Shown here piece after piece: positions 1-64,000 of a stretch of 64,000 nt of DNA (the first letter of the stretch is position 1; every line of letters starts with the position of its first letter). The translations under genes and the position numbers were made by a program. The notes below the pieces were generated by a model, which saw only the letters and a list, made by a program, of their open reading frames with translations, was not told where the DNA came from and did no database searches. Source of the DNA: Acidimicrobiaceae bacterium (lineage in GTDB: Bacteria > Actinomycetota > Acidimicrobiia > Acidimicrobiales > RAAP-2); NCBI GenBank assembly GCA_003132205.1, contig PKWY01000048.1, positions 74,605 through 138,604 on the forward strand, in the 5' to 3' direction.

Positions 1-1950
1 CTGCCGCTATCGACCGGCATGGTCGACTCACGCCGCGACGGCATCGAGACCATCGAGGCGATCCGCCGCATCAAGGCCGAGCTGCCCGGAGTGCGCACGA
101 TCCTCGGCCTGTCCAACATCTCCTTCGGCCTCAATCCCGCCGCCCGTCAAGTCCTCAACAGCGTCTTCCTGCACGAATGCGCCGAGGCGGGCCTGGACGC
201 CGCGATCGTGCACGCCTCGAAGATCCTGCCGCTGCATCGGGTCGACGAGAAGGTCCGCCGGGTCTGCCTCGATCTCATCTACGACCGAAGAAGCGACGAC
301 TACGACCCGCTGAGCGAGCTGCTTCGCATATTCGAAGGCGTGTCGACTTCGTCATCGAGCGGCCCCGCCCTCGATGACCTGCCGCTCAACGAGCGCCTGC
401 GCCAGCGAATCATCGAAGGCGCTCGGGTCGGGCTCGAGACGGACCTCGAAGAGGCGATGTCCGGCGGCATGTCGCCGCTCGAGATCGTCAACGAGATCCT
501 GCTTGACGGTATGCGCGAAGTCGGCGACCTCTTCGCCACCGGCGACATGCAGCTCCCCTTCGTCCTGCAGAGCGCTGAGACAATGAAGTCGGCCGTGGCC
601 TACCTCGAGCCGCGCATGGAAAAGAGCGACCAGGGTGGGCGCGGACGCGTCGTGCTCGCGACCGTGAAGGGTGACGTGCACGACATCGGCAAGAACCTCG
701 TGGACATCATCTTGACCAACAACGGCTACGAGGTCGTGAACCTCGGCATCAAGGTGGGCGTCAACGAGATGCTGAACGCGGTCGAAGAGCACAAGGCGGA
801 CGCCCTGGGCATGAGCGGGCTGCTCGTGAAGTCGACCCTCATCATGCGCGAGAACCTCGAGCTCATGAACGAGCGGGGCATGGCGGACGTTCCGGTCCTG
901 CTCGGCGGCGCCGCCTTGACGCGCACCTACGTCGAGCGCGATCTTCGCGAGATCTACCAGGGACGGGTCTTCTACGGCAAGGACGCCTTCGAGGGGCTGC
1001 GCGTGCTCGACCGTCTGGGCGAGCTTCGAAAGTCCGGCGAAGAGGATCCGAACTTCGGGCGCGAGATCTCCGAGCGCAAGGTCTTTCGACGCATCAAGGG
1101 GCAGTCCGGCGAGGCCTTCGAGGGCCTGCCCAGCCGCAGTCCCGACGTGGACGAGGACAATCCCATCTTCGTGCCGCCCTTCCTGGGCAGCCGTGTCGCG
1201 AAGGGCATGTCCGTCGACGAGATCAGCGACTACCTGAACCTCACGGCGCTTTTTCGCAACCAGTGGGGGTTTCGCCCGGAGAATGGCGAGGACGACCCCG
1301 CCTTCAAGGAACGCGTCAGCGCGACGCTTCGAGAGCAGTTGGCCATTGCGAAGGAAGAGGACCTGCTCATTCCCCAGGTCGTATGGGGCCACTTCCCCGT
1401 TGCGTCGGATGGCAACGACCTGATCGTCTATTCCGACGACACCCGCCAGAGCGAGCGCACGCGATTCGTCTTTCCCCGCCAGCACCAGACTCCCCACCTC
1501 TGCATCGCCGACTTCTTTCGCTCCGTCGAGAGCCCCGACCACGACTACGCCAGCTTCATGCTCGTGACGATGGGACCGCGCGTGTCCGAACGCTGCCAGG
1601 AGCTCTTCGCGCAGAACCGCTACACCGACTACCTGATGCTGCACGGACTCGGAGTCGAGATGGCCGAGGCGCTCGCCGAGATGTGGCACAAGCGCATCCG
1701 TCAGGAGCTGGGCTTCGCCGAGCAGGACGGTCCCACCCTGACCGGCCTCTTTCGCCAGCAATACCGGGGCGGGCGCTACTCGTGGGGCTACCCCGCGTGT
1801 CCGGACCTCACCGATAACGCCAAGGTGGCCGAGCTCCTCGAGGCGAGCCGCATCGGCGTCAACGTTTCAGAGGGATTCCAGCTCCACCCCGAACAGACGA
1901 CGGACGCCATCATCTGCCACCACCCGATGGCGAAGTACTTCGTCGCCTAG
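1..1950 (+). CDS. metH: Cobalamin-dependent methionine synthase, C-terminal part (B12-binding and AdoMet activation domains), truncated by window start
   Basis: Frame is open from base 1; B12 motif VKGDVHDIGKNLV and a C-terminal activation domain are visible. Confidence 0.93.
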   Translation: MPLSTGMVDSRRDGIETIEAIRRIKAELPGVRTILGLSNISFGLNPAARQVLNSVFLHECAEAGLDAAIVHASKILPLHRVDEKVRRVCLDLIYDRRSDDYDPLSELLRIFEGVSTSSSSGPALDDLPLNERLRQRIIEGARVGLETDLEEAMSGGMSPLEIVNEILLDGMREVGDLFATGDMQLPFVLQSAETMKSAVAYLEPRMEKSDQGGRGRVVLATVKGDVHDIGKNLVDIILTNNGYEVVNLGIKVGVNEMLNAVEEHKADALGMSGLLVKSTLIMRENLELMNERGMADVPVLLGGAALTRTYVERDLREIYQGRVFYGKDAFEGLRVLDRLGELRKSGEEDPNFGREISERKVFRRIKGQSGEAFEGLPSRSPDVDEDNPIFVPPFLGSRVAKGMSVDEISDYLNLTALFRNQWGFRPENGEDDPAFKERVSATLREQLAIAKEEDLLIPQVVWGHFPVASDGNDLIVYSDDTRQSERTRFVFPRQHQTPHLCIADFFRSVESPDHDYASFMLVTMGPRVSERCQELFAQNRYTDYLMLHGLGVEMAEALAEMWHKRIRQELGFAEQDGPTLTGLFRQQYRGGRYSWGYPACPDLTDNAKVAELLEASRIGVNVSEGFQLHPEQTTDAIICHHPMAKYFVA

Positions 1951-1957
1951 AGACCCG

Positions 1958-3583
1958 TCAGCGCCTGGTGGGCGCCGCGACCGGCGTGGCATCGCTCAAC
2001 GCCTCCCTGGCGTGGTAGCTCGACCTGGTGAGCGGCGAGGACTGGACGTGCTTCAGGCCTAGTCGTTCGCCCTTCTTCGCGAGTTCATCGAACTCGGCCG
2101 GTGCCCACCATCGTGAAACCGGGAGGTGCTGCTCGGTGGGCCGCAGATACTGGCCGATGGTCGCGATCGAAACCCCGACGGCCGCGAGATCGGCGAGGGT
2201 CTCTTCCACTTCCTCCGGAGTCTCGCCCAGGCCGACCATCATGCCGGACTTGGTCGTGAGTCCCGACGCGGCGCTTCTCGCGAGCACGGTGAGCGATCGC
2301 AGGTAGCCGGCGCTCGGGCGCACGGCACGCTGGAGGCGGGCCACGGTTTCGATGTTGTGGTTGACGACGTCGGGACGCGAGTCGAGGATCATGGCCAGCG
2401 AACCGGGAACACCCTTCAGGTCGCTGATGAGCACCTCCACGTTGGTCACGGGCGAACGCTCTCGAATGGCCCGGACCGTCGCGGCGATGGCTCCGGCTCC
2501 GCCGTCGTCGAGATCGTCGCGGGCCACGCAGGTGATGACGGCGTGGCTCAGCTTCAGGCGCACGACCGCCTCGGCGACGCGTTCGGGCTCGGTCGGATCG
2601 AGCGCAAGCGGCTTGCGGGTGTCGATGAGGCAGAAGCCGCAGGCCCGGGTGCACCGCTCGCCGTTCACCATGAAGGTGGCGGTTCCGTCGGCCCAGCACT
2701 CGAAGATGTTGGGGCATCCCGCCTCTTCGCAGACCGTCACCAGACGAAGGTCCTGGGTGAGCGTGCGAAGCGACTGGTACTCCTCGCCCATCCGGGCTTC
2801 GACGCGCAGCCATTCGGGCTTGCGCGAGTGCAGCGAGACTCCCGCATCGGGGTCGACGCCGGCCTTTCGAAGTCGGCGCAGCAGCGGCCGCTCGCTCGAG
2901 GTCGTCGACGCACTGCGGTCGACGCGGGCGACCGAGCCGGGTCCGCCGAGACGGGCGGTCAACTCGTCGCCAAGTCGCTCTTCGACCTCCAGCAGGGTGA
3001 CGTGGAGCCCCAACGACCGCAGGGACGCGACGGGCTTGTCGGGGATGCCGCACGGCACTATCGCGGCGAAGCCCGAAAGGTCGATGTCGACGTTGAGCGC
3101 CACACCGTGCAGGGTTCGCCGAGCGCCGTTCTCGTTGCGCTCGGTGCGCACGCCCACCGCCGCAATCTTTGCGGGCCGACCCTCGAGATGCGCCCAGACT
3201 CCGGGGTATCCGTCGAGGCGGCCGACGTCGCCGAGGCGGCGCTCGGGGTCAACTCCCTTGACGGTCGCTATGACGGCGTCCTCCAGGTGGGTGACGTGGG
3301 TCTTACCGGCCGACGGATCGTCCGCCACGGTCACGATCGCCCAGGCGACCACCTGGCCGGGGGCGTGATAGGTCACGTCGCCGCCACGGTCCGCGTCGAT
3401 GACGACGGCGTTGAGCTCTGCCGGCGGGACCAGGAAATGCTCCTCCTGGGTGCGGATGCCACGGGTATACGTTGGCGGATGCTCGAACAATAGGACGTAG
3501 TCGTCGCCGGACTGCATGAGCGCGCGCTGGAAGTCGTTGGCCTCGGCGAAGGAGATCCGCCCCAGGTGGCGTCGGCGGAGCAT
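1958..3583 (-). CDS. Fused octanoyltransferase (LipB) and lipoyl synthase (LipA)
   Basis: One 541-aa ORF; LipB part has GGDVTYHAPGQ, PAKIAAVGVR and PCGI; LipA part has CEEAGCPNIFEC, CTRACGFC and C-terminal RSSYHA. Confidence 0.92.
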   Translation of the reverse strand: MLRRRHLGRISFAEANDFQRALMQSGDDYVLLFEHPPTYTRGIRTQEEHFLVPPAELNAVVIDADRGGDVTYHAPGQVVAWAIVTVADDPSAGKTHVTHLEDAVIATVKGVDPERRLGDVGRLDGYPGVWAHLEGRPAKIAAVGVRTERNENGARRTLHGVALNVDIDLSGFAAIVPCGIPDKPVASLRSLGLHVTLLEVEERLGDELTARLGGPGSVARVDRSASTTSSERPLLRRLRKAGVDPDAGVSLHSRKPEWLRVEARMGEEYQSLRTLTQDLRLVTVCEEAGCPNIFECWADGTATFMVNGERCTRACGFCLIDTRKPLALDPTEPERVAEAVVRLKLSHAVITCVARDDLDDGGAGAIAATVRAIRERSPVTNVEVLISDLKGVPGSLAMILDSRPDVVNHNIETVARLQRAVRPSAGYLRSLTVLARSAASGLTTKSGMMVGLGETPEEVEETLADLAAVGVSIATIGQYLRPTEQHLPVSRWWAPAEFDELAKKGERLGLKHVQSSPLTRSSYHAREALSDATPVAAPTRR

Positions 3584-4792
3584 CTAGCGCTCGCTCTCCA
3601 GGTCCATTCCCGCGAGCAGTTCCGCGACACGCTCCAGATAGTTCGCCGCCGATACCGGTTCGCAGATGCGGTGGTTGAACGAGAGGCCGAGCACGAGACG
3701 ACGTCCAACCTCAATCGAGTGCTCGCCGTTGGCCGTCGTGACGACCGGAACGAGCCGGACCGCTCCGACGCTCAGTACGGCGACCTCGGGCTGGATGATG
3801 ATGGGCTCAACCCACAGAGTGTGCTCGGTGGGCGCGCCCACGATGGTGAAGGTTCCGCCCATCAAGTCGTCGGTCGTGAGCTGGCGCGACTTCAGGCGGT
3901 CGCCGAGTTCGCTCACTCGCCGGGCGAGGGCCCGTAGGGTCAGTCCCGCCGCGGCGTGGACGACGGGCACCAGCATGCCCTCGTCGGCGACGTGTCGCAT
4001 GAAGCCGAGGTTCACCGTGCGGTGCACCACGAGCTCATCGCCCTGGAACGTCGCGTTGAGGTAGTCGAATTCAGCCAACGCGCGAACCGCCGCGAGGCTC
4101 ACCACCATCTCATCGGTGATGGCGACGCCGTCTCGCGTCGTGCGGCCCAGTCGCTCGAGCTCGCCAAAGACCGCGCCGTCGATTTCAATCGCCACGAAGC
4201 CATGAGGGGTGGTCTGCGCCGAGACCGAAAGGTGCTGCCCCATGCGACGACGACCATTGGAGAGCGGCACCACGACCTCTTCGGTGGGCCCGCTCGCCAC
4301 GGCGCGCTCGGCGTCGCGACGGGTGATCGATCCGCCCGGACCCGAACCGCGAATCGTCGACGGCTCGACACCGCCGTCACTCAGGATCCGGCGCACGACG
4401 GGCGACACGACCACACCGTTCGCGCCTTCACCCGAGGCCGTCGCGCTGGGACCAGCAGGAACGGTTGGCTTCGCTGCGGCAAACGTTGGCTCGCCCGATG
4501 GCGAGGGAGCGATCGATGGCGACGGGGCGCTTCCGGCAACGGCGTTCTCGTCTATCACCGCGACGCGTGCGCCGGTCTCAACGGTGTCGCCCTCGTCCGC
4601 CAGGATCTGCACGAGCACTCCCGCGGCGGGAGACGGCATCTCGGAGTCGACCTTGTCGGTGGACACCTCAAAGAGTGGTTCGTCGCGCGCTACGGCATCG
4701 CCGACCTTCTTGAACCATTGAGTGATGATTCCTTCGGTGACCGACTCACCCAGCGATGGAAGCGTTACGTCAACCAACGTGGAGACCTCGAC
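3584..4792 (-). CDS. 2-oxo acid dehydrogenase E2 (dihydrolipoamide acyltransferase), one lipoyl domain
   Basis: Lipoyl motif FEVSTDKVDSEMPSP, peripheral-subunit-binding region, catalytic domain with LSFNHRI; start chosen inside the longer ORF. Confidence 0.88.
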   Translation of the reverse strand, partial: VEVSTLVDVTLPSLGESVTEGIITQWFKKVGDAVARDEPLFEVSTDKVDSEMPSPAAGVLVQILADEGDTVETGARVAVIDENAVAGSAPSPSIAPSPSGEPTFAAAKPTVPAGPSATASGEGANGVVVSPVVRRILSDGGVEPSTIRGSGPGGSITRRDAERAVASGPTEEVVVPLSNGRRRMGQHLSVSAQTTPHGFVAIEIDGAVFGELERLGRTTRDGVAITDEMVVSLAAVRALAEFDYLNATFQGDELVVHRTVNLGFMRHVADEGMLVPVVHAAAGLTLRALARRVSELGDRLKSRQLTTDDLMGGTFTIVGAPTEHTLWVEPIIIQPEVAVLSVGAVRLVPVVTTANGEHSIEVGRRLVLGLSFNHRICEPVSAANYLERVAELLAGMDLESER

Positions 4793-6200
4793 CCGCGAGC
4801 GCCAGCAAGGTCTCGCCAAAGGTCTCGGACAGTGACGGGTGGGGCTGGATCAGCGCGGCCGCCTCTTCGGCGGTGGCCTCCCAGTTGACGGCGAAGTAGC
4901 CCGCACCAAGCTGCTCAGTGACCCAGGGACCGGCCATATGAACGCCGAGAATCTGGCCGGCCGTTCCATCCGCGCGCTTCTCGGCGACGATCTTGACGAC
5001 ACCGTCGGTGTCACCGATGATCTGCGCGCGGCTATTGCCGCCGAAGGGATCCTTCTTCACGACGACCTCGTAGCCCTTCTCCTTCGCGGCGGCTTCGGTG
5101 AGCCCGCAGAAGGCGACCTCAGGATTCGAATAGATCGCCCACGGCACCCGCTCGTAGTCAACGGGCACGACCGGCTCGCCGAGAATCGTCTTCACCGCCA
5201 CGATTGCCTCGGCGAATCCGACGTGGGCCAGCTGGGGGGTGTTGGCGACAACGTCGCCAACGGCGAAGACGTTGGCGTTCGCGGTGCGCTGGTAGCTGTC
5301 CGCCACCACGAAGCCCCGCTCATCGAGTACGACACCCGTGCCCTCGCCCAAAAGGCCCTCGGTGCGCGGACGGCGGCCGACCGAGATGACGACCATGTCG
5401 ACCTTCACGTCATCGGCGCCCTCGATGTTGATCGCGGTGCCGGTCTTCTTCGGCAAGTGGCCGGTGATGTTCACGCCGGTTTGAATCTCGATGCCGCGCT
5501 TCTTGAAAGAGCGCTGCACGACGTTCGCGACCTCGGTGTCGCAGCCCGCCAGGATCGACGGCAGGCCTTCAAGGATGGTGACCTTCGTTCCCATGTCGCA
5601 GAGCATCGATGCAAACTCGCAGCCGATCGCGCCTCCACCAATGACGGCGGCGGTCACCGGGAGCGACGAAAGCTCCAGGAACTCGTCGGAGGTCAGGACG
5701 ATCTTCCCGTCGACCTCGAAGCCGGGCAGCGTTCGGGGCACCGACCCGGCGGCGAGGATGATGTTCTTGCCCTTGGCGACAACGCCCGCGTCCGCTCCAT
5801 CGATGACGGTGACGACCTGCTCCGCGTCGAGGCGCGCGGTGCCGTCGAAGATGGTGACCTTTCGGCCCTTCAAGAGACCGGTCACTCCCTTGAAGAGACG
5901 GTCGACGATCTCGTTCTTGCGCGCTTGGCTGACGGCGAAGTCGACCTCAACGCCCTTGGTGGTGAAGCCGAAGGCACCGGCGTGCTCGAGGGTCTGACGC
6001 ACGTGGGCGGTCTCGAGGAACTCTTTGGCGGGAACACATCCACGGTGCAGGCACGTGCCGCCGACCTTGTCGCGCTCCACGAGGGCGATGTTCAAACCGG
6101 CTGCCGCGCCGTAGAGAGCGGCGGCGTATCCACCGGGTCCTCCTCCGATTACCACTACATCGAACTGCTGGACCTCGTTAGCCACGGCATATCCCTTCAA
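4770..6200 (-). CDS. lpdA: Dihydrolipoamide dehydrogenase
   Basis: GGGPGGYAAALYGA, redox-active GGTCLHRGCVPAK, C-terminal HPSLSETFGE. Confidence 0.95.
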   Translation of the reverse strand: MKGYAVANEVQQFDVVVIGGGPGGYAAALYGAAAGLNIALVERDKVGGTCLHRGCVPAKEFLETAHVRQTLEHAGAFGFTTKGVEVDFAVSQARKNEIVDRLFKGVTGLLKGRKVTIFDGTARLDAEQVVTVIDGADAGVVAKGKNIILAAGSVPRTLPGFEVDGKIVLTSDEFLELSSLPVTAAVIGGGAIGCEFASMLCDMGTKVTILEGLPSILAGCDTEVANVVQRSFKKRGIEIQTGVNITGHLPKKTGTAINIEGADDVKVDMVVISVGRRPRTEGLLGEGTGVVLDERGFVVADSYQRTANANVFAVGDVVANTPQLAHVGFAEAIVAVKTILGEPVVPVDYERVPWAIYSNPEVAFCGLTEAAAKEKGYEVVVKKDPFGGNSRAQIIGDTDGVVKIVAEKRADGTAGQILGVHMAGPWVTEQLGAGYFAVNWEATAEEAAALIQPHPSLSETFGETLLALAGRGLHVG

Positions 6201-6265
6201 AACGTTTGGTGATGACCCCTAGAGAATCCTAATGTTTCCGCTAACCGTGGTGACACGGCGAGGAA

Positions 6266-6703
6266 TCAGGAATGCTGGCCCCGCTGGAAGTCCGCCGCCG
6301 CAGTCGCCAGCTCATCCACGAAGTCGTTCATCAGGTCGCCCGAATGACCCTTGACCCAGGAAAACGTAATACGTCGAGGGCTATCCAGCACCAGCTCGAA
6401 GAGCTGCTCCCAAAGGTCGCGGTTCGCCACGGGCTTTCCCTGGGAGTTCTTCCAACCCCGGCGCAGCCAACCCACGTGCCACTTGTCGTTAAAACATTTC
6501 ACCACGTAGGTGGAGTCGCTCACGATCTCGACCGGATCGTCCGCGTTCTCCCTCAGCGCCTCTATGACGGCGAGGACCTCCATGCGCTGGTTCGTGGTGT
6601 GCGAAGCGCAGCCGCTCGCGTAACTTTCGGTCCCGCTTGCCCACGCCCAGCCCCCGGGTCCGGGATTACCGCGGCATGCGCCGTCGGTATGAATTCGTTT
6701 CAT
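6266..6703 (-). CDS. rnhA: Ribonuclease HI
   Basis: HTDGACRGNPGPGGWA, QRMEVLAVIEAL, SDSTYVVKC, VKGHSGD; start may be 6721. Confidence 0.92.
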   Translation of the reverse strand: MKRIHTDGACRGNPGPGGWAWASGTESYASGCASHTTNQRMEVLAVIEALRENADDPVEIVSDSTYVVKCFNDKWHVGWLRRGWKNSQGKPVANRDLWEQLFELVLDSPRRITFSWVKGHSGDLMNDFVDELATAAADFQRGQHS

Positions 6704-7158
6704 ATGATCCGGGTGATCCACGAATCTGGGTCAGTAGTGAACCTCGTGATTGAAGGAGGGAACTCCCCGCGCAGCACCTGCCCGAGGGTGACGTGCTCGA
6801 GCACCTCGCGCAGCGCGCCTCGCACCGCGACCCACACGTCGCGAAGGTGCCTCGCCTCGCCCTCGTAGACCAGCGTTTCGGGGCGCATTCCGCGCACACC
6901 GGCCAATGGCCCGCTCACCACGCGCAGTATGTCCGCGATCATCATGTTGTCCGGATCGCGAGCGAGCTTGAAGCCTCCCTCGGGCCCGCGTTGGCTCGTG
7001 ACAAGACCCCCTCGGCGCAGGTCAGAAAGAATTGCGCCGAGGAACTTGGCGGGCAGTCCCTGCTCCTGGGCGAGGTGCTCCGCGCTCACCGACGTGTCGC
7101 TTGCGGCCAGCGTGAGGAGTGCCCGAATCGCGTACTCGGCCTTCGCGGGAATCTGCAT
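6700..7158 (-). CDS. Rrf2 family transcriptional regulator
   Basis: N-terminal MQIPAKAEYAIRALLTLA and winged-helix GGLVTSQRGPEGGFKLAR. Confidence 0.87.
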   Translation of the reverse strand: MQIPAKAEYAIRALLTLAASDTSVSAEHLAQEQGLPAKFLGAILSDLRRGGLVTSQRGPEGGFKLARDPDNMMIADILRVVSGPLAGVRGMRPETLVYEGEARHLRDVWVAVRGALREVLEHVTLGQVLRGEFPPSITRFTTDPDSWITRII

Positions 7159-7215
7159 TTACCCATTCTGCCCTACGGATGGCCACTTTCCGGTCAACAT
7201 CGCCGAACTCCTAAG

Positions 7216-7869
7216 GTGGACTTCGTGTTTGATCTTTTTTCGCGGAACCTTTACCTGTGCGTTCCCCACCGCGAGGACATGGCCGTTTTCCTGCCCGCCG
7301 CGCTGCGAGGGGGTGTTGACGTGGTCCAACTGCGCGAAAAGGAGTTGCCAAACGAGCAGCGCCTCGCGACCGCTCGGCTCATGGTGCCAATCTGTCGCGA
7401 CTTCGACGTTCCCTTCGTCATGAACGACTCCCCGCAATTGGCGCTCGAGCTAGGCGCCGACGGGGTGCACGTCGGGCAGGACGACGTCAGCGTCGCGTAC
7501 TGCCGCGAGCTGCTGGGCGACCAAGCCATCGTCGGTCTTTCAACCCACTCGACCCCCGAATTCGACGCGGCGCTGGGCCAGGCGGCCTCCTACTTCAGCG
7601 CCGGGCCCATCGTGCCCACACCCACCAAGCTGGGCCGCGCCGGCACCGGGGTGGACTACGCCGTCGAGTGCCAGAACCGAAGCGACCGGCCGGTGTTCGT
7701 GACCGGGGGGGTCACCGATGAGAACGTCGGCGCCCTCGTCGCGGCCGGCCTTCGCCACTTCGTGGTGGTCCGCTACCTCACCCAAGCGGCCAATCCGGAG
7801 CAGTCGGCGAGGGCGCTGCGCGAAGCCATCGACCTCGCACTCTCAGCGGTGACGGTCGAGCCAACCTAA
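7216..7869 (+). CDS. thiE: Thiamine phosphate synthase
   Basis: DVVQLREKEL, VMNDSPQLALELGADGVHVGQDD, FSAGPIVPTPTK; GTG start inferred inside the longer ORF. Confidence 0.87.
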   Translation: MDFVFDLFSRNLYLCVPHREDMAVFLPAALRGGVDVVQLREKELPNEQRLATARLMVPICRDFDVPFVMNDSPQLALELGADGVHVGQDDVSVAYCRELLGDQAIVGLSTHSTPEFDAALGQAASYFSAGPIVPTPTKLGRAGTGVDYAVECQNRSDRPVFVTGGVTDENVGALVAAGLRHFVVVRYLTQAANPEQSARALREAIDLALSAVTVEPT

Positions 7870-8589
7870 CAAGGTCGCCACCATCCGAGGATCGGCCCGC
7901 AGCTGGTGGCCCGCTCCTTGGATGATCCGCAGCTCCGCCCGGCCTTCGGCGCTCGCCAGCAGATCGCGCGCGTCGCTCACGGGCACCTCGACGTCGTCTG
8001 CCCCATGGCCAATGAGCAGACGGCGAGGCGGAATCAGGGCAATGGAACTAATGGGGTCGATCGCGAGCACGTCGTCACGCAACGCCTCGGGCGCCAGCAG
8101 GTCGTTCTCGTCCGCCACCACGCCGGCCACCTGCACGGCCCGGTGGAAATCAGTGGCGCTCGAGCACCACGCCTCCAGGTGCGCGGGGGCGGCGAACGTC
8201 GCTACGCCCCTCACCCGTTCATCGCCCGCGGCGGTGGCGAGCGCGAGCGCGCCGCCGAACCCGAAGCCGGCGAGCGAGATGCGCCGTTCGCCCTCCTCGA
8301 TCCGATTGAGGATTTCGTTGAGGTCGTGGCGCCACTGGGTCGCCGAGAACGTGCCGGTGCTGCCGCCCACTCCCGACAGCGTTCCCGTGGCGACAATCCA
8401 GCCCGATTCGTTGGCGAGGTGCTCAGCGAGTTCGGGCAGGAGCCCCGCCGCCTGACGACCCATGCCCATGGCTCGTGGCAGCCCGTGAACGAGCACGAGG
8501 ATGTGGTCCGTGACCGGACGGGCGTTCGAAGTCGCGATGCGCAGATCGAGGAGCGAGTTCCCGCTCTTCAGTTGCTCGTGGGCGAGCAC
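7843..8589 (-). CDS. Alpha/beta hydrolase-fold protein
   Basis: LVHGLPRAMG (oxyanion-hole region), GFGFGG elbow, C-terminal GAGHQLR. Confidence 0.68.
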   Translation of the reverse strand: MLAHEQLKSGNSLLDLRIATSNARPVTDHILVLVHGLPRAMGMGRQAAGLLPELAEHLANESGWIVATGTLSGVGGSTGTFSATQWRHDLNEILNRIEEGERRISLAGFGFGGALALATAAGDERVRGVATFAAPAHLEAWCSSATDFHRAVQVAGVVADENDLLAPEALRDDVLAIDPISSIALIPPRRLLIGHGADDVEVPVSDARDLLASAEGRAELRIIQGAGHQLRADPRMVATLLGWLDRHR

Positions 8590-8595
8590 TCTGCG

Positions 8596-9711
8596 CTAGA
8601 TGCCCAGGCGCTGAGCCAGCAGTTCGCGGTGGTACGCAGGGTCACCCAGGAACAGCTCCGAACTCTTCGCGCGCTTGAAGTACAGGTGCGCGTGGTGCTC
8701 CCACGTGAAGCCGATGCCACCGTGTATCTGGATGTTCTCGGCGGCGCAGTGGAAGTAGGCCTCGGAGCAGAACGACTTGGCGAGGCTCGCGGCGATTGGC
8801 AACTCGTCGTTGAGTTCCTGCGCAGCCCACGCGGCGTAGTACGCGGCTGACTTGGCGGACTCGACGTCGAGCAGCATGTCGGCGCACTTGTGCTTGATGG
8901 CCTGGAACGATCCGATCGGTCGTCCGAACTGGACACGATTCTTCGCGTACTCGACCGCGTTATTGAGCACGCGCTGGGCTCCGCCGACCTGCTCGGCGGC
9001 GAGGGCCGATTCGGCCACGAAGAGCGTGGTCTCGAGTCCGGCGAGCGCCTCGCCCTCGGTACCCACGAGGACCGCCGGAGCGTCCTTCAGCTCGATGCGG
9101 CTCTGCTTGCGGGTCTGGTCCATCGTCGGAAGCGCCTCGCGCGTGACGCCGGGGGCGTCGCCCTTCACGGCGAACAGCGAGAGTCCCTTCTCGGTGACCG
9201 CGGGTACCAAGATCAGCGAGGCGGTGTTGCCATCGGTGACGTAGTTACGAACGCCGTTCAACACGAAGCCATCGCCCGAGGCGGTGGCCGTCGTCGATGT
9301 CGTGGCGAGGTCCCACTGTCCAGCGTCATCGGTGAGCGCCACCGTGGCGATCGTCTCGCCCGATGCGATGCCTGGCAGGTACTTGGCCTTGTCGACGTCG
9401 TTACCCACGAAGAGCACGGCGTTCGCCGCGAGCGCGACGGTGGAAAAGTACGGCGAACACAGCAGCGCGGCGCCCATCTCCTCGAAGACCACGTAGAGCT
9501 CGACCGGGCCGAAACCCTGTCCACCGAACTCCTCGGGAATACCGAGTCCCTGCAGGGCGAGCTCGTTGGCCATCTGTTCCCAAACGGCTGGGTCGTAACC
9601 CTCGTCGGTCGCCATCAGGCGGCGGACTTCCGTCTCGGGCGACTTCTCTTCCAAGAACCGCTTCACCATCTTGCGCAGTTCTTCTTGTTCCTCGCTAAAT
9701 CCAAAGTTCAT
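8596..9711 (-). CDS. Acyl-CoA dehydrogenase
   Basis: MNFGFSEEQEELRKMVKRFLEE; C-terminal QIHGGIGFTWEHHAHLYFKRAK. Confidence 0.93.
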   Translation of the reverse strand: MNFGFSEEQEELRKMVKRFLEEKSPETEVRRLMATDEGYDPAVWEQMANELALQGLGIPEEFGGQGFGPVELYVVFEEMGAALLCSPYFSTVALAANAVLFVGNDVDKAKYLPGIASGETIATVALTDDAGQWDLATTSTTATASGDGFVLNGVRNYVTDGNTASLILVPAVTEKGLSLFAVKGDAPGVTREALPTMDQTRKQSRIELKDAPAVLVGTEGEALAGLETTLFVAESALAAEQVGGAQRVLNNAVEYAKNRVQFGRPIGSFQAIKHKCADMLLDVESAKSAAYYAAWAAQELNDELPIAASLAKSFCSEAYFHCAAENIQIHGGIGFTWEHHAHLYFKRAKSSELFLGDPAYHRELLAQRLGI

Positions 9712-9804
9712 CGCGACCCTCTTCTATCCCTACCGGACAGTGATGCCAGTGACAGCGACATTAGCGAAAACTCGGGCCGGCCACGAACGTGGCATTCTAA
9801 GGGG

Positions 9805-10422
9805 GTGGACAATGTGGAGTTGGTCTGGTCGAACGCGAGCGCCGAAGTGCACCGTTTCGTGGTCGGACCGGTGCAAAACAACGTCTACGTGGTCCGGTGC
9901 CGACGCACCGGAGTCGCCACGCTGATCGACGCCGCGAACGAGCACGACCGGCTGCTTCGCGTCGCCACCCGTCTCGGGGTGACCTCGGTACTCGAGACCC
10001 ACGGCCACTGGGACCACATCGGCGCCGTGGCGCAGGTCCGTGAAGCCGGCATCGACGTCTGGGTGCGCAACGAGGACGCGGGGATGCTGCCCAGTTACGA
10101 CCACCTCCTCGAGGATGATTCGGTCCACGTGGTGGGCGAGTTGCGCCTACGCACCGTCCACACGCCCGGCCACACGCCCGGCTCGATTTCCTTCGCCCTC
10201 GAGAACACCCCCCTGCTGTTCACGGGGGACACGCTCTTTCCCGGCGGGCCAGGCAACACGACATTCGAGGGCGGGGACTTTCCAACGATCATCAAGTCGA
10301 TCGAGCAGAGGATCTTTCGCGTCTACCAGGTTGAGACGATCATCTGGCCCGGCCACGGGGCCAGTTCGACGATCGGCGTCGAACGCCCGCACCTCGACGA
10401 ATGGGTCGACCGAGGCTGGTAA
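9805..10422 (+). CDS. MBL-fold metallohydrolase
   Basis: THGHWDHIGA, HTPGHTPGSISF, LFTGDTLFPGGPG, WPGHG; GTG start inferred. Confidence 0.9.
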   Translation: MDNVELVWSNASAEVHRFVVGPVQNNVYVVRCRRTGVATLIDAANEHDRLLRVATRLGVTSVLETHGHWDHIGAVAQVREAGIDVWVRNEDAGMLPSYDHLLEDDSVHVVGELRLRTVHTPGHTPGSISFALENTPLLFTGDTLFPGGPGNTTFEGGDFPTIIKSIEQRIFRVYQVETIIWPGHGASSTIGVERPHLDEWVDRGW

Positions 10423-10464
10423 GCGCTGGGCAACCTTGGAAGCTTCACCGGTAGGCTCTCATGC

Positions 10465-11219
<755 letters not shown>

Positions 11220-11223
<4 letters not shown>

Positions 11224-12455
11224 CCAGCTTCGATGCCCGCAGGGTCCGCGCCGACACGCCGCTCTTGGCGAGGGTGGTGCACGACCGCACGATCACCTAC
11301 CTCGACTCCGCTGCGTCGTCGCTTCAGCCCCGGGCCGTCATCGAGGCGATGAGCCGCTACTACGAACTTCGCCACGCCAACGTGCACCGTGGGGTGTACC
11401 AGACGGCCAACGAGGCGACCGCGGTCTACGAAGGCGCCCGTGAGGCCATCGCCCGTTTCATCAACGCCCCGGGCGGAGCCAACGAAATCGTCTTCACGAA
11501 GAACGCCACCGAGTCGTTCAACCTGCTCGCCAAGTCATGGGGCACCGCCAACTTGAAGCCCGGTGACGTCGTGCTCGTCACCGAGATGGAGCACCACGCC
11601 AACATCGTTCCCTGGTTCCAGCTCCGTGACGTCGCCGGCATCGAGGTCCGCTTCATTCCGGTGACCGATGACTTCCGACTCGACCTCTCGAACATCGACG
11701 AACTGATGAGGGACGTCAAGCTCGTCTCGGTGACGGCGATGTCGAACGTGCTCGGCACGATCAACCCCATCAAGGAGATCGCCGCCATCGCCCACCGCCA
11801 CGGCGCTCTCTTGGCGGTCGACGGCGCCCAGCTGGTCGCGCACGAGGTCACCGACGTCGCCGCCCTCGACGCCGACTTCTTCATCTTCTCCGCCCACAAG
11901 ATGCTCGGACCTACCGGCATCGGGGTCTTCTGGACCCGCGAGGAGACCTTGAACACGATGCCCCCGTTCCTCGGCGGCGGAGGGATGATCGCCGACGTCA
12001 GAATCGACGGCTACACCCCGGCGTCGGGTCCCGCCCGATTCGAAGCGGGAACACCCCCGATCGCCGAGGCCGCCGGTCTCGGCGCCGCGGTGCTGTACCT
12101 CGAGAACCTCGGGATGGCGAACATCGCCGAGCACGAACGCGGCCTCACCGCCGACGCGCTCACCCGGCTCGCGCTTGAATTCGAAGGCCGTGTCCGGGTC
12201 ATCGGGCCGGGCGACACCGTTAACCGCGGTGGAGTGATCAGCCTGGACGTCGAGGGCGTGCACGCCCACGACGTCGCTCAGGTCCTCGACCAGTTCGGCG
12301 TCTGCGTGAGGCCAGGTCACCACTGCGCGAAGCCGCTCATGCGAAGGTTCAATTTGTCGGCGACGGCGCGAGCCTCGTTTGGCCCCTACTCTTTGGTTCG
12401 TGACACCGACGTGCTCCTCGAGGCGCTGGGCCACGCCGTCACGATGTTTGGATAG
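11220..12455 (+). CDS. sufS: Cysteine desulfurase SufS
   Basis: YLDSAASSLQP, HANVHRGVYQTA, FSAHKMLGPTGIGV, VRPGHHCAKPLM. Confidence 0.93.
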
Positions 12456-12460
12456 TCGAC

Positions 12461-12922
12461 GTGTCGAACCTCGAAGACCTTTACCGCGAAGTGATCCTTG
12501 ACCACTACCGTTCACCGCGCAACCGGGGTGAATTGACATCACCCCCCGCCATCCGGGTTGAGGGATTCAATCCGCTCTGCGGTGACGAGGTCGTCGTGTA
12601 CCTCGAGGTGAGGGACGGCGTTCTCGTCGATATCAAGCTGACCGGGCACGGCTGTTCGATCTCGCAGTCCTCATCCTCCCTGATGAGCAGTGCCGTGAAG
12701 GGCAAGTCCATCGAGAAGGTTCGCGAAACCATCGCCACGTTCAAGCAGTTGATGACCGTTCACCAGGCGTCGCTCGACGAGAAGTCCGATGTGGCACCGA
12801 TCGACCTGCGCGCTCTCGGCGAACTCGCGGCCCTCCAGGGCGTCGTGAAGTTTCCCGTTCGCATCAAGTGCGCCATGCTTGCGTGGAACACGCTAAGCCA
12901 GGGCCTCGACGAACTGGCCTGA
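12461..12922 (+). CDS. sufU: SufU/IscU-like Fe-S assembly protein
   Basis: LYREVILDHYRSPRN, NPLCGDEV, GHGCSISQSSSS, KCAMLAWNTL. Confidence 0.92.
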   Translation: MSNLEDLYREVILDHYRSPRNRGELTSPPAIRVEGFNPLCGDEVVVYLEVRDGVLVDIKLTGHGCSISQSSSSLMSSAVKGKSIEKVRETIATFKQLMTVHQASLDEKSDVAPIDLRALGELAALQGVVKFPVRIKCAMLAWNTLSQGLDELA

Positions 12923-12926
12923 CCCC

Positions 12927-14267
12927 TTAGGGGTTGCAGGGAACAGGATCGAAGAACTGCTGGCCCGGTGTCGCGACCGTGGTCGTCGTGGTCGACGATG
13001 CCGTTGAGCCCGTGTGCCTCTTGGCTTTCTTTGGCACGGTGGTCGTCGTCGATGTTGAGCTGGTCGTCGTCACGGTGGGTGGCAGAGGAGTCTGTCCCGC
13101 AGCGTTGGGCGGCGGGTTCGTCGGCGTGATGAGGGTATTTCCGAAGATGCTCACGAGCATTTGCTGGGCGGCGGGCTGCTGCACGTAGAGCACGTCACCC
13201 AGCGCTGCCGACTGCCCGGGCGCCGTGGGCAGCGTGTACGTGAGCATGTTCGCGGGGTTGATGCCGTGGAACTTGACCGCGAGGGCAATCAACTCGTTGA
13301 GCGTGAAGTTGTCGTCGAGCGTGATGCCCTGGGGAAGCTTCGACAAGAAGGAGTTGATCGTGAGCGGGTTGTAGAGCCTCTTCGCGCGATCGATCATGGC
13401 CCTCATGAACGCATTCTGGCGATCAATCCGTCCGTAGTCGCTAGTGACGTCGTAGTTCCAGACGCCGTTTTCGAACCACTCGTAGTGGCGGCTTCGCGCC
13501 ACGGCGAGCGCCTCGAAGCCGTTCACCAGCTGGCATCCGGCCTGGGGAATCTTGAGCCCCGAGTACGTGTCCTTGGCGGGATAGGGAAAGTCCAGGTAGA
13601 CCCCGCCTAGGGCAACCGCGGCATTGATGAGGCCGCTGAAGCTCACCACGATGGTGTGGGTGATGGGAATGCCGAAGTTGGCCGTGATCGTTTGGGCGAG
13701 GAGTGAGGGGCCGCTGGCGAAATTCACGTTGATGCGGTTGAACTTCCCGTAGACGGACTGGTTCGCGAGCAAGGTCGTCACGGTGTCGCGGGGAATGGAG
13801 AGCACGGAGATCGTGCCCGTGGCGGGATCGACGTGCATGATCTTCACGACGTCGCTGCGCTGGCCACCCGCTTGGCCCGTCGAAGCGCCGGTCTGCGAAG
13901 CGACCGCACCCTTCAGGCCCGAGCGCGAGTCCGATCCGATCTCCAGGATGTTGAAGGGCTTGCCCGTCAGTTGGGGCAACTCCCCCGCCACGTGGATCTT
14001 CGGAATCGTGCTGAAGCGATACTGCGCGTAGAGATAACCGCCTCCAACGACGCCGGCGATGAGCCCGAGCAGCGCGATGGCGCTGATAATGAGGTTTCGA
14101 CGAGTCCGGTGAGGCCGGTGCTTGCGGGGCTTGCGGGTGACGCCGGACTGGTTGTCCACCGCCTCGCCCAGTGCCAACAGACGGTGTTCATTCGCGAGCG
14201 CGCGCCGCTTATCTCTGCGAGATTCGTGGGGCCGGCTCCGAGGATCGTTGTCCCGTCCGTCAGCCAT
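12927..14267 (-). CDS. LytR-CpsA-Psr (LCP) family cell-wall protein
   Basis: N-terminal TM segment; NILEIGSDSR, RSDVVKIMHVDPATGTISVLSIPRDT, GRIDRQNAFMRAMIDRA; Thr-rich C-terminal tail. Confidence 0.9.
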   Translation of the reverse strand: MADGRDNDPRSRPHESRRDKRRALANEHRLLALGEAVDNQSGVTRKPRKHRPHRTRRNLIISAIALLGLIAGVVGGGYLYAQYRFSTIPKIHVAGELPQLTGKPFNILEIGSDSRSGLKGAVASQTGASTGQAGGQRSDVVKIMHVDPATGTISVLSIPRDTVTTLLANQSVYGKFNRINVNFASGPSLLAQTITANFGIPITHTIVVSFSGLINAAVALGGVYLDFPYPAKDTYSGLKIPQAGCQLVNGFEALAVARSRHYEWFENGVWNYDVTSDYGRIDRQNAFMRAMIDRAKRLYNPLTINSFLSKLPQGITLDDNFTLNELIALAVKFHGINPANMLTYTLPTAPGQSAALGDVLYVQQPAAQQMLVSIFGNTLITPTNPPPNAAGQTPLPPTVTTTSSTSTTTTVPKKAKRHTGSTASSTTTTTVATPGQQFFDPVPCNP

Positions 14268-14305
14268 TTGAAGAGTTTAACAAAGGGTTCTAAGAACGAA
14301 GTAAA

Positions 14306-15034
14306 TCAGGACTTCGCATGACGAAACGGTTCGTAGCCGTCACGTTCGAGAATCTCAGAGAGCTCGGGGCCGCCGGTCGCCACGACTCGGCCATCGGTCA
14401 TGACGTGGATCTTCGTCGGTGTGAGTTCCTGCAACAAGCGACGGAAGTGGGTGATGGCGAGCACGCCGCAGTTCCACTCCGTGGTAGCGCTGCTGAGTCG
14501 CCGCGCAACCGCGCCGAGCGCGTCTACGTCGAGGCCGGAGTCGATTTCGTCGAGCATCGCGAACTTCGGGCGCAGGATTCCCAGTTGCACCATCTCGGCG
14601 CGCTTTCGTTCGCCGCCCGACAGGTCGACGTTCACGAAGCGGTCGAGCACGTCGGTGCGCAGTTCCACGCGCTGGGCTTCATCACTCATGCGCTTGCGCA
14701 GATTGGCGGCGTCGGCGCCCGCGGCGATCAAGAGGTCAATCGGACGGACCCCAGGAACCTCCATGGGATGCTGCATGGCGAGGAACAGGCCGTGCCGAGC
14801 CCGCTCAGTGGGCGACAGACCGAGCAACTCGACGCCATCGAGCACTACCGACCCGCCAAGAACTTTGTAGCCCGGCCTTCCGCTCAGGGCGTGCGCGAGC
14901 GTCGACTTTCCCGAGCCGTTAGGGCCCATGATGACGTGCACTTCACCGGACTTCATCGAAAGATCGAAGCCCTTCAAGACCTCCTTGCCGGCGACCTCCA
15001 CGCGAAGGCCTTCAATGACGAGCGTTGAACTCAT
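14306..15034 (-). CDS. sufC: Fe-S cluster assembly ATPase SufC (second paralog)
   Basis: GPNGSGKSTLAHALSG, LSGGERKRAEM, MLDEIDSGLDVDAL. Confidence 0.93.
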   Translation of the reverse strand: MSSTLVIEGLRVEVAGKEVLKGFDLSMKSGEVHVIMGPNGSGKSTLAHALSGRPGYKVLGGSVVLDGVELLGLSPTERARHGLFLAMQHPMEVPGVRPIDLLIAAGADAANLRKRMSDEAQRVELRTDVLDRFVNVDLSGGERKRAEMVQLGILRPKFAMLDEIDSGLDVDALGAVARRLSSATTEWNCGVLAITHFRRLLQELTPTKIHVMTDGRVVATGGPELSEILERDGYEPFRHAKS

Positions 15035-15345
15035 GGCACCATCACCTCGAGTCGGCCGTTGACCGAGTGGACGTCATAGTGGGCGACGGGCCGCGTGGCC
15101 GGAAAGGACATGGGCTCGCCGTCGGACAGGCGAAACATCGCCCCGTGACGCGCGCATTCGATCTCACGGGTAGCGACTTCGACTTCACCCAAGGCGAGGC
15201 TGAAGTCCTCGTGACTGCATCGGTCATCGAGCACGTAGACGTCGCTCTCAACGCGAACGACCACCAGGACGTGCCCGTCAAGGCGCAGCTGACGCGCCTC
15301 GCCGTGGACGTAGTCGTCAAGGACCCCTATGTCGAGCGACCTCAC
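15031..15345 (-). CDS. Rieske-type [2Fe-2S] ferredoxin-like protein
   Basis: CSH ... CARHG Rieske ligand pattern in a 104-aa protein. Confidence 0.87.
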   Translation of the reverse strand: MRSLDIGVLDDYVHGEARQLRLDGHVLVVVRVESDVYVLDDRCSHEDFSLALGEVEVATREIECARHGAMFRLSDGEPMSFPATRPVAHYDVHSVNGRLEVMVP

Positions 15346-16598
15346 GGCGCCACCACATTCACCAGGGCCAACGCCGAGGTGACATCCTGCTCCACGAGCG
15401 CGGCGAGTTCGTGAGGAAGCGTGGTCAGCATTTCGTAGAAGAACCCCTGGATCATCAGTCGTTCGGCGTCGCTTCGGGTCACGCCTCGCGACTCGAGGTA
15501 CCAGCGCTGCAGCTCATCGAGCGGCCCGACGCTGGAGGCGTGCGCGCAGACGACATCGTTCTCGCGGATATCCAGGTTAGGCACACTGTCGGCGTGAGCG
15601 TGGGGCGACAGCAGCAGATTGTGGTTGGTCTGGCGGGCATCCGTGCGCTTCGCGCCCTTTTCGATCTCGATCAGACCCGTGTAGACCGAACGCGACTCAT
15701 CGGCGACCGCGCCCTTTGAGAGCAATGTTGAACGAGTCCTCGGAGCCTTGTGGAACTGGTGGGTCCGAAAGTCGTGGACCTGGCTTCCCGACCCGAGGAA
15801 CGTCGTACGCAGTTCGTTCTCCGCGCCGAGGTCGAGCATCTCGGCGTCGTTTCGAGACCGGTTGTAGTGCCCGCCTATTCCGATGACAGCCTGGCGAAGA
15901 CGGGCGTCGCGGTGCAAGAAGCCCGAGGTTCGAGCCACGTGCCACGCGCTCTGGCTGAGGCGCTGGTAGGTGATCAGCTGCAACGAGGCATTGTCGCCGA
16001 TCTCGTATTCGCTCAGTGGCGCGACGAGAGCATCAGCGCCGCCTTCGAAATACTCGACCACCGTAGCGCTGCTCGAACGTCCGAGCTTGATCTGAGTGCT
16101 CGAGAAGGAAGATGACCCCGACGTTGAGTTCACGATGACAATTGGCTTCTCAACGTTCACGCCGTCGCCGATACTGACGACGGTCGTCGCCGGCGTAAGG
16201 GCATTGTTCAAGAGCGCGAAGGTATCGCTCTCGTAACGCTTCAACATTGAGGTTCCGCTCACCGAGCTGGCGTTCTCGACCACTTCGACGCGCACGCCGT
16301 CGGGGGCCGAGCCGGCGTCGACGCAGAATCCGTCAACGACTCGAACCACCAGGCCCGCCCGCTCACAGAGCTGGGATGCGAACTCTGAATCATTGTGCTC
16401 GGTCGGAAAGGAATTGACGGTGAAATCGTCGAGCGACAGGTCGTTGAGTGGGGCGTAGCGCCAGACCTCGTCGCTGGTGGTGGGAAGTCCCGCTTCTTGA
16501 AACGACGACCAGGCGCGTCGGCGGTCTTGCACGTCGGGACGCTCGGAAATAAAGGAGAGGGCTGAATCAGCGAAGATTTTCATAGATGTATTGACCAA
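15342..16598 (-). CDS. sufD: Fe-S cluster assembly protein SufD
   Basis: SufBD C-terminal features (LLSPHAHADSVPNLDIRENDVVCAHASSVGPLDE); next to Rieske and sufC. Confidence 0.9.
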   Translation of the reverse strand: MVNTSMKIFADSALSFISERPDVQDRRRAWSSFQEAGLPTTSDEVWRYAPLNDLSLDDFTVNSFPTEHNDSEFASQLCERAGLVVRVVDGFCVDAGSAPDGVRVEVVENASSVSGTSMLKRYESDTFALLNNALTPATTVVSIGDGVNVEKPIVIVNSTSGSSSFSSTQIKLGRSSSATVVEYFEGGADALVAPLSEYEIGDNASLQLITYQRLSQSAWHVARTSGFLHRDARLRQAVIGIGGHYNRSRNDAEMLDLGAENELRTTFLGSGSQVHDFRTHQFHKAPRTRSTLLSKGAVADESRSVYTGLIEIEKGAKRTDARQTNHNLLLSPHAHADSVPNLDIRENDVVCAHASSVGPLDELQRWYLESRGVTRSDAERLMIQGFFYEMLTTLPHELAALVEQDVTSALALVNVVAP

Positions 16599-16671
16599 AG
16601 CAGTGTAACGGTCGGGCTCGGTTTCCCAGCAGCGCCCGACGTAGGCTCAACCCTGAACACTGGGGGTTCTT

Positions 16672-17514
16672 GTGGATTTCTCATCCGATGTCTTGACGCT
16701 TGAAGTGAACGGTCACGTAGCCACACTTTGGCTCGATCGCGAGCCAGCTCGCAACGCCATGGGCAGCGCCCTATGGCGCGATCTGCCGAGAGCGGCGGCC
16801 GCTGTGGCGGGCAATCCGTCCATACGCGTGCTCGTGATCGCCGCCAAGGGACCGCACTTCACGGTCGGGCTCGACCTCAAGGAGCTCGGGGGGAACCTCG
16901 TAAACGGCGGACTCGACACGCCGGCGGATGCACCATCGAAGGCCGTCTCGAGCGCGATATTCTACAAGTCCCTTCGCGCCATGCAGGACTCAGTGACGGC
17001 GATCACCGAGTTGTCGATCCCGGCCATCGCGGCGGTTCACGGATACTGCATTGGCGGAGGCGTTGACCTGATCTGCGCGTGCGATATCCGTCTCTGCTCT
17101 GGCAACGCCAAGTTCTCGGTTCGCGAGGCGAAAGTGGCCATCGTCGCCGACCTTGGAACATTGCAGCGACTGCCCAAGATCGTGAGCGCCGGCCACGTCG
17201 CCGAACTCGCCTACACGGGCAAGGACATCGACGCATCCCGGGCAGCCTCCATAGGACTGGTGAATTCGGTGCACGGAGAAGGCGCCGAGGACGTACTCCA
17301 CGCCGCGTACGCGTTGGCCGACGAAATAGCCGCGAACTCTCCCCTGGCGGTGCAGGGCACCAAGGCCGTCCTCGCCGCCAATGATGGCCGCACCGTACAA
17401 GAGGGCTTGGAGTTCGTCGCGAGATGGAACACCATGTACCTGCAGAGCAACGACCTAAAAGAGGCGATGACCGCGTTCCTGGAAAGGCGTCCACCGGTCT
17501 TCACCGGTGACTAA
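16672..17514 (+). CDS. Enoyl-CoA hydratase/isomerase (crotonase) family protein
   Basis: FTVGLDLKEL, IPAIAAVHGYCIGGGVDLICACDIRL. Confidence 0.9.
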   Translation: MDFSSDVLTLEVNGHVATLWLDREPARNAMGSALWRDLPRAAAAVAGNPSIRVLVIAAKGPHFTVGLDLKELGGNLVNGGLDTPADAPSKAVSSAIFYKSLRAMQDSVTAITELSIPAIAAVHGYCIGGGVDLICACDIRLCSGNAKFSVREAKVAIVADLGTLQRLPKIVSAGHVAELAYTGKDIDASRAASIGLVNSVHGEGAEDVLHAAYALADEIAANSPLAVQGTKAVLAANDGRTVQEGLEFVARWNTMYLQSNDLKEAMTAFLERRPPVFTGD

Positions 17515-17867
17515 TGACGCCAGAACTTCCAGTTACGTCGATCCTTCTTTTGCATTTCGTCTAGTTCACGGCGCCGCTCTTCGAGCATTTCAGGCGCCAC
17601 CGCATTCACTATTTCGCTCGCCTTGTTCAAGATTTCACGCCGGTCGTCCAGGGGGACGTTGGTATCGGGGGGCTTCTCGACCGGACGGTCCACCAGTGAC
17701 CCGTGGACCCATCCGACGTCGGCGAGGCGAGGTTCATACGTCATGCAGTCCGCCGGGCAAGACCACGGTTGATCAGGAGCATTGCCGAGCACACAAAAGC
17801 GCGCCACTTCGCCGGACTTGTAAGTGCGGCTCTGAAAGTGTTTGCACTCTTCTCGCATTCCCATCAC
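17511..17867 (-). CDS. Uncharacterised Cys4 protein encoded within the suf locus
   Basis: 118-aa ORF with C8, C25, C37, C41; located between sufD and sufB on the same strand. Confidence 0.7.
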   Translation of the reverse strand: MMGMREECKHFQSRTYKSGEVARFCVLGNAPDQPWSCPADCMTYEPRLADVGWVHGSLVDRPVEKPPDTNVPLDDRREILNKASEIVNAVAPEMLEERRRELDEMQKKDRRNWKFWRH

Positions 17868-17979
17868 ACAATCCTCGCACGAAAAATGCGGTCGTGCGAG
17901 ATGACAGATTTTCAGCTTTCCCGGCCTTTTCGGATTGTGGACTGCGTTCCCGACCGCGAAATCACCCAGTCAGGGTCTC

Positions 17980-19380
17980 TCAACCGATGGAGCCTTCCAT
18001 TTGAAGTTCGATCAATCGTGACCACTCAACGGCGTACTCCATCGGCAAGGTTCTCGTGACCGGCTCGATGAATCCGTTGACGATCATCCCCATCGCTTGG
18101 CTTTCGGTGAGCCCGCGGCTCATCAGATAGAACAACTGGTCGTCGCCGATCTTGGAGACAGTCGCCTCATGCCCAATGGACGCGTCTTGTTCGCCGACCT
18201 CCATGTAAGGCTTGGTTTCGGACGTCGAGAACTCGTCGAGAAGCAACGCGTCGCATCGAACGAAGCTCTTGGCCCCGGTGGCGCCTTCTTCAACCTTGAC
18301 GAGGCCACGATACGTCGTCAGTCCCCCGTCCTTCGAGATGGACTTAGACACGATCGTTGACGTCGTCTCAGGTGCACAGTGCACCATCTTCGCGCCGGCG
18401 TCTTGAATCTGACCTGGACCGGCGTAGGCCACGGAAAGGACTTCGCCGGAGGCCTTCGGTCCCATCAGGTACACCGACGGGTACTTCATCGTCAAGCGCG
18501 ATCCGATGTTGCCATCGATCCATTCGACGCGGGCCTCAGCTTCGGCGCGCGCGCGTTTCGTGACCAGGTTGTAGACGTTGTTCGACCAGTTCTGGATGGT
18601 CGTGTACGTGATGCGCGACCCCGGCAGCGCGACCAATTCAACCACGGCCGAGTGCAGCGAGTCGGTCGAATAGATGGGAGCGGAACAGCCCTCGACGTAG
18701 TGGACCTGGCTGCCTTCGTCCGCGATTATGAGCGTGCGCTCGAACTGGCCCATGTTCTCGGTGTTGATGCGAAAATAAGCTTGAAGGGGCTGGTCGACGT
18801 TGACACCCGGCGGCACGTAGATGAACGAGCCACCGCTCCATACCGCGGAGTTGAGCGCGGCGAACTTGTTGTCGTTCGGCGGGATAACCGTTCCGAAGTA
18901 CTTGCGCACGAGGTCCGGGTACTCACGCACGGCGGTGTCCATGTCGCAGAACAGCACACCGAGCTGCTCGAGGTCTTCACGATTGCGGTGAAAGACGACC
19001 TCGGATTCGTACTGCGCGGTGACTCCAGCCAGGTACTTGCGCTCCGCCTCGGGGATGCCGAGCCTTTCGTAGGTGTTCTTGATGGCGTCGGGCAGGTCTT
19101 CCCAACGCTCCACGCGATTCTCGGTCGGCTTGATGTAGTAGTAAATGTCGTTGAAGTCGAGGTCGGGCATCCGGTTGGCGAACCACGGCAACATGGGCTT
19201 CTTCTCAAAACGCTTCAGCGCATTGAGACGAAATTCGAGCATCCAAGGCTCCTCATTCTTGATTCCGGACATCTCTCGAACGATCGCTTCGTTGATCCCC
19301 TTCTTGGGCTTGAAGACGGGAATCTGGTCGTCGGACCAGCCCAACTGATAACGGCTGAAATCCAAATTGTCAATTGACAT
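17980..19380 (-). CDS. sufB: Fe-S cluster assembly protein SufB
   Basis: SGGSFIYVPPGVNVDQPLQAYFRIN, YVEGCSAP, HEATVSKIGDDQLFYLMSRGL. Confidence 0.95.
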   Translation of the reverse strand: MSIDNLDFSRYQLGWSDDQIPVFKPKKGINEAIVREMSGIKNEEPWMLEFRLNALKRFEKKPMLPWFANRMPDLDFNDIYYYIKPTENRVERWEDLPDAIKNTYERLGIPEAERKYLAGVTAQYESEVVFHRNREDLEQLGVLFCDMDTAVREYPDLVRKYFGTVIPPNDNKFAALNSAVWSGGSFIYVPPGVNVDQPLQAYFRINTENMGQFERTLIIADEGSQVHYVEGCSAPIYSTDSLHSAVVELVALPGSRITYTTIQNWSNNVYNLVTKRARAEAEARVEWIDGNIGSRLTMKYPSVYLMGPKASGEVLSVAYAGPGQIQDAGAKMVHCAPETTSTIVSKSISKDGGLTTYRGLVKVEEGATGAKSFVRCDALLLDEFSTSETKPYMEVGEQDASIGHEATVSKIGDDQLFYLMSRGLTESQAMGMIVNGFIEPVTRTLPMEYAVEWSRLIELQMEGSIG

Positions 19381-19556
19381 GGCGCTCCTTTGGGATTAAC
19401 CCTACGGCCATAGTAGTAACTAAACGGGAGCGGATGACTCAAAAACCTGACGAATCGCGCCTATTTTTCCCGGCAATAGATTACTTTGACTGGAAGTGTC
19501 ACGAAATCGCACGTCGTGTGGTTCTCACGATTGAGCGACAGGAAGAGGGCTCACAG

Positions 19557-20612
19557 GTGCCATCTCGAACGCCCTTCGCAATGATCGCAGCCTGGATACT
19601 CTTGATCGCACTGCTGGGCTTGGGGTTCGAAGCCTCGCCCGCGGTTGCGAGCACCCATCCCGTGGCTCAACACACGTGTCCACGCCTGAAGGCAGTCGCC
19701 ATCTACAAGGGTGAGAGGTACACGTGCGTGCGCTCGGGCAAGAAATTGGAGTGGACCACAGGTGTCACTGCTGCAAAGACCCCCACGACCACAACGACAC
19801 CGGCCCAGGCGGCGGGCGAAGCGGTCGCCGCGGGCTGCGCGGCTGCGTACGAGTTCCCCGTTCTCACGGAAGTTCCCGGCGCGGGATCCGGCTACGCCAA
19901 ACCAAGCGTCAAGGCCTCGTGCTCGAACGGCGAATTGAGCGTGGCCTCGAACGGAATGATCAGCTATCCGTTCACTCCGACAACTCCCAACCCCCTGCTC
20001 ACCCAATCCTGGGTCTGGAAAGTCCCGACGGCCCCCAAGGTCGCGTCAACGACAACGTCGCTCGTCAATGTGATGGGCGCCATTGGTTTCACGGTGAGCG
20101 GCCTGCCGATCTACGGCCCCGAAGAGGGCGCGCAACCCTCCAACGAGGCGTACGGCGACCCGGTGGCCAACAAGATCCTCGACAGCTGCGGCGGCCATAC
20201 CGGCCCGGCGGGCGAATACCACTACCACGAGATCATCGCCACCAGCGCCTGCCATCTCTCGTCCTCGATCATTGGCTACGCATTCGACGGCTTCCCGATC
20301 TACCCGAACCCGAGCAACGTTTACAAGTCGGGCTACGAAGAGACCGGTACCCCCACCACCAACTCGTGGGACGCGTACACCTACGTGGGCGGAGCCAGCG
20401 ACGTGCTCGACCGATGCAACGGGACCACGGTGGACGGCCGGTACCGCTACTACGTGACGAGCACCTTTCCCTACGTTCTCGGGTGCTACACGGGGACGCC
20501 CGAGGTTCAGCCGGGCGGCGGCGCGATGGCAGCTCGCTCCATCGAGGTCTTCTCGAACTCCAACGCGCTCACCGATGAAGCCGTCAACGCCTACGCGCGA
20601 GACTGCGGCTAG
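19557..20612 (+). CDS. Secreted YHYH-domain protein
   Basis: Signal-like N-terminus, TTTTTPA linker, GEYHYHEI, IIGYAFDGFPIY; GTG start after GGAAGAGGG inferred. Confidence 0.83.
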   Translation: MPSRTPFAMIAAWILLIALLGLGFEASPAVASTHPVAQHTCPRLKAVAIYKGERYTCVRSGKKLEWTTGVTAAKTPTTTTTPAQAAGEAVAAGCAAAYEFPVLTEVPGAGSGYAKPSVKASCSNGELSVASNGMISYPFTPTTPNPLLTQSWVWKVPTAPKVASTTTSLVNVMGAIGFTVSGLPIYGPEEGAQPSNEAYGDPVANKILDSCGGHTGPAGEYHYHEIIATSACHLSSSIIGYAFDGFPIYPNPSNVYKSGYEETGTPTTNSWDAYTYVGGASDVLDRCNGTTVDGRYRYYVTSTFPYVLGCYTGTPEVQPGGGAMAARSIEVFSNSNALTDEAVNAYARDCG

Positions 20613-20670
20613 ACGTCGCGCCTCGGACATCCCTGACTCGCCCTCGTCTCGCGTCTGGCAAAGTGGAGCC

Positions 20671-22839
20671 GTGCCTACTCCCCCTGCTGCCAGCAAACGC
20701 CCCCATTCGATCAACCAACACGACGACACCCGTGTCGACCCCTACTACTGGCTCATGAACCGTGACGATCCCGAGGTGCTGGCTCATCTGGGCGCCGAGA
20801 ACAGCTATCTCGCCCAGGAGCTCGCCTACCTCAAGCCTCTCGAGAACCGGCTCTACGAGGAGATCAAGAGCCGCATCGAGGAGACCGACATCTCGGTGCC
20901 GGTGCGTCGCGATGCCTGGTGGTACTTCGAGAGGACCCGCGAAGGCCTCGACTACCCCATCAGCTGTCGGGTCCCGGCAAGCGGCGACGGTCTCACCCCG
21001 CCCAGCATCGATCCCGGTTCAACGCTCCCGGACGAGCAAGTCATCCTCGACGAGAACCTCGAAGCGACCGGTCACGACTTCTTGTCAGTGGGCATCCTGA
21101 GCGTCAGCCCCGACGACAGTTGGGTGGCGGTCGGCACCGACTTCGAAGGAAACGAGCGCCATCACGTCACCATCCGTCCCTTGGCCGGTCAGAGCCCGGT
21201 CGTCGACGAACTCGACGACGTCTACTACGGCTTCGCGTGGGCGAGCGACAGCCGGCACTTCTTCTACACGAGGGTCGACGACGCGATGCGGCCGTGGCAG
21301 CTTTGGCGCCACGAGCTCGACACGCCGTCAAGCAAGGACGTCCTCGTCTTCCAAGAGGACGACGCGCAGTACACCGTCTCGGTGGGACGAAGCCGCGACG
21401 ACGCGGTCATTGTCATCTTGGTGGGTTCGTCGACGACGACCGAGGTCCACTTTCTTCGCGCGGACCAGCCGACGATTCCGTTCACCCTCCTCGAGCCTCG
21501 GCGTCAGGGTATCGAATACGGGGTCGAGCACTTCATCGACTCCGCAGGTCGTGGCTGGTGGCTCAAGGTCACGAACGAAGATGCGACGGACTTCCGCCTA
21601 CTGGCCCGCCTCGAGAGCGGCGGTGAATGGGCTGAGCTGATTGGTGATCGACCCGGCAATCGCCTCGACGGCATCGACGCCTTCAAGAACTTCATCGCGG
21701 TGAGCGAACGCTACGACGGCTGCGCGGCCGTGCGGATCGTGCCCGTCATGGACGGCGACGACCCCTTTGCCACGGATCTGATCGGGCGTTCACGCCTGGT
21801 TGAGGGCGACGCGAGCCCGAGCACCGTGTCGCTGTCGGCGAACATCACCTATGACACCCCCCTTCTTCGCGTCACCATCACCTCGCTCGTCACCCCGATG
21901 CTGGTGGCGGACATCGTGGTCGAGACCGGTGAAACCATCGTTCGAAAGCAGCAGCGGGTGCTCGGCGGATACGACCGGTCCAACTACGTGACCGGTCGGC
22001 TCTGGGTCGAGGCCAGCGACGGCGCCCGGGTTCCGGTCTCGGTGGTCGCTCGCAAGGACCTGCTCGAGGTCGGCTCCAACGGCGAGCTCAGGGCCAAGAG
22101 CCCTTCCCCACTGCTCCTCTACGGCTACGGAAGCTACGAGATCTCGATTGACCCCTCCTTCTCCTCGCTTCGCCTGTCGCTTCTGGATCGCGGCGTGATC
22201 TTCGCGATAGCGCACATCCGAGGCGGCGGCGAAATGGGTCGTTCCTGGTACGAAATGGGCAAACTCGCCCAAAAGCCCACGACCTTCAGTGACTTCGTGG
22301 CCGTCGCGCGCTACCTCGTGAGCGCGTCGTGGACCACGCCCAGTCAGTTGGCGGCGCGCGGCGGCTCGGCGGGAGGACTCCTGATGGGGGCGGTGATGAA
22401 TCTCGCTCCCGATCTCTTTCGCTGTGTTGTCGCCGAAGTGCCGTTCGTCGACGCGTTGACGACGATGCTCGACGCCTCGCTCCCGCTCACCGTCGGTGAG
22501 TGGGAGGAGTGGGGAAACCCCGACGCGAGCGCGAGCGCGTACCGGACAATGAAGGGTTACTCCCCCTATGACAACGTGCGAGCCACCAACGAAGACGGCT
22601 CGGTTCGGGTCTACCCGCATCTCTTCGCGGCGGGCGGGCTCAACGACTCACGCGTTGGCTTCTGGGAGCCGGCGAAATGGGTCCTGAAGCTCCGCGACAC
22701 CAATCCGGCGAACATCGCGTATCTGAAGACCGAAATGGGCGCGGGTCACGGCGGGCCGTCGGGTCGATACGAAGCATGGCGCGACGAGGCCCAGGTCCTG
22801 GCGTTCATCCTCAACGAGATTGGCGCCGCAACGCCGTAG
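20671..22839 (+). CDS. ptrB: Oligopeptidase B (S9 prolyl oligopeptidase family)
   Basis: YYWLMNRDDPEVLAHL; RGGGEMGRSWYEMGKL; nucleophile GGSAGG; C-terminal GHGGPSGRYE. Confidence 0.93.
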   Translation: MPTPPAASKRPHSINQHDDTRVDPYYWLMNRDDPEVLAHLGAENSYLAQELAYLKPLENRLYEEIKSRIEETDISVPVRRDAWWYFERTREGLDYPISCRVPASGDGLTPPSIDPGSTLPDEQVILDENLEATGHDFLSVGILSVSPDDSWVAVGTDFEGNERHHVTIRPLAGQSPVVDELDDVYYGFAWASDSRHFFYTRVDDAMRPWQLWRHELDTPSSKDVLVFQEDDAQYTVSVGRSRDDAVIVILVGSSTTTEVHFLRADQPTIPFTLLEPRRQGIEYGVEHFIDSAGRGWWLKVTNEDATDFRLLARLESGGEWAELIGDRPGNRLDGIDAFKNFIAVSERYDGCAAVRIVPVMDGDDPFATDLIGRSRLVEGDASPSTVSLSANITYDTPLLRVTITSLVTPMLVADIVVETGETIVRKQQRVLGGYDRSNYVTGRLWVEASDGARVPVSVVARKDLLEVGSNGELRAKSPSPLLLYGYGSYEISIDPSFSSLRLSLLDRGVIFAIAHIRGGGEMGRSWYEMGKLAQKPTTFSDFVAVARYLVSASWTTPSQLAARGGSAGGLLMGAVMNLAPDLFRCVVAEVPFVDALTTMLDASLPLTVGEWEEWGNPDASASAYRTMKGYSPYDNVRATNEDGSVRVYPHLFAAGGLNDSRVGFWEPAKWVLKLRDTNPANIAYLKTEMGAGHGGPSGRYEAWRDEAQVLAFILNEIGAATP

Positions 22840-22867
22840 ATCTTCATACGGCCGACGCCCTCGGACC

Positions 22868-23150
22868 TCAGGGTCGGTCAAGCAGCGACAGCGTACCCGA
22901 GTCGATGATGGCGCTCAACGAGCGTTTGGCCAGGTCTCTGACGAGCATGGCGACTCGCGGATCCGAGACGTCGTAAGCCATGCACCGGATGGGAGAGAAC
23001 AGGCAGAACAAGAGGCTGGCTGCACGCCATGCCAGAAATCATCCTGGCGTACGGGGCTCCCTCGTTTGCCAAGGTCTTGAGGTAGGTGTCGGCCCACACT
23101 TCGAAATGAGTCCGACGATCGTTGGACTCACAACACCAGGCGAGGACCGC
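22868..23150 (-). pseudogene. Possible frameshifted remnant of a TetR-type regulator C-terminus
   Basis: VRAVLAWCCESNDRRTHFEVWADTYLKTLANEGAPYARMISGMAC in one frame, then MAYDVSDPRVAMLVRDLAKRSLSAIIDSGTLSLLDRP* in another; no intact ORF. Confidence 0.35.
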
Positions 23151-23151
23151 T

Positions 23152-23721
23152 CTAACTGAGCCAGAAGATGATCGGTGCCCTGCCTGGTGCGGCCAGCACG
23201 AACAGGCGAGCTTCGCCCGGCGATCCGCTCGACGAGCCCGGTGCCGTGGTGGTCGTCGTAGTGGTCGAACCCTTCGACTTCCCCGGGTGGCTGAAATAGA
23301 ACACCGCGATGCCGAGCGCGATAATGACCACCGCGATGACGATCAAAGTCCGCATTCCCGCCAGCGAAAATCTCGCACGACGAGCCGCGCGTGACAGTGC
23401 CCAATGCTCGTCGTGACGAAGATGAGACAAGTTACGCACGTCGTAAGGGGGCAGTTGCGTGTCGCTGAAGACGTACTCGTGGTCGGGCTCCAGCCGTGGA
23501 CGCGGTGGCGCCGCGTGCGGAGCGTCACTGTACGAACCGTCGAGTAGACGGAATCCTTTGGATGGCGAATACGGCGATGGCGGGGGCGTGAGCAGACTCC
23601 GATCGATCTTCGTGGGGCTGTCGTGATGCTCGTCGCGGCGCAACTTTCGAATTCGAAGAACCGCCACGACCAGCGCCAGAACGATCAGCAGGGCGAGGAC
23701 GATTTTGATCGCGAGAGTCAC
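23152..23721 (-). CDS. Hypothetical membrane protein with Thr-rich linker
   Basis: Two hydrophobic segments and GSTTTTTTTAPGSSSG. Confidence 0.62.
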   Translation of the reverse strand: MTLAIKIVLALLIVLALVVAVLRIRKLRRDEHHDSPTKIDRSLLTPPPSPYSPSKGFRLLDGSYSDAPHAAPPRPRLEPDHEYVFSDTQLPPYDVRNLSHLRHDEHWALSRAARRARFSLAGMRTLIVIAVVIIALGIAVFYFSHPGKSKGSTTTTTTTAPGSSSGSPGEARLFVLAAPGRAPIIFWLS

Positions 23722-23792
23722 GAACGCTCGGTTCGAATTCCACTTATTCGGATCACCCTGGTCACATCAGGAAGCGTAGTAAACGAATCAGC

Positions 23793-24266
23793 CTACTCGA
23801 ACCCGGCGAATCCGCCCCGGTAGTACACAAGCGGACGGCCGGGGTGCGAGGCAACGAAATCGATGCTCACGACCACGATATCGTGGTCGCCGTGGGTGGA
23901 TACGCTGGTCATCTTGCCCTCGAGATGGGCGATCGCCCCCTCCAACAGTGGCGTACCCCGGGGTCCCTCGGTCCACCCCACGCCTTCGAATTTGTCGATG
24001 CCTGAAGTCGCGAAAACTCGAGCGAGCGCCTCTTGGTCGGCCGAGAGAAAACTAATGGCGACCGCGTCAGCCTCCTTCACCCGAGACCAGGACTGACCAG
24101 CGGATTTGGCGGCGAAAGATACGAGCATCGGCTCGAGGGAAAGCGAACCGAAGCTCTGGCACGTGAAGCCCGCTGGCCCGCTGTCAGTGGCGGCGGTAAC
24201 GATGACGACGCCGGTGACGTAGTGGCCGACAACTTCCTTGAAATGCGCAATGTCAAGAGAACTCAC
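23793..24266 (-). CDS. Flavin reductase-like domain protein
   Basis: HYVTGVVIVTAATDSGPAGFTCQSFGSLSLEPMLVSF; C-terminal PLVYYRGGFAGFE. Confidence 0.87.
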   Translation of the reverse strand: MSSLDIAHFKEVVGHYVTGVVIVTAATDSGPAGFTCQSFGSLSLEPMLVSFAAKSAGQSWSRVKEADAVAISFLSADQEALARVFATSGIDKFEGVGWTEGPRGTPLLEGAIAHLEGKMTSVSTHGDHDIVVVSIDFVASHPGRPLVYYRGGFAGFE

Positions 24267-24307
24267 GAGTGGCACATTACCGGTGACTCTTGTGTACCGT
24301 GATGTTG

Positions 24308-25177
24308 ATGACAACAATGACCCTCGAGCTCGAAGACGTAACCCTTGACTGCGCGACGTACGGACCGAAAGACGGCCCGCTCGCAGTGTGTCTTCACGGA
24401 TTTCCCGACACCCGCCACACCTTCAGGTTCCTTGCTCCCCACCTCGCGGCGAAGGGCTACCGGGTGATCGTTCCCTCGATGCGTGGCTACGCCCCTTCTT
24501 CCATCTCAAGGACGAATAACTACCATGTCGCCGCGTTGGCGAATGACGCCAATCGAATTCACGAACTCCTCGGCGGCGACGGGCGCGCGGTGCTCATTGG
24601 CCACGACTGGGGAGGCGGAGCGGTCTATCCGGCGACGGCCGCCGAGCCCGAGCGATGGCATCGCTGCGTCTCGTTGGCGACGCCGCCGCTCGCCGTCTTT
24701 GGCCAGTCACTCCTCACGTTCACCCAGTTGCGTGCGAGTTGGTACATGTTCTACTTTCAAAGCCCGATGGCCGACGGCGTCGTACCTTTGCATGATTTCG
24801 ACTTCGTCTCCCGACTTTGGGCGGAGTGGTCGCCCGGTTACGAAGCCGGCGAAGACCTCGTCCACGTCCGCAAGGCTCTCGAGAACGAAGAGAATCTGAA
24901 GGCGGCCCTCGGCTACTACCGGGCGATGTTCTCGGGGGAACCGCTCGACAAGTCCCTCGCCCACGTTCAAGCAGCCTTGTTCATGGCGCCGACGGTTCCC
25001 GCCCTTTACCTGCACGGGAAGGACGACGGTTGCATACTCTTCTCGAATTTCGTCAACATCTCCGATCATCTCGCTCCCGGTTCGAAGTTTCACGTCGTCA
25101 CGAACGCCGGCCACTTCTTGCACCTCGAGCAGCCAGAAGCGGTGCACCAGGCGATCGACTCGTTCCTCGAGCTCTAA
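24308..25177 (+). CDS. Alpha/beta hydrolase (epoxide hydrolase-like)
   Basis: LHGFPDTRHTFRFLAPHLA, GHDWGGGAVYP, GHFLHLEQPEAV. Confidence 0.88.
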   Translation: MTTMTLELEDVTLDCATYGPKDGPLAVCLHGFPDTRHTFRFLAPHLAAKGYRVIVPSMRGYAPSSISRTNNYHVAALANDANRIHELLGGDGRAVLIGHDWGGGAVYPATAAEPERWHRCVSLATPPLAVFGQSLLTFTQLRASWYMFYFQSPMADGVVPLHDFDFVSRLWAEWSPGYEAGEDLVHVRKALENEENLKAALGYYRAMFSGEPLDKSLAHVQAALFMAPTVPALYLHGKDDGCILFSNFVNISDHLAPGSKFHVVTNAGHFLHLEQPEAVHQAIDSFLEL

Positions 25178-26055
25178 GAGCTGGCGAGCTGAATCGTGCG
25201 GCCCCGGTATTCGACGAGGCCGTCATTCACGAGACCGTCGAGGATCCTTTCCAGCCGACCTGGCTGGACATCGCTGACCGACCTCGAGAGGGCACCTTTT
25301 GATAGATGCCTTTCGCGCAGCAGTGCAAGGACGCGTCCACGGACTTGGCGATCCGAGCCGTGAAAGGCGGACTGGGGCCGTGACACGCCGGCACTGTTGG
25401 GCGCCGGGTCATCACCCCCCTCATTGGTCCACTTACAGACCTTCATCACCGGACACGTTGAACAGAGCGGCGTTGACTTGCAGAACTGGGCGCCCAGATC
25501 CAGCATCGCCTGGTTGAACGCGGTGGCCCCGTCGCGGGGCAGCAGTTCGTGGGCGATGACGCGGGCCTCGCTCGCGCGCAGTTCTCGATTCGCAACCGCG
25601 CGCGCCAGGACCCTTCCGACATTCGTGTCGAGCACCGCCACGCGTTCGTGGAACGCGAACGACGCCACGGCGTTGGCGGTGTAATCGCCGACGCCCGGTA
25701 GCCTTCGCAGTTGTTCGATGTCGCTCGGCACGGTTCCGCCAAACTCATCGCGAATCATTCGCGCGGCCCCGTGCAGTGACTTCGCACGGCGGTGATAGCC
25801 CAACCCCTCCCAGAGTGTGAGTGTGCTCGACAAGGGAGCGTCCGCGCACGCCGCCGGCGTCGGGAAGTGCTGAAGGAACCTCTTCCATGGCTCGACCACC
25901 CGCGAGGTCTGGGTCTGTTGCAGCATGACTTCACTGACGAGCACCGCCCAAGGGTCTGGATGGCCGATCCAAGGGAGCGGGCGACGTAAGTCCTCGGCGG
26001 CACGACGGAGCGCTCGTCGAAACGAGGCGTAGTCGTTACTCCCAGACGTTGTCAC
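25174..26055 (-). CDS. mutY: A/G-specific adenine glycosylase
   Basis: MLQQTQTSRV, LPGVGDYTANAVASFAF, Fe-S motif CKSTPLCSTCPVMKVC. Confidence 0.9.
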   Translation of the reverse strand: MTTSGSNDYASFRRALRRAAEDLRRPLPWIGHPDPWAVLVSEVMLQQTQTSRVVEPWKRFLQHFPTPAACADAPLSSTLTLWEGLGYHRRAKSLHGAARMIRDEFGGTVPSDIEQLRRLPGVGDYTANAVASFAFHERVAVLDTNVGRVLARAVANRELRASEARVIAHELLPRDGATAFNQAMLDLGAQFCKSTPLCSTCPVMKVCKWTNEGGDDPAPNSAGVSRPQSAFHGSDRQVRGRVLALLRERHLSKGALSRSVSDVQPGRLERILDGLVNDGLVEYRGRTIQLASS

Positions 26056-26548
26056 CGTAGGGGCGTCGGCGCAGTGGCGCGAAGTCCTTCTTCCACACCA
26101 TTACCTTGCGTCGGAAATAGCAGACCTCGAGGCCGTCCTGATTGAAGCCCTTCGTCTCGACCAGCACGACGCCGCGGTCATTCTTCGACATCGAGGGGGT
26201 CTTTTCGAGCACGCGGGTCTCGGCGTAGATGGTGTCGCCGTGGAAGGTCGGATAACGATGGATCAGCGTTTCGACCTCGAGGTTGGCGATGGCCGAGCCC
26301 GACACGTCAGGCACGCTCATGCCGAGCACCAGCGAGTACACGAGGTTTCCGACCACGACGTTCTTCTTCTGGACACTCTCGTTCTCGGCGAACCACGCGT
26401 TGGTGTGCAGCGGATGGTGGTTCATCGTGATCATGCAGAAGAGATGGTCGTCGGCTTCGGTGATGGTCTTGCCGGGCCAGTGCTTGAAGACGTCACCGAC
26501 CTCGAAGTCCTCGAAGTATCTTCCAAACGGACGATCAAATGTGGTCAT
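26036..26548 (-). CDS. MaoC-family dehydratase
   Basis: FGRYFEDFEVGDVFKHWPGKTITEADDHLF, NHHPLHTNAWFA, hot-dog hydratase features. Confidence 0.88.
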   Translation of the reverse strand: MTTFDRPFGRYFEDFEVGDVFKHWPGKTITEADDHLFCMITMNHHPLHTNAWFAENESVQKKNVVVGNLVYSLVLGMSVPDVSGSAIANLEVETLIHRYPTFHGDTIYAETRVLEKTPSMSKNDRGVVLVETKGFNQDGLEVCYFRRKVMVWKKDFAPLRRRPYGDNVWE

Positions 26549-26584
26549 GGTCGTGGCGCCTTTGCTCAACCCAGCCGTGGGGTT

Positions 26585-27019
26585 CTATTCTGCTTCATCG
26601 GGAAGCGGCCGGGTCGTGAATGAGACGGTGCCACCGGGCAGGGACTCCCCGTCGATCACCATCCGCCACGTGAAGCGCGCACCAGGCTGCAGCGGGATGG
26701 GGCCGAAGTTCACCGCCACCGGAACATCGACCGGCGTCCCGACCGGCACGCCGTCGGGAGCGGACGCCGAGAAATCACCCCGGACTTCAATGCTCTGGGA
26801 TCCCTCGGGGGTTTCGAAATGGACCAACTGGCCGTCAGCGTCCTCGAGGAAGAGCTCCCAGTGGTGCGCGGTGTTGAATTCGTGCCAGTCGACGCTCACC
26901 TTGATGGCGACCGCCGAAGGAACCGGTTCGGGGCCGGTGACCGACCATCCGCCACCGAGGATATAGAGCTTTCCGTCAGCCACCTGGGCCGAGTCCGCGA
27001 GAAGCATGGTTACATTCAT
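26585..27019 (-). CDS. Uncharacterised protein (looks like the DUF6941 family)
   Basis: MNVTMLLADSAQVADGKLYILGGGWSVTGP N-terminus; family name from memory. Confidence 0.7.
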   Translation of the reverse strand: MNVTMLLADSAQVADGKLYILGGGWSVTGPEPVPSAVAIKVSVDWHEFNTAHHWELFLEDADGQLVHFETPEGSQSIEVRGDFSASAPDGVPVGTPVDVPVAVNFGPIPLQPGARFTWRMVIDGESLPGGTVSFTTRPLPDEAE

Positions 27020-27072
27020 GCCTTCAGCCTAGGTCTCGACTGGAGTGATCGAAGAACCAGTAAATTTCTCCT

Positions 27073-28683
27073 ATGTCCACGCCCGCCTTCAATCTCACGT
27101 CCGCCTCGGAGCTCATCGACCAAGCCCAAGCAATCATCGATGGTGCACTTCACGAACTCGCCGATCACGGGGGCATCGACAAGCAGCAGACCCTGGCGTA
27201 CGACATCGCACATGCGTCGAGCGCCGTCGCCACCGCCCGGGCCTGCCTCTCCTACGGCGCAAAAGGCCCGACCGAGGCGTCGCTCGTCGCTGCCTTCCTC
27301 GCCCTGGCGCTGAGCGACCTCGCGACACGGGTCCTCGGGCGCGAAAATCTCTGGGGTGTAGGGGGCGATTGGTACGCACCATTCGCTTCGTTCGTGACGA
27401 CCTACCGCGAGCCCGCGTTCCTCTCAACACTCGCCGAGACCCCGGGCCCGAAGCACCTCGACGAGGAGTTCCAAATGGTGAGCGACATGTTCCACCGCTT
27501 CGCCGAGGAGCAGGTTCGCCCCCACGCTGAGCACGTGCACCGCACCAACGCAGACATCCCCGAGTCGATCATCGAGGGCCTCAATGGGCTCGGTGGATTC
27601 GGGCTTTCGGTGCCCGAGGAGTTCGGCGGCTTTGCGACCGGTGGCGAGTCGGAGTACCTGGGCATGGTCATCGCCACCGAGGAGCTCTCGTGGGGTGGCC
27701 TCGGCATCGGGGGCTCGCTCATCACGCGGCCCGAGATCCTGACGAGGGCGCTCGTGAAGGGAGGCACCCCCGAGCAGAAGCAGCGATGGCTGCCGCGCCT
27801 CGCATCCGCCGAGGCCCTCGCCGCAATCGCGGTGACTGAACCGGACTTCGGTAGCGACGTGGCGGGCCTCAACACCATGGCCACGAAGACCACGGGCGGC
27901 TGGCTCATCAACGGCACGAAGACCTGGTGCACGTTCGCGGCTCGCGCGGACGTGCTGATGCTGCTCGCTCGCACCGACCCCGACCGGACCAAAGCCCACC
28001 GCGGACTCTCGCTGTTCCTGGTCGAGAAGCCCCAGGGCGACAGCCACGGATTCCTCTTCTCCCAAGACGCCGGCCGCGATGAACGCAGCGATCCGAACGG
28101 ACGCCTCGAAGGCCGGCCCATCGACACGCTCGGCTACCGCGGCATGCACTCGTACGAGCTCAGCTTCGACAACTGGTTCGTTCCCGACGAGGACCTCGTG
28201 GGCGGCGAGGAGGGCCTCGGCAAGGGCTTCTACTTCCAGATGGCCGGCTTCGAGAACGGCCGCATCCAGACGGCGGCGCGCGCCGTCGGCGTCATGCAGG
28301 CTGCCTACGACGCGGCGCTCGACTACGCGCGCAATCGCGTTGTCTTTGGAGAGCCCATCATCAACTACGAGCTCACCCGAGTGAAGCTGGCCACCATGGC
28401 CGCGATCATCCAGTGCTCGCGTCAGTTCTCGCTGCAGGTCGCCAAGCTGATGGGTCAGGGAGGCGGCTCGACGGAGGCGTCCATGGCGAAGGCCTACGTG
28501 TGCCGGGCGGCCGAGTGGGTTACCCGGGAGGCGATGCAGATCCACGGCGGCATGGGCTACGCCGAGGAGTACCCGGTGAGCCGATACTTCGTTGACGCGC
28601 GCGTCCTCTCAATCTTCGAGGGAGCCGACGAGACGCTCTGCTTGAAGGTGGTGGCTCGTCGACTGCTCGACCAGCTGAGTTAG
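27073..28683 (+). CDS. Acyl-CoA dehydrogenase family protein with N-terminal helical extension
   Basis: IAVTEPDFGSDVAGLNTMATKT, MQIHGGMGYAEEYPVSRYFVDAR; about 130-aa extra N-terminus. Confidence 0.9.
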   Translation: MSTPAFNLTSASELIDQAQAIIDGALHELADHGGIDKQQTLAYDIAHASSAVATARACLSYGAKGPTEASLVAAFLALALSDLATRVLGRENLWGVGGDWYAPFASFVTTYREPAFLSTLAETPGPKHLDEEFQMVSDMFHRFAEEQVRPHAEHVHRTNADIPESIIEGLNGLGGFGLSVPEEFGGFATGGESEYLGMVIATEELSWGGLGIGGSLITRPEILTRALVKGGTPEQKQRWLPRLASAEALAAIAVTEPDFGSDVAGLNTMATKTTGGWLINGTKTWCTFAARADVLMLLARTDPDRTKAHRGLSLFLVEKPQGDSHGFLFSQDAGRDERSDPNGRLEGRPIDTLGYRGMHSYELSFDNWFVPDEDLVGGEEGLGKGFYFQMAGFENGRIQTAARAVGVMQAAYDAALDYARNRVVFGEPIINYELTRVKLATMAAIIQCSRQFSLQVAKLMGQGGGSTEASMAKAYVCRAAEWVTREAMQIHGGMGYAEEYPVSRYFVDARVLSIFEGADETLCLKVVARRLLDQLS

Positions 28684-28687
28684 CGAC

Positions 28688-29887
28688 TCACTCTTCGTCA
28701 ATGGTGAACGGCGCATGCACCGCGCCGAGTTCAATGCCCGCCGAGTGCAGGTCGGGGCGCTCGCCGCGGGCGACTTGCGCCCCCAGGGCCGCGCGTTCCC
28801 AACGCTCTTCCACCTTGCCGAAACGCCAGAAAAGCAGGGCGAAGGCCCAGGCTCCGACGAACATCCCCACGATGACAAAACCGGCTTTGTTGATGTTGAA
28901 GGCTGAGGCGTAGTTCCAGAGTCCTCCCTTCAGATGGAGCTCTCCAGCGAGCACCTGCATCAGCTCGAGTGTGCCGATGTAGACGGCGACCAAGACACTC
29001 AGCCCGGTGATGGCGATGTTGTAGTACACCTTGCGCACGGGCTTGGAAAAGGCCCAGCCGTAGGCGAAGTTCATGAACGATCCGTCGATGGTGTCGAGCA
29101 GGCTCATGCCGGCGGCGAACAGGATCGGCAGGGAGAGGAGTGCCCAAAAGGGCAAGCCAAAAGCCACTGAGGTCCCAGCGAGCACCAGGAATGCGACTTC
29201 GGTGAAAGTGTCGAATCCCAGACCGAAGAGCACGCCGATTGGGTACATCTTCCATGGGGCGTCCACAGAACGCGCGAGCGGACCGAAGAATCTCATCATG
29301 AACCCGCGCGCGTTTAGATGCTTCTCGAGTTCCGAGTCGTCAAAACGGCCCTGACGCATTTGCACGAACAGTCGAATGATTCCCCAGAGAATTATGAGGT
29401 TCAAGGCCGCGATGAGATAGAGGAATCCACCAGAGACCAGGGTTCCGACGAGCTGACCATAGTGGTGGAACGAGGAGTGCGTGTTCGAGATCTGGGATCC
29501 CAGAGCGCGGGCACTGAGACCCAGCAGTACCGTCAGAACGAAGACCACGGATGAGTGGCCGAGCGAGAAGAAGAAGCCGACCGACATAGGGCGTTTGCCT
29601 TCGGACATGAACTTTCGCGTCGTGTTGTCAATCGCCGCTATGTGGTCGGCATCGAAGGCGTGGCGCATCCCCAGGGTGTAGGCCAACACACCCGTCCCCA
29701 CGCCAAACATGTTCTTCGCGCCAATGCTGAAGTGATGCGTGGACGCAACGATCAACAAGGTGAAGCCGAGGAGGTGAAGAAAGGCGATGAAGCCGAACAT
29801 GCCGTAGAGCCTTCGCCACTCGGAAGGTGAAAACGAAGCGCGTACTCGATGGCGAAGCTTGGTCGGAGCCTGGGCCAAGGTGCTCAT
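28688..29887 (-). CDS. NiCoT-family nickel/cobalt transporter
   Basis: RHAFDADHIAAIDNTTRK signature, multiple TM segments, LGFDTFTEVAFL. Confidence 0.92.
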   Translation of the reverse strand: MSTLAQAPTKLRHRVRASFSPSEWRRLYGMFGFIAFLHLLGFTLLIVASTHHFSIGAKNMFGVGTGVLAYTLGMRHAFDADHIAAIDNTTRKFMSEGKRPMSVGFFFSLGHSSVVFVLTVLLGLSARALGSQISNTHSSFHHYGQLVGTLVSGGFLYLIAALNLIILWGIIRLFVQMRQGRFDDSELEKHLNARGFMMRFFGPLARSVDAPWKMYPIGVLFGLGFDTFTEVAFLVLAGTSVAFGLPFWALLSLPILFAAGMSLLDTIDGSFMNFAYGWAFSKPVRKVYYNIAITGLSVLVAVYIGTLELMQVLAGELHLKGGLWNYASAFNINKAGFVIVGMFVGAWAFALLFWRFGKVEERWERAALGAQVARGERPDLHSAGIELGAVHAPFTIDEE

Positions 29888-29926
29888 AGGCGCCACCTTA
29901 CTGGGAGCCCCTCCTAATAAGACGCC

Positions 29927-30865
29927 CTACGACATCGAGCGACTCATCCCGGAACGAAGGCCCCTCGCCACGAACGAATGTGCAATCTTCGCGGACGCCT
30001 CATCGATCATCTCGTCGCCAAACATGAGTGCTCCGGTCCCCTTTTGCTCCGTCGCCACCTGGTAGGCGTCAAGGATGTCGTAGGACTTGTCGAAGAGTGC
30101 CTGGCTCGGCGAGTACACCTCGTTGAGCACCAGGGCCTGATCGGGCGTGAGCGCCCACTTGCCGTCGAATCCGTACGAGTAGGAGATTCCCGCCGCAAAG
30201 CGCAGGGCGTCGAGGTCTCGAACCTTCAAGAAGGGACCATCGATGACCTGCAGGCCGTTGGCCCGACCCGCCATCAGGATCTTGGCGAACACGTAGCTGA
30301 ACGGGTTGGACGGGCCGTGGTGGATGGTTTCGTCGATGGTGCTGACGGGCATGCCGATGGAGGCGCTGAAGTCTGCCGGGCCAAAGACGATGGTCTCGAT
30401 CCGCCGCGACGCGGCGCAGATCTCCTCGACGTTGATGAGCCCGAGCGCCGATTCGATCTGGGCCTCGATACCGATGTGGCCGACCGGGAGCCCGGAGTTC
30501 TTCTCGATCTGAGTGAGCAGAAGGTCCATTGCGACGACGTCCGAGGCCCGCTCCACCTTGGGCATCATGATCTCGTCGAGGCGCGCGCCGGCGTTGCCCA
30601 CGACCTCGATGACATCGCCGTAGGTCCACGGCGTGTCCCAGGCGTTCACCCTCACGCAGAGCACCCGGTCGTCCCACTCGAGGGTCCGTATGGCGTTCAC
30701 CACCTTGGCGCGCGCGGCCACCTTCTCGTTGGGGGCAACCGAGTCTTCGAGGTCGAGGAAACTCATATCGGCGGTGGCCGTCGGGGCTTTGGCGAGGAAG
30801 CGGTCTGAAGATCCTGGCGTGGAAAGGCAGGAGCGACGGGGCAAGGAGCGTGAACGTTCGGACAT
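29927..30865 (-). CDS. CoA ester lyase (HpcH/HpaI / citrate lyase beta family)
   Basis: CLSTPGSSDRFLAKA, FLDLEDSVAPNEK, GIEAQIESALGLINVEEI. Confidence 0.9.
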   Translation of the reverse strand: MSERSRSLPRRSCLSTPGSSDRFLAKAPTATADMSFLDLEDSVAPNEKVAARAKVVNAIRTLEWDDRVLCVRVNAWDTPWTYGDVIEVVGNAGARLDEIMMPKVERASDVVAMDLLLTQIEKNSGLPVGHIGIEAQIESALGLINVEEICAASRRIETIVFGPADFSASIGMPVSTIDETIHHGPSNPFSYVFAKILMAGRANGLQVIDGPFLKVRDLDALRFAAGISYSYGFDGKWALTPDQALVLNEVYSPSQALFDKSYDILDAYQVATEQKGTGALMFGDEMIDEASAKIAHSFVARGLRSGMSRSMS

Positions 30866-31017
30866 GCAACGAGCATATTCTTGCGGGCAACGTCGCCGGA
30901 ATACGAGCGCGAGCGCCGTTGGACCATTGGATTCTTAGGCCTTTTGATCAGGCGATTTCTGACTTCTTGTGCTTTTCCTTGCCTCCTCATCCGTTCTGAG
31001 CCGGTAACCTTCACTAC

Positions 31018-32124
31018 GTGACTGACGTCGAGCGCTTCGCGCTCCATTCGACGCTACGGCCAACTAGGGGACTTCAGCGGTTCCGGTGGATCAAGTCCGC
31101 TCTGGCTGTCGTCGCAGTGTGTTCCAGCACTGTGACCGTTTTTTCACGTCCTGCTGGCGCCTCATCAATCGCCGCCGATCGGGCCGAGGCGACCACGCTC
31201 TACAACCAGATCCAGTCGATCAATGGGCGCGTGGAACTGCTCGGCCAGAAGTACGACCTGTCACGGATCAAGCTCGACAAGGTCAACAACGAAATCGCCA
31301 ACACCAAGGCCACCGTGGCCCAGATCGAGAGCAGCGTCACCAAGAGCAACAATCAGCTCCGCGCGGACGCCATCTTCGCATACGTGACCAACGGAGCGGC
31401 GGCAAGCAACAACCCCCTCTTCTCCTCGAACGCCTCGAACATCGGGGCCACGAACGTGTACAACCAGCTCGCCGAGGGCAACATCAGCTCAACGATCGCC
31501 AGTCTGAAGAACTACAAGATCGAGCTGACCCAGGAGAAGAGCATCCTCGCCAATGAGGACGCCCGCGCCCGCGCCGCCGCGGTGGCTTCCGCGTCGTCGT
31601 TCCACAAGGCGAAGCTCCTCCAGGCGACGCTGAAGCGCACGCTCGGACAGGTGAAGGGAAAGATCGCGACCTACGTGGCCGAAGTAGCTGCCGCCGCGGC
31701 GGCGAAAGCCGCGGGCACGTTGCACTCGGCCAAGCCCCAAAAGGGCTTCCCCGCGCCTCCGGGGGACTCGCGCGCCGCGATCGCTATCCAGGCCGCAGAG
31801 AGTTACATCGGCACCTGGTACTGCTGGGGCGGCGCGTCGAGAAGCTGCGTCGACTGTTCGGGGCTCACCATGTTGGCGTACGAGGCGGCGGGCATCTCCT
31901 TCCCCCACTACTCGGGAGCGCAGTACCAGGACACCATGCGCGTGCCGCTCTACGACATTCAGCCTGGGGATCTTCTCTTCTACGGCTACAACGGCGACGA
32001 GCACGTTGCCATGTACGTGGGTCACGGTGACATGATCGAGGCCGAGATGACCGGAACGCGCGTTCATATCGTGCCTATCCGGCTTGGGTACGGGTTCGCT
32101 GGCCTAGGTCGCCCGCGAGCCTAG
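31018..32124 (+). CDS. Secreted NlpC/P60 peptidoglycan hydrolase with N-terminal coiled coil
   Basis: YCWGGASRSCVDCSGLTMLAY, GDLLFYGYNGDEHVAMYVGHGDMIEA. Confidence 0.92.
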   Translation: MTDVERFALHSTLRPTRGLQRFRWIKSALAVVAVCSSTVTVFSRPAGASSIAADRAEATTLYNQIQSINGRVELLGQKYDLSRIKLDKVNNEIANTKATVAQIESSVTKSNNQLRADAIFAYVTNGAAASNNPLFSSNASNIGATNVYNQLAEGNISSTIASLKNYKIELTQEKSILANEDARARAAAVASASSFHKAKLLQATLKRTLGQVKGKIATYVAEVAAAAAAKAAGTLHSAKPQKGFPAPPGDSRAAIAIQAAESYIGTWYCWGGASRSCVDCSGLTMLAYEAAGISFPHYSGAQYQDTMRVPLYDIQPGDLLFYGYNGDEHVAMYVGHGDMIEAEMTGTRVHIVPIRLGYGFAGLGRPRA

Positions 32125-32126
32125 GT

Positions 32127-32891
32127 GTGTCGGGCGTACCAACTTCAGTACATCTAGGGCCCCTGGTCTTTCATCTGTACGGCTTCGGCCTCGCGATCGC
32201 CGCCTACGTCGCCTACGTCTACTCTCGTCGTCGGCTGCACCATGACGGATTCAGCACCGAACACTTCGGCAAGTTCGCAGCTGCCCTCGTGGTGAGCGGT
32301 CTCGTAGGGGCGCGCCTGGCCAATATCGCCACCAACTGGTCGTACTACTCAGGACACCCAGCTCGCTGGATTGCCGTTTGGCAGGGGGGGCTCGCGAGCT
32401 TCGGCGGAATCGCACTCGCCCTTCCCGTCGGCATCTACCTGCAGCGCCGCTGGTGGCCAATGGGTTCGCTGACCCGGTTCACCGACGCGCTGATCCCCGC
32501 GCTCATTGCCGGCTGGGCCCTCGGCCGAGTGCTCGGCCCCCAGTTCATGGTTGACGGAGGCGGTCACGTAACCCGGCAGTGGTTCGGACTTCACTACGCG
32601 GGCCAGGTCGGCAGACGAGTTCCGGTTCCGCTCATCCAGGGCGCAGAGGATGGGCTGCTGTGGCTCGGGCTGCTGTGGACCGAGAGAAAGTGGACGAGCC
32701 GCTTCAGCGGCGCCATCTCGGGAATCGCGATGATCGTCTGGGGTCTCGTGAGGGCCGGTGACGAGCACTGGCTGCTCGGCCAACAGTCCCATAGCGGGTC
32801 GCTCGGCGTTCAAGTCGCCGGTCTGGTCCTCGCCCTTGGGGGACTTCTCATGCTGCTCCTACGGCGTCGGGATCCGGTCGCTGCCGCGTAG
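32127..32891 (+). CDS. Prolipoprotein diacylglyceryl transferase (Lgt)-like membrane protein, divergent
   Basis: VGARLANIATNWSYYSGHPARWIAVWQGGLASFGG resembles Lgt; signature region is GRVLGPQFMVDGGGH. Confidence 0.78.
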   Translation: MSGVPTSVHLGPLVFHLYGFGLAIAAYVAYVYSRRRLHHDGFSTEHFGKFAAALVVSGLVGARLANIATNWSYYSGHPARWIAVWQGGLASFGGIALALPVGIYLQRRWWPMGSLTRFTDALIPALIAGWALGRVLGPQFMVDGGGHVTRQWFGLHYAGQVGRRVPVPLIQGAEDGLLWLGLLWTERKWTSRFSGAISGIAMIVWGLVRAGDEHWLLGQQSHSGSLGVQVAGLVLALGGLLMLLLRRRDPVAAA

Positions 32892-33110
32892 GCCGCTGCT
32901 GACCTGCTCCAACTCTCCGGGAAACAAGATTCGAAATGCAGTCCGAGACGAGCTATCTCGGCCACTTCGCCCTCGCGAACGGGCGGCTGCCAGCGGTCGG
33001 ACGTGGCGGAGGTGCCCGGGTGATGTCGCTCTCTTCGAGCGCGCATCGAAGGTGCGACCTGAACCGCGAATATCCGAAGAACTGAGGTAGATCTCAACCT
33101 TGGTTGAGGC

Positions 33111-33569
33111 CTACTCCGAGCCCCCTTCGAGCAGGTTCTTGAGATTCCCGAGCAACGGTGGCCATCCCTCGCGCACGAGGGCAAGCACCGTGCTGTCGGA
33201 GTCGAAGCCGTCGTGCAGCACGGTGAGCTCGGTGAGCGCTTCTCGAGGGCGCAGCGTATACGTGACCCTGGAGCGAGGCTCCTTGGAGATGACCTGTTGG
33301 ATCTCTTGACTGATCCCATTTCGTGTCGACATCTCGTCGGTCATGGTGTGCCAGGTGTAGCTGAGTTCCTTCGCGGGCTCGTGGGCCAGGACCACCTGAT
33401 CGGCGTCCTCAATCACTACGCCACGACTGATCCACGTCATCGTGGAGCCCACGTTCCAATCGGTTCGAAACTCGGTGTCCCACCATTTTCGAGTGAAGCG
33501 CGGTTCAATTAACGCGGCCCATATCTCCTCGGGCGTCGCTCCGAAGCTGATCGTGTACTCGAATTGCAT
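33111..33569 (-). CDS. SRPBCC/AHSA1-type domain protein
   Basis: FEYTISFGATPEEIWAALIEPRFTRKWW. Confidence 0.87.
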   Translation of the reverse strand: MQFEYTISFGATPEEIWAALIEPRFTRKWWDTEFRTDWNVGSTMTWISRGVVIEDADQVVLAHEPAKELSYTWHTMTDEMSTRNGISQEIQQVISKEPRSRVTYTLRPREALTELTVLHDGFDSDSTVLALVREGWPPLLGNLKNLLEGGSE

Positions 33570-33644
33570 GGGCGAAGTCTAAGACCCGCCGTGTTGAATT
33601 CCTAGCGGGTGGTTCACCGCTCTTCGTGAAGCAGGGATTTGCAC

Positions 33645-34256
33645 TCATTCGCGAGAGGTTGCGTGCTTCAACGCCCGATAATGAAGTCCAACCGCACCGG
33701 TTGCGAAAACCCTGGTCTCGACGAGATCAGGTTTCAGGTGCTCCCCGAGGCCGCTGAAGAGCGCGATCCCTGATTCCAGGGTCACAGGGTCACAGGGTCA
33801 CAGGGTCACAGGGTCACGTTCAGACGATATTCGTCGATGAGGCCCGCGGCGCATGAAGTTCTGGGCCAGCGTGGGGCCTTCGAGCATGAGGAGGTCTTTT
33901 CCCGGTTCGCTCTTCGGTTGCGACATCTCCCGGGCGACGTCGTCGCGGACAATTCTCGAATTGGCCTAATTCGCCTCCTCGGGACTTGTCGAGAAGACGA
34001 TCATCGTCGCGTCATTTGCCCAGCGCCAATGATCGACATCGTGCCTCGTGGCCTGGGGATTTCTCGCCACCGTCGGCCAGTAGCTCTCCATCGTTCGATA
34101 GGTCACCCCCCCTTAGAGGGCGCTGTCGGCCTGGTCGGTGATGCCCTTGCACGTACTCTCAAAGGTCGTCCGAAAGCCTGATCGGTCCATCTCACCGTGC
34201 GGCCCGGCGGCGAACCCGACGAGTGAGGCGTGCATCAGCAGAACAATCCTCCGCAT
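33645..34256 (-). pseudogene. Dihydrofolate reductase-like / RibD C-terminal-family gene, inactivated
   Basis: Readable as MRRIVLLMHASLVGFAAGPHGEMD...TYRTMESYWPTVARNPQATRHDVDHWRWANDATMIVFST...RIVRDDVAREMSQPKSEPGKDLLMLEGPTLAQNFMRRG / GLIDEYRLNV / VTLESGIALFSGL...; TAA at 34113-34115, TAG at 33966-33968, frameshift near 33843. Confidence 0.85.
33778..33817. repeat. Five perfect tandem copies of the octamer AGGGTCAC
   Basis: Direct read: (agggtcac)x5, inside the pseudogene. Confidence 0.97.
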
Positions 34257-34308
34257 CAGTCGATTGCACGTCCGGCCAGACCTTCCTTTCGCCCGTAATC
34301 TCTAGGGA

Positions 34309-34965
34309 ATGGATGCCTCGCCAAGAGATTTCGCCGGACGCCATACGGCGCCGCGGATCATCTCCGGCGTCGTGCTGGCGGCATTGGTTTCCTTTCTGCT
34401 CTGGCCCGCCCTCGTCGGCGCCACGGGTTCATCCCCAGGCAGCCTGCACCAGACCAGCACCGAGCCGAGCTTCACCGTTGGACTTGATGCTCAGATGAAG
34501 ACTCTCTGGAGGGCGATTGAGGCTGATGCGCCGGCGCTCGGCCAAACCGTCTTCTTTCCCCGCGGGGCCTATCTCCAGATGAAGGCCGGGGCGATTGTCG
34601 ATCCGGGCGGCGACTACACCCGCAGGCTCATCGGGTTCTTTGATCTTGACCTCGCCGCGTATCACCGAACGATCGACGTTCCGAGGGCCGCGACGTTTCT
34701 GCGGGTCGGCGTGAACCCGGCCGACGCCGCGTGGATCCCTGCGGGAGCGTGCGAAAACAAGATTGGCTACTGGCATATTCCCGGCGTGCGGCTCGTCTTC
34801 GAGAAGGGCGGCAAGGTCGAGTCGGTCGAGGTGGCGTCGCTGATCTCATGGCGTGGGGTTTGGTACATCGTTCACTTGGGCCCTAATCCACGTCCGACCG
34901 ACGCGGGCACCGTCGATGGTTTCCTCACAGGGCCGGGCCGTCCCGGCCCGGCGGGCGGTTGCTAG
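34309..34965 (+). CDS. Hypothetical secreted/membrane-anchored protein
   Basis: N-terminal hydrophobic segment IISGVVLAALVSFLLWPALVGA; coding-like ORF. Confidence 0.65.
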   Translation: MDASPRDFAGRHTAPRIISGVVLAALVSFLLWPALVGATGSSPGSLHQTSTEPSFTVGLDAQMKTLWRAIEADAPALGQTVFFPRGAYLQMKAGAIVDPGGDYTRRLIGFFDLDLAAYHRTIDVPRAATFLRVGVNPADAAWIPAGACENKIGYWHIPGVRLVFEKGGKVESVEVASLISWRGVWYIVHLGPNPRPTDAGTVDGFLTGPGRPGPAGGC

Positions 34966-36119
34966 CCGGCCAGCCGTTCGATCGATCCATTGGCCGCGAT
35001 GATCGCTGCGTCGGCACCGAAATCCTCCTTCGACAACTGGTTCACGAAAACTGCGGAGGCGTCGGTCGGATCAACGAAGGGCTGACCGCCGAAGGTGAGG
35101 CGCACCGATGTGAAACGCCCCGAGACGAATGTCCCGGTCGAGCTCATCGTCACGTGCAGGATCGCCGAGAGATCCAGGTCGCCGGCCGCCGAGAAATTCT
35201 CGAAGTTGACGAAGTCGCCCAGGCTGTAGGCAATGAGACGCCCTCGGTACCACTCCATGCCGCGAAGCACGTGAGGGCCGCTGGCGATCACGAGGTCGGC
35301 GCCGTCATTGATGGCGGCGTGGGCGAACGCGTACGGATTGCCCCGGTCTTCTCCCACGTAGGTCTCGGTCTGGCGCGTCACGTGATCCGCCTGCTCGCCT
35401 TCGGCGCCGGCGTGCATGTACACGACCACCACGTTCGCCAATTGCTTGGCCTTCGCGATCAACTGGGCCGCCGCGGGGAAGTTGAGCAGATCGTTGGTAT
35501 TGGTATAAGGCGCAAAGCCCACGAACGCCACCTTCACGGCACCGTCGCTCACGACACCGATCTGACCGGGAAGACCGGCCTGGGCGATGCCCGCCGCGCT
35601 CAGGGCCTCGGAGGTATCTATCGCGCCCTCTCCGCCAAAGTCGTGGGAGTGGTTGTTCGCGCTGTTGAGGACGGTGAAGCCCGCCGCGCGATACACCGAG
35701 GCGAACGTCGTGGGTACTCGAAACGCGTAACACTCGGACGAGGTCGTCGCGCACTTCGAGGTGGTCGCGTTGGTGAGCGTGCCCTCAAGGTTCCCGAAGA
35801 CGATCGGGGCCGCCAACGCGGCCCTGATCGGCTGAAGGTACTGGCGGGGATTCGAAGGAATGCCAGGAGTGTTCCCGAGTTCGGTGTCTCCCACGGCCGA
35901 GAGGGTGACCGTGGGCGGAACTGTCGTGGTGGTGGTGGCGGGCGTCCAGGACGTGGTTGTCCTCGACGGAGCCGGCGCCGACGATGAATGAACGGAAATG
36001 GCGATGCCCGCGCCGACGAACGCCGCCACGATCAGCGTCGGCGCGAGCCAAAGGGCCAACCGGCGTCGCGACGGGGCGCCGCCACGCGCCTGGCCGTTGT
36101 CGCTGCGCGTGTCTACCAC
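34962..36119 (-). CDS. CapA-family (poly-gamma-glutamate synthesis-like) protein
   Basis: LSAVGDTELGNTPG, GNLEGTLTN, NSANNHSHDFG, GPHVLRGMEWYRGRLIAYSLGDFVNF; GTG start inferred. Confidence 0.88.
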   Translation of the reverse strand: MVDTRSDNGQARGGAPSRRRLALWLAPTLIVAAFVGAGIAISVHSSSAPAPSRTTTSWTPATTTTTVPPTVTLSAVGDTELGNTPGIPSNPRQYLQPIRAALAAPIVFGNLEGTLTNATTSKCATTSSECYAFRVPTTFASVYRAAGFTVLNSANNHSHDFGGEGAIDTSEALSAAGIAQAGLPGQIGVVSDGAVKVAFVGFAPYTNTNDLLNFPAAAQLIAKAKQLANVVVVYMHAGAEGEQADHVTRQTETYVGEDRGNPYAFAHAAINDGADLVIASGPHVLRGMEWYRGRLIAYSLGDFVNFENFSAAGDLDLSAILHVTMSSTGTFVSGRFTSVRLTFGGQPFVDPTDASAVFVNQLSKEDFGADAAIIAANGSIERLAG

Positions 36120-37120
36120 GGCTGGGCCTCCCCGGGCCGCTCGGTTTCGAAGACCGCGAAGAAGTCCTTGGTGCTCGGATAGAGGAATCTGCGCGAGATC
36201 TGATTCGGATTGGGAACGTCGAGGGAGGGGTCCTTGGCGCCCGCGCCCGCGTACGTGACAAAGATCGGCCATTCGGGGTTGATGTCGAGTTGCATCGCCC
36301 GCACCACGTGAAGGTCGACCAGTATCGCGGCCAACGATTGGGCCGTGACGTCGGAGGCCGCGACGTAGATCAGATTGCCGTTCGCGTCAACGCCGAGCGC
36401 CGTGCGCCATACGGCGGGAAGTCCGTGCAACGTGACTCCCCAAAGCGCGTTGTCCGATGCCGTAGGGGCCGCGACCGAGTCGTTTACCAAGAGCGCCAGG
36501 TTCTGGCGAGCCATGACGAGCGTCGGTCCCGGACGGGGTCCCCCGGTCCAAGCCAGGACGTCGACGGTGCCATTGGTGTAGCGAACGACCGTCGCCTCGC
36601 CCCTCACCATCGGAAAGTACAGGGTTTGATTGGCGTAGAAGCCGGCCGACCCATCCTTCTCGTAGAAACCCGAGTTGAAGGTGGCGAGCAGTCGCGGGTA
36701 GGCCGACGGCGGCACCATCTCGGGGCCCCGCGCAAGCGCACTCGGACCGGGCCCTTCGTAACCGGGATAGAGGGCCAGGTCGGTTGACGAGGTTCGTATC
36801 CAAGCGGCGTAGGCGGTGATCGCCGGTTGGGTCGGAATCGGGTCGAATGATGCCGTGTAGATCGAGGGCAACGCCCCCGACCACGTGTCCTGCGCCTTCC
36901 AGGGCACGCAGTCGCTCTTGAGGGTTGAGGTCGTGCTGGAAGAACCCGTGTCTCCAGCGCTTGCGCAGGAGTTCGGAGGGGCCGCGATCGTGGTGGTCGT
37001 TGTGGTCGCGATCGCCGCGGACGTCGTCGTCGTCGAACGGGTTACGGCCGATTGGCGGTAAAGCCACAACGCCCCTCCGACGAGCATCACCGCGGCGACA
37101 AGAATCGCGACCTTACGCAT
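36113..37120 (-). CDS. Phosphodiester glycosidase (NAGPA-like) family protein
   Basis: LLATFNSGFYEKDGSAGFYANQTLYFPMVRGEATVVRYTNGTVDVLAW; LHVVRAMQLDINPEWPIFVTY. Confidence 0.82.
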   Translation of the reverse strand: MRKVAILVAAVMLVGGALWLYRQSAVTRSTTTTSAAIATTTTTTIAAPPNSCASAGDTGSSSTTSTLKSDCVPWKAQDTWSGALPSIYTASFDPIPTQPAITAYAAWIRTSSTDLALYPGYEGPGPSALARGPEMVPPSAYPRLLATFNSGFYEKDGSAGFYANQTLYFPMVRGEATVVRYTNGTVDVLAWTGGPRPGPTLVMARQNLALLVNDSVAAPTASDNALWGVTLHGLPAVWRTALGVDANGNLIYVAASDVTAQSLAAILVDLHVVRAMQLDINPEWPIFVTYAGAGAKDPSLDVPNPNQISRRFLYPSTKDFFAVFETERPGEAQPW

Positions 37121-37222
37121 AACCCTCTCTCGCGCAGTTTCCCACTCATCATACGGAGCAGGGGGACTTCACTCTCCTGCAGGCGGAGGGCACCTTCCAA
37201 GGCGTGATGGGGGTTCGCCCCG

Positions 37223-38242
37223 CTAGGAAAGCGTGTTCCATTCGTCGTCGGTCAACCTGCCCAGTCGCTCCATTGAGCTCGGGGCCACGTCCAGAGCGAT
37301 TCGCACTGAGTCGATGTACGAGACGTGGTCCAGTCCCAAACGACGCCAAGGCTGAAAGAGCACCCTCGATGGCGTCTGGTTCGAGTAGATGCCCTGGACC
37401 AGGACTCCCTCGTTGGATGCGCCCACGACCACCGCGGGGCGGGCCTTGGACTTCTGTTCGGGCTGATCCGGATCGACTGCGTCGAAGGGAACCTCGACGA
37501 GGGCGACCGAGCCGACGACGGGGTGATCGGGGCTGAAGACGGCCAGTTCGCCCGGCGTGAGAGCGACCCGGCGGCGAGTGACCTGGACTACCGGGATCTC
37601 ACCAACTGGTGGACTCATCACGCGCGCGGGCTTGGGCTTCTCAACCCGCTTGGCCTTCACCGGGCGGGCGGGACGAGTTGACGTCACACTCTGCTTCTTC
37701 CTCTTCTCCTCCTCACGGCGCGCGCGGCGCTGCTCGCGAACCTCGGCATCGACTTCCTTGGGAACGAGGAGCGATGCAGGAGCTGCGACCTCGGGCAGGG
37801 GCGGCAGCTGGAGCTCGGTACGTTCCTCGAGCAGGCGGCGGCAGTGCGCCGCCGCCGGGAATTCCTCGCCAATGGCGAAGGTGAGCAGAGCGACGATGTC
37901 GTCGTTCGTCGCACCGTTAGCGAGCATCTGGTCGACCGCGGCGCTCAATTGATCGTACGAAGGGGAATCAGCGTGGTCGCCGAGCGCCTCGACCACCTGC
38001 TCAAGAGGCGCCAGAGCGAGCAGTTCCAGTATCCCCTTCACCGCCGCGATGGGGGCGCTCGATGCGAAGGTCGTGACGTCGCGCCGCTGCTGAAGGGTAC
38101 GAAGTGGCATTCCCACCACCGCCTGGATCTTGTTGTTTCCCTTCAGATTGAGCGAGTCAACCGTGGCGAGAACGGTGGCGTCGTCGATCTTCAAGAGGCC
38201 GCGACGAATCATCTCGGTCGTGCTGCTGGTACTGGTGGACAT
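37223..38242 (-). CDS. Protein with a long N-terminal region and a C-terminal PemK/MazF-like domain
   Basis: C-terminus VGSVALVEVPFD...KSKARPAVVVGASNEGVLVQGIYSNQ...GLDHVSYIDS...LGRLTDDEWNTL matches the PemK/MazF pattern. Confidence 0.7.
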   Translation of the reverse strand: MSTSTSSTTEMIRRGLLKIDDATVLATVDSLNLKGNNKIQAVVGMPLRTLQQRRDVTTFASSAPIAAVKGILELLALAPLEQVVEALGDHADSPSYDQLSAAVDQMLANGATNDDIVALLTFAIGEEFPAAAHCRRLLEERTELQLPPLPEVAAPASLLVPKEVDAEVREQRRARREEEKRKKQSVTSTRPARPVKAKRVEKPKPARVMSPPVGEIPVVQVTRRRVALTPGELAVFSPDHPVVGSVALVEVPFDAVDPDQPEQKSKARPAVVVGASNEGVLVQGIYSNQTPSRVLFQPWRRLGLDHVSYIDSVRIALDVAPSSMERLGRLTDDEWNTLS

Positions 38243-38248
38243 TGGTTC

Positions 38249-39391
38249 CTACTTCAAGAGGTACTTGGAAATGACTACCCGCTGCACCTGGTTGGTTCCC
38301 TCATAGATCTGCGTAATCTTCGCGTCGCGCATGTAGCGCTCGACCGGGAACTCCTTGGTGAAGCCGTAGCCACCCAGTAACTGTACGGCATCGGTCGCCA
38401 CGCTCATCGCGGTGTCGGACGCGAACGACTTGGCCGCCGCTCCCAGGTACGTCAACTGATTGTCGGGGTCACCAGTGTCGATCGCCGCGCACGCCCGGTA
38501 CACCAACGCGCGCGCCGCCTCGGTGCGAATCGCCATGTCGGCCAGCATGAATCGCAGGCCCTGCAGCTCGGAAATCGGTGCGCCGAAGGCCTTGCGGCCC
38601 TTCATGTAATTGCCCGCGTAGTCGATCGAGGCCTGGGCGATCCCCACCGCCTGGGCGCCGATGGTCGGGCGCGACCGGTCGAGCGTGTGCATCGCGATCT
38701 TGAAGCCTTCACCCTCGGCGCCGATGCGGTGCGAAGCAGGCACGCGCACGTCGTTGAAGACCACCTCACCCGTGGGCGAAGCTCGAAGACCCATCTTGTC
38801 CTCGTGCCCGGGGAACTCCACTCCCCAACCCTTCTCAACCAGGAAGCACGTGATGCCGTGGCTGCGCGCTTCGGGATTCGTGGTCGCGAAGACTGTGTAG
38901 GTATCCGAGACGCCGGAGTTCGTGATCCAGTGCTTGGAGCCGTTCAAGATGTAGTCGTCACCGTCTCTCACGGCGCTGCAGCGCATTGACGCTACGTCCG
39001 ATCCGGCGTCGGCCTCTGAGAGGCAGTAACTCGACTGGATCTCACCGGCGGCGACCCTGGGCAGGTACTCGCGCTTGATCTCCTCGCTGGCGAAGTTCAT
39101 GACCGGCAGCATGCCGAGCTTTGAGATCAGCACCGTGACCGAAGTCGACGCGCACCCGCGCGCAAGCTCCTCGGCCATGATCGCCTGGGTCACCATGTCG
39201 GCGCCCGCGCCGCCGTAGGCCTCGGGAATGCCCAGCGACGGAAGCTCCATCTCGACGCACGCGTCGAAACTCTCCTGAGGGAATGTCTGCTCGCGGTCGT
39301 GGTGAGCAGCGTGCGGGGCGATGCGCTCGTCGACGAAACTGCGCATCACGTTTCGAAAAGCGCGCTGTTCGCTGTTCAGGTCAAAACTCAT
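38249..39391 (-). CDS. Acyl-CoA dehydrogenase
   Basis: YCLSEADAGSDVASMRCSA, LLGGYGFTKEFPVERYMRDAKITQIYEGTNQVQR. Confidence 0.95.
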   Translation of the reverse strand: MSFDLNSEQRAFRNVMRSFVDERIAPHAAHHDREQTFPQESFDACVEMELPSLGIPEAYGGAGADMVTQAIMAEELARGCASTSVTVLISKLGMLPVMNFASEEIKREYLPRVAAGEIQSSYCLSEADAGSDVASMRCSAVRDGDDYILNGSKHWITNSGVSDTYTVFATTNPEARSHGITCFLVEKGWGVEFPGHEDKMGLRASPTGEVVFNDVRVPASHRIGAEGEGFKIAMHTLDRSRPTIGAQAVGIAQASIDYAGNYMKGRKAFGAPISELQGLRFMLADMAIRTEAARALVYRACAAIDTGDPDNQLTYLGAAAKSFASDTAMSVATDAVQLLGGYGFTKEFPVERYMRDAKITQIYEGTNQVQRVVISKYLLK

Positions 39392-39414
39392 ATTGATTCC
39401 TTCGATAGTGGGGG

Positions 39415-39882
39415 CTATAGAGAAGAGTTCGTCGGCAGCAGGATCTGCTCATCGCTCACGGCGTCGACGAAGCGGCGTTGCGCAACGTAACTGTGGGCCA
39501 GTCCGGCGAAGGGGACACAACGTTGATGGCTGACAACGTCGGCTTCACGGAGTCTGAAGATGTCCAAGGTGATCAGCACGTCACCAAGAATCGGGCCCCG
39601 GCCCGCGAGGCTGGCCCGCTTGGCGGCTACGAGTGCGATACCGGTTTCAACATCATGACGGTCGTGCTCGTGGGCGAACTTCAACTTGGCGACCTCACGC
39701 TGAGCAATGGTGAGCGCAAACCCCTCCCCTGGCGCAGGTGTTCCGTGGCCAGCGCCACCCGATCGGGTGGGCGAACGTTGGAGCCCGGGCTTTGGGATCC
39801 TGGCGAGTTCTGGAGTGGCGGTCGTCATGGTGCGGCGAACCTCGCCCGCTGCAGGGACTGGGGAAAACGTCGGTTGGGTCAC
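39415..39882 (-). CDS. Hypothetical protein
   Basis: 155-aa ORF on the operon strand between ACAD and ilvE; no recognised motif. Confidence 0.42.
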   Translation of the reverse strand: MTQPTFSPVPAAGEVRRTMTTATPELARIPKPGLQRSPTRSGGAGHGTPAPGEGFALTIAQREVAKLKFAHEHDRHDVETGIALVAAKRASLAGRGPILGDVLITLDIFRLREADVVSHQRCVPFAGLAHSYVAQRRFVDAVSDEQILLPTNSSL

Positions 39883-39908
39883 GCTTCGAGACTATCTCTC
39901 GCAGTCAC

Positions 39909-40835
39909 CTACACCCTCGCCAGCCAACTCTCGTACTCGGGAATTCCGCCGCGCACCGCCCTGTGGTACGTCGTCTGGATCGCCTTCGTGATGGGGCCCG
40001 GCCTTCCGTCGCCCACGAGACGGTCGTCCACCGATCCGATCGGAACAACTTCCGCCGCGGTTCCGGTGAGGAAGGCCTCGTCGGCGAGGTATAGGTCGTC
40101 ACGGCGCATCGCCTCGAAGCTCACCTCGTAGCCGAGGTCATTCGCAATCTTCACGATGCTCGCCTGGGTGATGCCCCTCAACGCACCCGCTTCGGATGGA
40201 GGAGGACTGATCAGCAGGCCGTCACGCACGATGAAAAGGTTCTCGCCGGTGCACTCGGAGATTCGCGCATCGGGTCCGAGCATGATCGCCTCGTCGTAGC
40301 CGGCCTTCAAGGCCTCCACCTTCGCGAGGCTCGAGTTCACGTAGCCGCCCACCGTCTTCGAGGCCGTTGGCATGGCGTTTGGAGCGTGACGTGTCCACGA
40401 GGAGATCTTCATCCTCACCCCGTTCTCTGCGCCCTCGTCACCCAGGTACGCCCCCCACGGCCATGCGGCAATCGCCACGTTCACCGGACACGGCAGCGGG
40501 TTGATGCCCATTTCGCCGTAGCCCAAGTAGACCAGCGGGCGCAGGTAGCAGCCGTCTTGGAGATCGTTCTCGCGCACGACGTCCTTGGTCGCCTCGATGA
40601 GCTCCTCGAGGCTGAAAGGGACGTCGATCATCAAGATTTTGCAGCTGTTCAGAAGTCGCTGGATGTGCTCACGGAGGCGAAACACCGCGACGCCGTTGGG
40701 GGTCTTGTACGCGCGGATGCCTTCAAACGCTCCGGTGCCGTAGTGCAACGTGTGGCTGAGCACGTGCACGTTGGCCTGCTCCCAGTCAACGAGGACTCCG
40801 TCCATCCAGATCTTCTTCGTGGGCGTTATAGGCAT
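39909..40835 (-). CDS. ilvE: Branched-chain amino acid aminotransferase
   Basis: HTLHYGTGAFEGIRAY, EALKAGYDEAIML, SECTGENLFIVRDG. Confidence 0.94.
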   Translation of the reverse strand: MPITPTKKIWMDGVLVDWEQANVHVLSHTLHYGTGAFEGIRAYKTPNGVAVFRLREHIQRLLNSCKILMIDVPFSLEELIEATKDVVRENDLQDGCYLRPLVYLGYGEMGINPLPCPVNVAIAAWPWGAYLGDEGAENGVRMKISSWTRHAPNAMPTASKTVGGYVNSSLAKVEALKAGYDEAIMLGPDARISECTGENLFIVRDGLLISPPPSEAGALRGITQASIVKIANDLGYEVSFEAMRRDDLYLADEAFLTGTAAEVVPIGSVDDRLVGDGRPGPITKAIQTTYHRAVRGGIPEYESWLARV

Positions 40836-41855
40836 TTACAACCTCTCAATTAGTTGATTCGTGACTCCGACAGTGCCGAGGGCGGCAACGTCACCATGGA
40901 ATTCTCGCACCGCGCGCGCTATGGCGGACGCCGCCTCTGCTTCGCCCAGATGTTCAAGCATCAGAACCGCTGATGAGACAGCCGCCAGCGGATTGGCCTT
41001 GCCGGTCCCGGCGATGTCGTGGGCGGCGCCGTGCACCGGCTCGAAGATCGAGGCGCTCGCGCGCTCGGGGTTCAGGTTGGCGCTCGCGGCGTAGCCGATC
41101 CCGCCCGTGACCGCTCCCGCCAAGTCCGAAAGGATGTCACCGAAGAGATTGTCGGTGACGATGATGCCGTAACGCTCGGGGCTCTCGACAAGGTAGATGC
41201 AGGCGGCATCGACGTGGTTGTAGTCGACGACGACGTTGGGATACTCGGCGCCGACCTCCTTCACGACGCGGGCCCACAGTTCACCTGAGAACGTCAGCAC
41301 GTTGGTCTTGTGCACGAGGGTCAGTTTCGGTCGGGCCAGTTTCGCCGCGCGCTCGAAGGCGTATCGCACGCAGCGCTCGACGCCGAAGCGGGTGTTCACC
41401 GAACCCTGGGTCGCGACCTCGTGGGGGGTGCCGTGGCGAAGGACTCCGCCCTCCCCGGCGTAGGGTCCCTCGGTGTTCTCACGCACGATGGCGAATTCGC
41501 AGCCTTCCGCGAGCGAACCAGCCACCCCGCGAAACGGGCGGTAGTTGATGTAGAGATCAAGCCCGAAACGCATGCGCAGCAAGAGTCCGCGCTCCAAGAC
41601 GCCCCCGGGTATCCGGGTGTCCCCGATCGCGGGGCCGATTGCTCCCAACAAGATGGCGTCGTAACCACGGAGTTCCTCCAGGGTGGGGTCATCGAGCACG
41701 AAGCCGTCAGCGAGGTAGCGGGCCGCCCCCAACACGTAGAGCGTGGTCTGGATCGCGACGCCGGCGGCACGGACGACCTCGAGTGCGGCGGCGGTGACCT
41801 CCGGGCCAATGCCATCGCCCCCGAGCACGGCCACGCGGTACGTGCGTTGGTTCAT
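40836..41855 (-). CDS. leuB: 3-isopropylmalate dehydrogenase
   Basis: [61 protein letters not shown]. Confidence 0.93.
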
Positions 41856-41977
41856 TGGTCTTCGTCTCCTCGTTTCTTCTATTTTGGTCCGCCGCATCGG
41901 TGAATGGCAAACCCGCCGGGTTTGAGCGGGCGGGGCGGCAGTAGAATTGGAACTTCTCCAATAGTTGAGGTTGCGCA

Positions 41978-42454
41978 ATGGCGGGCGAAATTCATCGCAT
42001 CACCCAAGAGACCCTGGACAAGCTTCAAGCCGAGTACCACCACCTGACCACGGTCGGGCGCACCGACATCGCCCGGGTCATCGAAGCGGCCCGTCTCCTC
42101 GGCGACCTCAGCGAGAACGGCGACTACCACGCCGCGAAGGACCACCAGGGCAAGATGGAGTCTCGGATCCGCCAGATCGACAACGTGATCAGGAACCACG
42201 AGATAGTGGCGCGCGACGAAAACGCCCAGACCGTCCAGCACGCGTCGATCGTCCAGGTCGTTTATGAGGGCGACCCCGACGACGACTTCCAGGAGTTCTT
42301 CATAGGTTCCATCGAGGAGAAGCCTGATAGCGTCCTCGTTGCGTCGCCCACGTCGCCCCTCGGCGCGGCCCTTCTCGGCAAGTCCATTGGCGAGGTCGTC
42401 AACTACGAGGCGCCCTCGGGGATGCTTCAGGTCAAGATCGTGGGACTTCGATAG
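41978..42454 (+). CDS. greA: Transcription elongation factor GreA
   Basis: [28 protein letters not shown]-terminal [23 protein letters not shown]. Confidence 0.94.
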
Positions 42455-42456
42455 AC

Positions 42457-43860
42457 GTGGGCCGCACACTCTTCGAGAAGATCTGGGAAGAACACGTGGT
42501 TGCGTCGCCCGAAGGCGAACCAACGCTTATCTACATCGACCTGCACCTGGTCCACGAAGTCACGAGCCCCCAGGCCTTCGACGGCCTGCGTCTCAACGGA
42601 CGCACCGTGCGTCGTCCGGACCGCACACTCGCGACCGCCGACCACAACGTACCGACCGACCCGATCTCGACGCCGGTGAAGGATCCCGTCTCTCGTCGCC
42701 AACTGGAGGCGCTCGAAGAGAACTGCCACGAGTTCGGCATCACGGTGTTCCCCCGGGGCCACGAGAACCAGGGCATCGTCCACGTCATCGGACCCGAGCT
42801 CGGCGTCACCCAGCCCGGTATGACCATTGTCTGCGGCGACTCGCACACGTCAACCCATGGGGCATTCGGGTCGCTCGCCTTCGGAATCGGCACCAGCGAG
42901 GTTGAGCACGTGCTCGCCACGCAAACGCTTCCCCAGCAAAAGGCCAGGACCATGGCCGTCATCGTCAACGGCAAGGTTCCGGCTCGCGTGAGCGCGAAGG
43001 ACATCGTGCTTGCCATCGTCGCCAAACTCGGCACGGGCGGCGGGGCTGGATACGTGATCGAGTACCGCGGCGAGGCCATAACCGCCCTTTCGATGGAGGG
43101 TCGCATGACGATCTGCAACATGAGCATCGAAGCCGGGGCTCGCGCGGGGCTCGTCGCCGTGGACGAGACCACCATTGACTATTTGCGCGGCCGCCCGGGC
43201 GTGCCCGAGGGCGACGAGTTCGAGGCGTTGGCGAATCGCTGGCGCTCGTACGTGAGCGACGCCGATGCGGAGTTCGACGCCGAATTGACGATCGATGCCT
43301 CGCAACTCGTGCCGTTCATCACGTGGGGAACCAATCCGGCCCAGGTTGTGGCCCTGAGCGGCGCGGTCCCGTCACCTGACGAGTACGACGATCCGGATAA
43401 GAGGGACACCACCGAGCGGTCGCTCGCCTACATGGGCCTCGCGCCCGGCACGCTCGTTCGAGACATCCCGGTGGATGTTGTGTTCATCGGCTCGTGCACG
43501 AATTCACGGATCGAGGATCTTCGCGCCGCGGCCGCGGTCGCCAGCGGGAATCGCGTCGCCGAAGGCGTGCGTGCGCTCGTTGTCCCGGGTTCCCATCGGG
43601 TGAAGAAGCAGGCGGAAGAAGAGGGGCTCGACCAAATCTTCCTCGACGCCGGTTTCGAATGGCGTGAACCGGGCTGTTCGATGTGCCTCGGCATGAATCC
43701 CGATCAACTGAAGATGGGCCAGCGCAGTGCCTCCACGTCGAATCGAAACTTCGAGGGACGCCAAGGTCGAGGGGGTCGGACCCACCTCGTCTCGCCGGTC
43801 GTCGCCGCCGCGACCGCCATCAAGGGACGATTCGCGACGCCGGACGAGGTTGGATCGTGA
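42457..43860 (+). CDS. leuC: 3-isopropylmalate dehydratase large subunit
   Basis: [58 protein letters not shown]. Confidence 0.96.
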
Positions 43861-44474
43861 AGCCGGTTCGAATCTTCGAAGGTCACGCCGTTCCCCTCGA
43901 GCGCTCCGACGTCGACACTGACCAGATCATTCCATCTGACTGGTTGAAGCGCGTCGAGCGAACTGGATTCGGGCGAGGACTCTTCAGCGAGTGGCGCGAT
44001 GATCCCACCTTCGTACTGAACGACCAGAGTTACGTCGGCGCATCGATCCTGATCGCCGGCCCTCGCTTCGGAACCGGTTCATCGCGCGAACACGCCGTGT
44101 GGGCGTTGATGGACTACGGCTTCGTCGCGGTGATTGCCCCTTCGTTCGGCGACATCTTCCGAAATAACTCATCCAAACAAGGGCTGGTGATTGTCCAGCT
44201 GCCCCAAGAGGACGTCGACGAGCTCACCCAGCTCGTCAAGGACGAGCCGACGCGGCTCATCGTCGTTGACGTCGAACACTTGCGAGTGGAGGTCCCAGAG
44301 ACAGGTTGGCAGCGGTCGTTCGACCTCGACCCCATGACCCGCGAACGTTTGCTCAACGGCTGGGACGACATCGGACTCACCATGCGGCGAGAATCAGCGA
44401 TCACCAACTACGAGGCGACGAGCCACGCTCCGACATTGGCCGGTGTCTTCGATGAAAACGGGCACACCAGTTAG
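43857..44474 (+). CDS. leuD: 3-isopropylmalate dehydratase small subunit
   Basis: [53 protein letters not shown] overlap with leuC stop. Confidence 0.95.
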
Positions 44475-44524
44475 ATCGATCAGTCTCCGCCAAGCGCCCG
44501 GCCACGTCGGCGTTGCACAGGGAT

Positions 44525-45277
44525 CTAGTTGGTCGGGCCCCCGGCCACGTACAGCACCTGTCCCGACACGAATGACGAACGCTCGTCGGCGAAGAAGGCC
44601 ACCGCGTTGGCGATGTCCTCGGGTTGGCCCGCTCTGCCCACCGGAATCTGCTTGACCACTGCGTTCTCAAACTGATCGAATGGGACACCCATCCGCTCGG
44701 CTGTTGCGTGCGTCATGGCGGTCACTACGAATCCAGGCGCGACGGCGTTGACGGTGACGCCGTAACGACCCAGCTCGATCGCGAGCGTCTTGGTGAAGCC
44801 CTGCAGGCCCGCCTTCGCCGCCGAGTAGTTCGCCTGTCCGCGATTGCCCAAGGCCGACGTGCTCGACATGTTGATAATTCGGCCCCATCCGGCCTCGGTC
44901 ATGAAGCGCTGCGCCCCGCGGCTCATCAGGAACGCGCCGCCGAGATGGACGTCCATCACGGTGCGCCAGTCCGACAGGTCCATCTTGAAGAGCAAGTTGT
45001 CGCGCAGGACCCCCGCGTTGTTGACCAGTATCAAGGGCGCACCCAAGCCTTCGGCGACCTTGGCGATCGCTTCGGTCACCGATGCCTCGTCACTCACGTC
45101 CGCGCCGACCGCGAGGGCGTTGCGGCCCTTGGCCTTGACGGCGTTGACGGTGTCGGCGCAGGCGCCGGCGTCAAGGTCGAGAACGGCGACGTCGTGCCCC
45201 TCTTCGGCCAGCCGAACGGCTACGGCCGCTCCAATTCCGCGCGCGGCTCCGGTTACCAGTGCAACTCGATTCGTCAT
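44525..45277 (-). CDS. SDR-family oxidoreductase (FabG/PhaB-like)
   Basis: VALVTGAARGIGAAVA, LVNNAGVLRDN, YSAAKAGLQGFTKTLAIELGRYGVTVNAVAPGF. Confidence 0.92.
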   Translation of the reverse strand: MTNRVALVTGAARGIGAAVAVRLAEEGHDVAVLDLDAGACADTVNAVKAKGRNALAVGADVSDEASVTEAIAKVAEGLGAPLILVNNAGVLRDNLLFKMDLSDWRTVMDVHLGGAFLMSRGAQRFMTEAGWGRIINMSSTSALGNRGQANYSAAKAGLQGFTKTLAIELGRYGVTVNAVAPGFVVTAMTHATAERMGVPFDQFENAVVKQIPVGRAGQPEDIANAVAFFADERSSFVSGQVLYVAGGPTN

Positions 45278-45496
45278 GATTCTCCCTTTGCTACGCGTCG
45301 TTGAACGCGAATCTGCCATCAGACTCGATATCGACCCCGAAGTCTCCCTCAGGCCCTTGAGCCATTCAAAAACAATTTAGTCAACAATGTGAAGGCCAAA
45401 ATGCGCAAGCATTGCTAGCGTGACCCTTCCGACGAATGATCCGAGAATGATGTCCGGTGCACCGGTCGGGCCCCGCTACACGGAGGCACGACCCTG

Positions 45497-46180
45497 ATGC
45501 GCATCGTGAGCTTGGTGCCGTCTCTCACCGAGACCCTTTCCTCGTGGGATCGCACGCCGATCGCGTGCACGCGGTTCTGCGAGCGCGGCGACCTCGCCCA
45601 CGTGGGCGGCACAAAAGACCCGCAGATCACTGCAATCGCGGCACTGCAGCCGGACCTGGTCGTCATGGACGCCGAAGAGAACCGCCGCGAAGACCACGAT
45701 GAACTCGTCGCACTCGGGCTCAAAGTCCACGTCGTCCACATTCGAGCGCTCGGCGACGTCAACCCGACCATGCGGGTGCTCTCGGAACAGGTTGACGGGA
45801 AGTGGAGCCCGCTCATCGTCGGTGCAGCACTCCCGATGAGGATTCGGGCGTTCGTGCCGATTTGGCGCCGACCGTGGATGGCGCTCGGGCAACCGACGTA
45901 CGGATCGTCCTTGCTGGAGTACCTCGGCGTCGCCACCGAGTTCGCCGAACTCGGACCGTATCCGACGGTCGACCTGGATGAGGCCGCACGGCGCCATCCC
46001 GACGTCGTGCTGGCTCCGAGTGAGCCGTATCCCTTCTCTCGGCGCCAGCTGGGCGAACTGGAGTCCGTCGCGCCCGCGCTCTTCCTCGACGGGAAGGATC
46101 TCTTCTGGTGGGGAGTGCGAACGGAGGGAGCCCTGTCGCGCCTCGCCGACGCGCTCTCAACCATTCGGGGTTCCTCGTAG
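45497..46180 (+). CDS. Cobalamin/metal-binding periplasmic-type receptor domain protein (BtuF-like) without evident signal peptide
   Basis: MRIVSLVPSLTETL, VGGTKDPQITAIAALQPDLVVMDAEENRREDHDEL. Confidence 0.8.
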   Translation: MRIVSLVPSLTETLSSWDRTPIACTRFCERGDLAHVGGTKDPQITAIAALQPDLVVMDAEENRREDHDELVALGLKVHVVHIRALGDVNPTMRVLSEQVDGKWSPLIVGAALPMRIRAFVPIWRRPWMALGQPTYGSSLLEYLGVATEFAELGPYPTVDLDEAARRHPDVVLAPSEPYPFSRRQLGELESVAPALFLDGKDLFWWGVRTEGALSRLADALSTIRGSS

Positions 46181-46344
46181 GCGCACGAGCGGGTTCAGAA
46201 TCCTTCCTGCCATCGATGGATCGTGGACTACCCGTAGCTATTGAACCCGTCACCGATCCCGATCACCGCTTCACGAGTTCAAGACGCCGGCGACGCCGAC
46301 AACGTCGCGCGGCGGTGAAAGCACAAGGAAAGGCAACTATCTTG

Positions 46345-49300
46345 ATGATCATGACTACTTCGGTTGACGGGCCTATCCTGCACCAACCTCGATACCCTGT
46401 TCGCTTCCTCACCGCCGCCAGCCTCTTCGACGGCCACGACGCGGCGATCAACATCATGCGCCGACTTCTGCAAGCCCAGGGAGCCGAAGTCATTCACCTG
46501 GGGCACAACCGTTCGGTGGATGAGGTCGTCAGCGCCGCGATTGACGAGGACGTTCAAGGGATTGCCCTGAGCTCGTACCAAGGCGGTCATTTGGAGTACT
46601 TCAAGTACCTGATCGACCGGCTTCGTGAAGCTGGAAGAGGCGACATCAAGGTCTACGGCGGCGGCGGCGGCGTGATCATCCCCGACGAGATCGCCGAACT
46701 TGAGGCGTACGGCGTACGGCGAATCTTCTCGCCGGCCGACGGCCAGCGACTGGGCCTCGATCGGATGATCAACGTGCTCATCGAAGAGTGCGACGTCAAC
46801 CTGGCGGCCTCGGTCCCGTCGACCATCGACAATCTCATCCTTGGCGACGTCAACGCACTGGCGCGCGTCATCACCGCCATGGAAGCCGACTCGCTCGATT
46901 CGCCGATGCGTGCAGCCCTGGCCGGCGCCGCCCAGCAACACACCGCGCCGGTCATCGGCATCACCGGCACCGGCGGTTCGGGCAAGTCGTCGCTGACCGA
47001 CGAGCTGATCCGCCGTTTCCGCCTCGACCAGGGCGACAAACTGCGCATCGCCGTCCTGGCTGTCGACCCGACGAAGCGGCGCAGCGGCGGGGCCCTGCTG
47101 GGCGACCGGATCCGGATGAACTCGATCGACTCGCCGCAGATATTCTTCCGCTCACTCGCCACGCGCGGCAGCAACTCCGAGGTCCCCCACCCCATCCCCA
47201 CCGTCATCAGCGCGTGCCGCGCCGCTGGCTACGACCTCATCATCGTGGAGACCCCGGGGATCGGCCAGGGTGACGCCGCGATCGTGGACATCGCCGACGT
47301 CTCGCTCTACGTCATGACGCCCGAGTTCGGCGCTGCGTCCCAACTGGAGAAGATCGACATGCTCGACCTCGCCGACGTCATCGCCATCAACAAGTTCGAC
47401 CGGTACGGGGCGCAGGACGCCCTTCGATCCGTCGTGCGTCAATGGAATCGCAGTCATCCCGCGAAGGGCGAACCCGAGCACGCACCGGTCTTCGGGACCA
47501 TTGCCTCGCGCTTCAACGACACGGGAACAACCGCGCTCTACCAGTTCCTTCGCGGAGCCCTGCAGCGTCACGGTCTCGCCATCAACGAGCCGCAACTGGC
47601 CCCAGTGACGACCATGGTCTCCGAAAGTTCACCGCCGATTATCCCGGCGACGCGTTCGCGGTACCTCTCGGAGATCGCCCATGCGATCCGCGAGTACCAC
47701 GCGACGACGAGGGCCCAGGTGAGCGCCGTTCGCCAAGCCGGGCAGGTTCGCGCCACCCGACAGATTGCGGAGGACCACGGCGTGGCGGAAGTCCTCGCCG
47801 AGTTGGCGGGGCTCTCGAAGGCGCTCGAACACAAGGTCGACCCGTCGAGCCGTTCGCTGCTCGACGCATTCGCCTCACGACGCCGGGAGTTCTCCGGTGA
47901 CGAGCTGGTCACCTCCAAAGGATCGATACCCCTCGTGCGGACCTCGTTGTCCGGCAACAAGATCCCTCGGGTGGCGTTGCCCGGATTCACGGACGAGGGC
48001 GAGTTGCTGCGCTGGCTGCGCTCGGAGAACCTCCCCGGTTCGTTCCCCTTCACCTCCGGCGTCTTTCCCTTCAAGCGCGACAATGAGGACCCCGCGCGGA
48101 TGTTCGCCGGAGAGGGCGACCCGTTTCGCACGAATCGCCGCTTTCACATGCTCTCCGAGGGCCAGCCAGCGACGCGCTTGTCGACGGCCTTCGACTCGGT
48201 GACGCTCTACGGCCGCGACCCCGACACCCCGCCGGACATCTACGGCAAGATCGGGACGTCTGGAGTCTCAGTCGCCACCCTCGACGACATGAAGGCCCTC
48301 TACGACGGCTTCGACCTCTGCGATCCGAGCACGTCGGTCTCCATGACCATCAACGGCCCGGCTCCGACGATCCTCGCGATGTTCCTCAACACCGCCATCG
48401 ACCAGCAACTCGACCAGTTCGCGGCGGCGAACGGGCGCCCCGCCACCGTGGACGAAGCCGACGAGGTTCGCCTGCGCACGCTCCAGACAGTTCGCGGCAC
48501 AGTGCAGGCAGACATCTTGAAAGAGGACCAGGGGCAGAACACCTGCATCTTCTCCACGGAGTTCTCCCTGGGCGTGATGGCGGACATCCAGGAGTTCTTC
48601 GTCGAGTACGGCATGAAAAACTTCTACTCCGTATCGATCTCGGGCTACCACATCGCCGAGGCCGGAGCGAACCCCATCACCCAACTCGCCTTCACGTTGG
48701 CGAACGGCTTCACCTACGTGGAGTCGTACCTCGCGAGGGGAATGTCGGTGGACGACTTCGCGGCGAACCTCTCCTTCTTCTTCTCCAATGGGATGGACCC
48801 CGAGTACACGGTCATTGGTCGCGTGGCGCGGCGAATCTGGGCCATCGCCATGCGCGACCGCTACGGAGCTGGCGAAAAAGCTCAGAAGCTGAAATACCAC
48901 GTGCAGACGTCCGGCCGTTCACTGCACGCCCAGGAGATGGCCTTCAACGACATCCGCACCACGCTGCAGGCGCTCTGTGCCATCTACGACAACGCCAACA
49001 GCCTGCACACCAACGCTTTCGACGAAGCAGTAACCACCCCGACCGAGGACTCGGTGCGCCGGGCCCTGGCGATCCAACTCATCATCAACAAGGAGTGGGG
49101 TCTCGCGATGAACGAGAACTCCCTGCAAGGAAGTTTCGTCGTCGAGGAGCTGACCGACCTGGTCGAAGCCGCGGTTCTGGCGGAACTCGACCGGATTTCA
49201 GACCGGGGAGGGGTCCTCGGCGCGATGGAGACCGGATACCAGCGCGGTCGGATTCAAGACGATTCGATGATCTACGAGCACGCAAAGCACAGCGGCTCGC

Positions 49301-49593
49301 TGCCCATTGTCGGCGTGAACACCTTCACTCGCCCGTCGAACGTGAGCGCCCCAGGAACGATAGAGCTCGCCCGGGCCACCGAAGGGGAAAAAGAGAGCCA
49401 GATTCTTCGCCTCGCGGCCTTCCATCGCGCCCACGAGCACGATCGGGACCGCGCGCTCGCGGCGCTTCGCGAGACCGCGCTCGCGAACGGCAATGTCTTC
49501 GCCACCCTCATGTACACCGTTCGACACGCCTCGCTCGGAGAGATCACCCAGACCCTTTTCGAAGTCGGCGGCATGTACCGCAGAAACGTCTAG
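46345..49593 (+). CDS. icmF: Fused isobutyryl-CoA mutase IcmF (B12 domain, G-protein chaperone, mutase)
   Basis: B12 domain FDGHDAAINIMRRLLQAQGAEVIHLG; P-loop GITGTGGSGKSSLTDEL; C-terminal methylmalonyl-CoA-mutase-like domain; AAGGAAAGG before the start. Confidence 0.93.
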   Translation: MIMTTSVDGPILHQPRYPVRFLTAASLFDGHDAAINIMRRLLQAQGAEVIHLGHNRSVDEVVSAAIDEDVQGIALSSYQGGHLEYFKYLIDRLREAGRGDIKVYGGGGGVIIPDEIAELEAYGVRRIFSPADGQRLGLDRMINVLIEECDVNLAASVPSTIDNLILGDVNALARVITAMEADSLDSPMRAALAGAAQQHTAPVIGITGTGGSGKSSLTDELIRRFRLDQGDKLRIAVLAVDPTKRRSGGALLGDRIRMNSIDSPQIFFRSLATRGSNSEVPHPIPTVISACRAAGYDLIIVETPGIGQGDAAIVDIADVSLYVMTPEFGAASQLEKIDMLDLADVIAINKFDRYGAQDALRSVVRQWNRSHPAKGEPEHAPVFGTIASRFNDTGTTALYQFLRGALQRHGLAINEPQLAPVTTMVSESSPPIIPATRSRYLSEIAHAIREYHATTRAQVSAVRQAGQVRATRQIAEDHGVAEVLAELAGLSKALEHKVDPSSRSLLDAFASRRREFSGDELVTSKGSIPLVRTSLSGNKIPRVALPGFTDEGELLRWLRSENLPGSFPFTSGVFPFKRDNEDPARMFAGEGDPFRTNRRFHMLSEGQPATRLSTAFDSVTLYGRDPDTPPDIYGKIGTSGVSVATLDDMKALYDGFDLCDPSTSVSMTINGPAPTILAMFLNTAIDQQLDQFAAANGRPATVDEADEVRLRTLQTVRGTVQADILKEDQGQNTCIFSTEFSLGVMADIQEFFVEYGMKNFYSVSISGYHIAEAGANPITQLAFTLANGFTYVESYLARGMSVDDFAANLSFFFSNGMDPEYTVIGRVARRIWAIAMRDRYGAGEKAQKLKYHVQTSGRSLHAQEMAFNDIRTTLQALCAIYDNANSLHTNAFDEAVTTPTEDSVRRALAIQLIINKEWGLAMNENSLQGSFVVEELTDLVEAAVLAELDRISDRGGVLGAMETGYQRGRIQDDSMIYEHAKHSGSLPIVGVNTFTRPSNVSAPGTIELARATEGEKESQILRLAAFHRAHEHDRDRALAALRETALANGNVFATLMYTVRHASLGEITQTLFEVGGMYRRNV

Positions 49594-49642
49594 CGAGGCC
49601 CGAGGTGAGCGCCCCGACGTGGTTGTGGACCAACGTGGTGGA

Positions 49643-50611
49643 TCAAGGGATGAGAAGAACGCGTCCGAACGACTGACGGCTCTCAATGTAGGCGTGAGCG
49701 CCCGTCGCATCCGACAGGGGAAAGGTCTTGTCAATGATCACGCGGTATTCGCCGTTGGCGATGGAGTCCAGGTAGCGAGCGACCAGCTCGTGCGGCCTCG
49801 GAGAAAGGAACAGTTCTGCGCCCATGAAATATCCGGAAAGCGTCTGATTGTTCCCACGCAAGCTGGAGATGTCGAGGAGTTGGGCCCTCGTGCGTCCGGC
49901 GTCGCCCACCGTGACGCACCGGCCACGGTACGCCAGGGCGTTGATGCTCCCCTGAAGGGTCACCCCGCCCACCGAGTCGACGATCAGGTCCAGCCCCTTT
50001 CCATCGGTCAGTCGTCGCGATTCCGCCACGAAGTCATGCGTGACGTAGTTGATGCCTTCGTCGAGCCCGAGTTCCTTCAGGCGCTCCAGCTTCGCGTCGC
50101 TCGACGCGGTCGCCAAGACCCGGGCACCCGCTCGTTTCGCGATCTGGATCGCGGCAATTCCCACCCCGCCGGCACCAGCGTGGATCAGCACCGTCTCCCC
50201 GCTGGTCAGGTGCCCGAACTCAAACAGGCAGTCATCGGCGGTTCCGAAGGACACCGGGACGCACGCCGCCTCCTCGGTCGAGAGACCTTGGGGAATGCTC
50301 CACGCGAACTGCTCAGGCACCGAGCGCAGTTCGGCGTGCGAACCGTCAGTGCCGACCGTCACGGCGCGGTCACCGACCGCGAAGCCGGTGACTTGATCAC
50401 CGACTTCGATCACCGTCCCGGCGCACTGGTAGCCAACGATGTGGGGCACCCGGCTGATCTCACCTCCGAGCCGATTGAGGGTGTCGCCGCCCTCGATGCT
50501 GACCGCCTCAACAGAGATCAAGATCTCGCTCTCACCGACTGTGGGGTCGGGAACGTCCTCATAGCGAAAGACTTCCGGACCTCCGATTTGGTAATAGACC
50601 GCTGCTTTCAC
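49643..50611 (-). CDS. Quinone oxidoreductase-like zinc-type alcohol dehydrogenase (MDR)
   Basis: VKAAVYYQIGGPEVFRYEDVPDPTVG, VLIHAGAGGVGIAAIQIAKRAGARVLATASS. Confidence 0.93.
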   Translation of the reverse strand: MKAAVYYQIGGPEVFRYEDVPDPTVGESEILISVEAVSIEGGDTLNRLGGEISRVPHIVGYQCAGTVIEVGDQVTGFAVGDRAVTVGTDGSHAELRSVPEQFAWSIPQGLSTEEAACVPVSFGTADDCLFEFGHLTSGETVLIHAGAGGVGIAAIQIAKRAGARVLATASSDAKLERLKELGLDEGINYVTHDFVAESRRLTDGKGLDLIVDSVGGVTLQGSINALAYRGRCVTVGDAGRTRAQLLDISSLRGNNQTLSGYFMGAELFLSPRPHELVARYLDSIANGEYRVIIDKTFPLSDATGAHAYIESRQSFGRVLLIP

Positions 50612-50756
50612 GTTTTCCCCTTGGTGCTGGCTCGTCCGCTCAAGGTTAAGCGGGCAACCCCCAATGGTGACCTTCGTCACTGGCGAAACCCGGGAAACCG
50701 TTGCATAATCGCAGTTGTGATTGGTTACCTGTGGAGCCACACGAGCGAGGGGCGGG

Positions 50757-51422
50757 ATGTCCGACTTCATTGAGGGTGAGCTAGGCACCGATCAAGGTGC
50801 CGATTCATCCGCTGACGCCACGCAGGTTCGTGAGTACCCCGGCGAACTGGAATGTGACGTTCTCACGCGAACCGGGGCGACGCTCCACATGCGCCCGATC
50901 CGCCCCGAGGACGCCGAACCGCTCGTGCATTTTCATCTGAATCTCTCTTCGGGTTCGATCTATCGGCGATACTTCTCTTTTCACCCCGAGCTCTCCGAAA
51001 AGGAGGTCGGGCACCTGACCAAGGTCGACTACGCCGACCGCCTGGCATTCATCGTTGAAGACGGAGACCAGTTGGTGGCGGTCGGGCGCTACGACCGCAT
51101 CCCCGGCACGACCGAGGCGGAAGTCGCCTTTCTCGTGGCCGACCAGTACCAGCACCATGGCCTCGGCCAGCTCCTGCTCAAACACCTCGCCGACGCCGCA
51201 CGCCCCCGAGGAATCACCACGTTCACCGCTGAAACTCAGGCCGACAACCGAGGTATGTTGGGCGTCTTCCATGAATCCGGCTTCCCGGTGACGTCATCGA
51301 TCGAAGATGAAGTGGTGAGCGTCAGTTTTCCAATAGAACCAACCGAGAAGAGCCGGGCACGATACGCCGGACGGCGCACGCACAAACAGGCCCCAGGCGG
51401 CGACAAGGGGAATCACTCGTAA
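50757..51422 (+). CDS. GNAT-family acetyltransferase resembling Pat-type protein acetyltransferases
   Basis: LHMRPIRPEDAEPLVHFHLNLSSGSIYRRYFSF, VDYADRLAFIVEDGDQLVAVGRYDR, QHHGLGQLLLKHLADAA. Confidence 0.87.
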   Translation: MSDFIEGELGTDQGADSSADATQVREYPGELECDVLTRTGATLHMRPIRPEDAEPLVHFHLNLSSGSIYRRYFSFHPELSEKEVGHLTKVDYADRLAFIVEDGDQLVAVGRYDRIPGTTEAEVAFLVADQYQHHGLGQLLLKHLADAARPRGITTFTAETQADNRGMLGVFHESGFPVTSSIEDEVVSVSFPIEPTEKSRARYAGRRTHKQAPGGDKGNHS

Positions 51423-52468
51423 TGCTCGTCATGAACGGGCGCTACGAGGACGCCGGCCACGAGGAGTCGGGACACCCCGAACGACCCGACCGGATCACCG
51501 CCGCGATCGCGGGCGTCGAAGACCTGCATCTGGGCGACGACCTGAGGGCGGTTGCGCCGCACGCGGCGACCCGCGCCGAACTCGCGCGCGTCCACGAAGG
51601 TACCTACCTCGATGAGTTGGGCGCTTTCTGTTACGCCGGCGGCGGTGACCTCGACGAAGACACGTACGCGACCTACGACTCGTGGACGATTGCCCAGTAC
51701 GCCGCGGGCGGCGGCCTCGCCGTCATCGAGGAGCTGAGGCGTCTCAACGACGGGGTCGGATTCATCGCGACCCGCCCCCCGGGACACCATGCGTTGCGCG
51801 ATCGCGCCATGGGTTTCTGCCTGCTCAACAACATCGCCGTCGCCGCGGCGTCGCTCACCGAGCAGGGCGAGCGGGTCCTCATCGTCGACTGGGACGTTCA
51901 TCACGGCAATGGAACCCAGGCGATCTTCTGGGATAAGCCCGACGTGATGTACGTGTCAACCCACCAGTCGCCGCTCTTTCCGGGCAGCGGCGCCGCCTAC
52001 GAGATCGGTGGCATGGCAGCGCTCGGGAGGACCATCAACATCCCCCTCCCCCCCGGCGCCACCGGCGACGTCATTCGAAGGGCGATCGATGAGGTCGCGA
52101 CGCCGGCGATTGCGGAGTTCGAACCGACGTGGGTCCTCGTTTCCGCGGGGTTCGACTCGCACCGCGATGATCCGATGGCCGATCTCGCGCTCACCGGCGG
52201 TGACTTCGCGGCGCTTGCTCGAACCGTCGCGGGATTCGCGCCAGGCCCCGGTCGGCTCGCGATCTTTCTCGAGGGTGGCTACGACCTCGCCGCGTTGCGG
52301 ACGTCGGTCGCGTCGACCATCGCCGCGGTCCTCGCGGGCGCCTACGATGACGAGCCCCCGAGTTCTGGCGGGCCCGGAACCGAGATGGTGCACTACGCCC
52401 AAGCCGAACGGCTCGTAGCCTTGCGCATCGCGCAAGAAGCGGCCTCTAAAGGGGATTACTCAGCATGA
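51422..52468 (+). CDS. Histone deacetylase-like (AcuC/HDAC family) protein
   Basis: TRPPGHHALRDRAMGFCLLNNIAVAA, VDWDVHHGNGTQAIFW, VSAGFDSHRDDPMADLALT. Confidence 0.93.
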   Translation: MLVMNGRYEDAGHEESGHPERPDRITAAIAGVEDLHLGDDLRAVAPHAATRAELARVHEGTYLDELGAFCYAGGGDLDEDTYATYDSWTIAQYAAGGGLAVIEELRRLNDGVGFIATRPPGHHALRDRAMGFCLLNNIAVAAASLTEQGERVLIVDWDVHHGNGTQAIFWDKPDVMYVSTHQSPLFPGSGAAYEIGGMAALGRTINIPLPPGATGDVIRRAIDEVATPAIAEFEPTWVLVSAGFDSHRDDPMADLALTGGDFAALARTVAGFAPGPGRLAIFLEGGYDLAALRTSVASTIAAVLAGAYDDEPPSSGGPGTEMVHYAQAERLVALRIAQEAASKGDYSA

Positions 52469-52875
52469 AAACACTCACGACAATTGCCGTTGGCTTTGAC
52501 GGGTCCGCTGACGCGAAGGCGGCGGTTCGTTGGGCGTTCAACCTCGCGGCTCAGATCGATGCCCACGTCGTTGTCGTTCACGCCGTGGGCATGCTCGGAC
52601 GATTCGAGGACCGCGACGCGGCGAAACAGCTCGAGGAGTCCGTGCGCCAACTGAGCGACGACTGCGGGCTCGACTCTTCGCGCGTGCGCCTCCACGTCGC
52701 CAACGGCGACGCCTGTTCGGTGCTTATCCGCGTGGCCGACGATCCGATCTCCGCGGACCTGCTCGTCGTGGGCTCGCGCGGACAAGGCAAGCATCCGGGC
52801 CTGCTGCTCGGCAGCACCAGCCTTGAACTCGCCGAGCACACCACCGTTCCACTGGTCATCGTGCCAAGCCTCTAA
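52465..52875 (+). CDS. Universal stress protein (UspA family)
   Basis: IAVGFDGSADAKAAVRWAFNLA; C-terminal LVVGSRGQGKHPGLLLGSTSLELAEHTTVPLVIVP. Confidence 0.92.
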   Translation: MKTLTTIAVGFDGSADAKAAVRWAFNLAAQIDAHVVVVHAVGMLGRFEDRDAAKQLEESVRQLSDDCGLDSSRVRLHVANGDACSVLIRVADDPISADLLVVGSRGQGKHPGLLLGSTSLELAEHTTVPLVIVPSL

Positions 52876-52920
52876 TCGAGGTCCCGATCCGCCTGGCTGA
52901 ACCCGGACGAATCGAGGTCC

Positions 52921-53949
<1,029 letters not shown>

Positions 53950-54050
53950 GCCCAAAGCGTAGTGGCCGGAGTCCTCGCACCTCGCGGGTCGAAACCCTAC
54001 CGATCAGCCGAAAAGTTCTACGCTCTGTGAAGCCTCAGACAGGAGCAGCC

Positions 54051-55433
54051 ATGAGTGAGTTTCCCTACGCCGGACAGTTCGAAATCCATCGAACGCTGCC
54101 CGAGCACGGCACCGATCAGGACACCATTTTGGACATTCTCTCCGCCATGTCCACCGCGGAGAATCAGGTGTGGGAAGGCGGCCAGTGCTCGGGCACGATG
54201 TACTGCGGCGACCATGACCACTACGACTTCCTCAACAAGGCCTTCGCCAACTTCTCCCACGTGAACACCCTGCAGCGCGACATGTGTCCGAGCGCCACGA
54301 AGTTCGAGGCCGAGATCATCGCGATGACCTTGGACTTGCTGGGCGGATCGGGACTGAAGGGCTCAATACCGGGCGGCCTCGTGACGAGCGGCGGCAGCGG
54401 GTCGATCGCCCACGCCATGCTGGCCTACCGCGAGATGAACGCGAGCGCCACAGCCCGGCCGAACGTCATCAAGCCAGAGACCGCCCATCCGGCCTTCGAC
54501 AAGGCCTGCCATCTCTTCGGCATCGAGTTGCGAGTCGCCCCGGTGGACCCGCTCACCACGCAGGTGGACCTCGACTGGGTGAAGTCGAACATCGACGCCA
54601 ACACGGTGGCCCTCGTTGGCTCCGCGGGCAACTACGGTTACGGCACGGTTGACCCCATTGGCGAACTTGGCAAACTCGCCCTCGAACACGAAGTCGGCCT
54701 CCACGTCGACGGCTGCTTGGGCGGATTCATCCTGCCCTTCGGTCGTGAGCTCGGCTACGACATCGAACCCTTCGACTTCTCGGTGCCGGGCGTCACCACC
54801 ATCTCCGCCGACACCCACAAGTACGGCTACGCGCTGAAGGGGACGAGCGTACTGTGCTTCGCCGACGAGGCCCTGCGCGACAGCCAGTACTTCTACCGGA
54901 CCGACTGGTCGGGCGGAAAGTACTGCTCCCCCGGGATGGACGGCTCGCGCTCGGGCGGCCTGCTCGCGGCGACCTGGGCCGCCATGGTGCACCTGGGCCG
55001 GTCGGGTTACCGACGCTACGCCGAGACGATCTTCTCGACGTCCAAGACCATGCAGGACGCCGTGCGCAGCCACGACTCGCTGCGCATCATGGGCAAGCCC
55101 AGCTTCTTGTTCTCCTTCACCTCCGACGACTACGACATCTACCACGTGAACGACTTCCTTCGAACCAAAGGGTGGCGCATGAACGGCCAGCAGTATCCGA
55201 ACGCAATCCATATGGCGGTCACGCGCCCTCAGACCCAGCCGGGCACCGTCGTGCGCTTCGCTTCGGACCTCGCCGAGGCCGTCACCTACGCCAAGGCGCA
55301 CGCCCACGAAGCTGCGAAGTCGGGGGCGATCTACGGCGGCGTCGAGGGCGGACCCACCGACGAGGCCGACGCTTTCATCAAGATGTTCATGGCCGCGATG
55401 ATGGATCAGCAGATGTCAATCCCCGATCAATGA
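54051..55433 (+). CDS. Sphingosine-1-phosphate lyase-like PLP-dependent enzyme (group II decarboxylase superfamily)
   Basis: VTSGGSGSIAHAMLAYREM, HPAFDKACHLFG, PLP-lysine motif ISADTHKYGYALKGTSVL. Confidence 0.87.
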   Translation: MSEFPYAGQFEIHRTLPEHGTDQDTILDILSAMSTAENQVWEGGQCSGTMYCGDHDHYDFLNKAFANFSHVNTLQRDMCPSATKFEAEIIAMTLDLLGGSGLKGSIPGGLVTSGGSGSIAHAMLAYREMNASATARPNVIKPETAHPAFDKACHLFGIELRVAPVDPLTTQVDLDWVKSNIDANTVALVGSAGNYGYGTVDPIGELGKLALEHEVGLHVDGCLGGFILPFGRELGYDIEPFDFSVPGVTTISADTHKYGYALKGTSVLCFADEALRDSQYFYRTDWSGGKYCSPGMDGSRSGGLLAATWAAMVHLGRSGYRRYAETIFSTSKTMQDAVRSHDSLRIMGKPSFLFSFTSDDYDIYHVNDFLRTKGWRMNGQQYPNAIHMAVTRPQTQPGTVVRFASDLAEAVTYAKAHAHEAAKSGAIYGGVEGGPTDEADAFIKMFMAAMMDQQMSIPDQ

Positions 55434-56974
55434 CCTCCGACGACCTCTGTCTCAGCATCGACCTCGGCACCGGAGGACCGAAGGTCGGCCTCGTGACGTT
55501 CGACGGCCAGGTGATGGCCCACGAGCTTCATCACGTGCCCACCCATTTCGGCGACGGCGGCGAGGCGACCCAGGACCCCGAGCTGTGGTGGACGCTTATC
55601 TGTGAGTCGACCAAGCGCCTGATGCGAGGGCCCGGGATCAGCCCCGACCGTGTGAAGGCCGTCGCCGTGACGGGTCAGTACGCTTCAACGGTTCCCGTCG
55701 ACGAGCACGGCATCCCCGCCGGACCTTGCATGACCTGGCTCGACACCAGAGGGCGTCCCTACAGTCGGGCGGCCATTGGCGGACCCGTCCAGGGCTTCAA
55801 CGCCAGGAAGCTCTGGCAGTTCATCCGAAAGACGGGCGGCGCGCCTTCGACGTCGGGCGCCGATCCCGTTGGACATATCCTGTTCCTCACGAATGAGCAG
55901 CCCGAGCTCTGCGCTCGAACGCGATGGTTCATGGAACCGGTCGACTACTTGACGATGCGCTTCAGCGGCGTCGCGTCAGGAACCCACGCGTCGCGCCTCG
56001 CCATGTGGCTCACCGACAACCGCCGGCTGGATCACTACGACTACGACCAGGCGCTGCTGAGGGCCGTGGGCATCTCTGGCGATCGGCTGCCCCGCCTCGT
56101 CCCGATCGGAACGGTGCTTGGCCCCGTCACCAAGGACGTCGCCGTCGAGCTGGGGCTCAACGATGATACGGCCGTGCTCGCGGCGCTGCCCGACGTTCAC
56201 GCCGCCGCATACGGCGCGGGCGCGACCGGCCTCTTCGACACCCACATCGCGCTCTCGACGACGTCGTGGGTGAGTTGCCCGGTGGCGAAGAAGAAGACGG
56301 ACGTCATCCATTCAATCGCCGCCGTGCCCGGGTTGACGAACCACTCCTACGTCGTCATCAACAACCAGGACACGGGTGCGAAGGCGCTGGAGTGGCTTCA
56401 GGGCATCCTCGCAGGCCGTGGGGAGAACATGAGTTTCGACGAGATGACCGCCCTCGCGGCCACGTCCCCTCCAGGCGCCAGCGGCGTGATCTTCACCCCC
56501 TGGCTCGCGGGCGAGCGCTCGCCCGTCGACGACCGGAACGCGCGCGCCGGCTTCACCAACCTCTCGATCACCTCCAGCACCGCCGACATGATCCGTGCAG
56601 TCCTGGAAGGGGTCGCCGCGAACAGCGCCTGGCTCTTTGGCTACGTCGAGAAGTTCGCCGGCACGAAACTCGCACCGGTGCGCCTCGTCGGAGGCGGGGC
56701 GAAGTCCGCGCTGTGGTGCCAGATCTTCGCCGACACGCTCGGCTGCGACGTGCACCAGGTCCTCGGGCCGATGGTCGCGCAGTTGCGCGGCATGGCCCTC
56801 ATGGCATCGGTGTCGCTCGATCGACGCACCTTCGAGGACCTGAAGAACCTCGAGACGCCGGTGCGGGTCTTTCATCCGATCCCCGACGCCTCACGCGTGT
56901 ACCAGGAGAGGTCCGGAGACCTGGCGAGCCTCTACCAGCGCGACAGGAAATGGCGTCGGCGAAGGAAGAAGTGA
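55430..56974 (+). CDS. FGGY-family carbohydrate kinase
   Basis: LSIDLGTGGPKVGLVTFDG, WLAGERSPVDDRNARAGF, VRLVGGGAKSALWCQIFADTLG; ATGA overlap with upstream gene. Confidence 0.92.
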   Translation: MTSDDLCLSIDLGTGGPKVGLVTFDGQVMAHELHHVPTHFGDGGEATQDPELWWTLICESTKRLMRGPGISPDRVKAVAVTGQYASTVPVDEHGIPAGPCMTWLDTRGRPYSRAAIGGPVQGFNARKLWQFIRKTGGAPSTSGADPVGHILFLTNEQPELCARTRWFMEPVDYLTMRFSGVASGTHASRLAMWLTDNRRLDHYDYDQALLRAVGISGDRLPRLVPIGTVLGPVTKDVAVELGLNDDTAVLAALPDVHAAAYGAGATGLFDTHIALSTTSWVSCPVAKKKTDVIHSIAAVPGLTNHSYVVINNQDTGAKALEWLQGILAGRGENMSFDEMTALAATSPPGASGVIFTPWLAGERSPVDDRNARAGFTNLSITSSTADMIRAVLEGVAANSAWLFGYVEKFAGTKLAPVRLVGGGAKSALWCQIFADTLGCDVHQVLGPMVAQLRGMALMASVSLDRRTFEDLKNLETPVRVFHPIPDASRVYQERSGDLASLYQRDRKWRRRRKK

Positions 56975-57026
56975 CCAGGAGTTCCGAAGATCGCCGACAA
57001 CCGAGCGGCAACGAGGCCGCTCGCCG

Positions 57027-57650
57027 CTAGGCGACGAACACTCGCTCGGCGATGAGGGTGTTGCGGGCTTGACGATGGCGCCATGATGCGAGAAGGGCGA
57101 TGGCGCCATTCGCCAGGCCGGCGAAGAACGTCGCGACCAGTGGCGCCCACAGGTGCTCACCCGAGTAGTAGAACACCCACAGCGCGGTGCAGACGACGCC
57201 GAGCACCCACGAACTCACCGAGACGCCCGAAGCGTCCTCGTGGCGGATGAGTTCGACGATCTGGGGTGCCCGGTTCACGGTCATCGCGACCCCGGTGCCG
57301 TAGACGCCACCGGCCCAGCCCCACAGAACCGTCGGGAGCACGCAGCTCACCACGAAGAAGACCAGCGAGCGTGCCGTAACCCCCCATGACTGCCACGGCT
57401 TCAATCGGTACACGATGGAGAGCTGCATCGGCAGAAGGATCACGCTTCCAAGGACCACGTCCCACGAATGCGCCGACACGGCCCCGTAGCTGATCCAGAA
57501 ACAGCCCATGAATACGAAGAGGACCCACGTGGCGAGCGATACCCCCTCGACGCCGAGAAGGTTCGCGCGGCGATACTGCGCCAGGGTTCCGAGCATCCCC
57601 AAGAGGACCCCTCCCCAGCCTGCGGACAGGGCGAGGGAATGCAAGGTCAT
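57027..57650 (-). CDS. Membrane protein with two PQ-loop (SWEET/SemiSWEET-like) units
   Basis: GTLAQYRRANLLGVEGVSLATWVLF and NRAPQIVELIRHEDASGVSVSSWVLG in one 207-aa hydrophobic ORF. Confidence 0.78.
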   Translation of the reverse strand: MTLHSLALSAGWGGVLLGMLGTLAQYRRANLLGVEGVSLATWVLFVFMGCFWISYGAVSAHSWDVVLGSVILLPMQLSIVYRLKPWQSWGVTARSLVFFVVSCVLPTVLWGWAGGVYGTGVAMTVNRAPQIVELIRHEDASGVSVSSWVLGVVCTALWVFYYSGEHLWAPLVATFFAGLANGAIALLASWRHRQARNTLIAERVFVA

Positions 57651-57675
57651 GATGTCAGGCTACCGGCGGTCTCCG

Positions 57676-59433
<1,758 letters not shown>

Positions 59434-59469
59434 CTATCGAAGCAGTAGCTCGCTCTGGCCAAATGTCAT
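59434..59469 (-). CDS. Putative leuA leader peptide MTFGQSELLLR
   Basis: Minus strand ATG ACA TTT GGC CAG AGC GAG CTA CTG CTT CGA TAG; three consecutive Leu codons just upstream of the terminator. Confidence 0.85.
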   Translation of the reverse strand: MTFGQSELLLR

Positions 59470-59475
59470 AGACCC

Positions 59476-59503
59476 ATTGTACCTCTCTTTTGGGTTCTGT
59501 CCA
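59476..59503 (-). promoter_or_regulatory. Predicted leuA-leader promoter
   Basis: Minus strand TGGACA - 16 bp - TACAAT; -10 ends 6 bp before the leader ATG. Confidence 0.6.
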
Positions 59504-59531
59504 GAGGACACCCGCGCTAATGTGAATCACC

Positions 59532-59684
59532 GTGGGCGTTCTCAAGGCATTCTTCAAACTGGCGGTTCTCTTGCTCGTGGGGGCTGCCGTTGCGGGCGTG
59601 GTCATGATGGTGAAGCGCCCGATGCCTTCCGGGCCGGTCTCCTACGAAGAGTGGCCCGAGGTTCCCCGTAATCCCGCGGCCTAG
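59532..59684 (+). CDS. Small single-TM protein (50 aa)
   Basis: Direct translation [50 protein letters not shown]; below the ORF-track length cutoff. Confidence 0.5.
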
Positions 59685-59725
59685 CCGCACGCTTTCTATT
59701 CGTCGTTCTTGCAAAAGGAGAAATC

Positions 59726-60706
59726 ATGGCAGAGATGGAATATCGTCGACTCGGACGCTCGGGCCTCAAGGTCAGCGTGCTGTCCTTCGGGAGTTGGGTG
59801 ACTTTCGCGAACGCGAATCAGATTGAGACCGCCCAGCAGGCCGCCGAGTGCCTGAGCGCCGCCAAGGAGGCGGGCGTCAACTTCTTCGACAACGCGGAGG
59901 CCTACGCCGCTGGCGAATCCGAAAGGGTCATGGGCGCCGCGTTTCGAGAGCTGGGCTGGAAGCGCCACGAGTACGTCGTGTCAACGAAGCTCTTCTGGGG
60001 GCTCCACAACTCGCCGAACATGCGCAACACCCTTAACCGCAAGTACCTCAACCAGGCGATCGACGGCTCACTCGAACGGTTCGGGCTCGACTTCGTGGAC
60101 CTCGTGTTCTGCCACCGTGCCGACCCGAAGACCCCCATCGAGGAGACCGTCTGGGCGATGAGCGACATGATCTCCCAGGGCAAGGCCCTCTACTGGGGAA
60201 CATCGGAGTGGAACGCCGACGAGATTCGCGCCGCCTACGACATCGCGGACCGGCACCACCTCCACAAACCGGTCACGGAGCAGCCCCAGTACAACATCCT
60301 GTGGCGCGACAAGGTCGAAAAGGAGTACAAGCGCCTCTACGAGGACATCGGGCTCGGTACCACCATCTGGTCGCCGCTGTCGTCGGGCCTGTTGACGGGC
60401 AAGTACCTGAACGGCATACCCGAGGGTTCGCGGGCCACACTCCCCGGCTACGAATGGCTGAAGGGGATGCTCACCGACGAGGGTCGCAACAAGAAGGTGG
60501 CCGATCTGAAGGTGATTGCCGATGAGCTCGACATCTCCCTCGCGCAACTTTCGCTCGCCTGGTGCGCGAAGAACCCCAACGTTTCCACGGTGATCACCGG
60601 CGCGTCGTCAGCGGCGCAGGTCCGAGAGAACATGACCGCGCTCGATGCAATGCCATTGCTCACCAAGGAGATCATGGACCGTATCGACGTCATCAGCCTC
60701 TTCTAA
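59726..60706 (+). CDS. Aldo/keto reductase (K+ channel beta-subunit-like)
   Basis: [42 protein letters not shown]; preceded by AAAGGAG. Confidence 0.93.
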
Positions 60707-60721
60707 GAGTCCGGGTGCTCG

Positions 60722-61681
60722 CTAGGGCTTGAGCCAGCAACTGCCAAGTTGTTTGCGCACGGCGTCGGCCTTTCCCTTGGGCAGCATTGACGCGACCAGC
60801 GTCTCGAGTGGACAGGATCTGTCATAGAGAAGAGTCGTGCTTGACCCACTCAGTACAGTCAAGATACCGGGACACTCGTCAGCGGTGGCGCTCCACGTGA
60901 TCGGCGCGCCCGACTTCTTTACGATCGTGATCTTGAAGAGCGTTGAATCCTCCGCACACATCGAGTTGGAAGTATTTGAAAGGTCTGATATCACCTTGCG
61001 GAACTTCAGAACATCGGGGCGTGAGAGCTCGATGGAGATCGGGTCGCTCGAACTCTCCGAGAGCGACAACTTGCGGTAGACCGTCAGGCTGGCGACACCC
61101 GATGTCGGCATCAGAACGGTACGGACGGGCTCCCATTCGACCAGGGCATCAATTCGCAGTTCGAGCGAATCGTATGGTGCGCTTCCCACGGTGAAGTCGA
61201 TCTCCTCGAACGAGATGTGGCGGTCTGTGATAGGGATCGTTTCCGAGTACACCGTGACCGGGTTGATATTCGATCCCGACGCCGAGTTGGGGCCCGAGAC
61301 GACCGCGCCGGAGAGAACGTGGCTCCTTACGAATGAGCCCACGTCGAGGGCTGACGTCAATCGGTACTCGCGATGAACGTCAACCAGATTCCCGAGAAGT
61401 ATTCCCGAGTTCGGGTCATTGAGAGGTTTAGCGAGCTGAGAACTCCGGACCGCTCCGCGAGGAATTGGCACTCCCTGCAGTAACGCCGTGGCGAACGCTT
61501 CGCCGGATGCGTGGATGCTGTCCGAGCTGCGGGTTCCCAGCACCTCGGACGTCCTCGACGAATGGAGTGAGGTGGCTCCGCTCGTCGTCACGCCGATTCC
61601 CGTCAGGGCGACGAGCAGCAGAATTGCCGTCCCCGCGCGCGTCGAAGTCACGCTCCAAACTCCTCGAAACGGCATGTGCAC
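60722..61681 (-). CDS. Hypothetical secreted protein
   Basis: Signal-like N-terminus AGTAILLLVALTGIGVTTSGA; coding-like 319-aa ORF. Confidence 0.6.
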   Translation of the reverse strand: MHMPFRGVWSVTSTRAGTAILLLVALTGIGVTTSGATSLHSSRTSEVLGTRSSDSIHASGEAFATALLQGVPIPRGAVRSSQLAKPLNDPNSGILLGNLVDVHREYRLTSALDVGSFVRSHVLSGAVVSGPNSASGSNINPVTVYSETIPITDRHISFEEIDFTVGSAPYDSLELRIDALVEWEPVRTVLMPTSGVASLTVYRKLSLSESSSDPISIELSRPDVLKFRKVISDLSNTSNSMCAEDSTLFKITIVKKSGAPITWSATADECPGILTVLSGSSTTLLYDRSCPLETLVASMLPKGKADAVRKQLGSCWLKP

Positions 61682-62022
61682 CCTCTTCGCTGAACAACAA
61701 CCTAGTGAGTATCTCCCCCTGAGGTATTGTCCAGATTCGCCCAGGAATTACAAACCCGACGTCGATATCTCAATTCCCGCTTCGGCAAACAGTGAAGATG
61801 TTGAGTGCGGGTTCAGCTCGAAGGCCCGACGTCACACTTCTGCAACCTTCCATTGGCGGCTCGATGCGGTCAAGACTTGACCGGTGTCGGAGGCTCGACG
61901 CAACAGACACCTATCCATTGGAGACAAAGAATCTCGGCTAGCGGAGGTGCCGCTCTCGGCCCAGGGCGTGAACCAGGTGGCCGGGCGTTTCCTGCAATCT
62001 TGGATCGGTACTAATCGTGCGG

Positions 62023-62307
62023 TCAGAGCTCCACATTCTCGATAATTTCCACTATTTTGGCCCGGGGATCCACCATGAAAGCCTTACCTGGACCGGCCCA
62101 CACTTGCTCCATTGCTGCAAGCAGCCCTCGTGCATCTGCGACTGTGTCAAAATCAAGATCTATGGTGACGTAGTTAGGGTCGTCGACCGCCTGAGAAATA
62201 CGATAGCGACGGACTCCGGAACTCTTGCGGTTGGCCGGATCGCTATCGAACGCCCTCTTCCAACCGTCGAAGCTCGGTACTGCATGCTCAATACGTAAGG
62301 TTGGCAT
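62023..62307 (-). CDS. Small conserved-looking protein with ferredoxin-like/ABM-type appearance
   Basis: MPTLRIEHAVPSFDGWKRAFDSDPANRKSSGVRRYRI. Confidence 0.72.
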   Translation of the reverse strand: MPTLRIEHAVPSFDGWKRAFDSDPANRKSSGVRRYRISQAVDDPNYVTIDLDFDTVADARGLLAAMEQVWAGPGKAFMVDPRAKIVEIIENVEL

Positions 62308-62874
62308 ATCGGACAGTCTCCTCTGGTCTGTGGTTCGTTTCACGTTACTACTGCTAAATCCGAGGCGAACAGAGCCTTGAAACGATTGATTTTGTAAGCG
62401 AGATGCATTCCCGAACCGTAGTGGCGACCTCGCTACATCAGAAAGACCTCACTCGACAATCCATTCCACGCACCATCGGCTCGGTTGCTTCCAAACCCAT
62501 TAGTTCTGCAACCTTGCACTGGCTGTGAGAAGAATATTGGTGTCGGAGGCGGGACGCCTCCACCCCTCACCGGGAGGCATCCCAGTCTGGCTCTTGGCCA
62601 TGGTGGTGCCTCCTCGTTGGTGTGATGACGGCAACCCTTCTCCCCCGGTGTGACTAGCTGCACGTCGGAACTCGCAGGACATCGGGGTGGTGACTGTGAT
62701 GGTGTTTCTGTTCATGGTGGGGCCTGACTTCGTCTCATGTGTTCGCGGATCGAACAGCCGATACCATGAGGGCAGCGGGCCCGGTACTAAGGGGAGGCCG
62801 TCCCACTCGTATCGTGCGACGGTGCATGCACTTGGCCCGTATCCGGGACTGTCGAGAGTGGGGAGGGAGGAATC

Positions 62875-63249
62875 ATGGACAAGGACGAACAAGGACTGGA
62901 ACTGGAAGATGAGATCTTCGAGGAGATCACCGAGGAAGAGGAGGACGAGACCTCCTTGGATGCGGCGCTGCTCGACGAGGACGAGGCGGAGGACGAGTTC
63001 GTCCAGGGATCGGTCGACGCCGAAGACCTGGCGGCGGGGTTCAACGCCACGATCCCGACGAGGGAGATCGACGTGGACGAGGACACCCAGGGAGACGAGG
63101 TGGCAGAAGCCGGCGGCGAGGAGCCGCTGACCGAGTTCGAGGTCACCGGCGAGGCCAACGGCGTAGTGCACGGCGACGAGATCGAACTCGATCTGGAGGA
63201 CGCACTGACGACCGGCAGGACCGCCACCGAGGCGCCCGAGGGCGACTAG
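62875..63249 (+). CDS. Highly acidic hypothetical protein
   Basis: Strong SD GGAGGGAGG before ATG; 48 of 124 residues are D/E by hand count. Confidence 0.68.
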   Translation: MDKDEQGLELEDEIFEEITEEEEDETSLDAALLDEDEAEDEFVQGSVDAEDLAAGFNATIPTREIDVDEDTQGDEVAEAGGEEPLTEFEVTGEANGVVHGDEIELDLEDALTTGRTATEAPEGD

Positions 63250-63436
63250 GCATTCAGGTCCGCACTGTCGATGCTGGACGGACGAGTCAACCTCGTCGGG
63301 GATGCTCGACCCTGGCCGGGATTGATTGGTCTCGGATGTGTGGGAGCCTTCCCACTGACTGGTGTCGGAGGGCCGACGCCAACGATCTCCGACTGGCAAC
63401 TTAAGGCGTGGCAGAGGCACCACGATTGAGCGGTGT

Positions 63437-63464
63437 AGTGCCGGTGCTCGTCCGGCACTTTTTT
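63437..63464 (+). terminator. Rho-independent terminator
   Basis: AGTGCCGG-TGCTCGT-CCGGCACT followed by a T run. Confidence 0.9.
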
Positions 63465-63637
63465 GATCAGGTGTGCTGCGCGATGCGCCCCTCCGCGGAG
63501 GACGATGCATGCCGTGAGCCGACCTTTCTGTCGAGCCGGAGTTGGACCGTTCCCGGCGGGCCGTATCCGTGGCTAAGACTGATCTTCGAGGCGCCGGAAA
63601 TGGACTGGTTCCACAGCGCGTACTCGTTGCGACGCGA

Positions 63638-64000
63638 TCACTCGTTTCGGGCGAACTCAGGTCCCGTGATCCTGTTCAGAAGCGGGAACGTCGAGGCGAT
63701 GATCGCGAGCGACGCCGCGAGTCCGCCGAGAATGGTCGCCCAGTACGCGATCCCCGGGAATCGGAACGCAATGCCGGCCTGGGAGTGGAGGTAGAGCGCA
63801 GCCGACACGAGGCCGACCATGATCGACACTGCGGCGACAAGGAGGAGTGGCAGCGCACTCTCCAGCGCGACGACCCGGCGCAGGACGCCGAGGGGGACAC
63901 CGGTGAGTCTGAGCAAGCTGAACGGGCGCTTGCGCTCGCCCAACCCGGCGGCGATGTTTACGGCGAGACTGCAGGCGGCGATGATGAGGCTCGCCACGAT
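63638..64000 (-). CDS. FtsX-like ABC transporter permease, C-terminal fragment truncated by window end
   Basis: LGERKRPFSLLRLTGVPLGVLRRVVALESALPLLL; frame open to base 64000. Confidence 0.8.
   Translation of the reverse strand: MVASLIIAACSLAVNIAAGLGERKRPFSLLRLTGVPLGVLRRVVALESALPLLLVAAVSIMVGLVSAALYLHSQAGIAFRFPGIAYWATILGGLAASLAIIASTFPLLNRITGPEFARNE

Follow-up and report, generated by a model that had tools for sequence, protein, structure and literature searches.

The 339-amino-acid open reading frame at positions 37223-38242 of the window, i.e. the complete 64,000-nucleotide stretch of DNA analysed here, is a genuine gene on the minus strand of an uncultured soil actinobacterium and a core gene of its Acidimicrobiia genus, vertically inherited at a conserved locus. 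The encoded protein joins a helical N-terminal domain through a charged linker to a C-terminal domain for which sequence profiles and structure models together confirm a PemK/MazF fold (Table 1). Annotations usually treat a PemK/MazF domain as a toxin; this one sits in a core gene without an antitoxin, and the adjoining helical domain also exists alone. We favour, at roughly even confidence, a model according to which a core protein retains the PemK barrel as a module that engages RNA, the toxin fold being reused and not forming part of a toxin-antitoxin module. If the isolated barrel were harmless or selective, it would clearly exemplify the domestication of a toxin fold for everyday RNA work, and would caution against scoring lone PemK matches as toxin-antitoxin systems.

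Table 1. Features of the two-domain gene and its upstream neighbour, in window coordinates
Feature	Position	Strand	Basis
Two-domain gene, 339 aa	37223..38242	-	N-terminal helical domain, basic linker and PemK/MazF-fold domain; full-length relatives in genus; purifying selection
N-terminal helical domain, residues 1-150	37793..38242	-	AlphaFold helices; also alone in other proteins
Charged linker, residues 151-222	37577..37792	-	Mostly low pLDDT; a single helix predicted (166-185)
C-terminal PemK/MazF-fold domain, residues 223-339	37226..37576	-	PF02452 in 4/20 relatives, hhalign, Foldseek
K266-A-R268-P269, counterpart of the Lys-x-Arg-Pro loop in the MazF active site	37436..37447	-	hhalign register; conservation in genus
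Y286-S287, at or adjoining the catalytic Thr of MazF (B. subtilis T48, E. coli T52)	37382..37387	-	One-residue uncertainty in the register
Acyl-CoA dehydrogenase gene, directly upstream (context)	38249..39391	-	Pfam

Fold and active-site residues of the C-terminal domain

Relatives of the 339-aa protein are present in 36 other genomes of the 61-genome relatives set, 32 of them from the same genus; the ORF is conserved at 42-94% identity, and the named carriers are Acidimicrobiaceae or actinobacterial MAGs. dN/dS is mostly ~0.1-0.2 for the N domain and the C domain alike, and in most pairs the linker has the highest dN of the three parts.

The 339-aa sequence alone has no match in Pfam, PF02452 included, nor among the PADLOC defence families, and other searches returned noise only. 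PF02452 is matched by four of 20 C-domain relatives (best E-value 2.5e-4), and a broadened alignment compared with the PDB gives MazF chains in nine of ten rows, all with weak E-values. Against 27 canonical MazFs taken from the same order, the broadened C-domain profile scores 95.6% probability in hhalign (P 1.1e-8); the N-terminal domain, run as a control against these MazFs, reaches 0.1%. The AlphaFold model of the full protein, built from seven sequences, comprises an all-helical N domain (residues 8-140), followed by a linker modelled at low confidence and by a beta barrel, and Foldseek with this model ranks Kid (1m1f) first at a probability of 0.99. Folded alone, the C domain retrieves MazF/Kid structures in all 20 of the top PDB matches (probability 0.89-1.00), with TM-scores mostly ~0.5-0.6, so that the structure search, which had been named beforehand as the test able to refute a PemK/MazF assignment, did return this fold. 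As the Foldseek E-values lie above 0.01, the case rests on sequence profile, fold and motif register agreeing, and the C domain joins the PF02452 superfamily by fold and profile homology, not by a single-sequence match. The sequence-only reading had placed a PemK/MazF layout in the last ~100 residues, preceded by ~230 residues of helical part and charged linker; the layout holds, the PemK-like part being longer at ~117 residues, and the model refines the preceding region to helices at residues 8-140 and a low-confidence charged linker of ~75 residues. Over 20 sequences, 13 residues of the C domain are invariant.

In MazF, Arg25/Arg29 is the general acid/base and Thr48/Thr52 stabilises the transition state (PMC10893535; PMC11394972). 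The Lys and Arg of the K-x-R-P motif, the Arg corresponding to catalytic R25/R29, are kept in all 32 genus members. The position of the MazF Thr is occupied by Tyr in 30 of 32 and by Ser in the other two, the next residue being Ser or Thr in 32/32, with a register uncertain by one: the Thr of many MazFs stands one column later in the profile alignment, so that it cannot be concluded that the Thr was lost. In MazF-mt3, the exchange T49A halves the activity and K23A/R24A/R25A nearly abolishes it. The C-terminal helix of MazF, whose counterpart in MazF-mt3 contributes to the dimer interface (PMC11394972), has no equivalent: hhalign covers template columns 18-102 of 120, the last ~18 MazF residues are missing, and the C-domain model ends in a helix of five residues.

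Locus and inheritance

The gene starts 6 bp past the stop of a gene on the same strand that Pfam identifies as an acyl-CoA dehydrogenase, and a gap of 102 bp separates its end from a phosphodiester-glycosidase-like gene. No antitoxin ORF fits either gap; among same-strand candidates of at least 25 aa, the sole frame reaching the downstream gap is a 37-aa TTG frame, which is unconvincing. An overlooked antitoxin ORF was thus rejected for both gaps, and the sequence-only reading proved correct on the spacing to the dehydrogenase as well as on the absence of an apparent small antitoxin ORF. In relatives, too, no antitoxin is found beside the gene, the neighbours being the dehydrogenase and a convergent gene: in ~14 of 30 loci of the genus the acyl-CoA dehydrogenase is close by or immediately upstream, and in 26 of the 30 it and/or one particular convergent gene adjoin.

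The N domain is present in 86 and the PemK domain in 82 of 100 genus genomes, and in 55 and 52, respectively, of the 60 good assemblies. The plasmid and phage collections searched hold no homologue. This spread over 86/100 genomes, the conserved locus and the lack of a plasmid or phage match rule out a mobile toxin-antitoxin module; neither the adjacent antitoxin gene nor the patchy mobile distribution of type II toxin-antitoxin systems is observed. The fused layout of N and PemK domains also occurs in other families and in other orders of the class.

The source genome also encodes a canonical MazF (L001:1091-1860 on G000:C57), the only protein encoded there that passes the PF02452 cut-off; an antitoxin-like ORF overlaps its start by 7 nt and a TnpB-like ORF adjoins it, whereas the 339-aa gene leaves no space for an antitoxin. 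In genome G231, a gene with N and PemK domains (L142:596-1651, minus strand) is divergent from one for a 158-aa PemK-like protein (1737-2210, plus strand), with no antitoxin seen, and genome G023 contains, in addition to the full gene, a second, weaker PemK-like match in a 161-aa frame (G023:C54:21240-21536). Within the window, a 155-aa ORF (39415-39882, minus strand) has IlvE on one side and the acyl-CoA dehydrogenase gene on the other; it is 42-96% identical across the genus, conserved in position and without a Pfam match.

The helical N-terminal domain

The helical block of residues 8-140 is modelled with pLDDT mostly 88-96, lower at residues 31-50, and the linker falls below 50 at residues 153-163 and 187-224. 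Conserved motifs of the N domain are LGDHADxPTxEQL and FPAAxxCRxLL. The domain has no match in Pfam, PADLOC or the PDB, and hits to troponin C, CheA and Bcl-xL, obtained when its identity was sought in Pfam, NCBIfam and the PDB, were dismissed as noise. A helix-turn-helix at 'AVVGMPLRTLQQR', indicated by weak Xre-like and NtrC matches, was discarded as well, the model showing residues 37-39 at low confidence and no helix directly before this segment; among antitoxin-like families the weak Xre-like-HTH match (best E-value 0.0034, in 3 of 13) is the only one. This helical domain, found only in relatives of the source bacterium, is an undescribed Acidimicrobiia domain.

Without PemK and ending in a basic tail, the N domain occurs in the examined genomes of another family, f7, as well as in some f53 genomes. 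Small genomes of the genus itself, such as G013, G114, G374 and G022, also carry N-only versions; at the orthologous locus of G022 the gene ends after the linker, ~36 bp separate it from its convergent neighbour, and the dehydrogenase has kept its place directly upstream. N-only genes are under purifying selection (dN/dS ~0.06-0.38), and a complete C-only version of the gene was not seen in the genus. On the N-domain tree, six switches between the N-only and the N+PemK state are needed, with good branch support for at least two of them; they may be repeated losses of PemK or more than one gain. Six is the minimum for this labelling, since G022 (row L030) was scored as N+PemK although PemK is missing from its gene. 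Of the two domains, N is the more stable and more durable one. Neighbours of the N-only f7 genes, by eye ABC-transporter ATPase-like and Ada/Ogt-like, were considered as a clue to function and are uninformative. In G047 (L131:4585-7383, minus strand) the N domain forms the start of a 933-aa protein and is followed by TPR matches and an unassigned C-terminal tail (ILFVGGNETQKQYREAIEAELEL...).

Possible roles of the fused protein

Core-gene inheritance and the absence of an antitoxin make the protein more like a toxin fold in other use than a toxin. From sequence inspection two options had been proposed, an RNase that inhibits itself through a regulator in cis or reuse of the PemK fold in a non-toxin role; the vertical inheritance, the lack of mobile homologues and the occurrence of the N domain alone favour the reuse. 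According to this model, a chromosomal, vertically inherited protein would act outside any toxin-antitoxin module; its helical N domain, the part kept longest, would carry the lineage-specific function, and the C-terminal PemK/MazF barrel would be an accessory RNA-engaging module, kin of MazF-like proteins without antitoxin. The flexible basic linker would tether the barrel, which could then act on RNA wherever the N domain docks. The barrel would probably bind RNA and cut little or only selectively, and the N domain may be a docking or scaffold part, its function being a guess since the fold is not recognisable. Against the reuse count the invariant Lys and Arg and the Ser/Thr at or beside the catalytic Thr position, which are compatible with a working nuclease, and the lack of a complete C-only version in the genus, as expected if the barrel needed the N domain for safety.

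The intact Lys-x-Arg and the missing C-only version would also suit a self-inhibited endoribonuclease whose N domain and linker form an antitoxin in cis, released by a signal, for instance proteolysis, stress or a phage product, a reading we regard as somewhat unlikely. It has a precedent in EzeT, a zeta toxin with its antitoxin domain in cis on one polypeptide (PMC4826407; PMC4803016), which like the 339-aa protein combines an N-terminal domain with a fused toxin fold at the C-terminus and has no separate antitoxin, and the recurrence of the fused layout beyond the family and order also speaks for it. However, the folds are unrelated, and the N domain studied here is not restricted to toxin-bearing proteins: its persistence without PemK, under purifying selection in f7 and in several genus members, is unexpected for a pure antitoxin and argues against N being merely a tethered one, and the core-gene status at a conserved locus and the lack of an antitoxin-like family match beyond the weak Xre-like-HTH hit weigh in the same direction. 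The Tyr in place of the MazF Thr, if the hhalign alignment is right, and the missing last MazF helix point instead to a catalytically dead module binding nucleic acids or proteins. We consider this unlikely, as the register is ambiguous by one residue, T49A in MazF-mt3 only halves activity, and the Lys and Arg are kept, residues whose combined exchange there leaves almost none. A degenerate toxin remnant without function would explain why several genus genomes have no PemK domain, but is highly improbable given the purifying selection on the C domain and its invariant residues. Going beyond the favoured reuse of the barrel on a core protein, it is conceivable, though doubtful, that the helical domain of Acidimicrobiia serves core RNA metabolism in docking or control and has had different effectors attached to it, the PemK barrel or the TPR-rich region and C-terminal tail of the G047 protein, by which a MazF-type RNase would have become a regulated housekeeping enzyme and not a toxin.

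Compared with known systems, the C domain has the SH3-like barrel, the Lys-x-Arg-Pro loop and the Ser/Thr-rich strand end in common with the MazF/PemK/Kid toxins (PF02452), and differs from them in the missing C-terminal helix and in the Tyr at or adjoining the catalytic Thr; the whole protein differs in having a 220-residue N-terminal extension, no antitoxin gene and core-gene inheritance. MazF-mx of Myxococcus xanthus, a solitary MazF described as a toxin gene acting in developmental lysis (PMC4803016), likewise has no cognate mazE gene, and that description mentions no N-terminal extension such as the 339-aa protein has. An orphan PemK_toxin is also on a published list, Rv2405 of M. tuberculosis with 189 aa (PMC6504116). 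As a solitary PemK (Rv2405) and a fused toxin (EzeT) are on record, neither is new in kind; the new elements are the N domain, its fusion to PemK and its persistence without PemK, and our literature search for PemK with Acidimicrobiia returned nothing beyond a genome description. The C-domain profile also reaches solitary PemK-like proteins of ~150-230 aa across Actinomycetota, which share the PemK-like domain without partner antitoxin and probably include Rv2405; in contrast to the 339-aa protein they have no helical N domain, and in 25/25 the catalytic position is taken by Thr or Ser and never by Tyr. In a further arrangement, an ORF of genome G328 (L066, 451-1938) places a PemK-like domain in a 496-aa protein, several stretches of which look transmembrane.
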